Below are positions 1 through 64,000 of a stretch of DNA of 64,000 bases, one piece after another (position 1 is the first letter of the stretch; each line of letters begins with the position of its first letter). This DNA is from Nelumbo lutea. Its lineage: Eukaryota; Streptophyta; Magnoliopsida; Proteales; Nelumbonaceae. The notes beneath the pieces are model-generated. The model did no database searches and was not told the DNA's origin. It was given only the letters and a program-made list of their open reading frames with translations. The stretch is taken from positions 15,930,499 through 15,994,498 of the forward strand of contig JAKGHH010000006.1 in the NCBI GenBank assembly GCA_022828595.1, read 5' to 3'. The position numbers and the translations under genes were made by a program.

Positions 1-65
1 TTAATAAAATCGGCATAAAAATCCATGCTAAAGTCCTCAAAAATTATAGATAAATTGTAGATAAA

Positions 66-683
66 TTGAAAGCCAAGGCGAGGAGAAAAATAGGACAACT
101 ACTGAGTCAACCAGTTGCGAATCCTAGAAATCAGCCACCGGGTTTTCCTCCACAACAGATTCAATCACCTCCTAAGAACCCCCAGTTTGAAAATGCCAAG
201 GCTATTACGACCTTAAGGAGTAGGAGGATTTTAGAGGACCCGTATGAGAAAAAGAAATTTGAAAACATCAGTGAAGGAGAAAAGGAGCAAGAAGACCATA
301 AGCTGGGGGGGGAAGAAAAACGAAAGGAAAATTTAGAAGAAAAACCTATTGTGAACCAACCTATAGTTCCCTTTCCAACCGCACTCATAGTCGGGCTGTT
401 GCAAAAGACAAAAGAGACTCGCAATGAGGAGATCGGGGAGTTATTCAAGAAAGTCCATATTAACATCCCTCTCCTCGGCACGATACAACATCTCCCGGCC
501 TATGCCAAGTTCTTGAAAGAACTATGTGCTCAAAAGAGGGAGCCACGATCGGCCCTCCAAAAAGTGATGCTCTCGGTAGATGTTAGTGTGGTTCTCCTAA
601 ACCAACTCCCCTGGAAAATGAAAGACCCTGGTGCTCTTCTAATAAGTTGTTCATCTCTGGAATCACTTTTGATCGGGTCCTAA
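66..683 (+). pseudogene. Gypsy Gag C-terminal region running into protease (fragment)
   Basis: Open frame that starts outside any good ATG context (TTG at 66), so it is the downstream part of a longer Gag-Pol frame. Residues about 43-55 (NAKAITTLRSRR) and about 122-160 (EIGELFKKVHINIPLLGT...LPAYAKFLKELC) are the phrases that precede the protease in Tat/Athila-type polyproteins; a charged Glu/Lys-rich linker lies between them. The frame ends at 683, just before the protease active site, which continues in another frame at about 682-720 (DFGASVNLLP). The family role is virion assembly and polyprotein processing; this copy is broken. Confidence 0.7.
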
Positions 684-1174
684 TGGATTTTGGAGCCAGT
701 GTAAATCTGCTCCCCTCTATTATTTATGAAAGGTTCATGATTAGCGAATTAAAACCTACCCCGGTAATTCTACAACTCGTTGATCAGTCAGTCAAGACTC
801 CTTGATGTGTTATTGAGGACGTCATTGTCAAAGTAGATGATTGTTACTTCCCAGTGGATTTTATCATCGTAGACATGACCCCAACTGAGGAACTAAACCA
901 TAACCCGATAATCTTAGGATGTCCATTTCTAACAACTGTCAATGCAAACATCAACTCTAAATCAGGAGAAATGGACATTTCATTTGGGGAGCAGAAAGTC
1001 CGATTAAATGTATTTAGTACCCCTAAGTATCCAAACCTAGGGGAAGATGAGTTCAAGGTAGAGGTAGTGGACAACCTTGTAGATGCCCTGCCTACCCTTT
1101 GGTTAGCCCAATGTGAGCCCTGCCTGTGTAAAGAAGAAAGCAAGTCTAGAGGTATAGATGTGAGAAGTGAGTGA
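684..1174 (+). pseudogene. Gypsy retroviral-type aspartic protease, frameshifted
   Basis: The active-site loop DFGASVNLLP is encoded around 684-713, with Asp present and Ala in the usual D-[ST]-G-[AS] context. It is out of frame with the Gag frame before it, and a TGA interrupts the frame near 803. The second half is clean from 854: FIIVDM followed by NPIILGCPFL, the hydrophobic ILGRPFL-type block that closes plant gypsy protease domains. A frameshift plus a nonsense codon make it inactive. No reverse transcriptase follows. Confidence 0.7.
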
Positions 1175-2092
1175 ATGTGTCTGGCTAAAGACATTAAACT
1201 TAGCGCTGGTTTGGAGGCAACCCAACGTAGTTTTCAGTTGTTTTTGCTCTTGGGATTAAAGTTTTTGTTTCCTTGATTCGAGACCAGTTGGTAGACCTTG
1301 AACCCCTTGGAAAAACCTTCTTGATTGTTCCCTTTGGCCCAAGTCCCTTTGTATCATTCTAGTCATGCCATTGGGGACAATGGCACTTAAAGTTGGGGGT
1401 GAGGAAAGAGAGAGAAAAATTGAAAAAAAAAATAATAAGAGCTTAGACTTTAGAAATGTAGAACTAAAAATTTTACTGAGAAATTTTTAAGTAATAAGAA
1501 GAGAAAGATTGAGAAATTAGACAAAAATTCTTCAAGTCATTAGAGACAGTGGACTACCCTCAATAGTGTTTCCAAAAAAAAAGGTCAATGGGTCAATGGA
1601 CACCTTGAACTTAGTAACGAGATTCGCATCAAATGGTGTCGAGATTCGCATTAAACGGAAAAGGGAATGCCAAAGACAATCACCTAACACTTAGTAACGG
1701 GGTATCTTCACCTAATGCAAGTGTCGAGATTCGTGTCAAACGGTGGAAGGTGCCAATAAAATAAGTGTGCATCTCAAAGTTCAAGGGTAGAAATCCATTG
1801 CCAGAAATGGTAAGAAGAATACTGGTCCAATTTTGAAATCAATCTCAAATTTTCTTGACAAACTGCAAATGGAAGAGTATACAAGATTTTTAAGCTAAGT
1901 TTCTGAAATATTCAAAGCAAGATAGTTTTACCCCTTAACCCCAATAATGATCTATACAAAGTTTGAGAATTCTAGAATCAGGATACTTGGCTGATTTTGT
2001 CAGGGATGATCTTGCAATGGCAATGATCTTTTTACTCAGTATAATTTTAAGGTTGTGTTGATAAGGGACTAGCAATGGTTAAGTTGGGGGTG
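1175..2092 (+). other. Non-coding 3' internal region of the gypsy element
   Basis: No coding frame is supported. It holds short repeated phrases (TCGAGATTCGCAT/TCGTGTCAAACGG at about 1620-1750) and two AAGTTGGGGGTG tracts (about 1391 and 2081); the second abuts the LTR and is the better polypurine-tract candidate. Confidence 0.5.
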
Positions 2093-3745
2093 TGATAACT
2101 ATGTATTTTGATGCCTTAAGGGCATCATTTCAGGGGTATTTTCAGCCTTACAATCAAAGTGTTCCCTTTTCCCAGTTAAATTCAATGTTACGACCTCTGA
2201 GGGTCTTTGTACAACTTCTATGAAAATTTGGGGAAGTTACATGGCTGAAATGCAGTTTTTGGGAAGCTGGTGTGAAGTACAACTGAGAGAGGGAGTGTTT
2301 TTGTGAAAAACTGAGCACAGGAGGGCGCCTCCTATCTGCCAAACCTAGATAGGCGCCCCTCCTACATTAGCATACTCCCCTCTCCTTAGCAAACCCTAGG
2401 GCGCCTCCCCACTCATTCTTTTCACTTCTAACAAACCCTAGTCACCCTAGGCTATCAAATCTCCACCCTCTACTCTCTCCTAACCTCTAATCTCAACCAT
2501 CCAAGCCTTAGTAGTCCCTCATACCCTTAAATCTTTCCTAGACAGCATCCTAGCCTTACACCTCACTCCTTAAACCTCAACCAATCACCTTAGGGTGCCA
2601 AATCACACCAACCAATCACATTTCTCCAGCTCTAGGTGCCCAAATCTACTCCCTCCATTATGGATGCCCAAATCTCAACCCTACATAATATTGGGCACCC
2701 TCTCCTTTTCTTCTCAGCCTTAGGATCACCTTAGAACAATCCTAACCCTCCATTCTCAACCCTAGAGCACCCATATTTCTGCAAAAATCCAACTGTCGCC
2801 CCTCTCTTTCTCTCTAATCCCAGTTTTGTCCACCATTCTCTATAAAAAGGACCCTAGGGGCCCTAGAGAAAGGGTTGGTCAATTCATCTGGTTCACAAGA
2901 CTAAGGTTTTTTGAGGAGTTCAAGGGTTTTAGAAAGGAAGGACGCTCATATTTTGTCAGGAGGGATTCATGTAAGCAGTCTAGCCAATCTGCAACTACCG
3001 CCATTGGATTTGATCAACCATCCCTTTCATTTTCTTTATTTTCGTTTATGTTATTTTTATTCTAGCAATCTTTTAGATTTAATTTCGGATGGATTCTGCC
3101 CGCAGGTAAGATGGAATGTTGTTCTTAAGAAGTTTAAGGGTAGAGGAAGAAGAGAACGCACAGGCAAGAGGATGGGTTCCTACTTGCAGTTCGCCTAGTC
3201 ATTACTGCCACCTATGGATCTAGATCCCAACTAGTTTCCCATAGTTTTAGATTTACTTTTTACGCATGTTTTTATTTTTCATTCTTTAATTTCCAGTTTT
3301 TATTTTATTTCTACAATTTATTTTTGTCAAATTTAATTTTTGTCTTTCTTTCTGTAGATCTAGAATTCAGCCAGGTAAGATGGAAGGCCAAGCTCGAGGA
3401 GTTTGAAGATCAAAGGATAGATCCAGAGACTACTACCTCTGACCGAGTTGTAGATTTTCTATTTAGTTTTTTTATTTCTGTTATTTATTTATTTTTTTGC
3501 AATTTTACTTTCAGCATTGTTAGAATTTTATTTTAATGGATTCCGGTTGAGTTAATTAAATTTTGTGTTTCTGTAATCTCAAATCTTGTTATTTTGTTCG
3601 GATTTAAGTACGTAACAATTTTTCCCTCGCTTCCCTGTGGATACAACCCATTTCTCACTACTAACTACGTTTTGTAGTTATTTTGATAATCGAAAAATTT
3701 ATAAATATTGAAACTGGTGTTTTGAAGTGGTTAACAACACACTTC
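2093..3745 (+). repeat. Gypsy 3' LTR (right edge approximate)
   Basis: Starts TGATAACTATG directly after the purine tract at 2081-2092. It contains CT-rich U3-like sequence, a TATA box at 2841-2850 and a U5-like end that includes the phrase TCCCTGTGGATACAACCC near 3630, common near the end of Tat/Athila LTRs. The right edge is uncertain because another repeat abuts near 3750. No second LTR copy is in the window, so edges cannot be confirmed by self-comparison. Confidence 0.6.
2841..2850 (+). promoter_or_regulatory. TATA box of gypsy LTR
   Basis: TATAAAAAGG, about 750 bp inside the LTR, is the expected position for the retrotransposon promoter at the U3/R border. Confidence 0.5.
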
Positions 3746-3754
3746 CGGACACAC

Positions 3755-5330
3755 CAACCCTTAGACTCAATTATGGTACTGCACTAGGTGTTGGATTGGG
3801 TTGTTTTTGATATGCCAATGAGTGAGATCTTTAGAGGGGGTCAAAACTTCGATATGATGGGCAGTTTGAGAATTCACCTGAGTGGGTGATCAAAGTGACA
3901 GGATCAGCCCTTTTGTCGGACAAATTAAATGATCGGGAAATGCACTCTCTCTGGGAAACCGAAATTGTCGGTAGTTGATTTCAAACGTGTTGAGATTTAT
4001 TTATGCAAAATATATTTATATAGAGATATACATATATATTATGGTTTCACAAAATGTTTGCAAAAGAGTTTTAATTCCCTAAATCCATGTGAGTAGAGAG
4101 TGCAACATTGTACCTTGCAGTCCAGGGAGAGGTCCCCTCTTGTTGAGCAGTGTTTGATCATTATGGGCTGAGAGGTTAAGTGTAAGACCATTTAGGGCTT
4201 TTACCTGATGGGCTAATCTCACATTTGCCCACAACCCTTGGGCCTTCATAAGATGGTTGGACCCAATGACCATTTAGTGTAAATGTTGGGCCCATTAAGA
4301 GCCCATATTGATGGACTCAGAGGTTCATTGTATTCAGCAGTGAATTTAGCCAGGCCTTGTAACAGAGGCTATGCTGAACCCATGTGGCTTATCTGGAGAT
4401 CAATGATAGAGTCTCATGCCATACAAAGAGAGGCAAGCTAGCCATCATTAAAAGGAAAATGAGCCTAAAAGCTTAATGGGCATAAATCCCAATTGGATCT
4501 GGGTTTAACTTGATTAATTAATTAGGGGCGAATCCGGGTATGGATCAATAGGTAAGGATAAAATGACAACTCTTATCCACTTAAAGAGTTCATATCCAAA
4601 TAAAGATTTGGATTAGGAAACTTCTAATTGGATTAGGAGAAGTTGATCCTAATCTTCAAATAAGATAAGGGATAAGCCTTATCACTTAATGAGTCCAAAT
4701 TCAAATAAAGATTTGGATCAAGAACTCCTAATCAGATTAGGAGATTAACTCTTTAAGGATTATATAAATAGAGGAGGGCAAACTGGAAAAAAGGTTACAT
4801 AGTTTGACTGACTTTTCTACATTCTGCTCTCTCACTCTCTTGCCGCCCTACCCTGTTTGATCTCCACCTCTTGGAGTGATCAAGATTGAATCTTGATATT
4901 GTTTATTGGTGGAAGAAATAATCTTAAAGTTGTGCTCACATCATTACATAATTTATCCTGAAGAATTTGGGTTTTTGCTGAAGAATCCCCTTGATGATCC
5001 TGCCTCACCCTAAGTTGTATCATTTTCAGTGGAGGAAGGATTTGGTACCCTCTTTGGGCGTGAACACCTACGTTGGAAGGAGCTTCTTGCATGAATTCCG
5101 TATCAGGTACTCCTCTCCCTAATCTTGGTTTCAGATTTGGTCCGATTTGTTTCAAGAACGAACCTTGAAAAATGCAGTTTTTCTAAATCAATGAATATGA
5201 TTCTTGGATGTGAGAAATAAATTTTTGAAATTTCGCCCAGCCACCATGCATGGTTCAGCCATCCATATGATGTATCTCCCATCCCTTCAACGACACCTTA
5301 AGACCAACCTTCCAAAACACGTGAGCCAAC
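3755..5330 (+). repeat. Long LTR-like repeat, copy 1 (5'-truncated solo LTR?)
   Basis: This stretch matches, in inverted orientation, the sequence at about 17950-19645. Shared landmarks are the phrase around CTAGACTCGATTATG, the block encoding the same spurious peptide (NGFTLNLSAHNDQTLPNK), repeated Leu/Asn-rich ATTAGGAG motifs, a TATA box at 4761, and the end around TTTTTGAAATTTCGCCC. Size, TATA position and lack of genes fit a solo LTR. Copy 2 extends about 250 bp further at its start, so copy 1 is probably truncated where it meets the gypsy LTR. Confidence 0.6.
4761..4770 (+). promoter_or_regulatory. TATA box inside LTR-like repeat
   Basis: TATATAAATA followed by GAGGAGGGC. The inverted partner has the matching CTATAAATAG on the minus strand at about 18605, so the box is conserved between copies. 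Confidence 0.45.
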
Positions 5331-5394
5331 ATCATAACTCGGCACTCGATGTGAAAGATATCGCCCTTGTGACGACCCTGAATCTCCACGGGGT

Positions 5395-8190
5395 CTACAG
5401 TTGTATAACCCGAAGGGGGATATCGTGATTATCACAATGCTCCTTCAATTCCTGTTGTATTTGGGCCAATTCCTCCTCATTGGACAACTCCTCTAACGGG
5501 AAGATAATCTCAGGTTCTGCACTCTCGTCTCTTGATTGATTCCCCAAGTCCTCACAGGCCCTAACTCCCCCAACCGGGGTTTCCGACTCAACAGGAACCC
5601 TAACATCTGAGACCCCACAGACTTCGGCATCACTAGCTATAGGCGGGACAGGAGCTTCCTCGCAACATACTGTCGTCTCAGAGCTAACAGGAGCCTCCTC
5701 CTGCCTCGCAGCATCAAGGACAATATCCCTAGGACCAATGCCCTTAGAGGCCTTAGGTATTGAACAGGGGGGCTGCGCTGATCTTAGCTCTTCTACTAGT
5801 TGCCTAATAACAGGGGTGATAGACACGACGGCAGGAACTGCTCGAAATAAATCCTGTGATTAAGCAACACACAATCAATTAGTAAAGTAAAACACAATAT
5901 CCTAATGTAGAATCATTTATGCATACCTCTTCAGACGCAACATGGGCCCCCGATGCCTCGGAGCTAGGACAAGCTCCATCAGCTTCCACACACTTCAACA
6001 CAAAAGATTATAAACAATTTAGCAACGATAACAAAAAACCAAGGCAGCAGAAACAACAAACAAAAAGTTTCAAAAGATGAAGCAAACTTACTATATCAGC
6101 TTCCCTAGGACGAGCTACTAGAACCTCCGCGTCCAATTGAATTCCACCGCTTTGTACAAACTACAAGAACGAGACCTCATTCTGTTAGTCGCGATAAAGT
6201 GAACCCAGAAGAAAGAGAAGAGGAAATAGAGGGGGACACATACCAAATCGCTATCTATGGGACCCAACTTTAGGTGTGGGGGGGCCTTCCTCTTCATTCG
6301 CCCACTCGAAAAGCGGACGATGGCACCCACAGAAGAGGGTGCCGGAACGGCCAAATCTACCTGCTCCATAGCTGGCATAGTCTTCTCCAATGGTGGCGAT
6401 GCTGCAGACCCCTGACCACCCTCAGCATGACCCTCCCGCGCATAGTCGCGGGCTAAAAAGAACGTGGAACCCTCACGGATCTTGGCCTCTTCGTAGGAGG
6501 AGGGGGACTACCCTCTCCCTCGTCCACAGTTGGTTGCTTCCCCTCACGCTTCGTTGGTGCCTTCCTTGGAGAACGAGGAAGAGGGACAGCTGCGTTGTCC
6601 CTTTGGTTAGCAGTGTGACACCTTCAGGGGGGGCCGATACATGACGAAGGCGGGGGCTCGTCTGCAACAGCTCCTGGAAGCCCTCGAACAATGCACAAAG
6701 ATGTGCGAGGTGCAGGGACTTACAACCCTGCACCCTCGCAAAACCCGCTAGAGGGAATCGCACATACCCAGAAAACATCCCGAACTGACGCAGCACCCGG
6801 TCTGGTCGGTACACGCACAACTGCGCCTCACCCATGCGATCAAGATATGTGATGACGCCGAGCCAAGTCACTAACCGCGCCACACTCACGGTAGCACTCT
6901 TCACATCTACCATGCATTGTTGGTCACCACCTTCTGGAACAGGTACGCCAACACAGAACGGCATGGTGTGAAACACCATCTGGGTGTACGGCCTCCATAC
7001 AAAGCCATTGAACGAAGCCAACTTCACATTGATATCGCTCATCTTAAACTATTTGTGTCTGCTGGATTGGATCCAACATTTTCCCCTGCATACCTCGAAC
7101 ACCTTCTCCTCAGCCCCATCACCGTCGAGAGTAGCATCGTGGACACGGATCGGAGACAGACGCCGCGGTGTGACGCTGAGGTCGAATCACTCATAGAGGA
7201 GCATCCACATGAACGGGGCACAAATATAACTGATGTGCCTCTTACAGCTAGGGTCATTGAGCTGCTGAACGGTATCGTCCAACCCTCGTACAAATATCCA
7301 AGCAACATAGATGCCAACGACAGCTGATGACCGTTGGCTGCAAGAACGGCTAGGGGGATGAAGACCGTGCAGATGCAATAATCAAGGACCCTTAGAAACA
7401 AGAACCGCGACGCCACATACAAAATATAGGCTGCAAGATGACACTGTGTGCCCGCGCCTTGCACCATGATGTCCCTCCCGCCACGAGACTCAAACCAGTA
7501 CTCCAACCACTGGTCCAATGGCATCTTTCCCCAAGCGGTGGATTGGTCCACCAATGCTTTATAAACAGAAACTTCCCCAAGAAGCTCCTCGTACTGCCCC
7601 CTCAAATCCACCGGAATAGATTCAATGTGCTGTAAATGCTGCACAGAAACAGAACCCCCAACTGGCAGCGCCAGCAGAGCCGCCACATCCTCGACGGTAA
7701 CGGTAAACTCCCCAAATGCACCTACAAAAGTGTGGGTACGACAGCACTAGTGCCTCAGTAGATGCCCGACATATTCGACCCCTTCCCGACCTGTGAGGTT
7801 TGTGTAACAATCCACGAATCTGAGAAGCGCACAGTATTGCAACATTCGGAAATACATTGGGTTTTCGAGAATGTACTGCGTGGGAGGCCACTTCTATCAG
7901 TTTGGGGTTCCTGACACTAATACCACATTGATGACTCTAGCCAATCGCAAAGACACATCAGCTCTGCGCAGATGATGACATCAAAAGACCCACCCTCGCC
8001 CCTGGACACCGGCATGGGAGGCCAGAAACCCTTCCCACCATCGGCCGCCATTGCCGCTTCTCTCTCCACCAAAAGCTCGGCGATATTGACTTCCCTAACG
8101 AAATCAGCGAGGACAGTCTGATTTTCCTTGGCGAGGGGCCCATGAGAGGAAGGGAATAGATGGGGCAAAGAAAGATGAGACAAGAAAGGG
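5395..8190 (-). pseudogene. Plant mobile domain (PMD) gene, broken, multi-exon
   Basis: Minus-strand gene relic. The N-terminal PMD part is at about 7686-7880 (NPMYFRMLQYCALLRFVDCY, then FTVTVEDVAALLALPVGG), the middle at 7290-7560 (TAWGKM, LAAYILYVASRFLF, LGYLYEGW), and the next exon at 6640-7042 holds the hallmark RPYTQM and YRPDRVLRQFGMFSGY. The C-terminal exon 5395-5850 is acidic and Pro/Glu-rich. AT-rich introns with CT...AC on the plus strand (GT-AG on minus) lie near 5853-5927, 6000-6095 and 6160-6245. In-frame stops occur near 7748 (TAG) and 7195 (TGA where Trp is expected), and the frame shifts near 7290. PMD proteins occur both as MAIN/MAIL-type host proteins and within transposons; which origin applies here is unknown. 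Confidence 0.72.
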
Positions 8191-8684
8191 AACCGAAAAG
8201 GGTTTCACAAAGCAATCAAGGTCACGAAGAGCAGATGTGGTTTCCCTCACTACACTCTTAAAAAGAGTTCCCATGCATATGGAATAGCAATCGATGCCGG
8301 AGAAGATGAACGGACGCTACTACTAGACCTGAAATGATGCTTAGTGGAAAAATAACCCATGTTAATTTACATAAATACCCTTTAAAATGTGGGACAAAAT
8401 GGCGCGTTAATTCAAATATAGCGCCACGCCAACAACTGTCACTTTAAAACATCGAGTAATGAAATGGTACTGCACGAGTGGTTACGCCACATTAATTATA
8501 GCTTAATGAACAAAGAGATTGCTAATTATGACTGCCACGCAGGCAACATTCAACGGCCGTCCCTACCTTGATCAACAACAGAATACGATAGCAGATGAAT
8601 CACATAATCACACAAGGGGGCTTCACCCTGCAAAGCCATCAACGGTAGCACCCTCTACCAATACCCCATCGCCAATAGCCAGGG
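8191..8684. other. No gene recognised
   Basis: Upstream flank of the PMD relic. It may include its promoter, but I see no clear TATA box or coding frame. It ends at the AGGG target site of the next element. Confidence 0.3.
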
Positions 8685-9437
8685 TGCCACGGGGGTAATT
8701 CTACAGCGGAAGAAACCCGTGCGGCGTCCTAACCAAGGCAGGCCAGGACAAGCCTTTGTGCGCTTAGAGGCTAGGAGTTGCCCGATGGGATGGTTCCACC
8801 AAAGTCAGTAGCACTGGATCATGACCTCAAGTCCAATGGCCGGAGCACTCTTCTGGCTCAGACCGGTCCATGGGAAGCGCCGCTTACGTGCTAAGGGGGG
8901 ACAACCATCATGGAAGGCGACCATGCGCCGATGAGGTGACTTGGCACCGATGTGTAGGGTCTCCTGTATGCCGATGATGACAGGCACCTGTGTGCCATGA
9001 TGATAGGCAACCGCTTGGGCCGGAACCCACCCGTGCGCTAGGGGCAACGGGATAGCTCAATCAGCTTGGGCAAGGGGCTGGCGAGGTGTAGGGACATGCT
9101 TGAGCCAGGCCCGCATGCCAAGCCTCCCTTGAGTGTCGGCAGCGCAGTGCCGGTCCAACACTGTCCCCATGAGCTAGAGTGCACCCATGAGGAACCCTGG
9201 TAGCCATGCTAGACGTTAACCAGGGCTGCCCCGCAAGGGGATGATGGTCTAGGAGTGCCAAGGTTAGGCACCCAAGGAGGTCGACCACCCCTCCTCAAAG
9301 AGTACGTTAAGCTTTCGGTGGTCTGCCTGAAGATGACATCAGTTCTCCCAAAAGTCTTACAGGCGAAAATGACGAGCATGTCCCTAACGTAAGCCTGCCA
9401 AGCGTAGGCAAGGCTAAGCCTGCTTTGAACCGTAACA
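8685..9437 (-). repeat. 3' LTR of the small non-autonomous element
   Basis: 753 bp, nearly identical and equal in length to the other LTR. Open frames within it are duplicated in both copies and show no protein-family motif, so I treat them as chance. Confidence 0.88.
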
Positions 9438-9446
9438 GGCTCCCCC
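9438..9446 (-). promoter_or_regulatory. Polypurine tract
   Basis: Minus-strand GGGGGAGCC directly before the 3' LTR start TGTTACGG; the expected plus-strand primer site for retrotransposon DNA synthesis. Confidence 0.75.
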
Positions 9447-9589
9447 ACTCAATCCATTGTCGTCCTCGACAATGGGTCTTCCTCGTGAATGGGCGTCTGT
9501 GTCCCGCGCCATCCACTTCCTTGCCAGTTCCAGGGCTCGTCTGGCTAGCCTGGGTCTTGCCTATATTGGTGTCCATTTATGGGGACGGA

Positions 9590-9940
9590 ACCATTTCACC
9601 ATGCCGGCCTGCCTGGACTTCACCCCAGTGTCGAGGTTACTCAAACCGCGCAATGGCTATGCCGTTGAATTGTGAGAGAAGGGCCCTCGAAGAAATGTGT
9701 GTGGTGCTTCACGGAGGTCCGCCCCATGTATCATCTTACCTCAAGGCTCAACCGTCTTCTTGGTAGCTTTTCAGTGATGCTACCGAACACATTGATAGGT
9801 CTACTCCTCATGTTGGCGATGACCTAGGTACCCTTTCACCATGCTGGCCTGCAGACTTCACCTCGCCCTGTGCGGGTTACTCAAACCTAGCCATGGCTTA
9901 TGCTCTCCTGGGCCCTCGAAACTACGCTTCGCCTCGCCGA
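9590..9940. repeat. Internal duplication in the non-autonomous element
   Basis: The stretch near 9596-9700 (CACCATGCCGGCCTGC, GGTTACTCAAACC, GGGCCCTCGAA) recurs, diverged, at about 9836-9930. The period is roughly 240 bp. Confidence 0.6.
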
Positions 9941-10160
9941 CTCGGGCTACATCTTCACTCCGAGGGGGCCCCACTGTTGCTGCCTCAAGGAGACTTGACC
10001 TCTTCGAACGCGAGTGTGGCAACTTTTACCCATGAGTTGCCGAACATGCACTCGCCTTGTGATGAGCTTCTGCTGCTGCAAGTGTTCAACCTGAAAACTG
10101 AGCATGTCCACCTGATACTTTGCCGGTGTAGGGCCGCCATGCTCCAACGGCTAGCGTAGC

Positions 10161-10475
10161 CACATTCCTAACAAGGCCCACGCGTCTGCCCCCGCATGAG
10201 GACAACCACCAATGCGTCTGCCCCCGCAAAGGAAGCTATTTTAGGGTCATTGGAATGGGAACGCGAACATTGAATGGCCTCTTGATAGGCCTGATTAACA
10301 ATCTGCTCGGGCAGTGTACCCACATTCCTATCAAGGCTCACGCGTCTGCCACCGCATGAGGACAACAACCAAAGCGTCTGCAACCGCAAGGGAAGCTGTT
10401 TTAGTGTCATTGGAATGGGGCCACAAACTATGAAATGGCCTCTTGCCAGGCCTGATCTGAAATCCGCTCGATCCT
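10161..10475. repeat. Two-copy 160-bp tandem repeat
   Basis: CACATTCCTA starts at both 10161 and 10321. Both copies continue through CACGCGTCTGCC, CATGAGGACAAC, TTTTAG.GTCATTGGAATGGG and AATGGCCTCTTG. It lies downstream of the primer binding site in element orientation. Confidence 0.8.
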
Positions 10476-10589
10476 GGGTGGAGGTGACTAAGGACCGCAC
10501 CCCACAAAATGCTGCTTGTCGAAATGACCGCTTCAACTGGCTCTGGGCTAATCTGCTGAAAACCAACTGCGGCTGCAACTGGCCAACTT

Positions 10590-10601
10590 GCTCTGATACC
10601 A
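10590..10601 (-). promoter_or_regulatory. Primer binding site (initiator tRNA-Met)
   Basis: Minus-strand TGGTATCAGAGC, complementary to the 3' end of plant initiator tRNA-Met, two bases inside the 5' LTR. It fixes the orientation of the element. Confidence 0.85.
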
Positions 10602-10603
10602 AC

Positions 10604-11356
10604 TGTCACGGGGGTAATTCTACAGCGGAAGAAACCCGTGCGGCGTCCTAGCCAAGGCAGGCCAGGACAAGCCTTTGTGCGCTTAGAGGCTAGGAGTTGC
10701 CCGATGGGATGGCTCCACCAAAGTCAGTAGCACTGGATCATGACCTCAAGTCCAATGGCCGGGGCACTCTTCTGGCTCAGACCGGTCCATGGGAGGCGCC
10801 GCTTACGTGCTAAAGGGGGACAACCATCATGGAAGGCGACCATGCGCCGATGAGGTGACTTGGCACCGATGTGTAGGGTCTCCTGTATGCCGATGATGAC
10901 AGGCACCTGTATGCCATGATGATAGGCAACCGCTTGGGCCGGAACCCACCCGTGCGCTAGGGGCAACGAGATAGCTCAATCAGCTTGGGCAAGGGGCTGG
11001 CGAGGTGTAGGGACATGCTTGAGCCAGGCTCGCATGCCAAGCCTCCCTTGAGTGTCGGCAGCGCAGTGCCGGTCCAACACTGTCCCCATGAGCTAGAGTG
11101 CGCCCATGAGGAACCCTGGTAGCCATGCTAGCCGTTAACCAGGGCCGCCCCGCAAGGGGATGATGGTCTAGGAGTGCCAAGGTTAGGCACCCAAGGAGGT
11201 CGACCACCCCTCCTCAAAGAGTACGTTAAGCTTTCGGTGGTCTGCCTGAAGATGACATCAGTTCTCCCAAAAGTCTTATAGGCAAAAATGACGGGCATGT
11301 CCCTAACGTAAGCTTGCCAAGCGTAGGCAAGGCTAAGGCTGCTTTGAACCGTAACA
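10604..11356 (-). repeat. 5' LTR of the small non-autonomous element
   Basis: 753-bp partner of 8685-9437, bounded by the primer binding site on one side and the AGGG flank on the other. Confidence 0.88.
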
Positions 11357-11360
11357 AGGG

Positions 11361-11678
11361 GGCTAAAACTTATAGACTAAACACAAATTCGCCCATTAGC
11401 ATAAAGGAGACGATCAGCAGCAACACTCCCCAGTGTCTTTCGCCAATCTCCTTCCCGTCAAAGGTCAGGGAGGCTGGAATCGAACTTAATGAAGCTTTAC
11501 AAATATAAAGCTTTGGTGTAAGGCATCCTAACTTAATGATTCCAAAGAAACTAGAAATTACAAAAAATAGTGAGTTTAGATATTACAAAAAATAGTACAT
11601 TTTGTCATAAATAATAAATTCTAGAAGATTGGAATTTAGAACTATGACCACTTAACACCTCTCATTAAGTTTTCTATG
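11361..11678. other. No gene recognised
   Basis: A GC-moderate segment to about 11510, then AT-rich. No family motif and no tRNA structure that I can support. Confidence 0.3.
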
Positions 11679-12285
11679 GCAATGTTTTGAAAATCGTAAT
11701 TGTATCGTAAATCGTAGAGAAAGTTGAATCGAATTGTGAATCATATCGTAAAGTGTAAGATTATTTCTATTTTTTATAAATTTGTCAAAAAATTAAATAT
11801 AGATATATTAAAAGGATAAATATATATAAGAAAGCGACTTTACCCTATTTTTAATCTATATACTGTATATGTACCTAAAATAATAGAATTAACCACTTAT
11901 ACAATAGAAGCCTAAAATGATATGATCAAGTTTGACTTGAAAGTCAAACAAATCCACATACAATGGCTCTTTAACCTACATATGATGGAAAATAAACTCA
12001 ATTTCTAGTTTTAAATAACATAAATAAATCATTTTCTATTAAGGGCTTAAAAAGAAACCTCCATTGACAAAACTAAATATAAACAAAAACATAACAAAGT
12101 AAAAAAACTAATTCTTAGTTGGATTTATTTGAATTGTAAAAATGGTAAGATTTATGAATCAAATCGTATATAAGATTCAAACAAAAATCGTAAGATTTTT
12201 GCAAAAAGGGATTCAGACATAAGATTTGAATCGAAACCCTTGGGGTTCACGAGTATCATAAATCATAAGATTTTGACAACATTGC
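11679..12285. mobile_element. MITE, 607 bp, probably hAT-type
   Basis: Ends are inverted repeats: GCAATGTTTTGAAAATC on the left and, read inward from the right, GCAATGTTGTCAAAATC (15 of 17 match). TCTATGG occurs on the left (11673-11679, its last G shared with the element end) and again immediately after the right end (12286-12292), giving a 6-7 bp target duplication. The interior is AT-rich with repeated TCGTAA motifs and no coding frame. Confidence 0.75.
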
Positions 12286-14130
12286 TCTATGGGATGCTGA
12301 ACTTGTGGGCTCCATAGAAAAACTTCCATTTTCCCACAAATTTCTCTAAATTGCATTTTTCTCCTTGTTATAATCTTTTTGTTCTTCTGTTTTTACCTTC
12401 ATTATCTACATTTGGTAACTAGTGTTCATCCAAAATTAGTTAGGACACAAAAAAAGTAGCCATCCAAAATCAATTTTGGTACCAAAGCAAGCTGTATTTC
12501 AATAGTGAGGAGATTTGAAGAACAAACCAAACATCAACCAATGGTAGGAAAAAAGGTAGGTCCATTTTGGTTCAATTGCTCAGTCATTTTGGCAAAATAT
12601 ATGGCATTAAAATCATGTACATATAATAATAAATGCCACTTTATCAGTTCTAAACTTCTAATTCTTCTGATAAAGAATCGGTCGTTTAAGACAGATAAAT
12701 TGAGCAAACTAGATAGATAGCAAAAAATGGATATGTGAAGCAGTGATATGACTATTTATAAAATAAATAAATAAATAATGTAGAGATATGACTCTCTATT
12801 TCCTAAGATCCTTGACAAAGACGCATTTTCATTCTTTTACATCTAGCTTTTTAATTAAATTTCTGACATATACACAAGTTTATTATGGTATGGTTTGTTA
12901 AGAAGCACTAAAAAAGTCTAATTAATACAAGTATACTCTAGGAAGTGACTATGCAGTATCTGGTATTGTATCAGGTATTTATCATGTCCAACAATTGTTC
13001 ACTAGGCATGTGCAAGTATTCAGGTATCATAGCCTTATGGTAGTCTCATATTAAATTAGTTTAAAAATAATTGTGGCAAAATTATCAGTTATTAAATTAA
13101 AAAACACTAGGAGATGATGCATCACTTAGCTACTCATTGATAATTTACTGCACAACTTCAAAATATTGATCACTTATTAAATGAACTAGAAAAAAAAAAG
13201 GCTCCTATACCAAAAAAAAAGGAAAATTTGCAGTTTTTGGCATTTTGCTAAATACAAATAACCATGTTCTACCATGGTGTGTTATGTTTCTAGGGATTGT
13301 TTAAATCAAAATTTTGATTTTCACTTCTAAGAAATTCCATATGCTAACTAACAAACTTCAGTCTCTTATTTTGTAGATCAAATAGAGAATTACATCTGGC
13401 AGTTAATATGCTAAAGAGTAAGCAATGAATGACAAAATGACAAAAAAATTGAGAAAAGCAGAGCAGAGAGAGACAACGGTAAGGCATGCCTTGAAGACGA
13501 GAATATAAAGCTCAAATTTGTTGATTTGGAACCTTTCATAGTTGGAATAACGTAAGAGCTAGAGTTACACAACTCGAAGTTAAACACCCACAAGAAGAAA
13601 TATGGACCAAGAGAAAATAAAGCTCAAGTGAGAGGACTGGTGGAAGCCAAGCAAACACAAAAATCGACCTAAAACCTAGAAGTCAAAGAGATTTGAAGAG
13701 AGATACCGTCAAATATTGAAAATCGTCAAAGAGAGAGTCGCTAGAGAGAGATAATTCTCTCACTTGAGAAAACCTAGACTGGACTCCTCTGTCCAGAGTT
13801 TTAGCCATTGAGGTTTCTTTGGACTTATAAACAGTTTGTAGAGAAATGGAGTTTGTCCACATTGTCGGGCCGATCATCTTCAGTCTTAGTTCTCTGCCAG
13901 GGAGACTTTATTCACTTTGTCAAACTAAAAGAAATGGATAGGAAACCCTAACAACAATGAAATTTGAGGCACAGCAAGGGATTGAAGTAAAGCCAACAAA
14001 AAACTAAGGAAACTAGAGGAAAATAAAAGAAAATCTAATGAATTTGATGAAAAAAAAGAAAATATGATGAGAGATCTTACTTGAACACACCAACTTCTGT
14101 CGTAGCTTAGGGAGGGAGATTGATTAGAGA
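12286..14130. other. AT-rich intergenic DNA, no gene recognised
   Basis: Contains an AAAT-type microsatellite at about 12757-12780. The small open frames here have no family motif. The stretch 13600-14130 is purine-rich on the plus strand and also unassigned. Confidence 0.4.
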
Positions 14131-15530
14131 TGTAAATTGGGTCGTGATGCCTACGGCCCAGTACGATCATGAGGGCCGTGTTGGGCCTAGGGTTTTAGGT
14201 CCATGGGCCGGTACGGCACGATACGACCAAGCGGGTTGTGCCACCCATTAGGGCTGTTTATAAGAAGACCCAACCCGACTAAACCGACCAACCCGGACCA
14301 ACCCAACCTGAATCGACCGGGTTTTCTTCAGCACCGGTCGGTTTCGGGTTGTAAAAAATCATAAACCGATGGTTCGGGTCGGTTTTACGTTTTCATATGT
14401 GAAAACCAAAACCGACTCGAACCGAATCGACTTAGTAGTTAGTAGTTAGTTCTTAGTATTTACAACCTACTTAGTTTCTACTTAACTAAGTTGTCTCTAT
14501 CCTAGTTACAACCTAACTTAATTTCTAGTCTTCTAGTTAGGAATGACATTAATGGCAAGTATTGTAAGACAACTAGATAAGGAATTTTTTTGGAAAAGTT
14601 TAAAGAAAAGAATCAAAGGATCCTAGTTTTTATGGTTTTTTACACCAAATAGGCAACTAATTACAATTAGAATTAGGTATTCTTTTTTACTTAGATTAGA
14701 AGGTTTCTTGAAATATACAAATTTCAGTCTTCTTTCTCTAATATAATTTGACTTTCTATTTTCTTGATAACTTCTATTCTAACCTGGCCCGCCCCTACCG
14801 ATTTCAATATTCTTTCTCTAATAGAATTAGGTGTCATTTTTTACATCAAATTTTAGTCTTCTTTCTCCAACCTACCAATTTATTACCATGGTTAAACTTA
14901 GAGCCGAAACCGTGCCAAACTGATCCAACCCGACTCAAACCGACCAGGTTGGTTTTGCTTAACACAAGGTCGGTTTCGATTTCAATTCTAGGTAACCCGA
15001 CCAGGTCGGGTCGGTTGAAAAAATCTCAGTAAACCAATCCAACCCGACCCGTGAACAGCCCTACCGCCCATGGCCTGTAGGCCAGAATGGCCCAGCATGG
15101 CCCGACACGGCCCATATATATATATATTTTATATATAGTTATATAAAATTATATAAATTATAATTATATAATAATATATAGTATATAATATATTAATAAA
15201 ATAAGTATTTTTTTTTAATTTTATTATACTAATTTATTTAATTATTGTATATATAAGCAATTCTATACACAAAATTCATATAAATTTAAAATTTTAAGTT
15301 TTTGTCAATTTTTTTAAATAAGTAGTTTTGGCTTGGTGCATAACCCGACTTGGCCCAAGGCTTGGCCCATGGGCCAGCCCGGCCCATAGCATAGCACGGG
15401 CTCGGGCCATGGGTCGTGTTAGGCCAACCCCCAAATTTTTCATCGGGGAAGGCGGTACGGCCCGTGTCGGCGTGGTTAGTGGAAATATACCATTATATAT
15501 GGGTGGCATGACCCATATATAAGCAGTTCA
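14130..15530. mobile_element. GC-rich ended repeat (ACGGCCC family), interrupted by a hAT MITE
   Basis: Two arms rich in GGCCCATGGGCC and ACGGCCC-type words (14140-14248 and 15064-15530) surround an AT-rich core with TA repeats. The far ends carry weakly inverted words (TGGGTCGTGATGCC at 14139 and, inverted, TGGGTCATGCCACC near 15503). This fits a foldback or MITE-type element, but I could not fix its target duplication. A younger hAT MITE splits its left arm. Confidence 0.45.
14249..15063. mobile_element. hAT-type MITE, 815 bp
   Basis: Terminal inverted repeats TAGGGCTGTT at the left and AACAGCCCTA at the right. The flanking 8-bp duplication is CCACCCAT (14241-14248) against CCGCCCAT (15064-15071), 7 of 8 matching. 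The subterminal parts are rich in AACCCGACC and GGTCGGGTT words, typical of this plant MITE family. There is no transposase. Confidence 0.8.
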
Positions 15531-15860
15531 ATCGTTTGGGTTGAATGGTTTGACCTGTAATGTCATAAATAAAATAAAAAACATAAAAATATTTATAAAA
15601 AGTGAAAATATACCATAAAATTAAAATTAAATAAAAAATTGTACAAAATGTAGAAAAAACAAAATAAGGAAGAAATGGTACACATCCAATGGGAGGAATT
15701 CCAGGAAGTACTACATTAACAAGAACATCTTAAATTTGATTAAGCAGTTGTCAATTTATGACTTAAATGCATGTTTAATAAAATTGAACTAGTATTCCAC
15801 CATCTTTTCATATATGGTGACACAACCATTAATATGAAGGTCTTGTATGGTTTTTAGCAT
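15531..15860. other. AT-rich, no gene recognised
   Basis: No family motif or clear repeat structure seen. Confidence 0.35.
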
Positions 15861-15878
15861 CACTATAGAAAAATAGGC
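15861..15878 (+). repeat. CACTA-type terminal sequence (left end candidate)
   Basis: CACTATAGAAAAATAGGC is the canonical start of many plant CACTA (En/Spm) elements. A 15-of-18 inverted partner lies at 37330-37347. AT-rich DNA with GACATTT/AAATGTC words, as in CACTA subterminal regions, follows at 16480-17235. Confidence 0.5.
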
Positions 15879-16811
15879 AAGTGATGAAATAATAAACTAA
15901 TAATGTAATATGTTAAATTTCTAATTTAATTCAAACGGAGAAGACTAGACATTGGAGTAACTAATACATTCTTTATGAATAATTGCAATTTTGATGGTTG
16001 GAGCACCATAACTATTTGAAATAGTTTCAAAATATTATATATAATGAGGCAAAAGTTAGCAAAATTTGATACCTAAAGCATGACATATGCCCCATTCATA
16101 TGACATCCATTAAGCACTTTCTATCACTTTATGTTCAATTGAGTTGTGAATTATAGAGCCTTGAGAAAAGTATCTCACTTGAGAGCCCTCTTGTTTCTCT
16201 CAAAATATTAACTGGTAAGTTTTCAACAACTCCTATTGGAATAAGTTCTTGAGAATACCTATAAATTATAGAAATAAGAAATAAAATTCCCAATCCAGCA
16301 ATCAAAAAGAAAAAAAAAATGCTTTTAATGATAATAATTAGGTCAACAAATATAACCAACGGTCACAATGCCATGCATCTACTAGAAATATCTCACCCCC
16401 ATAATCTTAACAAGTTGCATGAACCTTTAATAAAAACCTTTCATGAAGTTTAAATTTCAACAAAAATTACTTTTCATTGAGTTGAAGCTAAATGTCACAA
16501 AGATCAACTTTTGGCGACGATTATACAAACTGTTGCCAAATGTTGACTTTTAACGAACTTCATAAAAGGTCTTTTTTCCATTGCTCATGCCATTCCACAC
16601 CAAAAGCCTTTTAACAATATTTAATTCAAACATCGTAAAAAGATGACTTTTTGTGACATTTATTTTGGGATTTGTAACATTTGTGTTAATTATTGTCAAA
16701 AGTCAATTGGCGCAAAAAATAAGGATTAACAAGAAAGAAATTTTTGTGACATTTCTTTAAACATCATGGAACGCTTATAAAAAATGTCATGAAGGGTTAA
16801 CTTTTGGTGGC

Positions 16812-17136
16812 CAAGGTTTTAAAAACCAGATTGGACATCGAACCATTTTGGCTACTAGTTCATGGGTCAAATCTTTTAACCGTTTAGTTCAAACTGAGGA
16901 TCCATTCTGATTTATAAAATTAAAAAAATATATTTAAAATATTTAAAATAAAAAATGACCAAAAATTGTTGTTCAAGTTAAGTTGATGGTTTAACCATTC
17001 GGGTCAGTAAGCCACTAACCAAATCAATGGTTTTTGGTTAAGGAATGGTTTTAGGGTGAAATAGAAATTGGTTGCCTAACCAGTTCCTAGGTTAATTGGT
17101 TCGATCATCCAGTTCGGTCCATTTTTCAAAACCATG
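16812..17136. mobile_element. hAT-type MITE, 325 bp
   Basis: Inverted ends CAAGGTTTTAAAAA and, read inward from the right, CATGGTTTTGAAAAA. The 8-bp target duplication TTGGTGGC is exact on both sides (16804-16811 and 17137-17144). The interior has GGTT/AACC-rich words and no gene. Confidence 0.85.
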
Positions 17137-17144
17137 TTGGTGGC

Positions 17145-17949
17145 ATTTGTCATTAACGTCGCAAAATATCAATGGGTGGCAGGCAAGAATATTTAACGGC
17201 ATTTATAATAAACATCGCTAAAAGTGATATGTCAATTAGTTTTAAAATAATTATTAATTAACTTTTTTGTTTTTCTATTTGTTTTGAAAAATAATTATAG
17301 AGATAATATAAAAAAATTAATATTTATTAGATTTTATTAATGCAATGAATATTTTTAAATATATAATTTTAAAATTTTATTAATTTGTTCATTAATATTA
17401 AAAATTTCCATCCAAATATTAATTATACATTCATTTCTATTTTAAGTATTAGATGGAAATTTAAATTTACCCATATTACAATTAATCATAATAATTATAA
17501 TTATAATTATTATACTATATATTATATAGTTTTCATGTCCCATTGTTTAGATGGAAAAAATGACAAATATTTATGCAGGTAAGTCTCTTTATGTTGTTAT
17601 ATTTTCAGTTCTATTAAAGGGGAAAGTATGTTATTTAGATCCTTTCTTGTAAGCAGGAAACATTAGTCATAGACATCAAATAATGAGCTTTATTTATCAT
17701 CATACATGTAGGTATGCCTTTGCTCTAAATGTTATTTATTGCATTAAAGACCCAAACTTGAAATTCAATATTGTATATGGATATCAATTGACTATATCCA
17801 TAAAAAAATAGTAGAAAGAAGAAACCGGGATTACTCAGCCTAGAAACTCACCCATCCTATAATCAATGCTGATGAGAAGAAAAGGAAGTGAGATTAGAAT
17901 ATGAAAAGGAATAAGAATTGGGAGAAGTTGAAATCAACAAACCAAACCT
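17145..17949. other. AT-rich, no gene recognised
   Basis: The first 90 bp continue the GACATTT-type repeated words seen before the MITE; the rest is featureless AT-rich DNA. Confidence 0.35.
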
Positions 17950-19896
17950 TCTTTTATCATTCTTGAGGATAAAAGAGTTGAAAGGACAAAGTGCCCTTAA
18001 TACAATTCAACATATGATATTTAGAAGATAGATGATAGACTTTTGACACACTTGACTGCAGGGAAGAGAAATCCATCATATGGATAGCCAAACCCTGCAA
18101 GTAGGTAGGGCGAAATTTCAAAAATTTCTCTTTCTCCCATATGGGAATTACATTCTCTATTTTAGAAAACTGCATTTTCAATGATCAATCTTGAACCTAA
18201 ACTGAACTAGATCCAAAACCAAAAGATAGGAGAGGGATGTACCTGATACGGAGTAACAGTAACTCCCAACGAAGGTGTTCACGCCCAAGGAAAACGCCAA
18301 AGACTACTCCCACTGAAGAATTCGATGGAAGGGTGAGTGAGCACGACTTCAGAAGGTGGTCTTCACCAAGAACCAAACTCTTCAGCAAGAATTCGATGGA
18401 GGGTGAGTGAGCACGATTTCAGATAAGTTTTTCACCAAAAACTGATCTCAAGAACACTTCTTGATCGCTCCTACAGGTGGAGATCGAACTGGCTATGGCG
18501 GCAATAGAAGGAGGCAAGAGCAAAAGATGGCATCAATCTAACTGGAGTTGTCTTCTCTCTTGAATCTGTAATTTGATTGGGTGTAGTAGGGTTCGCCCTC
18601 ATCCTCTATTTATAGCCTTAAAGGGAGCTTCTCCTAATCCCATTAGGAGTTTCCTAATCTAAATCTTATTTGGATTTGAACTTTCTTTAAGAGATAAGTA
18701 TAAACCCTTATCTTATCTATAGGTAAAGATCAACCCTCCTAATCATATTAGGAGTTTCCTAATCCAAATCTTTATTTGGATCTGGACTCTCTGAGTGGGT
18801 AGGGATAACTCCCTATCTTATCTACTGATTTAAATCCCAGAACCGCCCCTCTTTAAATAATCATATTATACTAGTTCGAATTGGGCTTTAGGCCAATTAA
18901 GTCCATGTGCTCACATATCCTTCACACTGTTGCCCAGTTGGGTATCCTTGTATGGCGTGTGACCCAAACATTGATCTACACATCAGCCACATGGGTTCAG
19001 CCCAGCCCCTATTATAAGGCCTGGCCGAATTCATTATATGAAACAGTGAACCCTTGAGTCCATCACCGGGCTCTTAATGGGCCTAACACTTACACTAAGT
19101 GGTCCCTGGGTCAAGCCACCTTATAAAAACCCAAGGACTGTAGGCAGATGCAATATTATCCCATTAGGTATTACCCTCAATGGTTTTACACTTAACCTCT
19201 CAGCCCATAATGATCAAACACTGCCCAACAAGAGAGAACCTCTCCCTCGGTTGCAAGGAACAGTGCTACACTCTCTACTTATATGGATCCCGGGAATTAA
19301 AACCTTTTGCAAACATTTTGAAACTATAATATATATATATATATATATTTATTTATATTTATATCTCTATATAAATATATTTTGCAAAACAAATTTCAAT
19401 GGTTGAAATTGACTGTCGGCAGCTTTGGTTTCCATTAGAGAAAGTGCATCCCCGATCATTCACTTTGTCCGACAAAGGGGGTGATCCTATCACTATGTTC
19501 ACCCACTCAGATGAATTCTCGGCTTGTCCCAACATACCCAGGTTTTGACCCCCTCTAAGGATCTCACTGATTGGCATATCAAAGATAGCACAATCCGACA
19601 CCTAATGCAGTATCATAATCGAGTCTAGGGGTCAGGTGTAACATTTAATTTTTGCCCATCTATCTCCAAGGTCTAGGGCAATATTGGAATTCTGGTCCGG
19701 TTTAGGGTTTCAAGAAAATCCACACTGCATGTACCTTAGGTCTCACCCTGGTAGTTGAGACAAGCTACCCCAACCAACTTGGCGGCACATTAGTGTTAGC
19801 CTTGGCAGGATAAATCTCCCCAGATCTATCCAACGGCTGTAAAGATTCTAAACTAATACGAGTCTCATATGTGTCAAGTTTAAGGGTATTACACAA
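17950..19896 (-). repeat. Long LTR-like repeat, copy 2 (solo LTR, minus strand)
   Basis: Inverted partner of 3755-5330. On the minus strand it could begin TGTGTAATACCCTT near 19896, run through TGTTACACCTGACC near 19646, share about 1.5 kb with copy 1, and include a TATA box near 18605. It also contains a local direct duplication (about 18317-18345 and 18382-18412, AGAATTCGATGG, GGGTGAGTGAGCACGA). The size and the lack of genes suggest a solo LTR. Which end is the true edge is unresolved. Confidence 0.55.
19326..19380. repeat. TA-rich microsatellite
   Basis: Alternating AT run followed by TTTATA words, inside the LTR-like repeat; copy 1 has a shorter version near 4010-4040. Confidence 0.7.
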
Positions 19897-21185
19897 AAAC
19901 ACACCATAATAACATGAATCAAATATGTACTTTATTTATTTACAATAAATGTCGTAATGTACATCATTCTGATTGGAGCTAAGGGCATACACTGTCTAAC
20001 ATTGACAACAAATTCAAATCCTTTAAAGCTTGAGGGATAACATTTTCTTTTTATTGTTGAAGTAGTGGTTAACAGTTAATTAACTAATTATTCATATTAA
20101 TAAATTAATTAATAAAGAAAACATTAATAATTAATAACTAATAATAAAATATAAAATAATAGAAAATTTTGTTAGATTTATTTCCATTTCTACGCATTCA
20201 TACGTATAATGAGGCAAGTATGAGGTGAAGAGGACCTGTTCTGAGAATTGTTGCTGAATTATGTGGAGTGAAAATTGAAGGCATTGGATATGAGTCTCAA
20301 GATTTCTCAAAGTACCAATGGGGATATTAAGTTATTTCTTCAACTTATATATGAGAAGATTTTAATACATTTAAGAATCTTCGTAACCATTTTATTTAAT
20401 CTAACTTGAGTGCTTTTTTTATTCTACATTCAAGGTTTTAAATTTTGCCAATATTTTAATGTCTGATATCAAGTCAAAAAATTAAAAAAAAAATCTTAAA
20501 AATTTTAACTCAAATCTAGTATACACAGAGAGAAAAAGGTAAGTATTCATGGACAAATAACATTTTTAGGCAAGGAACATTGGAACAAAATGTAAAATAA
20601 TTTGGGCAAGCAGCCTTCTCCAATACAAAAGTTTTCTTGGGCAAAGAGCAATTGTTATACAAGAAATAGCCTCTCTACCTCTTTTTCAAGAAGGCTATTT
20701 GCTATTACATATATCTTGGAACCCATCTAACTTTGGTAGATCAAGCTATCAAAAGCCACTAGAGGGCCTTGAAACTAAAGGTTGTAGATTTGCCATATAT
20801 TTTGGAACCATGTTGACATTTTATCATTGGCACAACATTTATTGTCACATATGTTGAAGTTAGCACAAAATCTTGGCAGCTAAGATAAGTAAGATATTCA
20901 AAATCTCTTTGTACATTAGTGGATTCTTTCTTATTAAAAGTTGCATATGAGTTGTTGCTTTGACATACAACTATTGAATTAGTATACAAGGAAGATGATA
21001 TATAACTTTTATACTTGGTTTGATTTTGCTTTGTTGATATTGGTTTATTAAAACGGCATTTATATTTTTGAAAAATGAATTAAGGGATTTGGGCTGATAA
21101 TAAGCATTAGAGCATTTTCAGAAATAAGAGGCAAATAGTTAGACATTTGAAATGCACAAATAGAAATTGATTATCAAGACACAAG
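19897..21185. other. AT-rich, no gene recognised
   Basis: No supported coding frame, RNA or repeat with readable ends. Confidence 0.35.
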
Positions 21186-22370
21186 GACTAAAGTATTGGC
21201 ACTGGGTATCGTATCTGACAATTTGGATATGGATACAGATATAGATACTCTTTGGATACGTATGGATGGATACACTAGGAAAATGAATATAAATTCCATA
21301 AATATATTAATAGCATTAAGTTTAACATCAAAGTAGATACAAATAATGTATAAATACATAAGAATTGTATATTTTATTGGTATATGCAAAGAAACGTATT
21401 ACAATTAATATGGTAGTAAATATCATACAATTTAATTGATAATGCATCAATCAATAGTCTAAGACACATATTATATAAATTTTTACCAATTAATGTATGC
21501 ACAAAGCCATTATTATTTTATTTTCTATTAAAGTCCAAGGCCCAAAACATATGCAACTATTATATTTAAATTATTATATCATTTTTATCTATTTTTTCTA
21601 TTTATAATTTTTAACATTAACAAAAATGTCAACTAAAAAATTAATTCTCAAATGTTTGGTAAATAGTATTTTCATTTTTACAAAAAATAAATATGTTATT
21701 ATAAAATTTAAATTAAAATATTAATTAATAATTTATAAAAATATATAATATTAACTTAAAATATATCAAATCTATTATAATTTTAAAGATACATATCAAA
21801 TAAAAATTTGTAAATTTTAATTACTAAAATAATTATTCTATTTATTAATGTTTTTACTTTCATAAATTTTCTAAAATAAAAAATTAATTTTTTTTACATA
21901 AATGTAGGTTAGTAGATTTTATAGATTCAATTTATATTATATTTTAAAATATTTTGTAAATAATGTTTTTATTTTTATAAATAATAAATACATTGCTGTT
22001 TAATGCAAACTAAAATATTAATTAATAATTTATAAAAAAACTTTAAGATACACATTATGTGCAAATTTATAAATTTTAAGTATTAAAATAATTATTCTAT
22101 TATTGATATTTTTAAAATTTGTAAAAATTAATTGTAATTTTATGATACAAATGTGGATTTGATAAATTATTTATTCCATTGATTTATAAAATAATAACTT
22201 TGAATTTTATTCCTTTTAATTTATAATGGAATTTCTTTAAGGTAAGCATGTGTTGCTTGTTTGGATTTCATGTTAGATATTAACGTAATAAAAATATATT
22301 TATTTCACTTTTTGTTACGGAATGAAGGTTGACGTGGTGGTTAAGGTGATCACATTGGAGTCTTTTTTTA
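21186..22370 (+). repeat. AT-rich dispersed repeat, copy 1
   Basis: Direct-orientation relative of about 39215-40270. Both begin with TAAAGTATTGG/TAAAGTATCGG and GGATAC words, run through more than 900 bp of very AT-rich sequence in the same order, and end with a TTGC-TTTTATTTG/TTGTTTGG and GTGGTTA(A)GG phrase. The class is unknown. Confidence 0.6.
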
Positions 22371-22514
22371 TAGTGAATCTACATACTAGGATGTAATTTC
22401 TAGCGGCAGTTTTTTACTTCGCTGTCGCCGGAAAGATGGATTTTCAGTAGCAGTCGATTAAAACTGCCGTTAGAGGCCAAACGACTGCCACTAAAATATT
22501 CCTCTCGCCCGCTG

Positions 22515-22765
22515 AAAATATTCGCGCCTCTCCCGCCCTCTCTCTCTCTCTCTCTCTCTCAGTCATCCCTCTCTCGCCCCGTCTCTCACTTAGTCGTCTC
22601 TCTCCTTCTCTCTCTCTCTCTCCCACTCTCTCAGTCGTCCCTCTCTCGCTCTCCCTCGCTCTCGGTCATTCCTCTCTCGCTCTCCCTTGCTCTCAGTCAT
22701 CCCTCTCTCGCTCTCCCTCGCTCAGTCGTCTCTCTCTTTCTCTCGCTCTCTCTCGCACTCGTGCT
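22515..22765. repeat. CT-rich microsatellite cluster
   Basis: Imperfect CT dinucleotide runs mixed with CTCTCGCTCTCCCT units, directly upstream of the FTR fragment. The open frames read through it are low-complexity. Confidence 0.85.
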
Positions 22766-22789
22766 CAAGCCAATAGAGAGTAACATGCC

Positions 22790-23041
22790 AAGATCGGGGC
22801 TAGGTTTAGGGTTAAGGTGCCGCTAAAGGTGTATCACATCCCCAAAGTCCCCGAATTGGATCTCACTGAAATGGAAGGGGAGCTCAAGCAATACGTTGGC
22901 CTCTGGAAGGGGAAGCGCATCTCTGCCGATCTCCCTTTCAAGGTTGAGTTCGTTACCGAGATTGAAGGCCGTGGCATTGTCAAATTCTTCGCCCACCTCA
23001 AGGAGGACGAGTTTGAGTACGTCGACGACAATGATGATTGA
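22790..23041 (+). pseudogene. FTRV: Ferredoxin-thioredoxin reductase variable chain, 5'-truncated
   Basis: About 83 residues of the conserved SH3-like domain of the FTR variable (A) chain: KIGARFRVKVPLKVYHIPKVP, then EGELKQYVGLWKGKRISA, then VEFVTEIEGRG and the C-terminal KFFAHLKEDEFEY. FTR in plastids passes electrons from ferredoxin to thioredoxins; the variable chain shields the catalytic Fe-S chain. Plant precursors are about twice this length, with an N-terminal transit peptide. Here a TAA stop lies in frame just upstream, with a CT microsatellite beyond, so the transit peptide and start are missing. The remaining frame is uninterrupted. It is most likely a captured fragment or retrocopy; a functional gene is unlikely. 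Confidence 0.85.
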
Positions 23042-23084
23042 GGTGTTATTCCTGACTAGCTTGGCTGCCGTGGATGTTATTCCT

Positions 23085-24205
23085 CTGTTCCTTGCAACAT
23101 CTTTTGATCTACAAGTTGATGATCAAGATTTGGTGATATCATCCCTATCGCCTAGAGGAAAAGAGCAGCTTACTTCTGAAGCTGAACCTGCTGTTAGTAT
23201 TCAGCATATTCCAAGTGACATCAAAGTGCAATCATCAGGTATTCCAGGACTAGCTTAAACTGTGCATTTATTGCCTTTCTTATGGGGATTGATTTGGGTA
23301 TACCCCTAGCAAGAATAGATTCAAAAAGAAAAATTAATTGTTTGAAATCATTGGCCGTATTTTTGTCTTTTAAAGCGTGCACTTTCTGACTAATGATTAG
23401 AAGGGTGCTCCCTTTATCAAAAATGGGATGTGCCCAAATCACTTCACATTTTCTTAATATTTCGTATCTTGCTTATGTTAATTTAGCTAGAATCCTCTGT
23501 ATGACTATTAGTGTAGTTAAAACCAAAGGATCTGAAGTCGAGTATGAAGTATAAATGGGTAAATAATCCACTTTTGAGGAAATGAGGATGGTGATAGGAG
23601 AAAATAAATTAATCAAAACATACATATGCATCCATTACGTCTCAAATCAAAATTATGATAAGAAGTCAGCATTACTTTTGGTATTTATTTGATAAAATTA
23701 TGATGAGTTCCATCACATGTTGTTTTGCTTTGGGTGAATACTATCATCCACTTCTTCTTGAAGCAATAGCTTTCCTTCAATGACTTTATAGCAATCCACC
23801 CACCCATCCCCCTCTTTGGTAGTCTCTTGCTGCATACTTTACATAGTACAAGATATTATGGAGAAGTAAAGATTATTTGATCCAAATCCACTAGAGAGAT
23901 TATAACTGGGTTTTGTGAAAACCCCTCTTTGTATATTTTGAAGTTTCTACAATGTTATGAGCTCTTACCTTGAGATTATTGAATGGAAAAAATAAAATAG
24001 TTCCAATGCAATCTGTAACTCAATGCAAAAGATTTTCTTTGGTGTAACATTTTTTCTACTCAGGGTGTATTCATCTTGTTTCCATCAAAGACAAAGGAAA
24101 GAACTGATTATATGTTTGTTTCTTATGAAAGGGTTGCTGGTGGAGGATTGGAACACATCCAACAAACTAATGAGGCCAGTAATTACTTAGGGTCTGATGA
24201 ATTGA
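23085..24205 (+). pseudogene. Possible exon pair of an unrecognised gene
   Basis: Two coding-like stretches in the sense orientation. 23085-23258 encodes SFDLQVDDQDLVISSLSP...SDIKVQSSG, and 24062-24205, after an AG, encodes GVFILFPSKTKERTDYMF...LEHIQQTNEASNYLG. Composition and reading length look like real exons rather than AT-rich noise, but I do not recognise a family. They may come from the same captured host locus as, or a different one from, the FTR fragment. No function is assigned. Confidence 0.3.
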
Positions 24206-24206
24206 T

Positions 24207-24390
24207 TTTTTTTTTTGATAGATAAAAAATTAATTCATTAATCAAAGGCTATAGCAGTACAAATAACCCAACATAGAGAGGTACGGGGTGCAGCCTCAAA
24301 AAACACAAATTACAACCTCAACAAACAGTAATCAAAAGATATAGCTGTACAAGTAAATTGTTCGACATCATGGTACACAAGACAATTTGC
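24207..24390 (-). repeat. Poly(T)-headed repeat, possible minus-strand retroposon tail
   Basis: A T-run at 24207-24218 followed by GATAGATAAAAAATTAATTCATTAATCAAAGGC, the pattern of an antisense non-LTR retroposon 3' end. No coding region was identified. Confidence 0.35.
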
Positions 24391-24533
24391 AAATCCAAAG
24401 CTAAAGGGTTCTAGGGATGCCCTGTTAGGGAAATAGTTGTGAAGGTTTAAAGAGCAGCCAAAAAGTTTGTAGATGAGCTTAATTGTTTCCAAGTATGGCT
24501 CTAGTAGAAGAGATTGGGAGACAGTAGATGTAA

Positions 24534-24800
24534 GGGCTTGTTTGGTTTGTGGGAATAGGGGTGTGGAATCAGAATTGGAATGGCCCATTCCTATTCCAAC
24601 TGTTTGGTTGGGCAGAATTGGGATCCCGTTCCCGTTCCTGGTTGAAGGGCATTCCCCCATTTGAGGGAATCGCCATACCTGCCCCCTCCCTTGGGAATGA
24701 GATTTCATTCCAGCTGATTCCTATTCCTGTTTGAATTAAACAGGCTATGGGAATAGATCATTCCAGTTCCTATTCTGGAGGATTGGCAAACTAAATGGAC
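24534..24800. mobile_element. Tourist/Harbinger-like MITE inside the LINE
   Basis: The left end GGGCTTGTTTGGTTTG follows TAA (24531-24533). The right end read inward is GTCCATTTAGTTTG, followed by AAA. The interior carries inverted GGAATAG/CTATTCC words. The LINE frame continues on both sides, which supports an insertion. The ends are diverged and the duplication is imperfect. Confidence 0.55.
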
Positions 24801-25273
24801 AAAGGGTCTTTTATGAAGGGTGTAAAATATGATGTTGGTAATGGACAAAGGGTCCTTTTCTGGAAGGCAATTCAGAAAATTCATCCTCAGTTTATGAGAT
24901 TGCTGTGAACAAGAGTGCAACAATATTTATCAAAGAAAGAAAAAAAAAAAAAACAATAGTGCAACAATGGCTGAATGTATGGAAAGGCAGAATGGGTGTT
25001 GTGCTTGGAATCCTCAGTTCTAGAGGAACCTAAATGATTGGGAGGTGAGTTCCTTGATCGGTTTGTTACAGAATTTGGATATTAAGGACAAATGGTGCAA
25101 GGGAAGACAAAAGCAAGTGGATCTTAGAGAAATCAGGTGACTTTTTTGTTAACTCTTTTTACAACAGTTTGACAAGGGAGGATGTGAAAGAAATAGCAGA
25201 ATTTTCATGGGGAGGCAAGGTTCAAAAGAAGAGGTGTTCAAAAAAGTATTTGGCATGGTATTTTCTTGATTGG

Positions 25274-25555
25274 TCTTGACAGTATGACTGGCCAGAAATA
25301 AGAGGAAGAGAGAAGAGGAGAAGAAGAGAAGAGAAGAGAGGAGAGAAGAGAGAAGGGTTTTGCAATGTCACAGTGCAGGCGGCACCAACCTTTATTTTAA
25401 TATATATAGGGCGGCAGAAATAACAAGGGAAAAGACCCTTGTGCCCCTGAGTACAATAACAAACATAACAGAAAGAAAAACGAAATAAAGAACACTTTAA
25501 TTAGCCAAACAGGCCCTAACATCAATAACTAAATTATTTTAACATTATTCTAACA
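25274..25555 (-). repeat. Copia 3' LTR
   Basis: About 282 bp with a GA-rich block and the TATATATAGGGCGGC stretch shared with the 5' LTR. On the minus strand it begins TGTTAGAAT. Boundaries are set by the ATTGG duplication and the purine tract. Confidence 0.88.
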
Positions 25556-25562
25556 CTCCCCC

Positions 25563-26400
25563 TCAAGTTGGAGCATAGATGTCAATGATGCCCAACTTGT
25601 CACACAAATCTTTGTGCCGCACATGATGAAGACCTTTGGTGAAGATATTTGCAAGTTGTTCTTTTGAGCTGACATATGGTGTACACACTTCTCCACTTTC
25701 AAGTTTCTCTCTAATAAAATGCTTGTCCACTTCAATGTGTTTCGTCCTATCATGCAGAACTGGATTAGTAGCAATATTGATGGCAGCTTTATTGTCACAG
25801 TAGAGTGACATAGGATTGCTTACTGCGAAACCCAGTTCACCTAATAGATTTCTTATCTACATGATTTCCGCAACCCCATGAGCCATTGCTCTATACTCTG
25901 CTTCAACACTGGATCTAGCCACCACACTTTGTTTTTTGCTTCTCCATGTGACAAGGTTTCCTCCTACAAAGGCACAATACCCACTGGTAGACTTTTGGTC
26001 ATTGACTGCTCCTGCCCAATCTGCATCAATATATACTTCCACTTTCAAGTGATTCTAGAACAACAAACAAGCTCCAGGAAACTTCTTGAGATATCTCAAG
26101 ATCCTCTCTGCAGCCTCAAAGTGAGTTGTCCTAGGTCTGTGCATGAATTGACTAAGGAAACCCACTACATAGGCAATATCAGGCCTAGTCATAAACAAAT
26201 ACAAAAGTCTCCCCACGAGTCTCTGGAACATCTTTACATCTTTCAAAAACTCTCCCTGACTGTCTCCCAGATGGTGATTAGGTTCAATAGGTGAATCAAA
26301 TGGTTTTACCCACAACTTGCCTGTATCTTCTAGTCAATCTAGTACATACTTCCATTGAGAAATAAAGATGCCCTTGTGAGAGCGGGCAACTTCAATTCCA
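25563..26400 (-). pseudogene. Copia reverse transcriptase end and RNase H
   Basis: RNase H pieces in order: YIDADWAGAVNDQKSTSGYC with VTWRSKKQSVVARSSVEAEYRA (25857-26048) and [35 protein letters not shown] (25563-25811), which together keep the D-E-D catalytic pattern. The upstream MTRPDIAYVVGFLSQFMHRP block (26055-26315) is the linker after the reverse transcriptase. Stops separate the pieces near 26052 and 26320. The frame ends shortly before the polypurine tract. Confidence 0.85.
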
Positions 26401-26408
26401 AGGAAGTA

Positions 26409-27974
26409 TCATAAGGGGCCTAGATCCTTTACCTCAAATTTAGTGGCTAAGAATTTCTTCAGTCTTCGGATTTCAGCCTCCCAATCTCTTGTGATCACTA
26501 TGTCATCCACATACACATTAAGGGTTGCAATTTTACCTTCACCTCTTTTCACAAATAGAGTATGATCTGATTGGCATTGTTTGAACCCCATCTGTTGAAC
26601 TGCTAAATGAAACTTACTGAACCAAGCCCGAGGTGATTGTTTCAACCCATATAGAGATTTTTTCAACCTGCACACCTTTTGTTCACTGCCTTTGGCACAG
26701 AACCCTGGGGGTTGAGTCATGTACACTTCCTCTTCCAAGTCAACCTTTAAGAAAGCATTTTTGATGTCCAATTGGTGAAGACCCCAGTCAAGATTTGCTG
26801 CCAAGGAAAGAAGAATCCTGATAGAGTTCATCTTGGCTACTAGAGCAAAAGTCTCTGCATAGTCCACTTCATATACCTGTGTAAAGCCTCTTGTTTCCAA
26901 TCTAGCCTTGTACCTTTCAACAGTTCCATCAACCTTACGTTTCACTGTGAACACCCACTTGCACCCCACTGGTTCCTTCCCTTCAGGAAGGTCTACCAAC
27001 TCCCAAGTGCCATTTTTGTGTAAAGCATCAATTTCTTCTTGCATTGCATCTTTCCGTTTAGGTTTAGACAAAGCTTCTGCCACAGTCTTAGGAACGGGGA
27101 CACTGTCCACAGAAGAGAGAAAGTCACGGTATGAAGGCGAAACATGCTCATAGGACACAAAATTAGAGATAGGATGATTAGTGGTACAAGACCTAACACC
27201 CTTCCTCTTAGTAATAGGAATATTAAGATCATTGGTGACAGGTGAATCAACATTTAAAGGAACAAATATATCAATGGGAGCAAGTGTACCTAGTTGATGA
27301 GACGGATCTGCCTCGGGTGAATCCGATGATGTTGGTTGCAAAGTGTCAGGCTCCATGGCTCTTGAACTCTGTTGGCTCTTATGGTGACAATGAAAAACCC
27401 AGAATGAAGGAGGATCGGGTAAAGGAGGTAGTTGAATTTGAGTCGTCGCTTGTTTCTCCTCAACCCTACTCTCCCCATGAGGAGAAACCGAGAAAAAGGG
27501 TTGATTCTCAAAGAACGAGACATCAATGGAAACGCAGTACTTGCGAGCAATGGGATCATAGCAGCGATACCCCTTTTGAGATAAAGGGTAACCAAGAAAA
27601 ACACAAGGAATGGCCCGAGGATCAAGCTTACCACGAGTAGGGGACATGTTATGGACAAAACAACGACACCCAAAAACACCCATCAGAATGGTGGACAGCG
27701 GGGCTGTAGGGAACAAGAGCTGATGTGAGGCCTTATACTCTAGTAGCCGAGAGGGCATGTGATTGATGATATATGCCGGACACAAGACTGCATCCATCCA
27801 AAACTGTTTTGGCACATTCATATGAATCAACAAGCCACGAGCGACTTCGAGAAGGTGACGGTTCTTCTGTTCAGCCACACCATTTTGTTGGGGTGTCCTG
27901 GCACAACAGCTTCGCTGAAGTGACCCACTCGAAGCAAAAAACTTCGTGAGATCACTATGGAAATATTCCTTCAC
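26409..27974 (-). pseudogene. Copia integrase C-terminal half and reverse transcriptase
   Basis: A 521-residue open stretch. The N-terminal part has TPQQNGVAEQKNRHLLEVAR, the integrase region with the catalytic Glu, then VFLGYPLSQKGYRCYDP. The reverse transcriptase starts around residue 310 (ALHKNGTWELVDLPEGK, GCKWVFTVKRKVDGTVERYKAR) and has DIKNAFL, KSLYGLKQSPRAW and the YVDD catalytic box. It ends at a TGA inside DLGPL-YFLGIEV. A TAG at 27984-27986 cuts it off in frame from the integrase N-terminal half. Confidence 0.9.
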
Positions 27975-27983
27975 ATTGTCCGA

Positions 27984-28445
27984 CTAGAAGATATGGATTT
28001 CCGTTTGGAACTGAGTGAATACCATGTGTTGAAAATCTTTCACAATTTGTGGCACTTCATCTTGAGATCGCATAGGGTAAACCCAAGTGTATCTAGAATA
28101 ATCATCAATCAAGGTAATGGAGTACTTATAGCCAGTCGTGGTAGGTAGAGTAACAGGGCCCCAAGCATCAGAATAAACAATATGAAATGGAAATTCAGAT
28201 CTTTTATTTCGTAAAGGTAAAGAACTTCTACAATGCTTACTCAACTGACAAGTTTGACACTTTAACTGACTCACTGACAAGGACTCAAACAACTTTGGAA
28301 ACATAACTTTTAACGACTCAAAAGAAAGATGACCTAAACGAATATGCCATAAATAGGCTTGACTCTCACTTGATGAACTTGTGGACTCTGTCACCACTAG
28401 ACCAGCATTATTCTCCAACACGTAGAGACCATCCACCTCTACCAA
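27984..28445 (-). pseudogene. Copia GAG-pre-integrase and integrase N-terminal half
   Basis: The zinc-binding HHCC region reads LWHIRLGHLSFESL then LKCQTCQLSK, followed by the integrase core start with YSDAWGP (first catalytic Asp) and LIDDYSRYTWVYPM. It is in frame with the next open stretch except for one TAG (27984-27986) just before the second core Asp (SDN). Confidence 0.88.
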
Positions 28446-28659
28446 TCGTCTTCCTTGAGGTTAAATCCTGAAACACACATGAAGATGGAAAAAAAGTGAT
28501 TGAGCAGTTCAAGGAGTGAGTCAGACTACTAATAGACAACAAATTAATAGGTAATTTCGGAACATGCAGTACATTAGGAAGAGTAATGCCAAGTGGGAGA
28601 GGTATGGTGCCTCGGCCAGCTATGGTAGAAAAAGAACCATCAGCCAGTCTTACCTTATC

Positions 28660-29130
28660 TCACCTAGAGAGAAGGTTATATGTCTGAAACAAATTTGACT
28701 TACCGGTCATGTGATTTGAAGCTCCGGAGTCAATAATCCAAGGAGAATCAGTAGTATGAGATGACACATGGAAGGCTGTGGCATTACCTGATGTAGACGC
28801 AAACGAGGTAGAAGGAGTAGGCTTAGGATCCATCTGGCGGAGAGTCCTACCATACAATTCCAAATGTTCACGGAAGGAGTTGATAATATCTTCCTTAGGG
28901 TCATAACTGGGATGCCTCTCCTGAGTTACCAAAGGACTAGTCTCTGTTGATGCCATATTAGTTGAGTTATACCTTTTTTTATTCTGCTGGCCTGGCTTCT
29001 TGCCCTGATCAGGTGCTGACTTCTTACCCAAATCCTATGCCCATTTAGGTTTTCCATGGAGATCCCAACATGTATCTTTCGTGTGTCGTGTCTTCTGGCA
29101 ATGAATGCACCAAAGCTTGCTCTTATCATT
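28660..29130 (-). pseudogene. Copia nucleocapsid zinc knuckle and protease
   Basis: A CCHC knuckle (CIHCQKTRHTKDTC, spacing C-2-C-4-H-4-C) lies at about 29070-29110. A basic linker follows, then the protease active site WIIDSGASNHMTG near 28700-28745, with the DSGA motif intact. A stop separates the knuckle from the next open part near 29035. Confidence 0.82.
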
Positions 29131-29197
29131 TGCTTTCTTCTGACTGCACCAAGGCATACACCTCTTGAACTGATGGCATGTCTTTACTACCCAAGAT

Positions 29198-29810
29198 CTA
29201 CACCCTGATGGACTCATACGACGGATTCAGCCCTAGGAGGAAGGCAAACACTCGTTGTTGAGATACAAGTGACTTATAGGCCTTTGCATCTTCATCACAC
29301 TTCCAATTCACATTCTGATAGTGATCAAGTTCATTCCATATTGATGTCAAACCAAAATAGTGCATCGAGAGACTCCTCTCCCCCTGCTTGCAAGTAGAGG
29401 ATTCAACTTGCAGTTGATATATCTTGGCATAGTGTCTCTGCTTTGAATAAGTGGACTTCGCTTGTTCCCATATCTCACAAGCAGTTTCAGCCCACATAAA
29501 AGTCTTCCTTGTGGCAGCATTGAAACCAAGAGCCAAGACATCACCATACTGTTCTCTTGGTTCCACCTATCATGCTCAGCACTTCCATATTTCAGTTCTT
29601 TCACTCTCCCATTGATGTATCCTATTTTCCCCCAGCAGTAATGTAGAGTTTTATTCCCCTAGACCACTCCAGGTAATTCACACCATCAAAGGGAATAACA
29701 GCCATGGGAAAGCTCATATCCATTCCTCCACTCACTTCATTGTGGCTCCCTGAAATCTCTGAAGTAGCAGAGTTCTCAGTCGACATGGTCAAACAGATAA
29801 TCAGTCCCAA
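29198..29810 (-). pseudogene. Copia Gag (capsid), frameshifted
   Basis: The N-terminus at 29786 (MSTENSATSE...) leads to PFDGVNYLEWSRGIKLYITAGGK, the usual start of copia capsid. The frame shifts near 29620 and again near 29570. The downstream part, 29198-29566, carries AETACEIWEQAKSTYSKQ and LTSIWNELDHY with FAFLLGLNPSYESIRV, which are UBN2/gag-type phrases. Confidence 0.82.
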
Positions 29811-30351
29811 ACACCGGACTTAGGACCCATCCTTACTCCACAAAACAATGCTCCACTCAGTTCACATCCACACACTTGGGTTTAACAACCAGATTAAGCA
29901 CAAACAGTACCAAATTCCGGACAAAACAGAGGTAGTATCGGCAGATTTCAGACCTGTATAGTTTTAACAGTCCCAACCTACCAAAATTCTAGAATGTCTA
30001 ACATCCACTAATCAGCAGGAGAGATCATTCTTACTTATAGTCAAATCAAACCATTGAGAAGACAGATCATCCTTGACCTACAGTTGTCTTAACACATGAA
30101 CAGGATCACATGATCCAAAAAAACAAGGGGTATACAGATTCGACAGCATTCAGCTGCCCAGACTCATAGGGTTTTCACTCGGCACATGACCAAGGAGGGT
30201 AAAGAAGAGAAAACAGGGAGAACTGTACCAGTTGTAGAGCTGTTTTTTTCAGTCCAGAATCAGATTTCTGTTCCGCCCAGGTTCAGCTAGTCTGTTCAAT
30301 CTGTTTTTTTCAGTAGGGTTGTTCGATCTACTCTCTTTAATCAGTATTCCT

Positions 30352-30363
30352 GCTCTGATACCA
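30352..30363 (-). promoter_or_regulatory. Copia primer binding site
   Basis: TGGTATCAGAGC on the minus strand, complementary to initiator tRNA-Met, with no spacer to the LTR end. Confidence 0.88.
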
Positions 30364-30653
30364 TCTTGACAGTATGGCCGGCCAGAAATAAGAGGAAGAG
30401 AAGAGACGAGAAGGGGAGAAAAAGAGAAGAGAAGAGAGGAAAGAAGAGAGAAGGGTTTTGCAATGTAACAGTGCAGGCGGCGTCAGCCTTTATTTTAATA
30501 TATATAGGGCGGCAGAAATAACAAGGGAAAAGACCTTTGTGCCCCTGAGTACAATAACAGACATAACAGAAAGAAAAACAAAATAAAAAACACTTTAATT
30601 AGCCAAACAGGCCCTAACATCAGCAACTAAATTATTTTAACTTAATTCTAACA
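30364..30653 (-). repeat. Copia 5' LTR
   Basis: Partner of 25274-25555. By eye the LTRs differ at a few dozen positions including indels in the GA-rich block, so this insertion looks older than the one at 8685-11356. Confidence 0.88.
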
Positions 30654-30902
30654 ATTGGAAAATCACCTTCTATTCAAAATCTGACACAAATTCTTTTTTT
30701 TTTTATCAGGATTTTCTTTTTTATTAGGAACCTGTAAGATTTTTTTGTTTGTTATTGGGCTTATTGTAATTGGGTCAGTTCGGTTTTCCCTTGTACAGAA
30801 TCTCATTGTACAGGGGTTACACGTGTATCATGTTTTGGCATATAATGAAATACTTTACCTTGCAGTTTCAAAAACAAAACAAAAAAAAAAAAAAACAAAA
30901 AG

Positions 30903-32515
30903 GTATCAATTGATCTTGTTACTAACAGGGTGGCTCATTGGCTGAAGACCACAAAGGAGTTTGGTGATTTCAGTTAGAGAGTGGAGAGGTTCTGTTTCAG
31001 CTCCGTTGACTCCTGAAGACACAATCAAGTTCAATTTTGCTGATTGCTCATTGGGGAAACCAAGTTCTTCAGAGATTTGAGGTGTTTCGCAGTCACAAGG
31101 GCATTTCCCACTCTTTGAGGGGGGTTTGACTGATGTATGTTCCAAGCTTCATTAGAGTGGAAGCAGTAGGCAGTGTTTTAGAAGGCAGTGAGATGTACTC
31201 CATGAGGTGAGGCAAAGCCAAACTGCCGTGCCTCAACCTCGTTGAATACATAGTGAGAGGCTAAGGTCTCAGATTGGATGAGGCGCGTGCCTCATCTATA
31301 CAACCTTATACTTCAGAAAGAAAAATATTAAAAGCATATTAGTCTATGATATTCTCCAAAAGTTAAGAAAATTTGATTGTTTATTTGGCTGGACTAAAAA
31401 GATCTCGCATATATTCATCCATGGCACTTGAAAATGGGACTGATCAATCTACAAACTAAAATTGATAGTTATGTTTTTTTTTTTAAATAAAAAATAAAAA
31501 TAAATAAATAGAAATTATTAATAAAATAAAATCAAACAAAATTTTCAAACTCCTTTTTATCCACTGACACTTGCAAGCCCTTTAGTTCTGATAAGGAAGT
31601 TGAATATGATGAAAAATACATTTAAAAAATTACAAATTAGTATATATTGAAAATAGACTAGATTAAATGCAAATTAAGTAAAAATATTGTTTTATTAGAC
31701 AAAAAGGATATAAATGTAAAAAACAAAAGAATATCATATTAAAAAGAATCCATTTAATAAAAAGTAAATATATAAATTGAGTAAAGAAATAAAGCGTATC
31801 CATGTATATGGATAAACTAGGAAGTATACAAATTAAGTAAATGGGTTACTTAATTTAGATAAAGGGAAGGTTCAGGCACAAAGCAAAATAACAAATAAAA
31901 TTTCAAAATCATAGGATACATATTAAAACAATGTTTAACAAAGAAACATATTAAAAAAATTATATACATATGTATATATTCACACATGTATATGTGCGTT
32001 TGTATAAACAATATAATTTATACTTAAGGTTTAGTGGGCTGACTCCTAATGTGCTCTTGAGTGTCTTTGGAAGGTTGTGGTTTGTGTTTTTTTCTCTGTT
32101 TCTGTGTTGTTTGTTGTCTCTTTGTTTTCCTTATTTTGTTATTTTTGATTGGGTGGGGGGGTGGAACAACATCAGTATTATCCTATGGTTTTGGAAAGAG
32201 GATTTGTCAAGATATGTATCTGGAATTTGAAATCTATTTAATGTAAATATATATATCCTGATAGTTGTTCATGCCAGATGTTAATTTGAGTAAAACTAAA
32301 GTTGATGGTTTTAATACAATTTAGGCATGGGTATTGCTTGTCTTTATTAATTTTTAATTGATGCCAACTCTGTCTGTAGTGGCATCTTTGCCTCATTGGT
32401 TGAAGATTTCTTTTTATGTTGTCTATGCATTTTTAACTATGAGCTACTGTGACTATTCCTATGGAATTAAATGTCATTGCTCTTCAATCATCTTTTTCCT
32501 CTTTGATCATTCAAA
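30903..32515. other. No gene recognised; MITE fragment near 31172-31310
   Basis: GCAGTGTTTTAGAAGGCAGTGAG at about 31172 and the inverted GCCTCA/TGAGGC words after it resemble one end of a common hAT-type MITE, but I cannot place the second end. The remainder is AT-rich and may hold 5' intron sequence of the RABD fragment. I see no P-loop exon here. Confidence 0.35.
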
Positions 32516-32518
32516 CAG

Positions 32519-34225
32519 GATGATTCATATCTTGAGAGTTACATCAGCACCATTGGAATTGACTTTGTAAGTGATTATTACATATTACTAAATCTTCCTC
32601 CTTACATAGGTGCATAGTGCTAAGTTGTACTCCAACCTTTTATTTATAGAAAATACGTACTGTGGAGCAGGACAGGAAGACAATTAAGCTTCAAATTGTG
32701 AGTATAGTTAAAATTTTAGATGCATTATCTATTCTTGGTTGCTTATATGACAATGGCTATAAGCAGTGTAGCACATACCAAATAGTTGTGTTCCTTATTG
32801 CCTAGAAGACTTATATGATATTGTTTGTTTTTAATTAATAGTTCTGAATTTTATTTGAGAAATTTTCATCAATCCTTGTTCTGCCCTTGCTGTGGGATAA
32901 GAGAATTATTGAAAGTGTGGAACTAAATTTCAATAGATTACCTTAAAAGGATCCAACTGCTCAAGATCGAGGAGAATTTCTGGTCCTGGGTCTAATGATC
33001 AGCCAACCTTGTTTTGTTTTTTCCCCAGATAATTTTATTGCAGAGCCCTCCCCATGAAATATTGCTGAGCCAGTGTTTTTTAGTAGGGTTATCCTAGCTA
33101 CAGCCTTTTATTTTAATTCACATTTGTGGTGTGTTTGCCACTGAAAGGGTGGATAGCTTCTGCTTGTCCCTCTGGAATTCATGGCATGATCATGTAATGA
33201 ACCTTATTTCTAATATTGACTGATCGTTGACCACATATTGGAGTCAATGTGGTTTTTTGGGCACTCATACCTTTTTAGTTGGTGTTTTTTCATGCTAACC
33301 CATTCTGCTTGTATGAATTTTGCAGTGGGACACTGCTGGGCAAGAATGTTTCAGGACAATAACTAGCAGCTACTACCGTGGTGCTCATGGAATTATAGTT
33401 AGTCATTTCCCACTTCTTTTTCCTTTGTTTGCATAAGCCCCTCTCTCTACTTGTCATTGCAATTCAATTATCTCAAACTTGGTTGTTTCTTGGGCAGGTG
33501 GTATATGATGTAACAGACCAAGAGAGCTTTAACAATGTCAAACAATGAATGAAATTGACCGCTATGTTAGTGAAAATGTCAACAAGCTTCTGGTTGGGAA
33601 CAAGTGCGACCTTACAGCACACAAAGTTGTCTCTTATGAGACAGCTAAGGTATTACTGATAATTCCCATGCTTTTAGGTGACTACTTTTCTGTTGAAGCA
33701 ACTCCTGTTCTTCTTGGAGATGTGAAAAATGGTTTCTTTATATTTTCTTTCTGTTGTTTTAGGCCTTCGCAGATGAAATTGGGATACCATTCATGGAAAC
33801 CAGTGCGAGCAATGCAACTAATGTGGAACAAGCCTTCATGGCTATGGCTGCTGCGGTCAAGAATAGGTACTGCTTATGCCTGCTTTCTATGCATTGGAAT
33901 AATATCATATCAAATAAAAGGGGGGTTATATGAAATTGTTACACTGATGGAAATACTTGCATTCTCGCGAGAAGGCTTTGAAGTGTAGTATTATGATTAT
34001 CATCTGTCGGTGTGACTTCTCAGTTCTAGTCCAGCATTACCTGGGTCTTTCAGTTACATTTGTTTATGTGGATGACCTTGTATCAGCTACCTATATTTCA
34101 TTTCCTGTTTGGTTTTGGTTACTGCAGGATGGCAAGCCAACCGACAATGAACAATGCCAGGCCTCCAGTGGTGCAGCTCCAAGGACAACCTGTTGCTCAG
34201 AAGACTGGATGCTGCTCCTCTTAGA
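32519..34225 (+). pseudogene. RABD/Rab1-type small GTPase gene fragment with introns
   Basis: Six exons with GT-AG introns: 32519-32566 (switch I region, DSYLESYISTIGIDF), 32650-32697, 33326-33397 (WDTAGQ, G3/switch II), 33498-33649 (NKCDL, G4), 33763-33866 (ETSA-type G5) and 34128-34225, ending in the Cys-Cys-Ser-Ser prenylation tail. Rab1/RABD proteins drive ER-to-Golgi transport. The exon(s) with the start and P-loop (GDSGVGKS) are missing upstream. A TGA at 33546-33548 replaces a conserved Trp after VKQ, and Arg after WDTAGQE is Cys. Retained introns show the source was genomic DNA, not an mRNA copy. It lies within the candidate CACTA element. Confidence 0.88.
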
Positions 34226-34829
34226 TTGAAGTATTTATTGGTACTGTGTTGCCTGCTCAATGGCGTGTGAAAGTAGTTGTCTTTTCTTTCTACTTGAGTT
34301 CTAAATGACTGATCACTTCCAACCCACTTTATCATGATTTGCTTTTCATTTTGGTTGCTTCATATTGTTGCTAAAATCCATTCTTTTCAGCTACTTGATT
34401 CTAAGAAGTCATATACAAATCAGAAATATTAGTTGCAGTTATTTTTCTTCTGTGTTGCACCCTTCTATCATGATATATCTTCTTTTGGAAACTTTACAAG
34501 GCATGACTTAATATGTATGGCACATGGATGGATACCAATGCAATTCTGCTTCGCAAAACAAATAATTGGCTCATGGTGACCAATTATTTCACATCAATTC
34601 AGATCTAAAACAAATATGTAGAGTAATAATTATTAAATACATAAGCACTGGAAGCTAATTGAACGTTGACTCCATCTTACCTGATTAGGTTATAATGAAT
34701 AAATTATTAAATACAAAAGAGAAATAGGCCATTCCAATTCCGATTCCGATTCCAGTCACGAACCAAACCGGACCTTAATTCTGAAAATAATATAGTCTAG
34801 CCATGGTTTTGAAAACAGGACTGACCAGG
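34226..34829. other. 3' flank of the RABD fragment with MITE ends
   Basis: 34300-34700 may be 3' UTR or downstream DNA of the source gene. Two MITE end fragments follow: about 34715-34775, whose outward end reads inward GGTCCGGTTTGGTTCGTG (Tourist-like), and CATGGTTTTGAAAAC at 34803, matching the end of the hAT MITE at 16812-17136. Confidence 0.4.
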
Positions 34830-35034
34830 TAGCGGCAGTCGCGACAGTGGCAGTCCGAAACATCTTTAGCTATTTTTAGTGGCAGTTTTTTGTTCTTTAC
34901 CGGCAGCCGAGAAGACTGCCACTAGAATTTCTAGCAACAGTATTTTTAGCGGCTTTTTGCTGACTGCCGGTAAAGCTTCTAGCGGCAGTTTTGGAGGCCT
35001 TTAGTGGCAATTAAAGGTCATTTTTCCCGTAGTG
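34830..35034. repeat. CACTA right terminus and subterminal repeats
   Basis: Repeated GGCAGT/AGCGGCAGTTTT and inverted ACTGCCACTA words, ending TTTTTCCCGTAGTG. This is the form of a CACTA-type end; the same words occur at 22391-22500. Confidence 0.6.
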
Positions 35035-35135
35035 AGACCACTTCTCTATCTACAAGTATTATTCTTATTTTCTTTTGTAAGTCTTTGTTGGTGTCCATAT
35101 TTAATAAAATAGCTATAAATATAACCTTTTCTATA

Positions 35136-36808
35136 GGGCAAATATCTTAAACTACTCTTAAGGTTTAGGAAATTGATTAACTATGCCCCTATTGTTTCTG
35201 ACAATTGACTAAATCTTCCTTACCTTCAGCATCCGTTAACGGAAGGATTAAAAAGACTATTTTTCCCCATACTCCTGGTTCAATGAAAGACATCGTCGGT
35301 GATCTTCAAGCTCTTTGGTTCTAATAAATGTTGAGGGTTGATCGTCCTTGAAATCATAGGGGTTGTGATCAAATACGAAGAACAAATTGAGGTGGAGGGG
35401 GTCGAGCAACAATGGTGGTGCTTAAGAATGGAGATGGGTCTTGGGAGCAGTTGGGCATTTGAAGGACTTGGGTGAAGTGGGGTGAAATAGATCGGCAAGG
35501 GAGATGAAACAAATTAGCAGGGAAGAGAGAATGAAGGGGAGAGAGAGAGAGAGAAGGGTGGAGGTGGCGGTGATGAAACAGGGGAAAGAGAATGAAAGGG
35601 GAAGAAAGAGAAGGAGAGAGAGAGGCCGAGCCGGACCGGAGACCCACTTCATGCACCCAAACCCCCAAGTCAAACACTTCTCTCCTCCCTTAGCGGTGGA
35701 ACCTCCAACTCCCAAACCTGTGCCACTAGCTTCGGCCTCAAGACCACAATTTGGTCTAAACTCAGTGGTTAGTAGGCGATCTCGACACTTACATCTCCAT
35801 CATTTCTACACTTGAAAATCCCTTTGAGAACATTGATAGTAATGATCATCGTTGAGTTCAAGGGGTTGCTAATCATGGAGTTCGGATTTGGCAATATCAC
35901 AAGATCTAGTGTTCTTGTCGGTGTTCCGCTGCCACCGCTATATCAAGTATCAAAACCCACCCCACATAGTCTTAACTTGTTCAGAGATTGAAAATTGCTA
36001 AGGTTTAGCTCTTGCCAATCGAGCTTTGAAATTAGTGGTTCACCGATTCTATTTATTTGGATTTCTGCTAAGAATAGTATGCATGAGATTCACTGTTTGA
36101 TGAGCTTTGAAATCGTGGTTCAGGGGATACTACCGATGTCGGAGGCAAAGAAGCTTCACTCCACCGAGCAACATTTATGGTTGATGAATGGTTCAACAGC
36201 AGAACCGGTGTGGGCACTTAATAGAGAACAGAGCTCGTTGTCTTGCCCAAATTGAAACAATGATTTCTTGAATAGATTGAGGTGGAGGGGGCCAAGCAAC
36301 AACGCTTGCAGTCATTTGCAATGACGATTTCTTGAACATAACCTACCATTTTGTCTTTCTATCATCTAGCTTCCTTCCTCCATCGCAAAATTCTAATCCC
36401 CTTGTCCTCCTCGCACCCCATCGTCTCCCTTTTTTTTGTTGCTCAAACTAAATCATTGTTGCCACTACAACTTTCAATGGTAGTGGTCCTCCTTCCTCTG
36501 ACCCGCTTCTCAGTATATTTTTAATCGATCAAAATTATCATTGTTATTACCTCCACAGGTTACAAACTTATAGAAATGGACTCAGAATTGCTAGGTAAGG
36601 CAAGCTAGAAAATGGTATTTTGGGGTATGATTTAAAATTAAATCAAACATGTGAAGTCACGTGTAAAAGGTCTGTGACAGAGACTCAACGGGAAGGTAGC
36701 TGTGTATCAATTATTACAAAAAGTAGGGGCACTTGAAGACAATATTGAAACAGTAGGGGTATAGTTAATCAATTTCCTAAACCTAAGGGTAATTTAAGAA
36801 ATTTTTCC
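35136..36808. mobile_element. Mutator-like long-TIR element, cargo unrecognised
   Basis: Ends are inverted repeats of roughly 70 bp. The left carries TCTTAAACTACTCTTAAGG then GGTTTAGGAAATTGATTAAC (from about 35146); the right carries the complementary sequence at 36730-36805. I could not find a 9-bp target duplication (TTTTCTATA against TAAATAATA). The interior has a GA-rich microsatellite (35515-35625) and a duplicated phrase GAGGTGGAGGGGG (35389 and 36279), but no protein family that I recognise. Confidence 0.6.
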
Positions 36809-36839
36809 TAAATAATAATGTTTTTATCATTTTATGTGA

Positions 36840-37347
36840 TACGTCACGGTAAAATTGCAATTTTAAGAGTAAATTTTTTAGTCAATGTTGATCAATGCTA
36901 GTGGTCAAATTTTTTTCGTTAATGTCAATTGGCATTCAATATTGTGAGTAAAATCCAATATTTAACAAAAGTACTACCTTTAACGACATTTTGAAGGGGA
37001 TATTTGGTCACATTTGTTAAATGTTACAATAAGTGGTCTTGTTGACGTTTAATAAATATCACCAAATGTGGATTTTTGTAATATTTAATAAATATCATAA
37101 AAACCCCATTTAATGACGTTTAATAAATGTCGCAAAAAGTCTTAGAAACATCAAAAATTCTTTCCATGCATGGTTTTTTTATAGATAATGACGACATTTG
37201 CAAAATGTTACATAAACGTTACAAAAATTTTTAACAACACTTGCAATCGTGATAGTGATGCAAACATCATAAAAACCTTTTTATGATATTTGCCTAATTT
37301 TTAGTGACATTTATGCAATGTCACTAAAAGCCTATTTTTCTGATGTG
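36840..37347. repeat. CACTA-like right end with subterminal repeats
   Basis: Many copies of GACATTT/AAATGT(C/T) words in both orientations, ending GCCTATTTTTCTGATGTG (37330-37347). Inverted, that end is CACATCAGAAAAATAGGC, 15 of 18 matching the terminus at 15861-15878. The first bases after CAC are mutated relative to CACTA. Confidence 0.45.
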
Positions 37348-38180
37348 CCACATTTTATGCATTAGTTTGAAAATATCGAATATGCAAAAGCAACCCAAAA
37401 GATAAGGTTGAAAGTGATTAAAGAAAAATTCAAACAAAAATAAAATTAAAAAGTTAAAGAATTATTTATTTTTCAATTTGTAAAGCATTCTAAAATACTA
37501 AAAAATTAATATTTATGAACCTTAACTAACTGAAACTATTGTTAAGACTTTTATCCATGTTCTAGAAGATCAACTAAAATGGCATACAAGCTTAGAAACA
37601 CGATTTCCTACTCACTTCTCCTACCCTCTCTACCCGTTGTGAATTACAACCACATATCTCTCAATATAGATTTAAATATACCCCATATAAAGTGGGTAAG
37701 AAAAGTGAATATGAAATCTGAGTTTACATTCTTATCCAGTTTTAAATATACCCTATATAAAGAAACATAATAATAAAATAGAAACAAAACTGACTTAGAA
37801 GAGTACCCTTACCTTTACAAATGACAATGAGTTCTTTCAATTTAGAAGGTTCTAGTCTCTCAATTTCTTTACAATATAGCTTCTTGGTAAAAAGAACAAA
37901 AAAGATAAAGAAGAAAAATTACAAGAGACTCCATAGATATTGCTATAAAATTATATATTTTTAATTCATCAACTACAATGCTTAGTTACTCAAAATAAAA
38001 TATAAAAATATATAACTTACTAGAGACTAATGCACTCTTAATACTAGATTATGCACTTGGAATGGTTTATAGAGCAAAATGTCTAGTTATTAGCTCTGAA
38101 GGTGTTTCCCCTTTCTTGATGTTGTACTTGTTTTTTTCTTAATTTCGAAATCATCTCCATCATCGTCACATTATATTATA
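37348..38180. other. AT-rich, no gene recognised
   Basis: Nothing supported. A direct duplication of TTTAAATATACCC(C/T)ATATAAAG occurs at 37671 and 37742. Confidence 0.35.
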
Positions 38181-38189
38181 CTATTATCA

Positions 38190-38540
38190 AAAGAATTCAT
38201 ATTTTGTTTTTCATTTTTTTTTTCTTTCAATGACATCATTCAACAACTGCTCCACATTGTATTTAACCTCATTGGGTATTTTATGGTGAAGTTCAAATCA
38301 CCTTTCCTTTGGGCAAGATGTTGTTCTATCCTATTAATGCCTCCCCTTTAAAAGTCTTTTAAAAATAAAGACATGTCATTGACTTTGCTCTACTAAGAGG
38401 ATCCACCTTAAGGGAAACATGAGCCATGTAGAATCATATTTTTTTGTTCTAATATTTGATGAACTAGATTCTTGTGATTGATTTGGATTAGATTGATTAG
38501 TATTTGGGGTTGGAGGTTCTGCTATTTTAATTTAATAAAA
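38190..38540 (-). pseudogene. hAT transposase N-terminal BED zinc-finger relic
   Basis: Minus-strand fragments in several frames: a Ser/Asn/Gln-rich start (EPPTPNTNQSNPNQSQ) near 38460-38520, then DPLSRAKS, CLYFKKTFKG and NRIEQHLAQRKGDLNF near 38280-38380, and NVEQLLNDVIERK near 38220-38270. This order resembles the BED finger and following segment of plant hAT transposases (C...GG..RLK.HLAG..G). One Cys is changed and several frameshifts are needed, so it is a decayed relic. No catalytic or dimerisation domain was found nearby. Confidence 0.45.
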
Positions 38541-39214
38541 GAAATCAAAATAGATATCAAATCCCTTCATACAAACAGAAAATATAAAATTTATAATTGC
38601 ACATTTATTGACTAAAAGATCAAATAAAAAAATATCAAGCTGTTTACTGATTTGATCATTTGATTAACTAAATTCCAAATTAATAAATTTAATCATTTAT
38701 TTAAAAAGAGTTTATAGATGTGGACATCCCATTATTTTGTATTTAAGTCGACCAAGTCTTTAATGAAATTCTAGGCTTATTTGCATAAAATAAAAAACTT
38801 TAGATTTAATCACTACAAATGTGCATTGCATTTACAATTCATGTTTTATAAAAAATAAAAATTATATCAAGAATCAAGAAGTAAGAGCTAATAAAATTAA
38901 AATATAGTAAGTAGGTAGCCATAAAATTTAAAAATTCAAAATTTTCTATATGCTTTAATATACCATACCATCATACAACCACTTGGTAGCATAGTAGTCA
39001 TAGCAAAAAATTAAATACATGATTCACATGGTTTACAATACTCACTTATTGTAGGTTTGGATAGAATACCACAATTAACCATTTCCATCCCCATCCCATC
39101 ATTTATAATTTTGGAGCCTTTCTACAATGAGATATTCTAAGTACAAAAGCATATTCATGTAGATTAATTGCTCATCACTTCTCTTTTTCAGGTTTTAATA
39201 GTTATCATCAAGGA
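38541..39214. other. AT-rich, no gene recognised
   Basis: No supported feature. Confidence 0.35.
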
Positions 39215-40270
39215 TTAAAGTATCGGTATCAGGTATCGTATTAGACGACTTGGATACGGATACACTTGAAAAGTGCATAAATATAGAAGAAAAATATGGA
39301 AGTGCTTGGATACGTTAAGGAAATGCATTTTATTAATAAATTAACAATCAAGAGTCCAAGGCACATATTATATATATTTTTATAAATTAATACATGCAAA
39401 AATCCAATATTATTTTATTATCTATTAAAGTGTAAGGCATAGATCATATGCAATTATTGTATAATTTTTTTTCTATTTTCTATTTTTATTTTTTAACATT
39501 AATAAACAATTCAACTAAAAATAATAATTCTCAAATTTTTGGTAAACAATATTTTGAAAAATTGAACAATAAATATGTTATTATAAATGGTAAAATTAAT
39601 AATTTATAAAAATATATAGTCTTAACTTAGAATATATCAAATCTATTAAAATTTTGAAGATGCATATCATATGAAAATTTATAAATTTTAATTACTAAAA
39701 TAATTGTTCCATTATTAATATTTTTTTATAAAATTTCTAAATTAAAAAAATATTTTTTATATAAAATGTATATTAATGAATTTGATTGATTCAATTTATA
39801 TTATATGTTCAAATAATTTGTAAACAATATTTTTATTTTTGTAAATAATAAATATTTTGTTATTTAATGAAAATGAAAATATTAATTATTAATTTATAAA
39901 AATTTAAGATATATATCATTTGCAAATTTATCAATTTTAAGTATTTTATAATTATACTATTATTACTATAAAAAATAATTATTATATAATTATTATTTTA
40001 TTTGTATAAAATTTTGGAATTAAAATTCATTTTTGATATATATGTGGATTTTATAAATTACTTATTATACTGATTTATAAATTACCAATTCTCAATATTG
40101 TTCTCTTTAATTTGTAGTTAGAGTTGTTGAAAATAAATGTATGTTGCTTTTTTATTTGCATGTAGACATTAATTTTAATAAAAATGAATTTATTACATTT
40201 GTTGACATAAAATAAGAAGTAGCTTTGTGGTTAGAGGCACTTGTGTGCTGGGCATTGACCAACTTGTGTC
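39215..40270 (+). repeat. AT-rich dispersed repeat, copy 2
   Basis: Direct-orientation relative of 21186-22370, same order of landmarks but clearly diverged. Its right side also ends in a GTGGTTAGAGGCAC phrase, close to the GTGGTTAAGG phrase of copy 1. Confidence 0.6.
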
Positions 40271-40734
40271 TACCAATACAATTTGTCCCGTATTAGGTGT
40301 TCTCAAGTCAAGCGGTCCAATTTTCAAAACAATTCTCTTTATTACATCACATCAACTCTCTCTCTTTGATTGTTGTAATGACTATTACATCACACCAATT
40401 CTCTCTTTCAATTAATTTAAATTAAAACAATAATTTCAATAACTTTTGTCATGATAGCCTTTTGCTCTACTTCTCTCTCTGCATCTCTTCCCCCGTCAAG
40501 TATATGATGACAACCTATTCATTTAACATCAATTATTTAATTTATATTTCTTTAACATAGTTAATTTATATTTTCTAATATTATATAGTTAAGTGGACTT
40601 AGATTAGTTAATTAACTTATATTTTTGTTTTTATACTTTTTCATTATTTTATGTACTTTTAATATTATTAACAACATTCCATAAAATATTTTTAATTTCA
40701 TCTTTTATGATTTTTACTATTTTTTTAATCAAAG

Positions 40735-41110
40735 TGGAGAGGGTGAGAGAGACAGGGGGTTATGTGGGATCCAATGTCATAATTAGGGGGAGAGAGGGAG
40801 AAGAGGAGAAAGAGGGAGTTGTGTGGGGTCTAGTGTTGGGGGGGGGGAAGAGAGGGAGAAGAGGAGAGAGAAGGGGTTGTGTGGGGTGTATATTATGGAA
40901 AAGAGACAGAGGGTTGTGTGGGACCCAATGGGGCCTTGTGTCAAGAGGGAGAAGGGTTGTGTAGGGTCCAGTGTCATAATTGGTGGAGCAAAGGGGGTTG
41001 TGTAGGACCTAATGTTAGGGGAGGCGGAGAAAGAGGGGGTATGTGAAGGCAATTTATTTTTCTTTTGCTTTTCTTTTATCTAAAGAGAGAGGAGGGTTGT
41101 GTGAACCTAG
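40735..41110. repeat. Degenerate GA-rich minisatellite-like array
   Basis: Irregular repetition of GGGAGAGAGGGAGAAGAGGAG followed by GGTTGTGTGGGACCCAATG(T) and TCATAATT(A/G)GGGG. Units vary from about 60 to 90 bp. Open frames across it are low-complexity. Confidence 0.65.
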
Positions 41111-42316
41111 TGGGCCTGATGTCAAGAGCCCATGGGATTGGGTCAAACTATTATGCGAAAATCATTGTATTTCATAGGACAAGTGAGCATTTTGAGGCCC
41201 ATGGGCTCGAGCTTGGATTGTAAATATTACTTTTCGAATGACAATATCTTTGGTGTTTAACATGTGTGATTGGATAGGAACAAGTTAAGTAAATATGGAA
41301 TTAGAAGACGGAACTAAGATATTGCATAACGTACACCAGGCTTCAGGCTCAGGCTTGGGTATATACATTTTTTGTTAATAAGTGATAAAAACCTAACTCA
41401 TGATAAGCATGCCTAACTTCAGCCATAAACTTTATAAGACTTGGCAGGACCCAATATCATAATGGGGTACACATATCAATAGAACGGGGGTTGTGTAGTC
41501 ACAGTTCATTCTCATAACATAAATTCCACATATTAGCATTTGCCTTATTACATCCAAAGATTTATCTAAGGAGATATGCTTGTATGAAATGGAATGACAA
41601 CCTCGTACACCTTACATTGATTTTTTTAGTCGTCAAGGCAATTAAATGATGACAACATTGAAATCGGATTTGGTCCTCACAAGACTGGGTTCACACTGTT
41701 TGTACAGTCCCTTGCAGTCTTGCATTAAGAATATTTCCCCATGAAAAAAAACATACAATTATGAAAATATTCTCAATGCACGGTTGTAAAAGGCTATGGG
41801 AATGGTGTGAACACAATCTTATGAGCATTGTATCCGATCTAGACAGCAATAGCCAAAAAAAGGTAAAAGGTAAACTCTCTTGATCTTGACCTGTTACATA
41901 TAAAAGGCATGTACAATCTACTAATTTGTGTGCATAAGGTATGGGTCACTAGCATGTTTACTATTGATTAGTTACATAGATCATTGTAAGCACAATTGTT
42001 TGTTGCATATCCTAGTACATTGGGTCTTAATGGTTCACTGAAATCAAATGTAATTGTTCTATCATGAGCTTGCAATGCTAATGTTTATTATAAGGTAACA
42101 TGCGATAATTATAAACTTATGCTTAATCATCATCATCATCATCATCATTGTCTTAGCCTCATCTCAATTACATGCAGTCAAATACATGAATCATGTATTG
42201 CCATTTCATTCTATGTAATGCTACATCCATTTTTAAATTATAAGTGCTAAATTCATTTCTTAATTAATACTTGGATCCATGTTTGCCTTTTTTTTGTCTA
42301 CCCTTAACCCTTTTAG
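41111..42316. other. No gene recognised
   Basis: Intergenic DNA. An ATC trinucleotide run lies at about 42126-42149. Confidence 0.35.
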
Positions 42317-42848
42317 TAGGGGTGATCATTTCATCCCGGCTTGGCCTAGCCCGCACAAGCCCGGTTCGGAAATTCTAGGCTTGGGCCTAGGTTTTGTATT
42401 CAGGCCCGGCCTAGGCCCGGGCCCACAAATTTTAGGACTAGGCTTGGGCTTAATACTTCAAGCCCGGCCCGGTCAGCATATATTTAAACTTATATATTTT
42501 TTTATAATGTATACATATGTATACTTGTTATTTTACATTATATTATATATTATATATATAAATATATAACATGTAATTTATATTATATATAATATTTTAT
42601 ATTATATAATGTATAAAATAAGTTTATATGCATGTTATGTCATTTAATATATAGATATGTAATGTTTTATATATGAGTGACATTGGCCCGAAATCAGGCC
42701 CGACCCGGCCCGGGCCCATATAGACCTGAGCTAGGGCTTATGTTTTTGGCCCAGAACCCTGGGCTGGGCCAGGCCTGGGCATAAGCTATAACCCTTATCA
42801 TAAGTGCAAAGTCCAACCCGGGCCCAGCTCGGCCCATGATCACCCGTA
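42317..42848. mobile_element. hAT-type MITE, 532 bp
   Basis: Inverted ends TAGGGGTGATCAT and, read inward from the right, TACGGGTGATCAT. The 8-bp target duplication CCTTTTAG is exact (42309-42316 and 42849-42856). Arms are rich in GGCCCGG/AAGCCCGG words and the core is TA-rich. There is no coding capacity. Confidence 0.88.
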
Positions 42849-42856
42849 CCTTTTAG

Positions 42857-43391
42857 TCCCTTCAACTTGCAAAAAGAGATCAAAAGATAATTTCTTCTAT
42901 TACCCAAAAAAGAAAAAACTATATCTTAAATTAGGATATAATCAGCAGAAAAATACAATTAGGAGTTTAGGACACATCAAACAATTATCAAATTATATTT
43001 TGGTAGAAAAACAGTTTTTCCAATTAATTTTTGTAACTTATAAGATATTTAAAATTGCTAATAAGGTTACATCAAAGACTAGAGAAATAAACTTGAGTAC
43101 TTACTAATAATAAAATAATTTCCTATTAATCTACCTTTTTAGGGAGGAAATTAAAAAAAGGATGATGGATCATGTGTTTTTTGATGCATTATTTACGAAG
43201 TTTAGTGATCTTAAATGTATTGTCATGTTCATCTACGTAATGATTAAGGATCTCCATAAATGAATTATTCTTTGTACTTAGACAAGGTGCCTAGACTATG
43301 ATCATACACAATTAAGAAAGTTATGTCCTGTTTGATTATTGTGTAGGGACCATGTTTTTTAACACTTGAAGTGGTTTAACTAAATGACTTA
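42857..43391. other. AT-rich, no gene recognised
   Basis: No supported feature. Confidence 0.35.
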
Positions 43392-43664
43392 GGGTCCATT
43401 TGGTTCATAGTTGAATCAAAATCAAAATCTATTAGAATTGGAATGGTTTATTCCTCTACCTGTTATGCTCAAATGAGAATTATAATCAATTGAAATGGAT
43501 TAATTCTCATTCCCGATAGAGGGGGAGGGGATGACTATTCTCTCAAATTAATTTGGAAATGCCATTCCATCAGGAATGAAAATGGGATTTTGATTCCACC
43601 TAGTAAAACAATTGGATTCTCATTTTGATTCCAGAACCCATATTCTCCCAAATCAAACAAACCC
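43392..43664. mobile_element. Tourist/Harbinger-like MITE, 273 bp
   Basis: Left end GGGTCCATTTGGTTCAT, right end read inward GGGTTTGTTTGATTT, flanked by TTA on both sides (43389-43391 and 43665-43667), the duplication typical of PIF/Harbinger elements. The interior has inverted GGAATGG/CCATTCC words. Confidence 0.8.
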
Positions 43665-43667
43665 TTA

Positions 43668-44439
43668 ATGTTTTGTATTTTATTTGTTGAGGTATTAAGG
43701 GCCTGACAAGGCGTAAGTTGACCAATCAAACTACAAAGTTACATTGTACATTGCATCCCATGAGAGAGTCATGTATTTCCATGGACCTTCTAACATGAGA
43801 TTTTTCATAATATCTATGATTGCAAGGCATAAATTGAAAAATTGGCAAAGGATCTACTACCCAATCCATAGGACACCACATCAGCACATCAGGAACATCT
43901 CCCATACTTTTCATAGGGAGATGTTCCTGATGCAGTTGTGATGTTGTCTATAGGTAGGTGTTGGTAGGGTTTCTATGTCCAAACTAAAAAAAATTGTATC
44001 ATCATCATTATCACCCAAGACTTGTCCCAATTATATGGGGTTGGCCATATGAATAATCATGAGAGTTTGATAACAGCTTTATCTAAATTTGGGATTGGTG
44101 GTGTAAGATAAACTCATAGGCTAAGTTAAATTGAGAAATTGTATATCATGAGAAATTGAAAAATAACTTATTTATGTTCATAAAAACATAATGGTCACAC
44201 CAGTTTTATTAATAGATGAAATATAAATAAGTATATATTTAAATGAAATGGAATTAGATCTGATAGGTTTGGATTCATAATCTGATCATAATGGATCAAA
44301 TTTGGTATATCAATGATATGATTAAATTTGAATTTGAACAAAATAATAATAACATCGTGACTGTACAAACAAATAATAGTTATTCTCAAGGAAATGCCAT
44401 TGCTACAAGGAAAAACTCACTCTTCTTATCTTGCAAAGA
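43668..44439. other. No gene recognised; short known-type repeat near 43995
   Basis: ATCATCATCATTATCA followed by AAGACTTGTCCCAATTATATGGGGTTGGCC is a phrase common in plant repeats, but I cannot assign its class from sequence alone. Confidence 0.35.
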
Positions 44440-44554
44440 ATAGGGATGGAAAATTACCTCACAAGGATAGGGCTGGGGGAATTTCCATCCCCGTTGGTAG
44501 CGATAGGGAGAGCAATCCTTATTAGTGATTGTGTTTGTTATACAACCTCTCTAT

Positions 44555-44632
44555 ATGTTCAGAGGGGTAAGGCTACATACATCCATCCCTCCACAGGAGC
44601 CTTGTGCATTATGCTGCCCTTTAGTTGTGTTT
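44555..44632 (+). repeat. SINE 3' part (Au-like)
   Basis: GAGGGGTAAGGCTACATACATC...CTCCACAGGAGCCTTGTGCATTATGCTGCCCTTT matches the usual 3' half of plant Au-type tRNA-derived SINEs (GGGTAAGGCTGCGTACA ... GGAGCCTTGTGCA...GCCCTTT). The tRNA-like head upstream is not clear, so the copy is partial or diverged. Confidence 0.6.
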
Positions 44633-44639
44633 TTCTTAT

Positions 44640-46121
44640 GAATTATTTAATGGATTTGTGTTAATATCTTTAAAAGTATTGTTGAATTTGTTTGAATGTA
44701 TTTGAAAAAATATATATTTCATGAGATAGTAAATTGCAATTATTTTATTTAATTTTTTTTTAAATAAAAAAATGAATTTTAGATGATATAACAGGGACCT
44801 CATTTTGTGAAGAAAGCAAAATGGTTGCAACTACTGGTTGGGAATATAGGTTCGTGATTTCACAGGCTATAGGTTTGAAGAACTAGATTTTTCTTTACTT
44901 TGTTGATTGATTAGTTCTTTTTTTTTTTTTTCTTGAAAGATTGAACACCACCCAATTGCCAACAATGCCTAAAAAGAACCTCATTCCGGAAGATCCAGAA
45001 CCGACAGATTCTTGAATATACTAGAATTTATTTGAACCGTTGAAGTTGAACTTTTGATTTTTAAGGGGTTTGACTATGATGTAGAGGAAAGACATGAATA
45101 CATGATACCTAAAAAACTTATAATCAATCAACTGAGGTCATAAAAGTGGCAAGCAATCTACTGGGCTTTCATTGCATGGGGGCTTTGATGGGTCAAATCC
45201 TTTTCAGTTTTCAGTATCATGTCTTTCGTTGGAATACCAGAAAGGAAAAAAGATTTTTACATTACAAATTTGACATACAACTTACAAATTCTTTGGATTT
45301 TTTATGTTTTCTCTTTGTTTTTTTAATGGTATATTTTTTATTACTAGTAAGTGTGGATATATCATTTCTAGATGATGATAATGATAATGTATCCAAAAGT
45401 TTTTATAAAATTCATGTTTTTTTTTTTTGTTTTTTCATTATTAATTGGATGCATATTGCAAAATCTGAATTAGATTATGTAAATACCTCATGTTGGGCTG
45501 CAAAGTTTTGGGAATTATTAATAGACCTACTTGTTTGAATGGACTATTCTTTTTATAATGTCTTATCTTTTTATTATATCTTTTTTTTTCACATATAAAA
45601 AATGTAAGATTTAAAGAGAGAGAATTGATTAATGTGAAAAGTAGTAGTTCAAAATAAAATTTAAACCTCACAATTAAATAGTGATTAAATTCAAAAAATG
45701 TGTATTTTAGTCAAAAGAAAGTTCCACAATTTTATTCATATATTTACTAGTACTGTAAATATACAATTAATTATAGATGTGTTCATTTTTTTTCTATATA
45801 TATTTTCATTTCTGTGTGTGTAAAAATAATACTATTTTTTACACTTATTTTTTGTTTAATATGATAAGTATATGATATTATACATGTACTCAAATGTTTT
45901 TTTGTAAAATGTATGTATTTTTTATTTTTTATGTTTTTATGTTTTATTAACTTTTATTGTTTAATTATGAAATTAAAGATTGACACATTTGACACAAAAG
46001 TTGAACTATTGATCTCCATCAAAGAGGAAAATAATTTCATTTTTGGTTAGTTTTAGATTATGTATTTCATTTTCATCATCAATAAAAACAATTCTTGTTT
46101 ATTACACTTTTTTTAGTTTGA
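44640..46121. other. AT-rich, no gene recognised
   Basis: Long open frames here are AT-rich chance reads (Phe/Ile-rich, no motif). Confidence 0.4.
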
Positions 46122-46524
46122 TTAATAAAAGGGTAAATTACAAAGATCCTCCCTGTACTATGGGGTCTGTGACAAAGACCCCCTTGTACTTTGTTTTGCG
46201 ACAAAGACCCCCTATACTATAACCGTGAGAAAAGACCCCCCTTGACCGTTAAGTCAAATGACAAAATGCATTAAATTACCAAAATACCCCACTAAACTTC
46301 TTCTATTTTCTTTTTTTACCCTTTTTCTCTTAAAACCTATTTAACCTATTGTTTTCCCTTTCTTCTCTTCTTTTCCCCTCCCTCACCATCTTCTCTCATT
46401 CTTTTCTCTCTCCCAACTCTCCGAAATGAAAGGACGGAAGAAACCCATTTCTCATCTTCCCTTTATTCTCTTCTTTGTCTTCAATCTTGTCTCTATAGCT
46501 GTTGTGACGGTGCTGCGATCACGG

Positions 46525-47140
46525 GAAACATACTTGGACTGAGTGGGCTTCCCCAAAGGAGACTTATAGTCTACCCAGTAATGACCAATGCTTTTGCCAT
46601 TAACCCAAACCATGCCCTTGCCCAATATACTTGTTAGATTAGAGCGACTGGGTTGTCTCCTTCAGAAGCGTCGAAGTTCTGGAATGAGAAATTTTCATCT
46701 TATCTGTTACCATTCGTAGCTAGATATAAGTCGTAATAAAAGAAAAAGCAAAAACATCACACCAAATTCAGTCTGATCACTGATCAGATTCCAGTAGTAG
46801 TGGTTTCACGGTATGATACCTTGTACCATGTAAGAGCATATCCACCCCCCTTGGCCTCTTTCCACGATACCTTCTCTGTTGCCTTGGAATAAAGATTTGG
46901 TTCTTTTCTCCATCCACTCCAACCTGTGGCATGCGCCAAGCTTAATCCATTGGGTAGCTGCTACTCATGGACTATGAGATATATGGTGCAGTTTAAGCTT
47001 AGAAAGTTGATGCATGATTACCTGATGTCCCCATCCATTCGCCCATAGATCAAGTGTTCTAGTGTTCAAACCTTGGACAACTACACGATGAACACCAGCA
47101 GCAAGCCTAATTCTCAAGTAGGCTCCACTATCCTTTATTC
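46525..47140 (-). pseudogene. Beta-galactosidase (GH35) C-terminal region fragment, with introns
   Basis: Three minus-strand exons. Exon A (47022 to about 47140): DSGAYLRIRLAAGVHRVVVQGLN then LDLWANGWGHQ. Exon B (46820-46923): VGVDGEKNQIF, then after a frameshift SKATEKVSW and ALTWYK. Exon C (46525-46678): NFDASEGDNPVAL, then after another shift LGKGMVWVNGKSIGHYWV. These are consecutive blocks of the non-catalytic C-terminal domains of plant BGAL enzymes, which remove galactose from cell-wall polymers. The intron at 46924-47021 has GT-AG ends. The catalytic domain is absent. Intron retention shows capture from genomic DNA by the MULE. Confidence 0.82.
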
Positions 47141-47493
47141 AGAGAGAGAGAGATCTTTACTTAAGTTCCTTGTTTAAGATAAGAAAGAAAGGAAATTGAA
47201 CATTGCAAAATATATATTACTGGGAATCCGACTGTCATTCCTAACAATTGTATGTGGTTGGTCCCAGGTTTCAGGGGTACTGGTTTCTGGAATGTAGGGC
47301 TGTCAATTGGACGGGATTTGATCCAATCCGGTCCAGTCCAACATTGGTCCTTTTACAAATGGATTGGACCAAATCTGGTCCAAACCCCATACAAACTGGA
47401 TCCAGTCCACTCCAATTGAAATGCAAATGGACAGGATTGTACCCAATCCAATCCAAATTAAATGTTTTCCTCAAAAAATGTTTTCTATACTTA

Positions 47494-47645
47494 AAAATTA
47501 ACATAAAACGATATGATTGCATTTCACACAAGTAGTTTACTGCGTCATCTGATCTGATTTGAAAGCCATTAACGTCATCTGAAAGCCATTAAAAGTCAAC
47601 ATAAAGGGATATGATTTCATTTCACACAAGCAGTTTACTGCATCA
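47494..47645. repeat. Local direct duplication in the hAT element
   Basis: AACATAAA.CGATATGATT.CATTTCACACAAG.AGTTTACTGC near 47501-47542 recurs at about 47600-47642, separated by GAAAGCCATTAA words. Confidence 0.6.
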
Positions 47646-47689
47646 TCAGCCGGTTCAGTTGTGGGTCACTACCATTAACGTCTCAGTAA

Positions 47690-48330
47690 ACCTTCTCATC
47701 TCCGTGGCTCTATAGTAATCAATTATCAGGGATGATACCAGAATCTATTGGGAATTGTACTAAATTGGAAGAACTCTATCTTACTGAGAACTAGTTAGTT
47801 GGAGTTTTTCCTAAAAACCTAAACAATCTTCAATTCCTTGCTTACTTGTATGTCAGTTCGAACAGACTTGAGGGCAAGATAAAGTTGGGGGGTTTAGGTA
47901 GTTGCAGGAATTTGCAAGTGTTGGTCTTGACTTACAATCAATTTGATGGAGAAATACCATCAGGCTTGGGCAATTGCAGTGGCTTAAGATTCTTGGCAGC
48001 TCCGGGTAATAAATTAACAGGTCAGATCCCCTCTTCTTTTGGATTACTAACTAAATTGGAGCTACTTTACCTCAATGAGAACTCTTTGTCAAGGGTAATT
48101 CCACCAGAGATTGGGACCTGTAGTTTCTTGAAGGAATTCCTCTTGCAGAAAAACCAACTCGAAGGCAAAATTCCAAGTGAGTTGGGATCTTGGAGTAAAT
48201 TAGAGGAACTTGCGTTGTTTACAAACAGATTGACTGGAGAGATTCCAATAAGCATTTGGAAGATTCCAACCCTCAAATATCTCTATGTCTAGCAAAACAA
48301 TTTGTCTGGGGAATTACCTTTAGAGATTCC
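47690..48330 (+). pseudogene. LRR receptor-like kinase ectodomain fragment (PEPR-like, LRR XI)
   Basis: About nine 24-residue plant-type leucine-rich repeats (consensus LxxLxLxxNxLxGxIPxxLGxC), starting with SNQLSGMIPESIGNCTKLEELYLTEN and including LGGLGSCRNLQVL and IPSELGSWSKLEELALFTNRLTGEIP. The wording is closest, to my knowledge, to PEPR/LRR-XI receptors. A TAG interrupts repeat 2 near 47797, and another TAG lies near 48291. Signal peptide, transmembrane segment and kinase are absent. It is cargo of the hAT element. Confidence 0.8.
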
Positions 48331-48559
48331 ATCCCTCAATGTCAGTGATGATGAGGCAGAAAAGGGCCCTAAAGCCGCAAAGGCCTTGAGGGCTCAGGTG
48401 AATGTTGAAGAAAGAGATGAGAAGACTTCAAGTTCAAGTGGGAGTAGTGAGAACAACAGTGAGAATGGGAGTGGGAGTGGGAGTAGTAGCAGTGACAATG
48501 AAGCAGGTGATGAAAATTTATTCAATTCTATCTTAAATATCAAAGTAAGGTGGGGTTAA
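48330..48559 (+). pseudogene. Ser-rich acidic fragment fused after the LRR piece, origin unknown
   Basis: The reading frame continues from the LRR part across a junction near 48330 into an unrelated low-complexity segment: VSDDEAEKGPKAAKALRAQ, then a Ser/Gly/Asn/Glu-rich run and DENLFNSILN. The change of composition suggests a second captured source joined in frame. I do not recognise the family. Confidence 0.45.
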
Positions 48560-49533
48560 CTTTTATTTAAACACCCCAAATAACAGGTCTTGAGATACAA
48601 TAAAAACAAAAATGTGCTCTACAATTGGTCAAAGGGAAAAATAGAAAAAACAAGTAAAATGTTCCTCCACGTTAGGGAGCATATTTGGATCATGCAAGAA
48701 TATTTGTGCAGGGTGCTTCAGTGATTTTTACCTACGTTTGTATGGTCTCCAAACTCCCATTAATATCTTTTCATATCTTTTATAACTCTGGCTTGTAGAA
48801 TTTGACACAGGGCAGTAGCCCACTGCAGCCAATCCCTTATATACCATCAAATGGCTGATATCTACTTCCACAGGCTCTCTAATGAGAGCAACCCTTCAGA
48901 GCTTTTTTCTATTCTATGTACTTGTCAACACATGAACTTACCTTAGAGATCAAGTGTAAGACATCATATGCATAGACTTCACTTAAAGTGAAAGAGTAAA
49001 GAGCCCAAATTGAAAAAACAAATTTAACATCTGAAAGTATAGGCATCAAAGGTCAGAATATAAACAGGAAAATCAATTATTTTAGGCAAAAAAAACTTGA
49101 AATCTAATCAGTGACGATATTTTTTTTGTTAGGTATGTTAAAAACCAAATTTATTGGTCATGGTCCAATCAGTGAAGTGGATTTTTCAATTACATATCCA
49201 ACCTAATTTATTGTCCTAAAAGAAATAGAAAGCCTAACCCAAATGATCAAAACCTAGTAATCCCAAACAATAGTTAAATATATGCAGAGGATCAGATAAC
49301 TATGAATACAATTGGGAAAATGTTCAAAATATCACAATGTATCAGTGAACCCCTCTCAACGTAACTGTCAATACATACTGAACTGAACAAACAAAAAGAA
49401 AAAATAAATAAAAAACATTTTCCTTTGGAAACTCCCATTTTTCATATCATGAGTGTCTGTCTATACAATGAATCATGCATTTGGCTTTCTAAAATAGAAA
49501 AAGAAAATAAAAGAAAAAATCTGAATAAATCTA

Positions 49534-49764
49534 TCACTCTTTTAACTGAATCATGCATTTGTCTAGAATGACTCCCATAGGTACCCACAGTAGCACTACT
49601 GACACGTTTAATGGTGTAGGCCTTGCCACCGCCCGTCCATCGTGGAAGATTAATGGCTTCGGATAATCCTTTCTCGGCAAGGATGGGGCTTCTCCTCCAC
49701 CGGAACTAAGTATACTTCCTGCAAGTGACAATGGCTCAAATGTAGGGGAGAGAGCACATGGCAT
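49534..49764 (-). pseudogene. Glycerol-3-phosphate acyltransferase (GPAT) fragment
   Basis: A minus-strand frame with [11 protein letters not shown], then RPTPL and [10 protein letters not shown], the block that precedes the first membrane-associated segment and acyltransferase motif I of plant GPAT4/6/8-type enzymes of cutin and suberin synthesis. Only some 45 residues are recognisable; the preceding [14 protein letters not shown] is unassigned. The catalytic HX4D motif is not present. It lies inside the hAT element, opposite in strand to the LRR fragment. Confidence 0.6.
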
Positions 49765-50194
49765 CAGGCATGGTGAAATAACAAAATCAGGTGATCAAAA
49801 GAAATACCACTGTCCGCCGTTGAGACTGAGGATGGACCGATGGAGGTGCAGAGGTGTTGAACCCTAGCTTTCGAAAGCTTCCACACTTCATGCTTCAAAG
49901 TTCAAACGAAAATGAACATTAAACGGACCATTCGAACTAGTGGCTTGGTCTACTTTTAGTCCATTCTATGAATGTACTGACTATTCATGTTCGGACTAGT
50001 CCGCGCCCATATCATTTTTAGGACCGTCCAGTCTGTCCACATCACTTCTGATTCGGACGGTGTCCAACCCGAAACCGGTCCATTGACACCCCTACTGGAA
50101 TGTGAAAGCCTTTTCAATATGGCTGCCATGTTTAGATCCTGAAATCCGAAACAAGGAAAAGCAAATTGTAAGTTGTCTGTTCTTCATTTGCAAG

Positions 50195-50315
50195 GAAACG
50201 AAAACAGAGAAAAAACAAAGAAAATCGGAAAAAAGAAAGAAGAGGAGAGAAAGGGGAAGGGGAAGAAGAGAGATTGGGGGAGAGAGAAAGAGAGAGAGAG
50301 AGAGAGGGAGGACTT
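50195..50315. repeat. GA-rich microsatellite region
   Basis: GAAAAAAGAAAGAAG and GAGA runs with an exact GA array at about 50280-50310, in the right arm of the Pack-MULE. Confidence 0.7.
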
Positions 50316-50541
50316 CAACGGAAGTTCGCCACCGCTGCTATTCGTGTATCGTAAGGTTACTTAATAATCATTATAAAGTGGGGATTAAAAAATATTGTAA
50401 TGGCAGATTTTAACGAAAAGCTAACGGAAAGGGGTTTTTGTCTCACAGTCATAGGGGTCTTTGTTGCAAAACAAATTACAGGGGGTCTTTGTCACAAACC
50501 CCATAGTACAAGGGGGTCTTTGTAATTTACCCTTAATAAAA

Positions 50542-50743
50542 ATATCGTGTCTAATTTTTTTTATATTTTTGTAATTTTCTATATTCTTATTTAAAATTTT
50601 TATTATCTGACTATGACATCATGGGTTAACCAGTTTGATTCAAATGGTTGAATTGCTTAGTATCACTTGGATAAAGAGTGGTTTTGTTTTTGCGTAAGTT
50701 TTAAAATATATGGGTTCATATTGTTAAAAGTATTGGGCATAGA
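50542..50743. other. AT-rich spacer, nothing recognised
   Basis: Between the Pack-MULE duplication and the next MITE duplication. Confidence 0.4.
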
Positions 50744-50930
50744 TTTAATTAGGGGTGAGCATTTGGTTTATTCGGTTAAAAACCGAACCGAATAAACTAA
50801 AATTTAAAAAACCGAATCGAAACCGAATTTTACAAAAACTGAAATAACCAAAACCGAAATTTTTAGTTCGATTTTTTGTTATTTTGGTTAAAATCGAATT
50901 TTAATAATATATTATATATTATATGTATAT

Positions 50931-51760
50931 TGATGTAGCGCGATCCAGACACTCCTAGCTTACCGCTGACTGGCTCCTTGCTAGCAACGAGCGGGACCTG
51001 AGAAGATGAAAGGAAGGATTCTCGGGGGTTTACCTGGTGGGAATACTCCGATGCTTAAGTTAGTACTATGTATGGGAAGTGAAAGGAAAAACAAAGGCTA
51101 AGAGTGGAGGTCGCGTAGTTTTCCTCTACTCAAGAGATTTTTTGGTCCTTTTTCCGAAGAAGTTTTTCCTCTGCCCTGAGGGCTTTTATAGGGGCACACC
51201 TTGGGGGATCGGACATAACCGCCACTAGACCCCCTGCCATAGCCGTTACCTGCCAGGGCTGCGCAGGTGGCCGTTGTGATGTACTCCTTACCCGGGCGAG
51301 TGACACGTCTCCAAAGTGACAGGGACACCTCCGCCCACTAAGAGACGTGGGTGCAGACTGTCGAAAGGACAGGGACTGCGTCGTCAGTGAGGGATATGGT
51401 GCAGTCTGATTGGTACGGCCTATCAGATAGAAGCTTCCTGTGGAATGCTCGTGCGGCCCACTCCCGATCTACTTTGCAGCAAGCTCAGAATACTTCGGGA
51501 GTACCCTTAGTAGAATTAGTCCTCATGATGGTTTGTCTGCTTGGGAGTTCGGGCAAGCTGGTTTTCTTAACTTGCGAGCTGAAGTTGCCTCGGAATATCC
51601 CTTTGGAGGTAGCTCGGGGAACCCGGAGCTTGCATTGTGGCGAGCTGCTTTATGGGCCCGTTACTTAGCTGTATCGGGCCACAATGCTGAGTTGTCGCTT
51701 ACGTCGGGTCAATGTCCACATGTCGCCATTTCATAGATCAGGTCAAATCACCCTTCATCA
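50931..51760 (-). repeat. Tat 3' LTR, full length
   Basis: 830 bp. On the minus strand it begins TGATGAAGGG and ends CTACATCA, giving TGATG...CATCA terminal inversion. It is preceded by the purine tract AAGGAGTGGGGGGCAAT (51761-51777). The first 734 bp on the plus strand pair with the truncated 5' LTR. Confidence 0.85.
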
Positions 51761-51777
51761 ATTGCCCCCCACTCCTT
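51761..51777 (-). promoter_or_regulatory. Tat polypurine tract
   Basis: Minus-strand AAGGAGTGGGGGGCAAT immediately before the LTR start TGATGAAGGG. Confidence 0.8.
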
Positions 51778-52090
51778 GGGCTAAGGGTATTGCCTTAGCG
51801 TGGGGAGTTTATGAAGCGCGATGGGCGCATTTGACCAAAATTCTAACTTGATTGACTACCCTCATTAAATGCATTCACGGGAATCAAGAGATCTTTTGTC
51901 TTCCCTGACTTTTTGAATTCTGAAAACGTGCTGAGGTGGCCTTTAATCCCAAACGTCTTGTGGCTGCGACTACCTCAATCGTGGAAGATGTGCTGCCAAT
52001 CGCCTTCGGTTTTCAAAAGGTGTGCGGTCAGGAAATCTGCGGACCGTTGGATCTGCTTTGATCCGGGCTATCAGTTTGAGAGGGCGGGGG

Positions 52091-52100
52091 CTATAAATAG
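52091..52100 (+). promoter_or_regulatory. TATA box for the antisense gene
   Basis: CTATAAATAG on the plus strand in GC-rich DNA, 134 bp before the ATG at 52234 and outside the LTR. Spacing fits an independent promoter. Confidence 0.55.
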
Positions 52101-52233
52101 GGGCCCCCCTCGGGCCCTACCTTCCTCCACGCCATCCTTTGGATCCTGAGGTCGCATACTTCGCCTAGCTTAGTCGAGTTCCTTAGTCTGCTTCGTTCCG
52201 TCTTACTATAGTGAGTCCCAATCGCCGTTAGCC

Positions 52234-54055
52234 ATGTCTGGGTACCCACGTCATGTCTATCACAGGGGCGGTAGGCAGGATGATGATGCTCCCTCGAGCT
52301 CAGGGGGAGCCTGGGAGCGTATCCCGGAGGCTCGGGAAGCCTCTGGCGATACAACATCTACTTCTAGGGGAAGGGAGCCTGATACCTTTGGCCCTTCCTT
52401 AATGACAGTGGAGAGACTCATGTCTCTGATCTGCTACTTTTGTCTCCCAGGGGACCTGGTTTACAGCCTCCCTACTGGCAACTTCCCTTGGGAGCATGGT
52501 CCCAATGACATAGTAATCTTTCAAGAACAGCTCGAGGCTGGCTTGCGTCTCCCCCTGCACCCCTTGATAGTGGAGGTGCTAAATCATTTTAACATCACCA
52601 TTGACCAACTTCATCCCAACGCCATTCAAAACATGGTTGGGACTATATCTTTGTGTTACGAGTACTGTCTTCCTTTAGATCTTGATATTTTTGCTTCTAT
52701 CATTTGTATAAAGAATGCTGCTCCTGGGGTTCCTCCGGAGATGTGCTTTTATTACCTCTCCCCCGTCGCGACTATAAGCTCTTATACGAGTTGCCGAATA
52801 AGATTCCCGCCTGGAAGCGGGACTACTTTGTGGTCCATAACCCCGAGGGGTGGCCCTTTCCCACTACTTGGAAGGGCGCTATCCAGGACCCCGGGGTTGA
52901 GCTGGACCCTGAGACTCGGAAAATGATGTTGTCTTGGGCGTTGGTAGGCTTCCATTGCTCAGACTACTTAGCCAATGAGAAGCTCGTGCAAGCAGGCTTG
53001 AGCCCGGGTAGGTCGGTTTTTTAGGTCGCGTAGTGCCTTGCGACTTGTGTACACATGCATTTTGTTTATTATCGGACTAATACCTTGTGGTCTTGTGGCA
53101 ACCATCATGTCTAGTGCTGATTCGCGCTGCCTTCTCTCGGGCAGCCAGAGACGCCAAGTGAAGAGGACGCGCCCCGACCGAACCCTGCCTTCGGGAAGCA
53201 CTGAGTTCAGGTCCACCGAGTTGGTCCTTCCCTCTCCTTCGCCCGAGGTTCCAATGCCCCCCCCCTGAGAGGACTAGTGGGACTAACCCTGGGGGAAGCG
53301 AACTCCCCTAGTCAGGGGAGGTATCCTTCAGCCCCGTCCTTACCCTCGATTCCCAGTGGGAAACTGGGAAGGGGTAAATGATTATCTAGTAGCTCGCTGG
53401 AGGAGCCGGAAAGCAGTTACCAATGATACAATCGCTCAGTGGGGAAACATGGAGCCCGGGGATTTATCTGCGTTCGCCTCTGCTCACTGTATGGTGGTAA
53501 GTGACCTTTTTCCCTCTTCTCTCACTTTGCCCTTTCCTGTTGTCTTCTGATCTTTCTTTTTTTGCCGATAGGTAAATTCTGCCATTCATGCCATGGCTCT
53601 CCAGACACACATCCATCGTGTTGACGCTCTCGACCAGCGTGCTACCAACCAAAAGCTCCAAGTCGACCTCGACCGGATCCAGGGCGAGCTCCATCATACC
53701 CGCAAGGGGAGCGAGTCTCAGGAGCTGCTCGTCCATGACCAGGAAGCTCAAATCGCTCGGCTTACTGAAGAGAGCACACGCTACAGGGAGGAGTCATCGA
53801 GGATGGCGGGGGAGAGGGAGTTTCTCAGGCAACGGTCTGGGATTTTAAAGACTCCCAAGAATTTCATGACCTCCAGGTGGAGTATGGTTCGGGTTCATAC
53901 CATTCAGGGTTTAAGCTCTGCTGGTGGCTAGTTCAGAAGAAGTTCTACAGGCTCAACCTCAACGGCATTACTATGAAGGGTCTGTCTCCTGAGACAGCGG
54001 ACCAGGCGGATGAAGAGGAGCCTGATTCTCCGGAGGATGAGGAGGCGGATTCTTG
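52234..54055 (+). pseudogene. Antisense ORF of Tat element (putative gypsy-type transposon protein, PF04195-like)
   Basis: Encoded opposite to gag-pol. Exon 1 from ATG 52234: a polar N-terminus, then the core domain with LRLPLHPLIVEVLNHFNITIDQLHPNAIQNMVG. A single-base change in the C-run near 52757-52763 shifts the frame; the domain continues in the next frame (LPNKIPAWKRDYFVVHN, WPFPTTW). Intron candidates: GT at 53008 to AG near 53114, and GTAAGT near 53497 to TAG near 53570. The next exons are low-complexity and then form a coiled coil (MALQTHIHRVDALDQRA..., 53593-53850). Such antisense genes are described in Tat elements; their function is unknown. An additional stop at 53266 also breaks it. 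Confidence 0.75.
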
Positions 54056-54860
54056 AGGTGGCGTTTCTCTGGGCTTCTGTGGCTTCCGGGTGCCATAAAC
54101 CCGGTCTTTCACAAGTTGTTAGTTGGGCGGTTGTGCCTTATGATGATGGAACCTTTTCCGAGCTGTTTATCTTGGTTATTGCACTTGTCATTTTTTTTTG
54201 AATGAAAGTTTCTCCCTTCTTCTGAGTATGATGGACTTCCTTTGTATTTACTAAAGCAATCTCATCACTTGAACTGTTAAAGTTACATACTTGAAGTAGG
54301 GCTCTTTGGTAGGCGTTATCCCGATTTGTCACATTTAAGGCCTCTATGTTATATCACAGAGTGATTACAACGTATGCCCGAGCTAAGCATTGGTTGGCTA
54401 TTTCTCAGTTCGACCAACGTATCGGGATGAACTATGCTTCACGGGGTTTAAACCCGAGCTACTTATGCTTTTAATATTTCATACCTTGCCTTTGCCACTA
54501 AAGTGTCTTTTCTTCATGCTGAGGTCTTTGTTAGCTCGGTGTTTTGGCCCTTAGGCTTTGGGAGGGACCCGTAGTCCGCTCTTGGATTTCTCCCAAGCCG
54601 AAGTGGCGACTGGGGTCTTCTTATGCTGAGGTCACATTAGCTCGGTATTCTGGCCCTTAGACTTTGGAAGGGACGCGTGGTCCGCTTGATTTTTACAGGT
54701 AATATTGCCTTAGGTTGACAATATTCCATGCTCGAGGTACTTGTTTCCCTTCGAGGGTCTTGAGCTCATATGCTCCTTCCCCGAGCACTCGTTTCACTCT
54801 GTAAGGACCTTCCCAGTTGGACTTGAGCTTGCCAGCATCGGGCTCAGGCACCATAACTTT
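54056..54860. other. Tat non-coding spacer
   Basis: Between the antisense gene and the end of pol. It has repeated GAGGTC..TTAGCTCGGT.TT.TGGCCCTTAG.CTTTGG phrases at about 54520-54570 and 54629-54670, a diverged direct duplication of about 110-bp period. Confidence 0.5.
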
Positions 54861-54890
54861 ACGAAGGGCCGGGTCGCCAACACGGAGGTT

Positions 54891-55680
54891 TCACCTCTTG
54901 ACCCTGGCGTTATAGTACCGAGCTACCCTCTGCTGGTAGGCTGCGGTCCTAATGTACGCGAGGTCCCTCACTTCGTCGAGTAGGTCGAGGTTGGTACGTA
55001 GCTCATCTTCATTTGTTTGCTCGTTGTATGCTTCCAGGCGCAACGTAGGTACTTCGATCTCTGTGAGAATCATTGCTTCAGTGCCGTAGGTGAGATTGAA
55101 GGGTGTTTCTCCCGTGGCGGTCTTCTTCATGGTTTGGTACGCTCATAAGACACTGGGTAGTTCATCTACCCACAATCCTTTAGCTCGGTCTAGCCATGCC
55201 TTTAGTCCGTGGAGGATGGCTCTGTTCATGACTTCTGCCTAACCGTTTGCTTGAGGGTGTGTGACTGAAGTAAAGTTCTGTTGGATCCTCATGTCTCTAC
55301 ACCAATCTTGAAATTTGATGTCCTTGAACTGTTTGCTATTGTCGAAAATCAATACCCGAGGTAGTCCGAAACGGCATACGATGTTCTTCCAAAAGAAGTT
55401 TTGGACATTTCGGGCTGTGATCGTCACGAGGGGCTCGACTTCTACCCACTTGGTAAAATAGTCCACTGCCACTACTAAGAACTTTCTTCCACCCGTTGTT
55501 GGCGGGAATGGCCTGAGTAGATCGATGCCCCACTGCACAAAGGGCCACGGGCTGGTGAGGTATGTGAGGTCGGTAGTGGGTTGGTGGTGAATATTGACAT
55601 GTCTCTGGCATTTGTCACATTTTCTGACGAGCTCAATAGCGTATGCCTTCATTGTTGGCCAATAGTACCCTTATCGAAGG
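54891..55680 (-). pseudogene. Tat integrase
   Basis: Zinc-binding part CDKCQRH (near 55620), catalytic core with WGIDLLRPFP (first Asp) and FDNSKQF (second Asp, usual form DNGxQF), THPQANG before the Glu region, and the downstream ETPFNLTYGTEA block at 55080-55110. In-frame stops are TAG at 55239-55241 (expected Gln after NG) and TGA at 55143-55145 (expected Trp). Integrase would insert the DNA copy; this one cannot be made full length. Confidence 0.88.
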
Positions 55681-55766
55681 GCCTTTTGGGCAAGGGCCCT
55701 GGCCCCCAAGTGTGCACCACACAGACCCTCATGGATGTCATGGAGTACGAGCTTGGCTTCGGTAGG

Positions 55767-56768
55767 TCACAAGCAGTGCAAGTAGGGGAGCGTGTAAGAT
55801 CTCCGATATAGTTGTTCGTCTATCATGACGCATTTGGCTGCCTGGCGCTGCACCCTTCTAGTTGCATTGCGGTCTGCAGGGAGGGTCCTGTGTAGTAAGA
55901 AGTTCGCGAGCGGGTCAATCCAGCTTGGCAATGCTTGAACGACGGGAGCGACCTCCTCTGCCCCCTTGAGAATGCTAGGCCGAGGCAAGTCCTCTATGTA
56001 CACGGTTCTCATAGTGATGTCGCTGGTGCTGGCTAGACTAGACAGGGTGTCGGCCTCGGCGTTCTCTGATCTAGGGATTTGTCTAATAAAGTGTGACTGG
56101 AAGTTGAGCAGGGCCTCTCTAACTTTGGCTAAGTAGGCGATCATGGCTGGCTCGCGAGCTTCGTACTCGCCGGTGACCTGGTTGACCACAAGCTGGGAGT
56201 CGTTGCAGATAACGATGTGCTTGGCTTTTACTTCTCTGGCTAGAGCTAGTCCAGCTATCAACGCCTCGTATTCTGCTTCATTGTTGGATGCCTCGAACTC
56301 GAAGCGTAGCGCGTACTCCAGTTTTATGCCGCTTGGGCCGTGTAGAACTATTCCGGCACCGCTGCCCTGTTGGTTCGAGGAGCCATCTACGTGAAGGATC
56401 CAGGGCTCCTCATCCCAGCTCGCGGTTGGCCGAGCTAGGAGAGGTGCCACACTAGCTACTACTTCACGGGGTTCGGACTCGACCGATCCGGGATCTCCAG
56501 GCTCACTCGAGGTGGGAGCCTCGCGCTCAACCGGACTAGGAACTTCGGAGATGAATGTGCATTCGACTATGAAATCTACTAAGGCTTGGGCCTTAATGGC
56601 AGTTCGTGCCTTGTACTGGAGGTCGTACTCACTGAGCTCAATGGCCCACTTCGTCAACCGACCAGAGACCTCGGGCTTAAGCAAGACTTGCCTCAGAGGT
56701 TTGTCGGTAAGGACGATAACAGTATGAGCTTGGAAGTACGGGCAGAGCTTCTGAGCTGCAATTATCAA
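55767..56768 (-). pseudogene. Tat reverse-transcriptase end and RNase H (two RNase H-like parts)
   Basis: A 333-residue open stretch. The start (VIVLTDKPLRQVLLKPEVSGRL, KWAIELSEYDLQY) is the degraded RNase H following the reverse transcriptase. The second, complete RNase H has HVDGSSN (Asp), NNEAEYEALIAGL (Glu), NDSQLVVNQV (Asp) and ENAEADTLSSLA (Asp), keeping all catalytic residues. A duplicated RNase H of this type is a hallmark of Tat elements. Stops lie just before 56768 and after 55767. Confidence 0.9.
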
Positions 56769-57005
56769 TGCGTATGCTAGCTTCTCAATCTCCGAGTATC
56801 TCGTTTCTGCTCCCTACATTACTTTACTAACATAATAGATGGGTCGTTGGACCCGATCTCCTTCCTTTATTAGTACCAAACTGACCACTTCATCGCTCGT
56901 TGAGAGGTACAACTCTAAAACGTTGCCCTCCTCGGGCCGGATTAAGATTGGCACACTAGAGAGGTAATTCTTGAGCTTGTCAAATGCGAGCTGACAGTCT
57001 CGGGT

Positions 57006-57800
57006 CTACTCAAACCCTTTGCTCTTGATTGCCTTAAAGAACGACAGACAGCGGTCCGTCGATTTGGACATGAAGCGGCTTAGGGCGGCTATGTGGCCAT
57101 TCAACCTCTGAACCTCCTTCAACTTACGGGGTGGTCTCATGTCTAAGATGCCCTTAACCTTATCTGGGTTGGCTTCAATGCCGCGCCGGTTAATGATGTA
57201 TCCCAGGAATTTACCTGAGGTCACGCCGAACACACACTTGTTCAGATTTAATCTCATGTTAAACTTATGCAAAATTTCAAAAACAGAATGCAAGTCTTGT
57301 ATTAATTCATATGAGAATTGAGTTTTGATGACCATGTCGTCTACATAGCATTCTACTTTTCTACCGATTAACGGCTCAAACAATTTATTTACAAGTCTCT
57401 GAAAGGTTGCCCCTGCGCTTTTCAACCCGAAGGGCATAACCTTGTAACAGTAGAGGCCGAACTCTGTGATGAAGGCAGTCTTTTCTTCATCTGACGGGTC
57501 CATCTTGATCTGGTTATAGCTCGAATAGGCGTCCAAGAAGCTGAGCAACTCATGCCCTGAGGTCGCGTCCACCAAACGGTCGATTCGGGGGAGCGAGAAG
57601 CAGTCTTTCAGGCAAGCCCGGTTCAGGTCGGTGTAGTCGACACACATGCGCCACTTGTCGTTGGCCTTCTTTACTAGGACGGGGTTGGCTACCCAACTCG
57701 GGTAGTGGACTTCTCTTATGAAGCCCGCTGTGAGGAGCTTTTAGACTTCTTCGTCGACCGCTTTCCACCGCTCCGGGTATAGGTTGCATTTCTTTTGTCT
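57006..57800 (-). pseudogene. Tat reverse transcriptase
   Basis: WRMCVDYTDLNRAC, SFLDAYSSYNQIKM, FGLKSAGATFQRLVN and the catalytic CYVDDMVIKT are all present in 57006-57680. The upstream part AGFIREVHYPSWVANPV is cut off by TAA at 57741-57743, where Gln is usual, so full-length polyprotein cannot be read. Confidence 0.9.
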
Positions 57801-58062
57801 AACGGGCCTAACTACAGGATCAGTGTTCAGCTTGTGAGTTATGAGTCTAGGGTCTATACCGGACATTTCTGCCACAGACCATGCAAAAATATCTAAATTT
57901 CAAAGTAAGAAACTTACTAGTTCAGATCGTAGGGGCTCTTGGACAGAAGCACCGATCTGGAGTGTCCGAGCTTGGTCTGTTATCGAGGTTGGGACTGCGA
58001 CTGTTTCTTCAGTGGGCACGGCTCGCTCTTCCCCTTGCTCTGTGGGTCATTCCAGTTTGAGG

Positions 58063-58434
58063 TCATCGGTCACCTTGGTTTTCCCCTTTAGGGCGGCAAT
58101 GTAGCACTTGCGGGACTCGAGCTAGTTGCCCCACGCTACTGCCACACCAAAATCCGTTGGGAACTTCATAGCCAGGTGGTAAGTGGAGACCACCGCCCAT
58201 TCGACATGGGTGATCGGTTGACCTATTATGGCATTGTAGGGAGAGGGGGTCGCTACCACTAGGAAGTTGTGTTCGAATCTGACCACACAAGGCCATGTGC
58301 CGATCCATAGGCCTCAGATCGCTTCTCTGCAACTGAAGCTGGTCAAATGCAGCTTTGAAGAGGATGTCGGCTGAGCTACCTAACTCCACGAGTACGCGCC
58401 TGACCTCGAAGTTGTTGATCCTTAGCTTTATCAC
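58063..58434 (-). pseudogene. Tat aspartic protease with altered active site
   Basis: VRRVLVELGSSADILFKAAFDQL is the active-site segment; the usual form is LVDxGSSADIL, so the catalytic Asp codon now reads Glu. The frame becomes unrelated after about residue 60, indicating a frameshift in the second half. Confidence 0.75.
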
Positions 58435-58464
58435 GAGTGTGTCATCATGGGGGTATTGGACCCC

Positions 58465-58727
58465 TCATGCATCGTCTTCTGTGAAGAAAATTGGATCTCC
58501 TGTCTTTGGTCGCTTTGGGGGGTTTTGCTCTTCCCAGGCGGCCTCCCGAACTGACATCCGAGCTGCTCCTGAGGTGCAACCTGCAACGATCGAACCTCCC
58601 ACTATCATGTGGATGGTCCTCCGTACTGGCCTCTTCTCCAGAGGCTGCCTCTGCGGTTGTTCGGCCGGTCTGCTGCTGGACTCCAGAGCATCTCTACCGT
58701 GCTCCCCTGGCCGACTTGTTCTATTAC

Positions 58728-58782
<55 letters not shown>

Positions 58783-60542
58783 TTGTACAAAGTTTCTCAA
58801 ATATCCGCGACAGATAAGCTCCTCTATCTCGTCGCAGAGGTTTTTACAACTCTCAGTACTGTAACCGTGGTCTTTGTGAAAACTACAATACAAACTCTTA
58901 TTTCTTTCATTGGGGTTCCCCCTCAGACGGGGTGGCCACTTCACGTATGGGGCGTCCTTGATAGCCATCAGGATTTCGGCCCGCTTCGCATTCAGTGGGG
59001 TGTAATCAGCTCGGTTCAGTGCAGGAGCTTTGAACAAATGACCCGACTTCGCACCCCGAACTGTTTCCTTTTTTCTTCGGGTGTCCTCTTGACCGGAAGA
59101 CTCTTATCTTTTCTTTTTTTTGGGTGCGCCCTCACCCTTCTAGTTGATCTCTTCTTCGGTGGCTATGAACTTATCTGCAAGTTTTAGAAACTCGGTTATG
59201 GTCGCAGGTTGGCTGACAACCTTGTGCCACTTGAACTCTTTGTGCTTCACACCCTTCTTGGCCGCTGCAAGGTGTATGGCGGGATCCAGGCACGGTATCT
59301 GCATACAAGCGTCATTGAACCACTTGATATAGCTCCGAATGGACTCTCCCTCTCTTTGTGCTACGTTGAAGATGCTTTCTTCAGTTCGCGGGCAGCGTTT
59401 GTTGGTGACAAAGTGGGACGTGAAGGCTTGCGCGAACTGCGCCCAACTTTTTATTGACCCGGTTGCCAAGTTTCGGTGCCATGTGTGGGCTGCTCCCCTA
59501 AGAGTAGTGGAGAAGGCCACACACATGCACGACTCGCTGGCTCATGCTTGGTGCATCTGTGACTGAAAGGCATCTACATGATCATTCAGGTCGAACGACC
59601 CGTCATACTTATCAAGAGGGGGGAGCTTGAAATCCTTGGGCATTGGGACTGCCAGGAGTTTGGAAGATAGGGGGGACGGAACTTAGAGAAGGGGAGCTTT
59701 GACTTCGGCCGAGCTTACCTCTTCTTTGCCTATGAGCTCGGGCAAATCGCGGGTGGCAGATCGGCGAGCTCGACGTCGGTGCCTCTGCCTCCTAACAGGC
59801 TCGGCGTTTCTGCTACTCACTTCCGTGCTATCCAAGACAGTTTGCACTGGGGGTAACCCGGTCCGCTGGTGATGGCTACAGACAGAAGGATCTTGCTTGG
59901 AATCTGTTGCTAGGATCTCGAATCGGTTTTCGAGGATCGGGGTTCCAAACTTTGACTGTCGAGGTGACATAGACCTACCAAGCTGGGGTCCTCCCGACCT
60001 GTCCGCCCGCGGCGAGATCGGGGTAGCCGATCTCTCTCGTCTGTCGTGGGGGGAGGCCTGGTTTTTTGGGAGGTTTTGGGGGCCTCTCCTCGGTCGGAGT
60101 GCTCGTTCTAGCGGTGAGATTTGGCTTGTTGTGAAGCTAGGCGCTGAGGCAAGAGCTGAGGTTGCTGAAGCTAAGGTTGGGGCAGATGGGGGAACAACTA
60201 CTGATATTGATACTAGGAGACCTAATGCAGTACGTGTTGTTGATAGAGTTGAAGTTGTTGGAACTGTTGCATTTGAGGCTGCACGGCCCTCATGCACTGC
60301 ACCACGTCCTCCAGCTGGTTCAGGCTAGCCACTGGGGGCACGACCGAAGGTTCGGTTAATGTTGTTCCGACTGTAGCGGGAAGTGGGGCGATGACAGGTG
60401 CCATTGTGAGAGGCATGCTTAAGCTGGGGATTCCGTCCGCTGAGAGGGGGACAGTGAACTGTCCGATACAAACAGTAGGAAGCTGGGGTGTTCCCTGAAC
60501 TTATCCATCTCCGTGCTTCGTCCGACGTTGCTAGAGGAGGCC
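58465..60542 (-). pseudogene. Tat Gag, broken
   Basis: A likely start is the ATG near 60542 (MASSSNVGRST), but a TAA follows near 60421. Pieces: an Arg/Ser/Pro-rich N-terminal part (59683-60297), the retrotransposon gag domain (59140-59526; LRGAAHTWHRNLATGSIKSWAQF, FVTNKRCPRTEESIFNVAQREGESIRSYI), and the C-terminal part (58465-59037) with the zinc-binding YCSFHKDHGYSTESC and a poly-Asn run from a microsatellite. Frames change between pieces. Gag would form the particle. Confidence 0.85.
58725..58782. repeat. ATT/AAT trinucleotide microsatellite in gag
   Basis: About 18-19 near-perfect ATT units on the plus strand, read as AAT (Asn) codons in Gag on the minus strand, just after the zinc-binding segment. 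Confidence 0.9.
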
Positions 60543-60613
60543 ATGAGTGTTGGATTGTTTCAAGGAAGAAGGAAGGATTGAAAAAGTTTAGAGAGAAAGT
60601 CTTTTTGAAGCGA

Positions 60614-60631
60614 TTCCCACAGACGACGCCA
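60614..60631 (-). promoter_or_regulatory. Tat primer binding site
   Basis: Minus-strand TGGCGTCGTCTGTGGGAA two bases inside the 5' LTR, very close to the TGGCGCCGTCTGTGGGAA form common in plant gypsy elements. I leave the primer tRNA unassigned. Confidence 0.75.
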
Positions 60632-60633
60632 AA

Positions 60634-61366
60634 TGATGTAGCGCGATCCGGGCACTCCTAGCTGACCGTTGACTGGCTCCTTGCTGGCAACGAGCGGGAC
60701 CTGAGAAGATGAAAAGAAGGGTTCCCGGGGATTTACCTGGTGGGAATACTCCGATGCTTAAGTTAGTACTGTGTTTGGGAAGTGAAAGGAAAAACGAAGG
60801 CTAAGAGTGGAGGTCGCGTAGTTTTCCTGTACTCAAGAGATTTTTTGGTCCTTTTTCGAAGAAGTTTCTCCTCTGCCCTGAGGGCTTTTATAGGGGCGCA
60901 CCTTGGGGGATTGGACATAACCGCCACTGGACCCCCTGCCACAGCCGTTACCTGCCAGGGCTACGCAGGTGGCCGTTGTGACGTACTCCTTACCCGGGTG
61001 AGTGACACGTCTCCAAAGTGACAGGCACGCCTCCGCCCACTGAGAGACGTGGGCGCAGACTGTCGAATGGACAGGGACTGCATCGTCAGTGAGAGATATG
61101 GCGCAATCTGATTGGTACGGCCTATCAGATAGAAGCTTCATGTGGAATGCTCGTGCAACCCACTCCCGAGCTACTTTGTAGCAAGCTCAGAATACTTCGG
61201 GAGTACCCTTAGTAGAATTAGTCCTCAGGATGCCTTGTCTGCTTGGGAGTTCGGGCGAGCTGATTTTCTTAGCTTGCGAGCTGAAGTTGTCTCGGAATAT
61301 CCCTTTGGGGGTAGCTCAGGGAACCCGGAACTTGCGTTGTGGCGAGCCGTTTTATGGGCCCGTTAC
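60634..61366 (-). repeat. Tat 5' LTR, truncated
   Basis: 733 bp, colinear with 50931-51664; lacks the outer 96-97 bp (the true LTR start). By eye the two LTRs differ at a few per cent of positions, mostly transitions. Confidence 0.85.
60885..60892 (-). promoter_or_regulatory. TATA box of Tat 5' LTR
   Basis: TATAAAAG on the minus strand, in CCCCTATAAAAGCCCTCAGG context; the matching box in the 3' LTR is near 51184. Confidence 0.6.
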
Positions 61367-61529
61367 TATATACTAAAGTTTGGTTTATTTAGTTTATTCA
61401 GTTAACTGAATTTGTAATTCTAAAAATCGAAACCAAAACCGAAATACTCAAAAATCGAATAAATCGAAACTGAAATTTTTAGTTCAGTTTTTTTGTTTTA
61501 ATCGAATAATGCTCATCTCTAGATTTAAT

Positions 61530-62374
61530 TAATAGCATTTATTAATAAAAAATAACTTAAATATAGAATTTGATAAGAGAGAATAATAGCCATTATAGCC
61601 AAGAAAGATCTACACCCTCATTTATACTTTTTTTAATATGATAGAAATATGTTTTTCCCTATAAAAGACTTATAAGTCAATGAATGAGAATGAGGGACCA
61701 ATTTCGAAATAGACAAGCATTAACAATGAATGGGCCCCAAATGTTGCACAAAAGTCCCAAATGGGACCTACGATAGTTGCATGCCACGACCTGTGTAGTG
61801 CATGCAAGCACTTGCACCTGCACGACCATGCAAGCACTTGCCTGGGCTTGCCTAGTGCCCAGTCCCACCTGCACGCCTAACGAGCCTCCTGCTCAGCCCA
61901 CCTGCTTTGGCCTAGTCATCCCCTTGTAATTAACAAGGTAGAAAACAAGGAAGTCCAACCTTTTTTTATAAAAAAAAAAAGGAAAAGCAAGTATATGAAA
62001 CATTAAACAATAACTAAAAACAATAGCAAAATACTCAATAAATGTTTTTTTTAATCAAGTAGTCAATAACAATAAAAAAACACTCGATCAAAACTATAAA
62101 ACTATTTAGCATTTGGTGAGTAGTGAACAATTTTATTATTTTCACTAGACATCTTGAAATCATCAGAACACAAAATATATAAAGAAAATAAATGAATAAA
62201 GATAACGAAATATTAGAATTTAATTACAACATTCAAATTGGAATTATTCAACTATTCTATCTAATAAGCAATAAAACCACAGAGTATTGAATTAGGAGCT
62301 AAAGAGATCTTGTTAAGCAATAAATCTTTTATATTAGTTATAGAATTTTGCTATTTACAATCATGTATTAGATT
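61530..62374. other. No gene recognised; short duplicated word
   Basis: Mostly AT-rich. Around 61800-61845 the word CATGCAAGCACTTGC occurs twice, about 25 bp apart, in a GC-richer patch of unknown origin. Confidence 0.4.
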
Positions 62375-62383
62375 TTATTTTAA

Positions 62384-63943
62384 GGGAAAATTCTTGATAG
62401 GGATCCTGTACTTTAGGCCCAGTGTCAATTTACTATCCAAACTTTAAAATACCACAATGTAGTAACTGATCTTTTGAAATGCAACAATCTAGTATCTATC
62501 ATTAATGAACCGTGAGTTATATATATCACATGCTGCGATTTAAAAATTTTAAAACTATTAAAATTATCCTTGAAAATAAAATACATTGTTCATCGTCAAA
62601 ATGAAACAGAGTCGAAAGGGCTCGCCGCTAATCACCACCGTGGCCAGCGGGCAGTTCGCCAGCGTAACTGCCATTCTTCCAATACCAGTTACTCATGAAG
62701 TTCACAGTCTCTCTTTATTTACGTAAATAGAGAGGGAGTGGAGAAGGTTAACGGGTGGTAGAGGATTTAGGGTGAGAAAACATCTTATTGTCCAGTTTTT
62801 CCATGTTTGATTGCATGGTGAGATTTGTGGGCTTGAAAGAGTGGAAAGAAGTTTCTTATTTGTGTTGTAGAATTGCTCAGACAAGCAATCCAGGAGTAGA
62901 TAGCGACTCTAAGAATACCCATAATCATACTCTTCTCTTCAGGAGATTTTTTTTTTTTTTGCTGTTGTTTCATTCATTTGTAAAGTAGTCGGTCAAGCCG
63001 TCAAGCGATAAGGGCGAAGTGTTGAAAGAAATTCAGTATGGAGAAAGAGATCTAACTATTGTTTTTTGTTTGCTTGGAGTATATTCACAGGCATGTTGCC
63101 TGTGACCATGTCCAATTCAACCTCCTTGTCCGAGGAAGCTAGTGTCTATTCTGGTACTAGAGTTCAGGACTTAGTAGCTTGAATCCTATGTTCTCTGCCA
63201 TTTCTCAGCAGCTGCAACAACAGAAGATAAAGAAGAAGAGAAATCTCCCCGGAAACCCTAGTAAATGTCCCTCCTTGTTCTCAATTTTCGTACATTGTGT
63301 TGGATTTCTTGCAGCTGATTCTAATTAATCTCCCTGTATGTGTCTTTCATTTTATTGTTTCAGACCCAGATGCTGAAGTGATTGCTTTATCCCCTAAAAC
63401 TCTATTGGCAACCAACAGATTTGTGTGCAAGATCTGCAGAAAGGGTTTCCAGAGAGATCAGAATCTTCAGCTTCACAGGAGAGGCCATAATCTTCCGTGG
63501 AAGCTGAGGCAGAGAACCAACAAAGAGATCAGAAAGAGAGTCTATCTGTGCCCCGAGCCTTAATGCGTTCATCACCACCCTTCAAGGGCTCTTGGTGATC
63601 TCACGGGAATTAAAAATCACTTCTGCAGGAAACATGGAGAGAAGAAATGGAAATGTGAGAAGTGCTCAAAGAGATATGCAGTTCAATCAGATTGGAACAA
63701 GGACGACAACAATCCTTACCGGGCTTCCAGAACCAACGGAGAACAATGTTCCAACGGCTTGGGATCACCTATTAACAGAAGTTTGATAAAGAAAATTGGA
63801 TTACACTTAAAGGGTATTTGTGTCTTTTCAAATGACACTTAATATATAATGAAAATTTGGGTACTAGATTGTTGCATTTTAAACTTACAGTACTAAATTG
63901 GCATTCTACCTAAAGTAAAAGGTACCTATCAGGAAATTTTTCC
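62384..63943 (+). mobile_element. Pack-MULE carrying an IDD zinc-finger gene fragment
   Basis: Terminal inverted repeats of roughly 85 bp: the left GGGAAAATTCTTGATAGGGA and CTGTACTTTAGG... pairs with the right end read inward GGAAAAATTTCCTGATAGG and TTTTACTTTAGG. The exact 9-bp target duplication TTATTTTAA lies at 62375-62383 and 63944-63952. No transposase is present. The interior holds an IDD gene segment with its intron and upstream DNA (about 62780-63700). At 1560 bp it has the classic size of a Pack-MULE. Confidence 0.92.
63093..63840 (+). pseudogene. INDETERMINATE-domain (IDD) C2H2 zinc-finger transcription factor fragment
   Basis: Exon 1 (63093-63260) has an in-frame TGA after a one-base loss near 63175, then the nuclear-localisation-like KKKRNLPGNP. 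The intron 63261-63363 is GT-AG. Exon 2 gives PDAEVIALSPKTLLATNRF, zinc finger 1 (CKICRKGFQRDQNLQLHRRGH), NLPWKLRQRTNKE, finger 2 start YLCPEP with TAA at 63561-63563 replacing one codon, then CVHHHPSRALGDLTGIKNHFC and finger 3 start KWKCEKCSKRYAVQSDW. After QSDW the sequence no longer matches IDD and the open frame runs on into the right TIR to about 63840. IDD proteins are plant DNA-binding regulators. The missing finger 4 and the stops make this a captured fragment. Confidence 0.9.
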
Positions 63944-63952
63944 TTATTTTAA

Positions 63953-64000
63953 TTGTTCACATTTAATTTATACTATAAAAATTAGGATCTGTGTTAAGGA
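63953..64000. other. Window end, nothing recognised
   Basis: AT-rich flank after the Pack-MULE duplication. Confidence 0.3.

What the first reader, a model, noticed from the sequence alone, without database searches (positions are those of the whole stretch)
47295..50094. hAT-type element carrying three gene fragments, nested in a Pack-MULE
hAT ends with exact CTGGAATG duplication enclose LRR-kinase (+), Ser-rich (+) and GPAT (-) pieces. Gene capture is well known for Mutator, CACTA and Helitron elements but is reported far less for hAT. Here a hAT carrier sits inside a MULE carrier, giving a composite with pieces of at least four loci.
Basis: partly seen in the sequence, partly recalled or inferred. 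Interest (0 to 1): 0.9.

Follow-up and report, generated by a model that had tools for sequence, protein, structure and literature searches.

The report
Gene-carrying hAT transposon inside a Pack-MULE
A small plant jumping gene of the hAT type carries broken pieces of several host loci and has itself jumped into another jumping gene that carries a piece of one more; it is a real, well-preserved example of a known kind of gene shuffling, and the pieces look like decaying passengers rather than a working new gene.

Summary
Confirmed. The window lies in an 844-Mb genome, by its GPAT gene a Nelumbo (lotus). At 47295-50094 sits a 2,800-bp hAT with exact 8-bp duplications (CTGGAATG), inside a beta-galactosidase piece carried by a MULE at 46131-50532 (9-bp duplication). 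The empty site, with one CTGGAATG, is found in two other MULE copies and a beta-galactosidase gene-like locus. At least 15 other copies exist; of 13 with both ends, 9 have matching flanks against 2 of 156 crossed pairs. They share the cargo junctions, so the cargo was assembled once and amplified in a star-like burst. Cargo: PEPR1-like LRR-kinase piece, Ser-rich gene 3' end, snoR101-region piece, an unidentified piece, GPAT piece with intron. A chromosome-2 relative combines the same left end with the Ser-rich and snoR101 pieces but lacks LRR and GPAT, implying stepwise loading. The in-frame LRR/Ser-rich fusion decays neutrally. Gene capture by hAT is in print for grapevine, maize and rice: a new, well-documented member of a known kind.

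The parts
46122..46130 (.). 9-bp target duplication TTAATAAAA of the MULE, left
46131..50532 (.). Pack-MULE, terminal inverted repeats about 110 bp with gaps (GGGTAAATTACAAAGA...)
   Evidence: the stretch near its left end recurs genome-wide
46528..47294 (-). beta-galactosidase gene piece with introns, part 1 (carried by the MULE)
   Evidence: Pfam PF21467 E 1e-8 on the frame 46452-46661; weak PDB match to beta-galactosidases, best E 0.006; matches on C5, C8, C4 that lack the MULE end start at 46528; open frame across the hAT site
47287..47294 (.). target duplication CTGGAATG, left copy
   Evidence: single copy at empty sites
47295..50094 (+). hAT element, 2,800 bp, no transposase found in the frames scanned
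47295..47693 (+). left end region: terminal repeat, GGTCC/TGGAC-rich subterminal stretch and about 98-bp-spaced tandem units; shared (in parts) with the C2 and C3 relatives that have other interiors
47699..48328 (+). LRR receptor-kinase (PEPR1-like) piece; best donor C8:32939867-32940496
48329..48338 (+). 10-bp filler between LRR and Ser-rich pieces, shared by the copies
48339..48733 (+). 3' end of a Ser-rich acidic protein gene with 3' flank; open exon at C4:30713877, longer fragment at C2:91634213
48725..49153 (-). piece matching the snoR101-type stretch of the C2 relative; from 48915 on it also matches the intact snoR101 locus C5:86270013 at 78%
48887..48962 (-). degenerate snoR101 box C/D snoRNA match, 40.7 bits against a cut-off of 40, broken near its 3' end
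49171..49546 (+). unidentified piece, 74% like C5:40709831
49560..49798 (-). GPAT piece (intron end plus exon); donor C3:84092079-84092322
49799..50094 (+). right end region and terminal repeat; 49795-49888 recurs at other loci
50095..50102 (.). target duplication CTGGAATG, right copy
50103..50164 (-). beta-galactosidase piece, part 2, continuous with part 1 at empty sites
50533..50541 (.). 9-bp target duplication TTAATAAAA of the MULE, right

Best explanation
A non-autonomous Pack-hAT element gathered pieces of at least four host loci in steps and was then copied by a hAT transposase acting in trans, in one burst, to at least 16 copies. One copy inserted into the beta-galactosidase piece carried by a Pack-MULE, duplicating CTGGAATG. 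Shown: ends, duplications, empty sites, donors, shared cargo junctions, star-like tree, neutral decay. Inferred: mobilisation in trans by a hAT transposase, the order of loading (Ser-rich and snoR101 pieces first; LRR, unidentified piece and GPAT later), and how new DNA got between the ends (aberrant repair, or joint mobilisation of neighbouring hAT copies).
For: Ends and TSD. Empty sites. 15 further copies, 86-95% identical over the matched stretches; own flank pairs 9 of 13 at 7/8 or better against 2 of 156 crossed. Same cargo junctions in the copies that span them, barring later indels. Donors: C8 LRR-RLK with a 769-aa open frame, best PDB match PEPR1 E 1.8e-220; C4 Ser-rich exon; C3 GPAT, Pfam PF01553, 212 of 218 aligned residues identical to a Nelumbo nucifera GPAT outside an unspliced intron. 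Intron DNA in the GPAT piece and intron-separated frames in the beta-galactosidase piece point to capture from DNA. Copies average 94.7% identity in the LRR piece and are each 90-92% like the donor. Star-like tree. C2 locus: left end at 89-95%, Ser-rich and snoR101 pieces with more donor sequence than the element keeps, no LRR or GPAT match, and hAT transposase domains (PF05699 7.9e-18, PF14372 1.3e-19, PF02892 1.3e-5). C3:29273908: same left end, interior partly shared with C2.
Against: Two of 13 copies (L034, L037) show no target duplication. L038 and L039 share flanks and a pair branch, so they look like one insertion duplicated with its surroundings. No intact transposase with these very ends was recovered; the C2 transposase is split over several frames and its right side runs into a dispersed repeat. 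Of 20 sites bearing the 18-bp end, 9 have a partner end at 160-739 bp and the other 11 none by the criterion used, so the cargo-carrying lineage is a small branch of the family. The loading order rests on two loci, one of them read only in part.
Confidence: 0.94

Rival explanations
1. The two hAT ends are unrelated half-elements and the 8-bp repeat is chance; the gene pieces belong to the MULE.
For: CTGGAATG occurs six times in the window, within what shuffles give.
Against: Empty sites in two MULE copies and a beta-galactosidase gene-like locus; 15 copies of the same unit elsewhere, most of those with both ends having other duplications.
Confidence: 0.01
2. The cargo was taken up by fusion of neighbouring hAT copies: two hATs flanking host DNA move as one unit (the tandem-insertion model published for Pack-CACTA and extended to Pack-hAT).
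For: At C2 the left end, Ser-rich and snoR101 pieces, a hAT-type terminal-like stretch, a transposase and a piece of the right end lie in the same order and orientation as their counterparts in the element; the rows shown keep, with point differences, a 17-bp stretch around GGTCCAAT between snoR101 and the next piece. Model read in PMC8903248 section 9.
Against: The terminal-like stretch at C2 also matches the interior of about 400-bp family members, so it need not be a true end; C2 may be one long element. The 17-bp stretch is too short to prove a former end.
Confidence: 0.4
3. The cargo was taken up by error-prone repair after excision, copying pieces from elsewhere (gap repair with template switches).
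For: Short filler (10 bp) between LRR and Ser-rich pieces and a shared TTTTT at the Ser-rich/snoR101 junction; best donor matches on four chromosomes.
Against: Does not by itself explain the shared order with the C2 locus.
Confidence: 0.45
4. The LRR/Ser-rich in-frame fusion is a new gene kept by selection.
For: Open over 267-282 codons in 3 of the 15 rows tested (L029, L038, L039), 224 in L030; naive pooled dN/dS between copies 0.59 (LRR) and 0.42 (Ser-rich), 0.54 among the four open copies.
Against: With a composition-matched control over 14 rows, 206 single-copy changes give 55 synonymous against 55.9 expected and 13 stops against 11.3 expected; 11 of the 15 rows have no open run above 165 codons.
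Confidence: 0.03

Closest known systems
Pack-hAT elements of maize and rice (Gisby and Catoni 2022, PMC8903248; outline, passages and section 9 read)
   Same: hAT ends, 8-bp duplication, host gene pieces, multicopy clusters
   Different: Here donors, empty sites and a partly loaded relative are shown for one family, the cargo comes from at least four loci, and one copy is nested in a Pack-MULE; genus Nelumbo
Maize Ds2 and Ds-l4 elements with gene pieces (PMC3260210; passages read)
   Same: hAT elements with captured gene sequence including introns; a compound element is also described
   Different: The cargo elements named in the passages read are each described with one gene or gene piece
Hatvine-6 of grapevine (PMC2528002; passages read)
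   Same: hAT family with shared ends and variable interiors, often gene-derived
   Different: Those elements share a transposase coding sequence; this one lacks it
Pack-MULEs of sacred lotus (1,447 reported in PMC4053705; passages read)
   Same: The enclosing element is of this kind; the paper also reports hAT at nearly 7% of the genome
   Different: The passages read describe no gene capture by hAT

Membership tests
hAT superfamily, non-autonomous | short terminal inverted repeats of hAT type | tested here: met
   TAGGGCTGTCAAT / TAGGGGTGTCAAT; the 18-bp end pattern occurs 668 + 653 times in the genome, 0 in the reversed control
hAT superfamily, non-autonomous | 8-bp target site duplication | tested here: met
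   exact in the window; 9 of 13 copies at 7/8 or better against 2 of 156 crossed pairs; empty sites
hAT superfamily, non-autonomous | hAT transposase encoded by an autonomous relative with the same ends | tested here: inconclusive
   C2 relative with the same left end region has degraded BED, RNase-H and dimerisation domains; its right side runs into another repeat
Pack-TYPE (Pack-hAT) | host gene pieces whose donors lie elsewhere in the genome | tested here: met
   LRR C8, Ser-rich C4/C2, snoR101 region C5, GPAT C3
Pack-TYPE (Pack-hAT) | no transposase gene inside | tested here: met
   longest stop-to-stop frame inside is the 165-codon LRR piece; no transposase domain in the 5 inside frames scanned or the one added; the shorter frames were not scanned
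Pack-TYPE (Pack-hAT) | cargo transposed together with the ends | tested here: met
   same cargo with distinct duplications at many sites
Pack-MULE (enclosing element) | long TIRs, 9-bp duplication, host gene piece | tested here: met
   about 110-bp TIRs, TTAATAAAA, beta-galactosidase piece
Pack-hAT | current mobility with a hAT transposase | not testable with these tools
   needs an excision assay
Helitron | no target site duplication (recalled criterion) | tested here: not met
   8-bp duplication and empty site

The most novel reading that the evidence does not exclude
The C2 locus is a frozen intermediate: a hAT that carried both its transposase and the first captured pieces. The amplified Pack-hAT arose from such an element by loss of the transposase and addition of LRR and GPAT pieces, so the steps of gene capture by hAT can be read and dated in this genome.
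Probability: 0.35. Interest if true: 0.6.

Novelty: new member of a known kind. Interest (0 to 1): 0.42.

Why it matters
It gives a nearly complete set of evidence (ends, duplications, empty sites, donors, copies, a partly loaded relative) for multi-locus capture by a hAT element, in a genus reported to be unusually rich in hAT. It makes the open question of how cut-and-paste elements pick up host DNA testable by dating the junctions. It also shows that such cargo can be amplified to at least 16 copies without detectable selection for a protein.

Tried and rejected
Chance or half-element reading: rejected by empty sites. Functional chimeric gene: rejected by the singleton test; naive dN/dS of 0.59 and 0.42 between copies and 0.43 and 0.31 against the donors is told here because taken alone it would mislead. 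Amplified working snoRNA: the Rfam match in the window is just over the cut-off (40.7 against 40), but in the genome search the window scores 35.2, 13 other hAT copies 29-35 (model positions up to 51) and the C2 locus 34.9 (1-55), while the C5 locus alone passes with 63 bits over 1-65 (68 of 107,620 candidates scored); not pursued. Tandem pair at C2 as a proven intermediate: I first read the terminal-like stretch there as a true right end, then found it inside about 400-bp family members and withdrew the claim; the MULE start in the notebook entry is off by one and was corrected. Protein search with the LRR piece returned plant-type LRR proteins of limited use because of its length window. A protein domain for the Ser-rich gene was sought: Pfam gave only a sub-threshold match (AF-4), and the frames of the 2.7 kb upstream (L054) showed nothing that I could recognise; that it resembles a plant ELL-associated factor is recalled, not tested. 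The label beta-galactosidase for the C5 locus rests on its match to the MULE piece and on an upstream exon-like frame recognised by eye; Pfam found nothing in the two L050 frames scanned. A genome search with the right end region (window:49799-50094) did not complete, so left and right ends were not paired genome-wide.

Control on other users of the same end: 20 of the 1,321 sites (the first 20 of the 100 listed, all on C1) were taken; 9 of 20 had a partner end with a duplication of at least 7/8, lengths 160-739 bp, and 0 of 20 with the duplication reversed; 11 of 20 stayed without a partner by this criterion.

Full report
Setting. The window is G000:C6:15930499-15994498 of an 843.66-Mb genome in 63 contigs. 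The GPAT donor in this genome has as its best match a Nelumbo nucifera GPAT1-like protein, with 212 of 218 aligned residues identical outside an unspliced intron, so I take the genus to be Nelumbo. The passages read of the sacred lotus paper report hAT at nearly 7% of the genome with more than 100,000 copies and 1,447 Pack-MULEs (PMC4053705).

Observation. At 47295-50094 lies a 2,800-bp unit with hAT-type ends and exact CTGGAATG on both sides. Around it, at 46131-50532, lies a MULE with about 110-bp inverted repeats and an exact 9-bp duplication TTAATAAAA. The MULE carries a beta-galactosidase piece on the minus strand (Pfam PF21467 E 1e-8; weak PDB matches to beta-galactosidases, best E 0.006), in several frames that look like exons with introns between them. 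With the hAT and one CTGGAATG left out, an open frame runs through the insertion point.

Empty sites. The joined flanks align without interruption across the junction to a MULE copy on C2 (L049), one on C6 (L053) and a beta-galactosidase gene-like locus on C5 (L050), each with a single CTGGAATG. L050 matches only the gene part, and a frame upstream looks like the next exon, but Pfam found nothing in the two L050 frames scanned. I infer that the hAT entered this MULE copy after the MULE had captured its piece.

Copies. A search with the hAT interior gave 46 matches (40 of 43 candidates scored), among them 15 other copies that I fetched. Eight of the 15 cover the whole 2,251-bp query; the others are truncated or internally deleted. 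Of 13 copies with both ends (window included), 9 have flanks agreeing at 7 or 8 of 8 positions (L029 after moving its right end by 4 bp), against 2 of 156 crossed pairs. L032 is a further exact case once its end is placed at TAGGGTTATCAAT; L031 shares seven bases out of register; L034 and L037 show none. L038 and L039 share flanks and pair in the tree, so they probably reflect one insertion copied with its surroundings.

One assembly, one burst. Cargo junctions are the same in the copies that span them, apart from indels. Copies are on average 94.7% alike in the LRR piece, 94.2% in the Ser-rich piece and 93.7% in the GPAT piece, while each of the 15 rows with the LRR piece is 90-92% like the LRR donor. 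The tree of 15 rows is star-like: terminal branches 0.009-0.042, internal ones at most 0.003 except the L038/L039 pair at 0.016 (L043 left out).

Donors. LRR: C8:32939867-32940496, 91%, in a 769-aa open frame whose best PDB match is PEPR1; three other long matches lie at 78-80%. Ser-rich: C4:30713877, 90%, an open exon ending in a stop. GPAT: C3:84092079, 89%, with Pfam PF01553 in the open frame; the piece begins in sequence absent from the protein and runs through a CAG end into the exon. snoR101 region: the intact snoRNA is at C5:86270013-86270076 (63 bits); the hAT copies hold a broken version. A further 376-bp piece resembles C5:40709831 at 74% and was not identified.

Stepwise loading. 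The left end region recurs at C2:91636181-91636437 (40 of 939 candidates scored). That locus, read over 7 kb, has the left end (89-95%), 1.5 kb of other DNA, the Ser-rich piece, 106 bp, the snoR101 piece, a subterminal-like stretch, a hAT transposase in pieces (BED, RNase-H and dimerisation domains) and a 94-bp piece of the right end (82%). Its Ser-rich piece extends beyond the element's on both sides when compared with the C4 gene, so it cannot descend from the amplified element. It has no LRR or GPAT match. A third locus, C3:29273908, has the left end followed by a stretch 83% like part of the 1.5 kb of C2; its right end was not reached. So the same left end goes with at least three interiors. 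Whether C2 is one long element or a tandem pair is undecided, since the terminal-like stretch also occurs inside short family members.

Family background. The 18-bp end pattern occurs 668 + 653 times in the genome and 0 times in the reversed control. Of 20 such sites taken, 9 have a partner end with a near-exact duplication, at 160-739 bp, mostly near 400 bp; 11 have none by this criterion.

Function. The LRR and Ser-rich pieces are joined in frame, open over 267-282 codons in three of 15 rows. Naive dN/dS is below 1 (0.59 and 0.42 between copies). But among 206 changes unique to one copy, 55 are synonymous against 55.9 expected from composition, and 13 are stops against 11.3 expected (14 rows, L042 and L043 left out). 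The cargo behaves as decaying passenger DNA.

Literature. Gene pieces in hAT elements are described for grapevine Hatvine-6 (PMC2528002, passages), maize Ds2 and Ds-l4 (PMC3260210, passages) and Pack-hATs in maize and rice (PMC8903248, outline, passages and section 9). A search for 'Pack-hAT' found two papers, the second (PMC8277862, on metazoans) seen in the listing only. Searches aimed at lotus (the listings show 10-15 papers each of 21 to 2,586) showed none that I could recognise from title and abstract start as reporting hAT capture there; a 2022 lotus transposon paper that I recall was not seen. The 2026 review PMC13317346 has no occurrence of 'hAT' in its main text but cites the 2022 Pack-TYPE paper. 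In the listings I saw no report of a Pack-hAT nested in a Pack-MULE, and 'nested' does not occur in PMC8903248; still, nesting of two common element types is expected. Passages of the wheat 3B paper (PMC4290129) concern CACTA capture.

Verdict. The object is a genuine, unusually well documented Pack-hAT nested in a Pack-MULE, of a known kind. Its main extra value is the partly loaded relative, which makes the order of capture testable.

Noticed in passing
window 48887-48962 (-): Rfam snoR101 match inside the hAT, just over the cut-off; broken near its 3' end in the hAT copies, with the intact locus at C5:86270013.
   Followed up: partly
window 47491-47647: 98-bp-spaced tandem units in the hAT left end; overlapping BLAST pieces suggest that their number varies between copies.
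   Followed up: no
L055 (C2:91636001-91636600): A different hAT-like end (GGCCCGG-rich, ending ATGAACACCCCTA) abuts the left end of the C2 relative.
   Followed up: no
L017 (C1:13045764): A 160-bp element that is little more than the two ends of the family joined; its right end is 95% like that of the Pack-hAT.
   Followed up: no
window 52174-57740: Retrotransposon pieces next to the MULE: gypsy-type PF04195 (52174-52926), RNase H (55767-56813, -) and RVT_1 (57006-57740, -).
   Followed up: no
window 26409-27983 (-): 524-aa frame with RVT_2-type reverse transcriptase (PF07727).
   Followed up: no
window 6473-7746 (-): Two frames matching the plant mobile domain (PF10536), one above and one below the family cut-off.
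   Followed up: no
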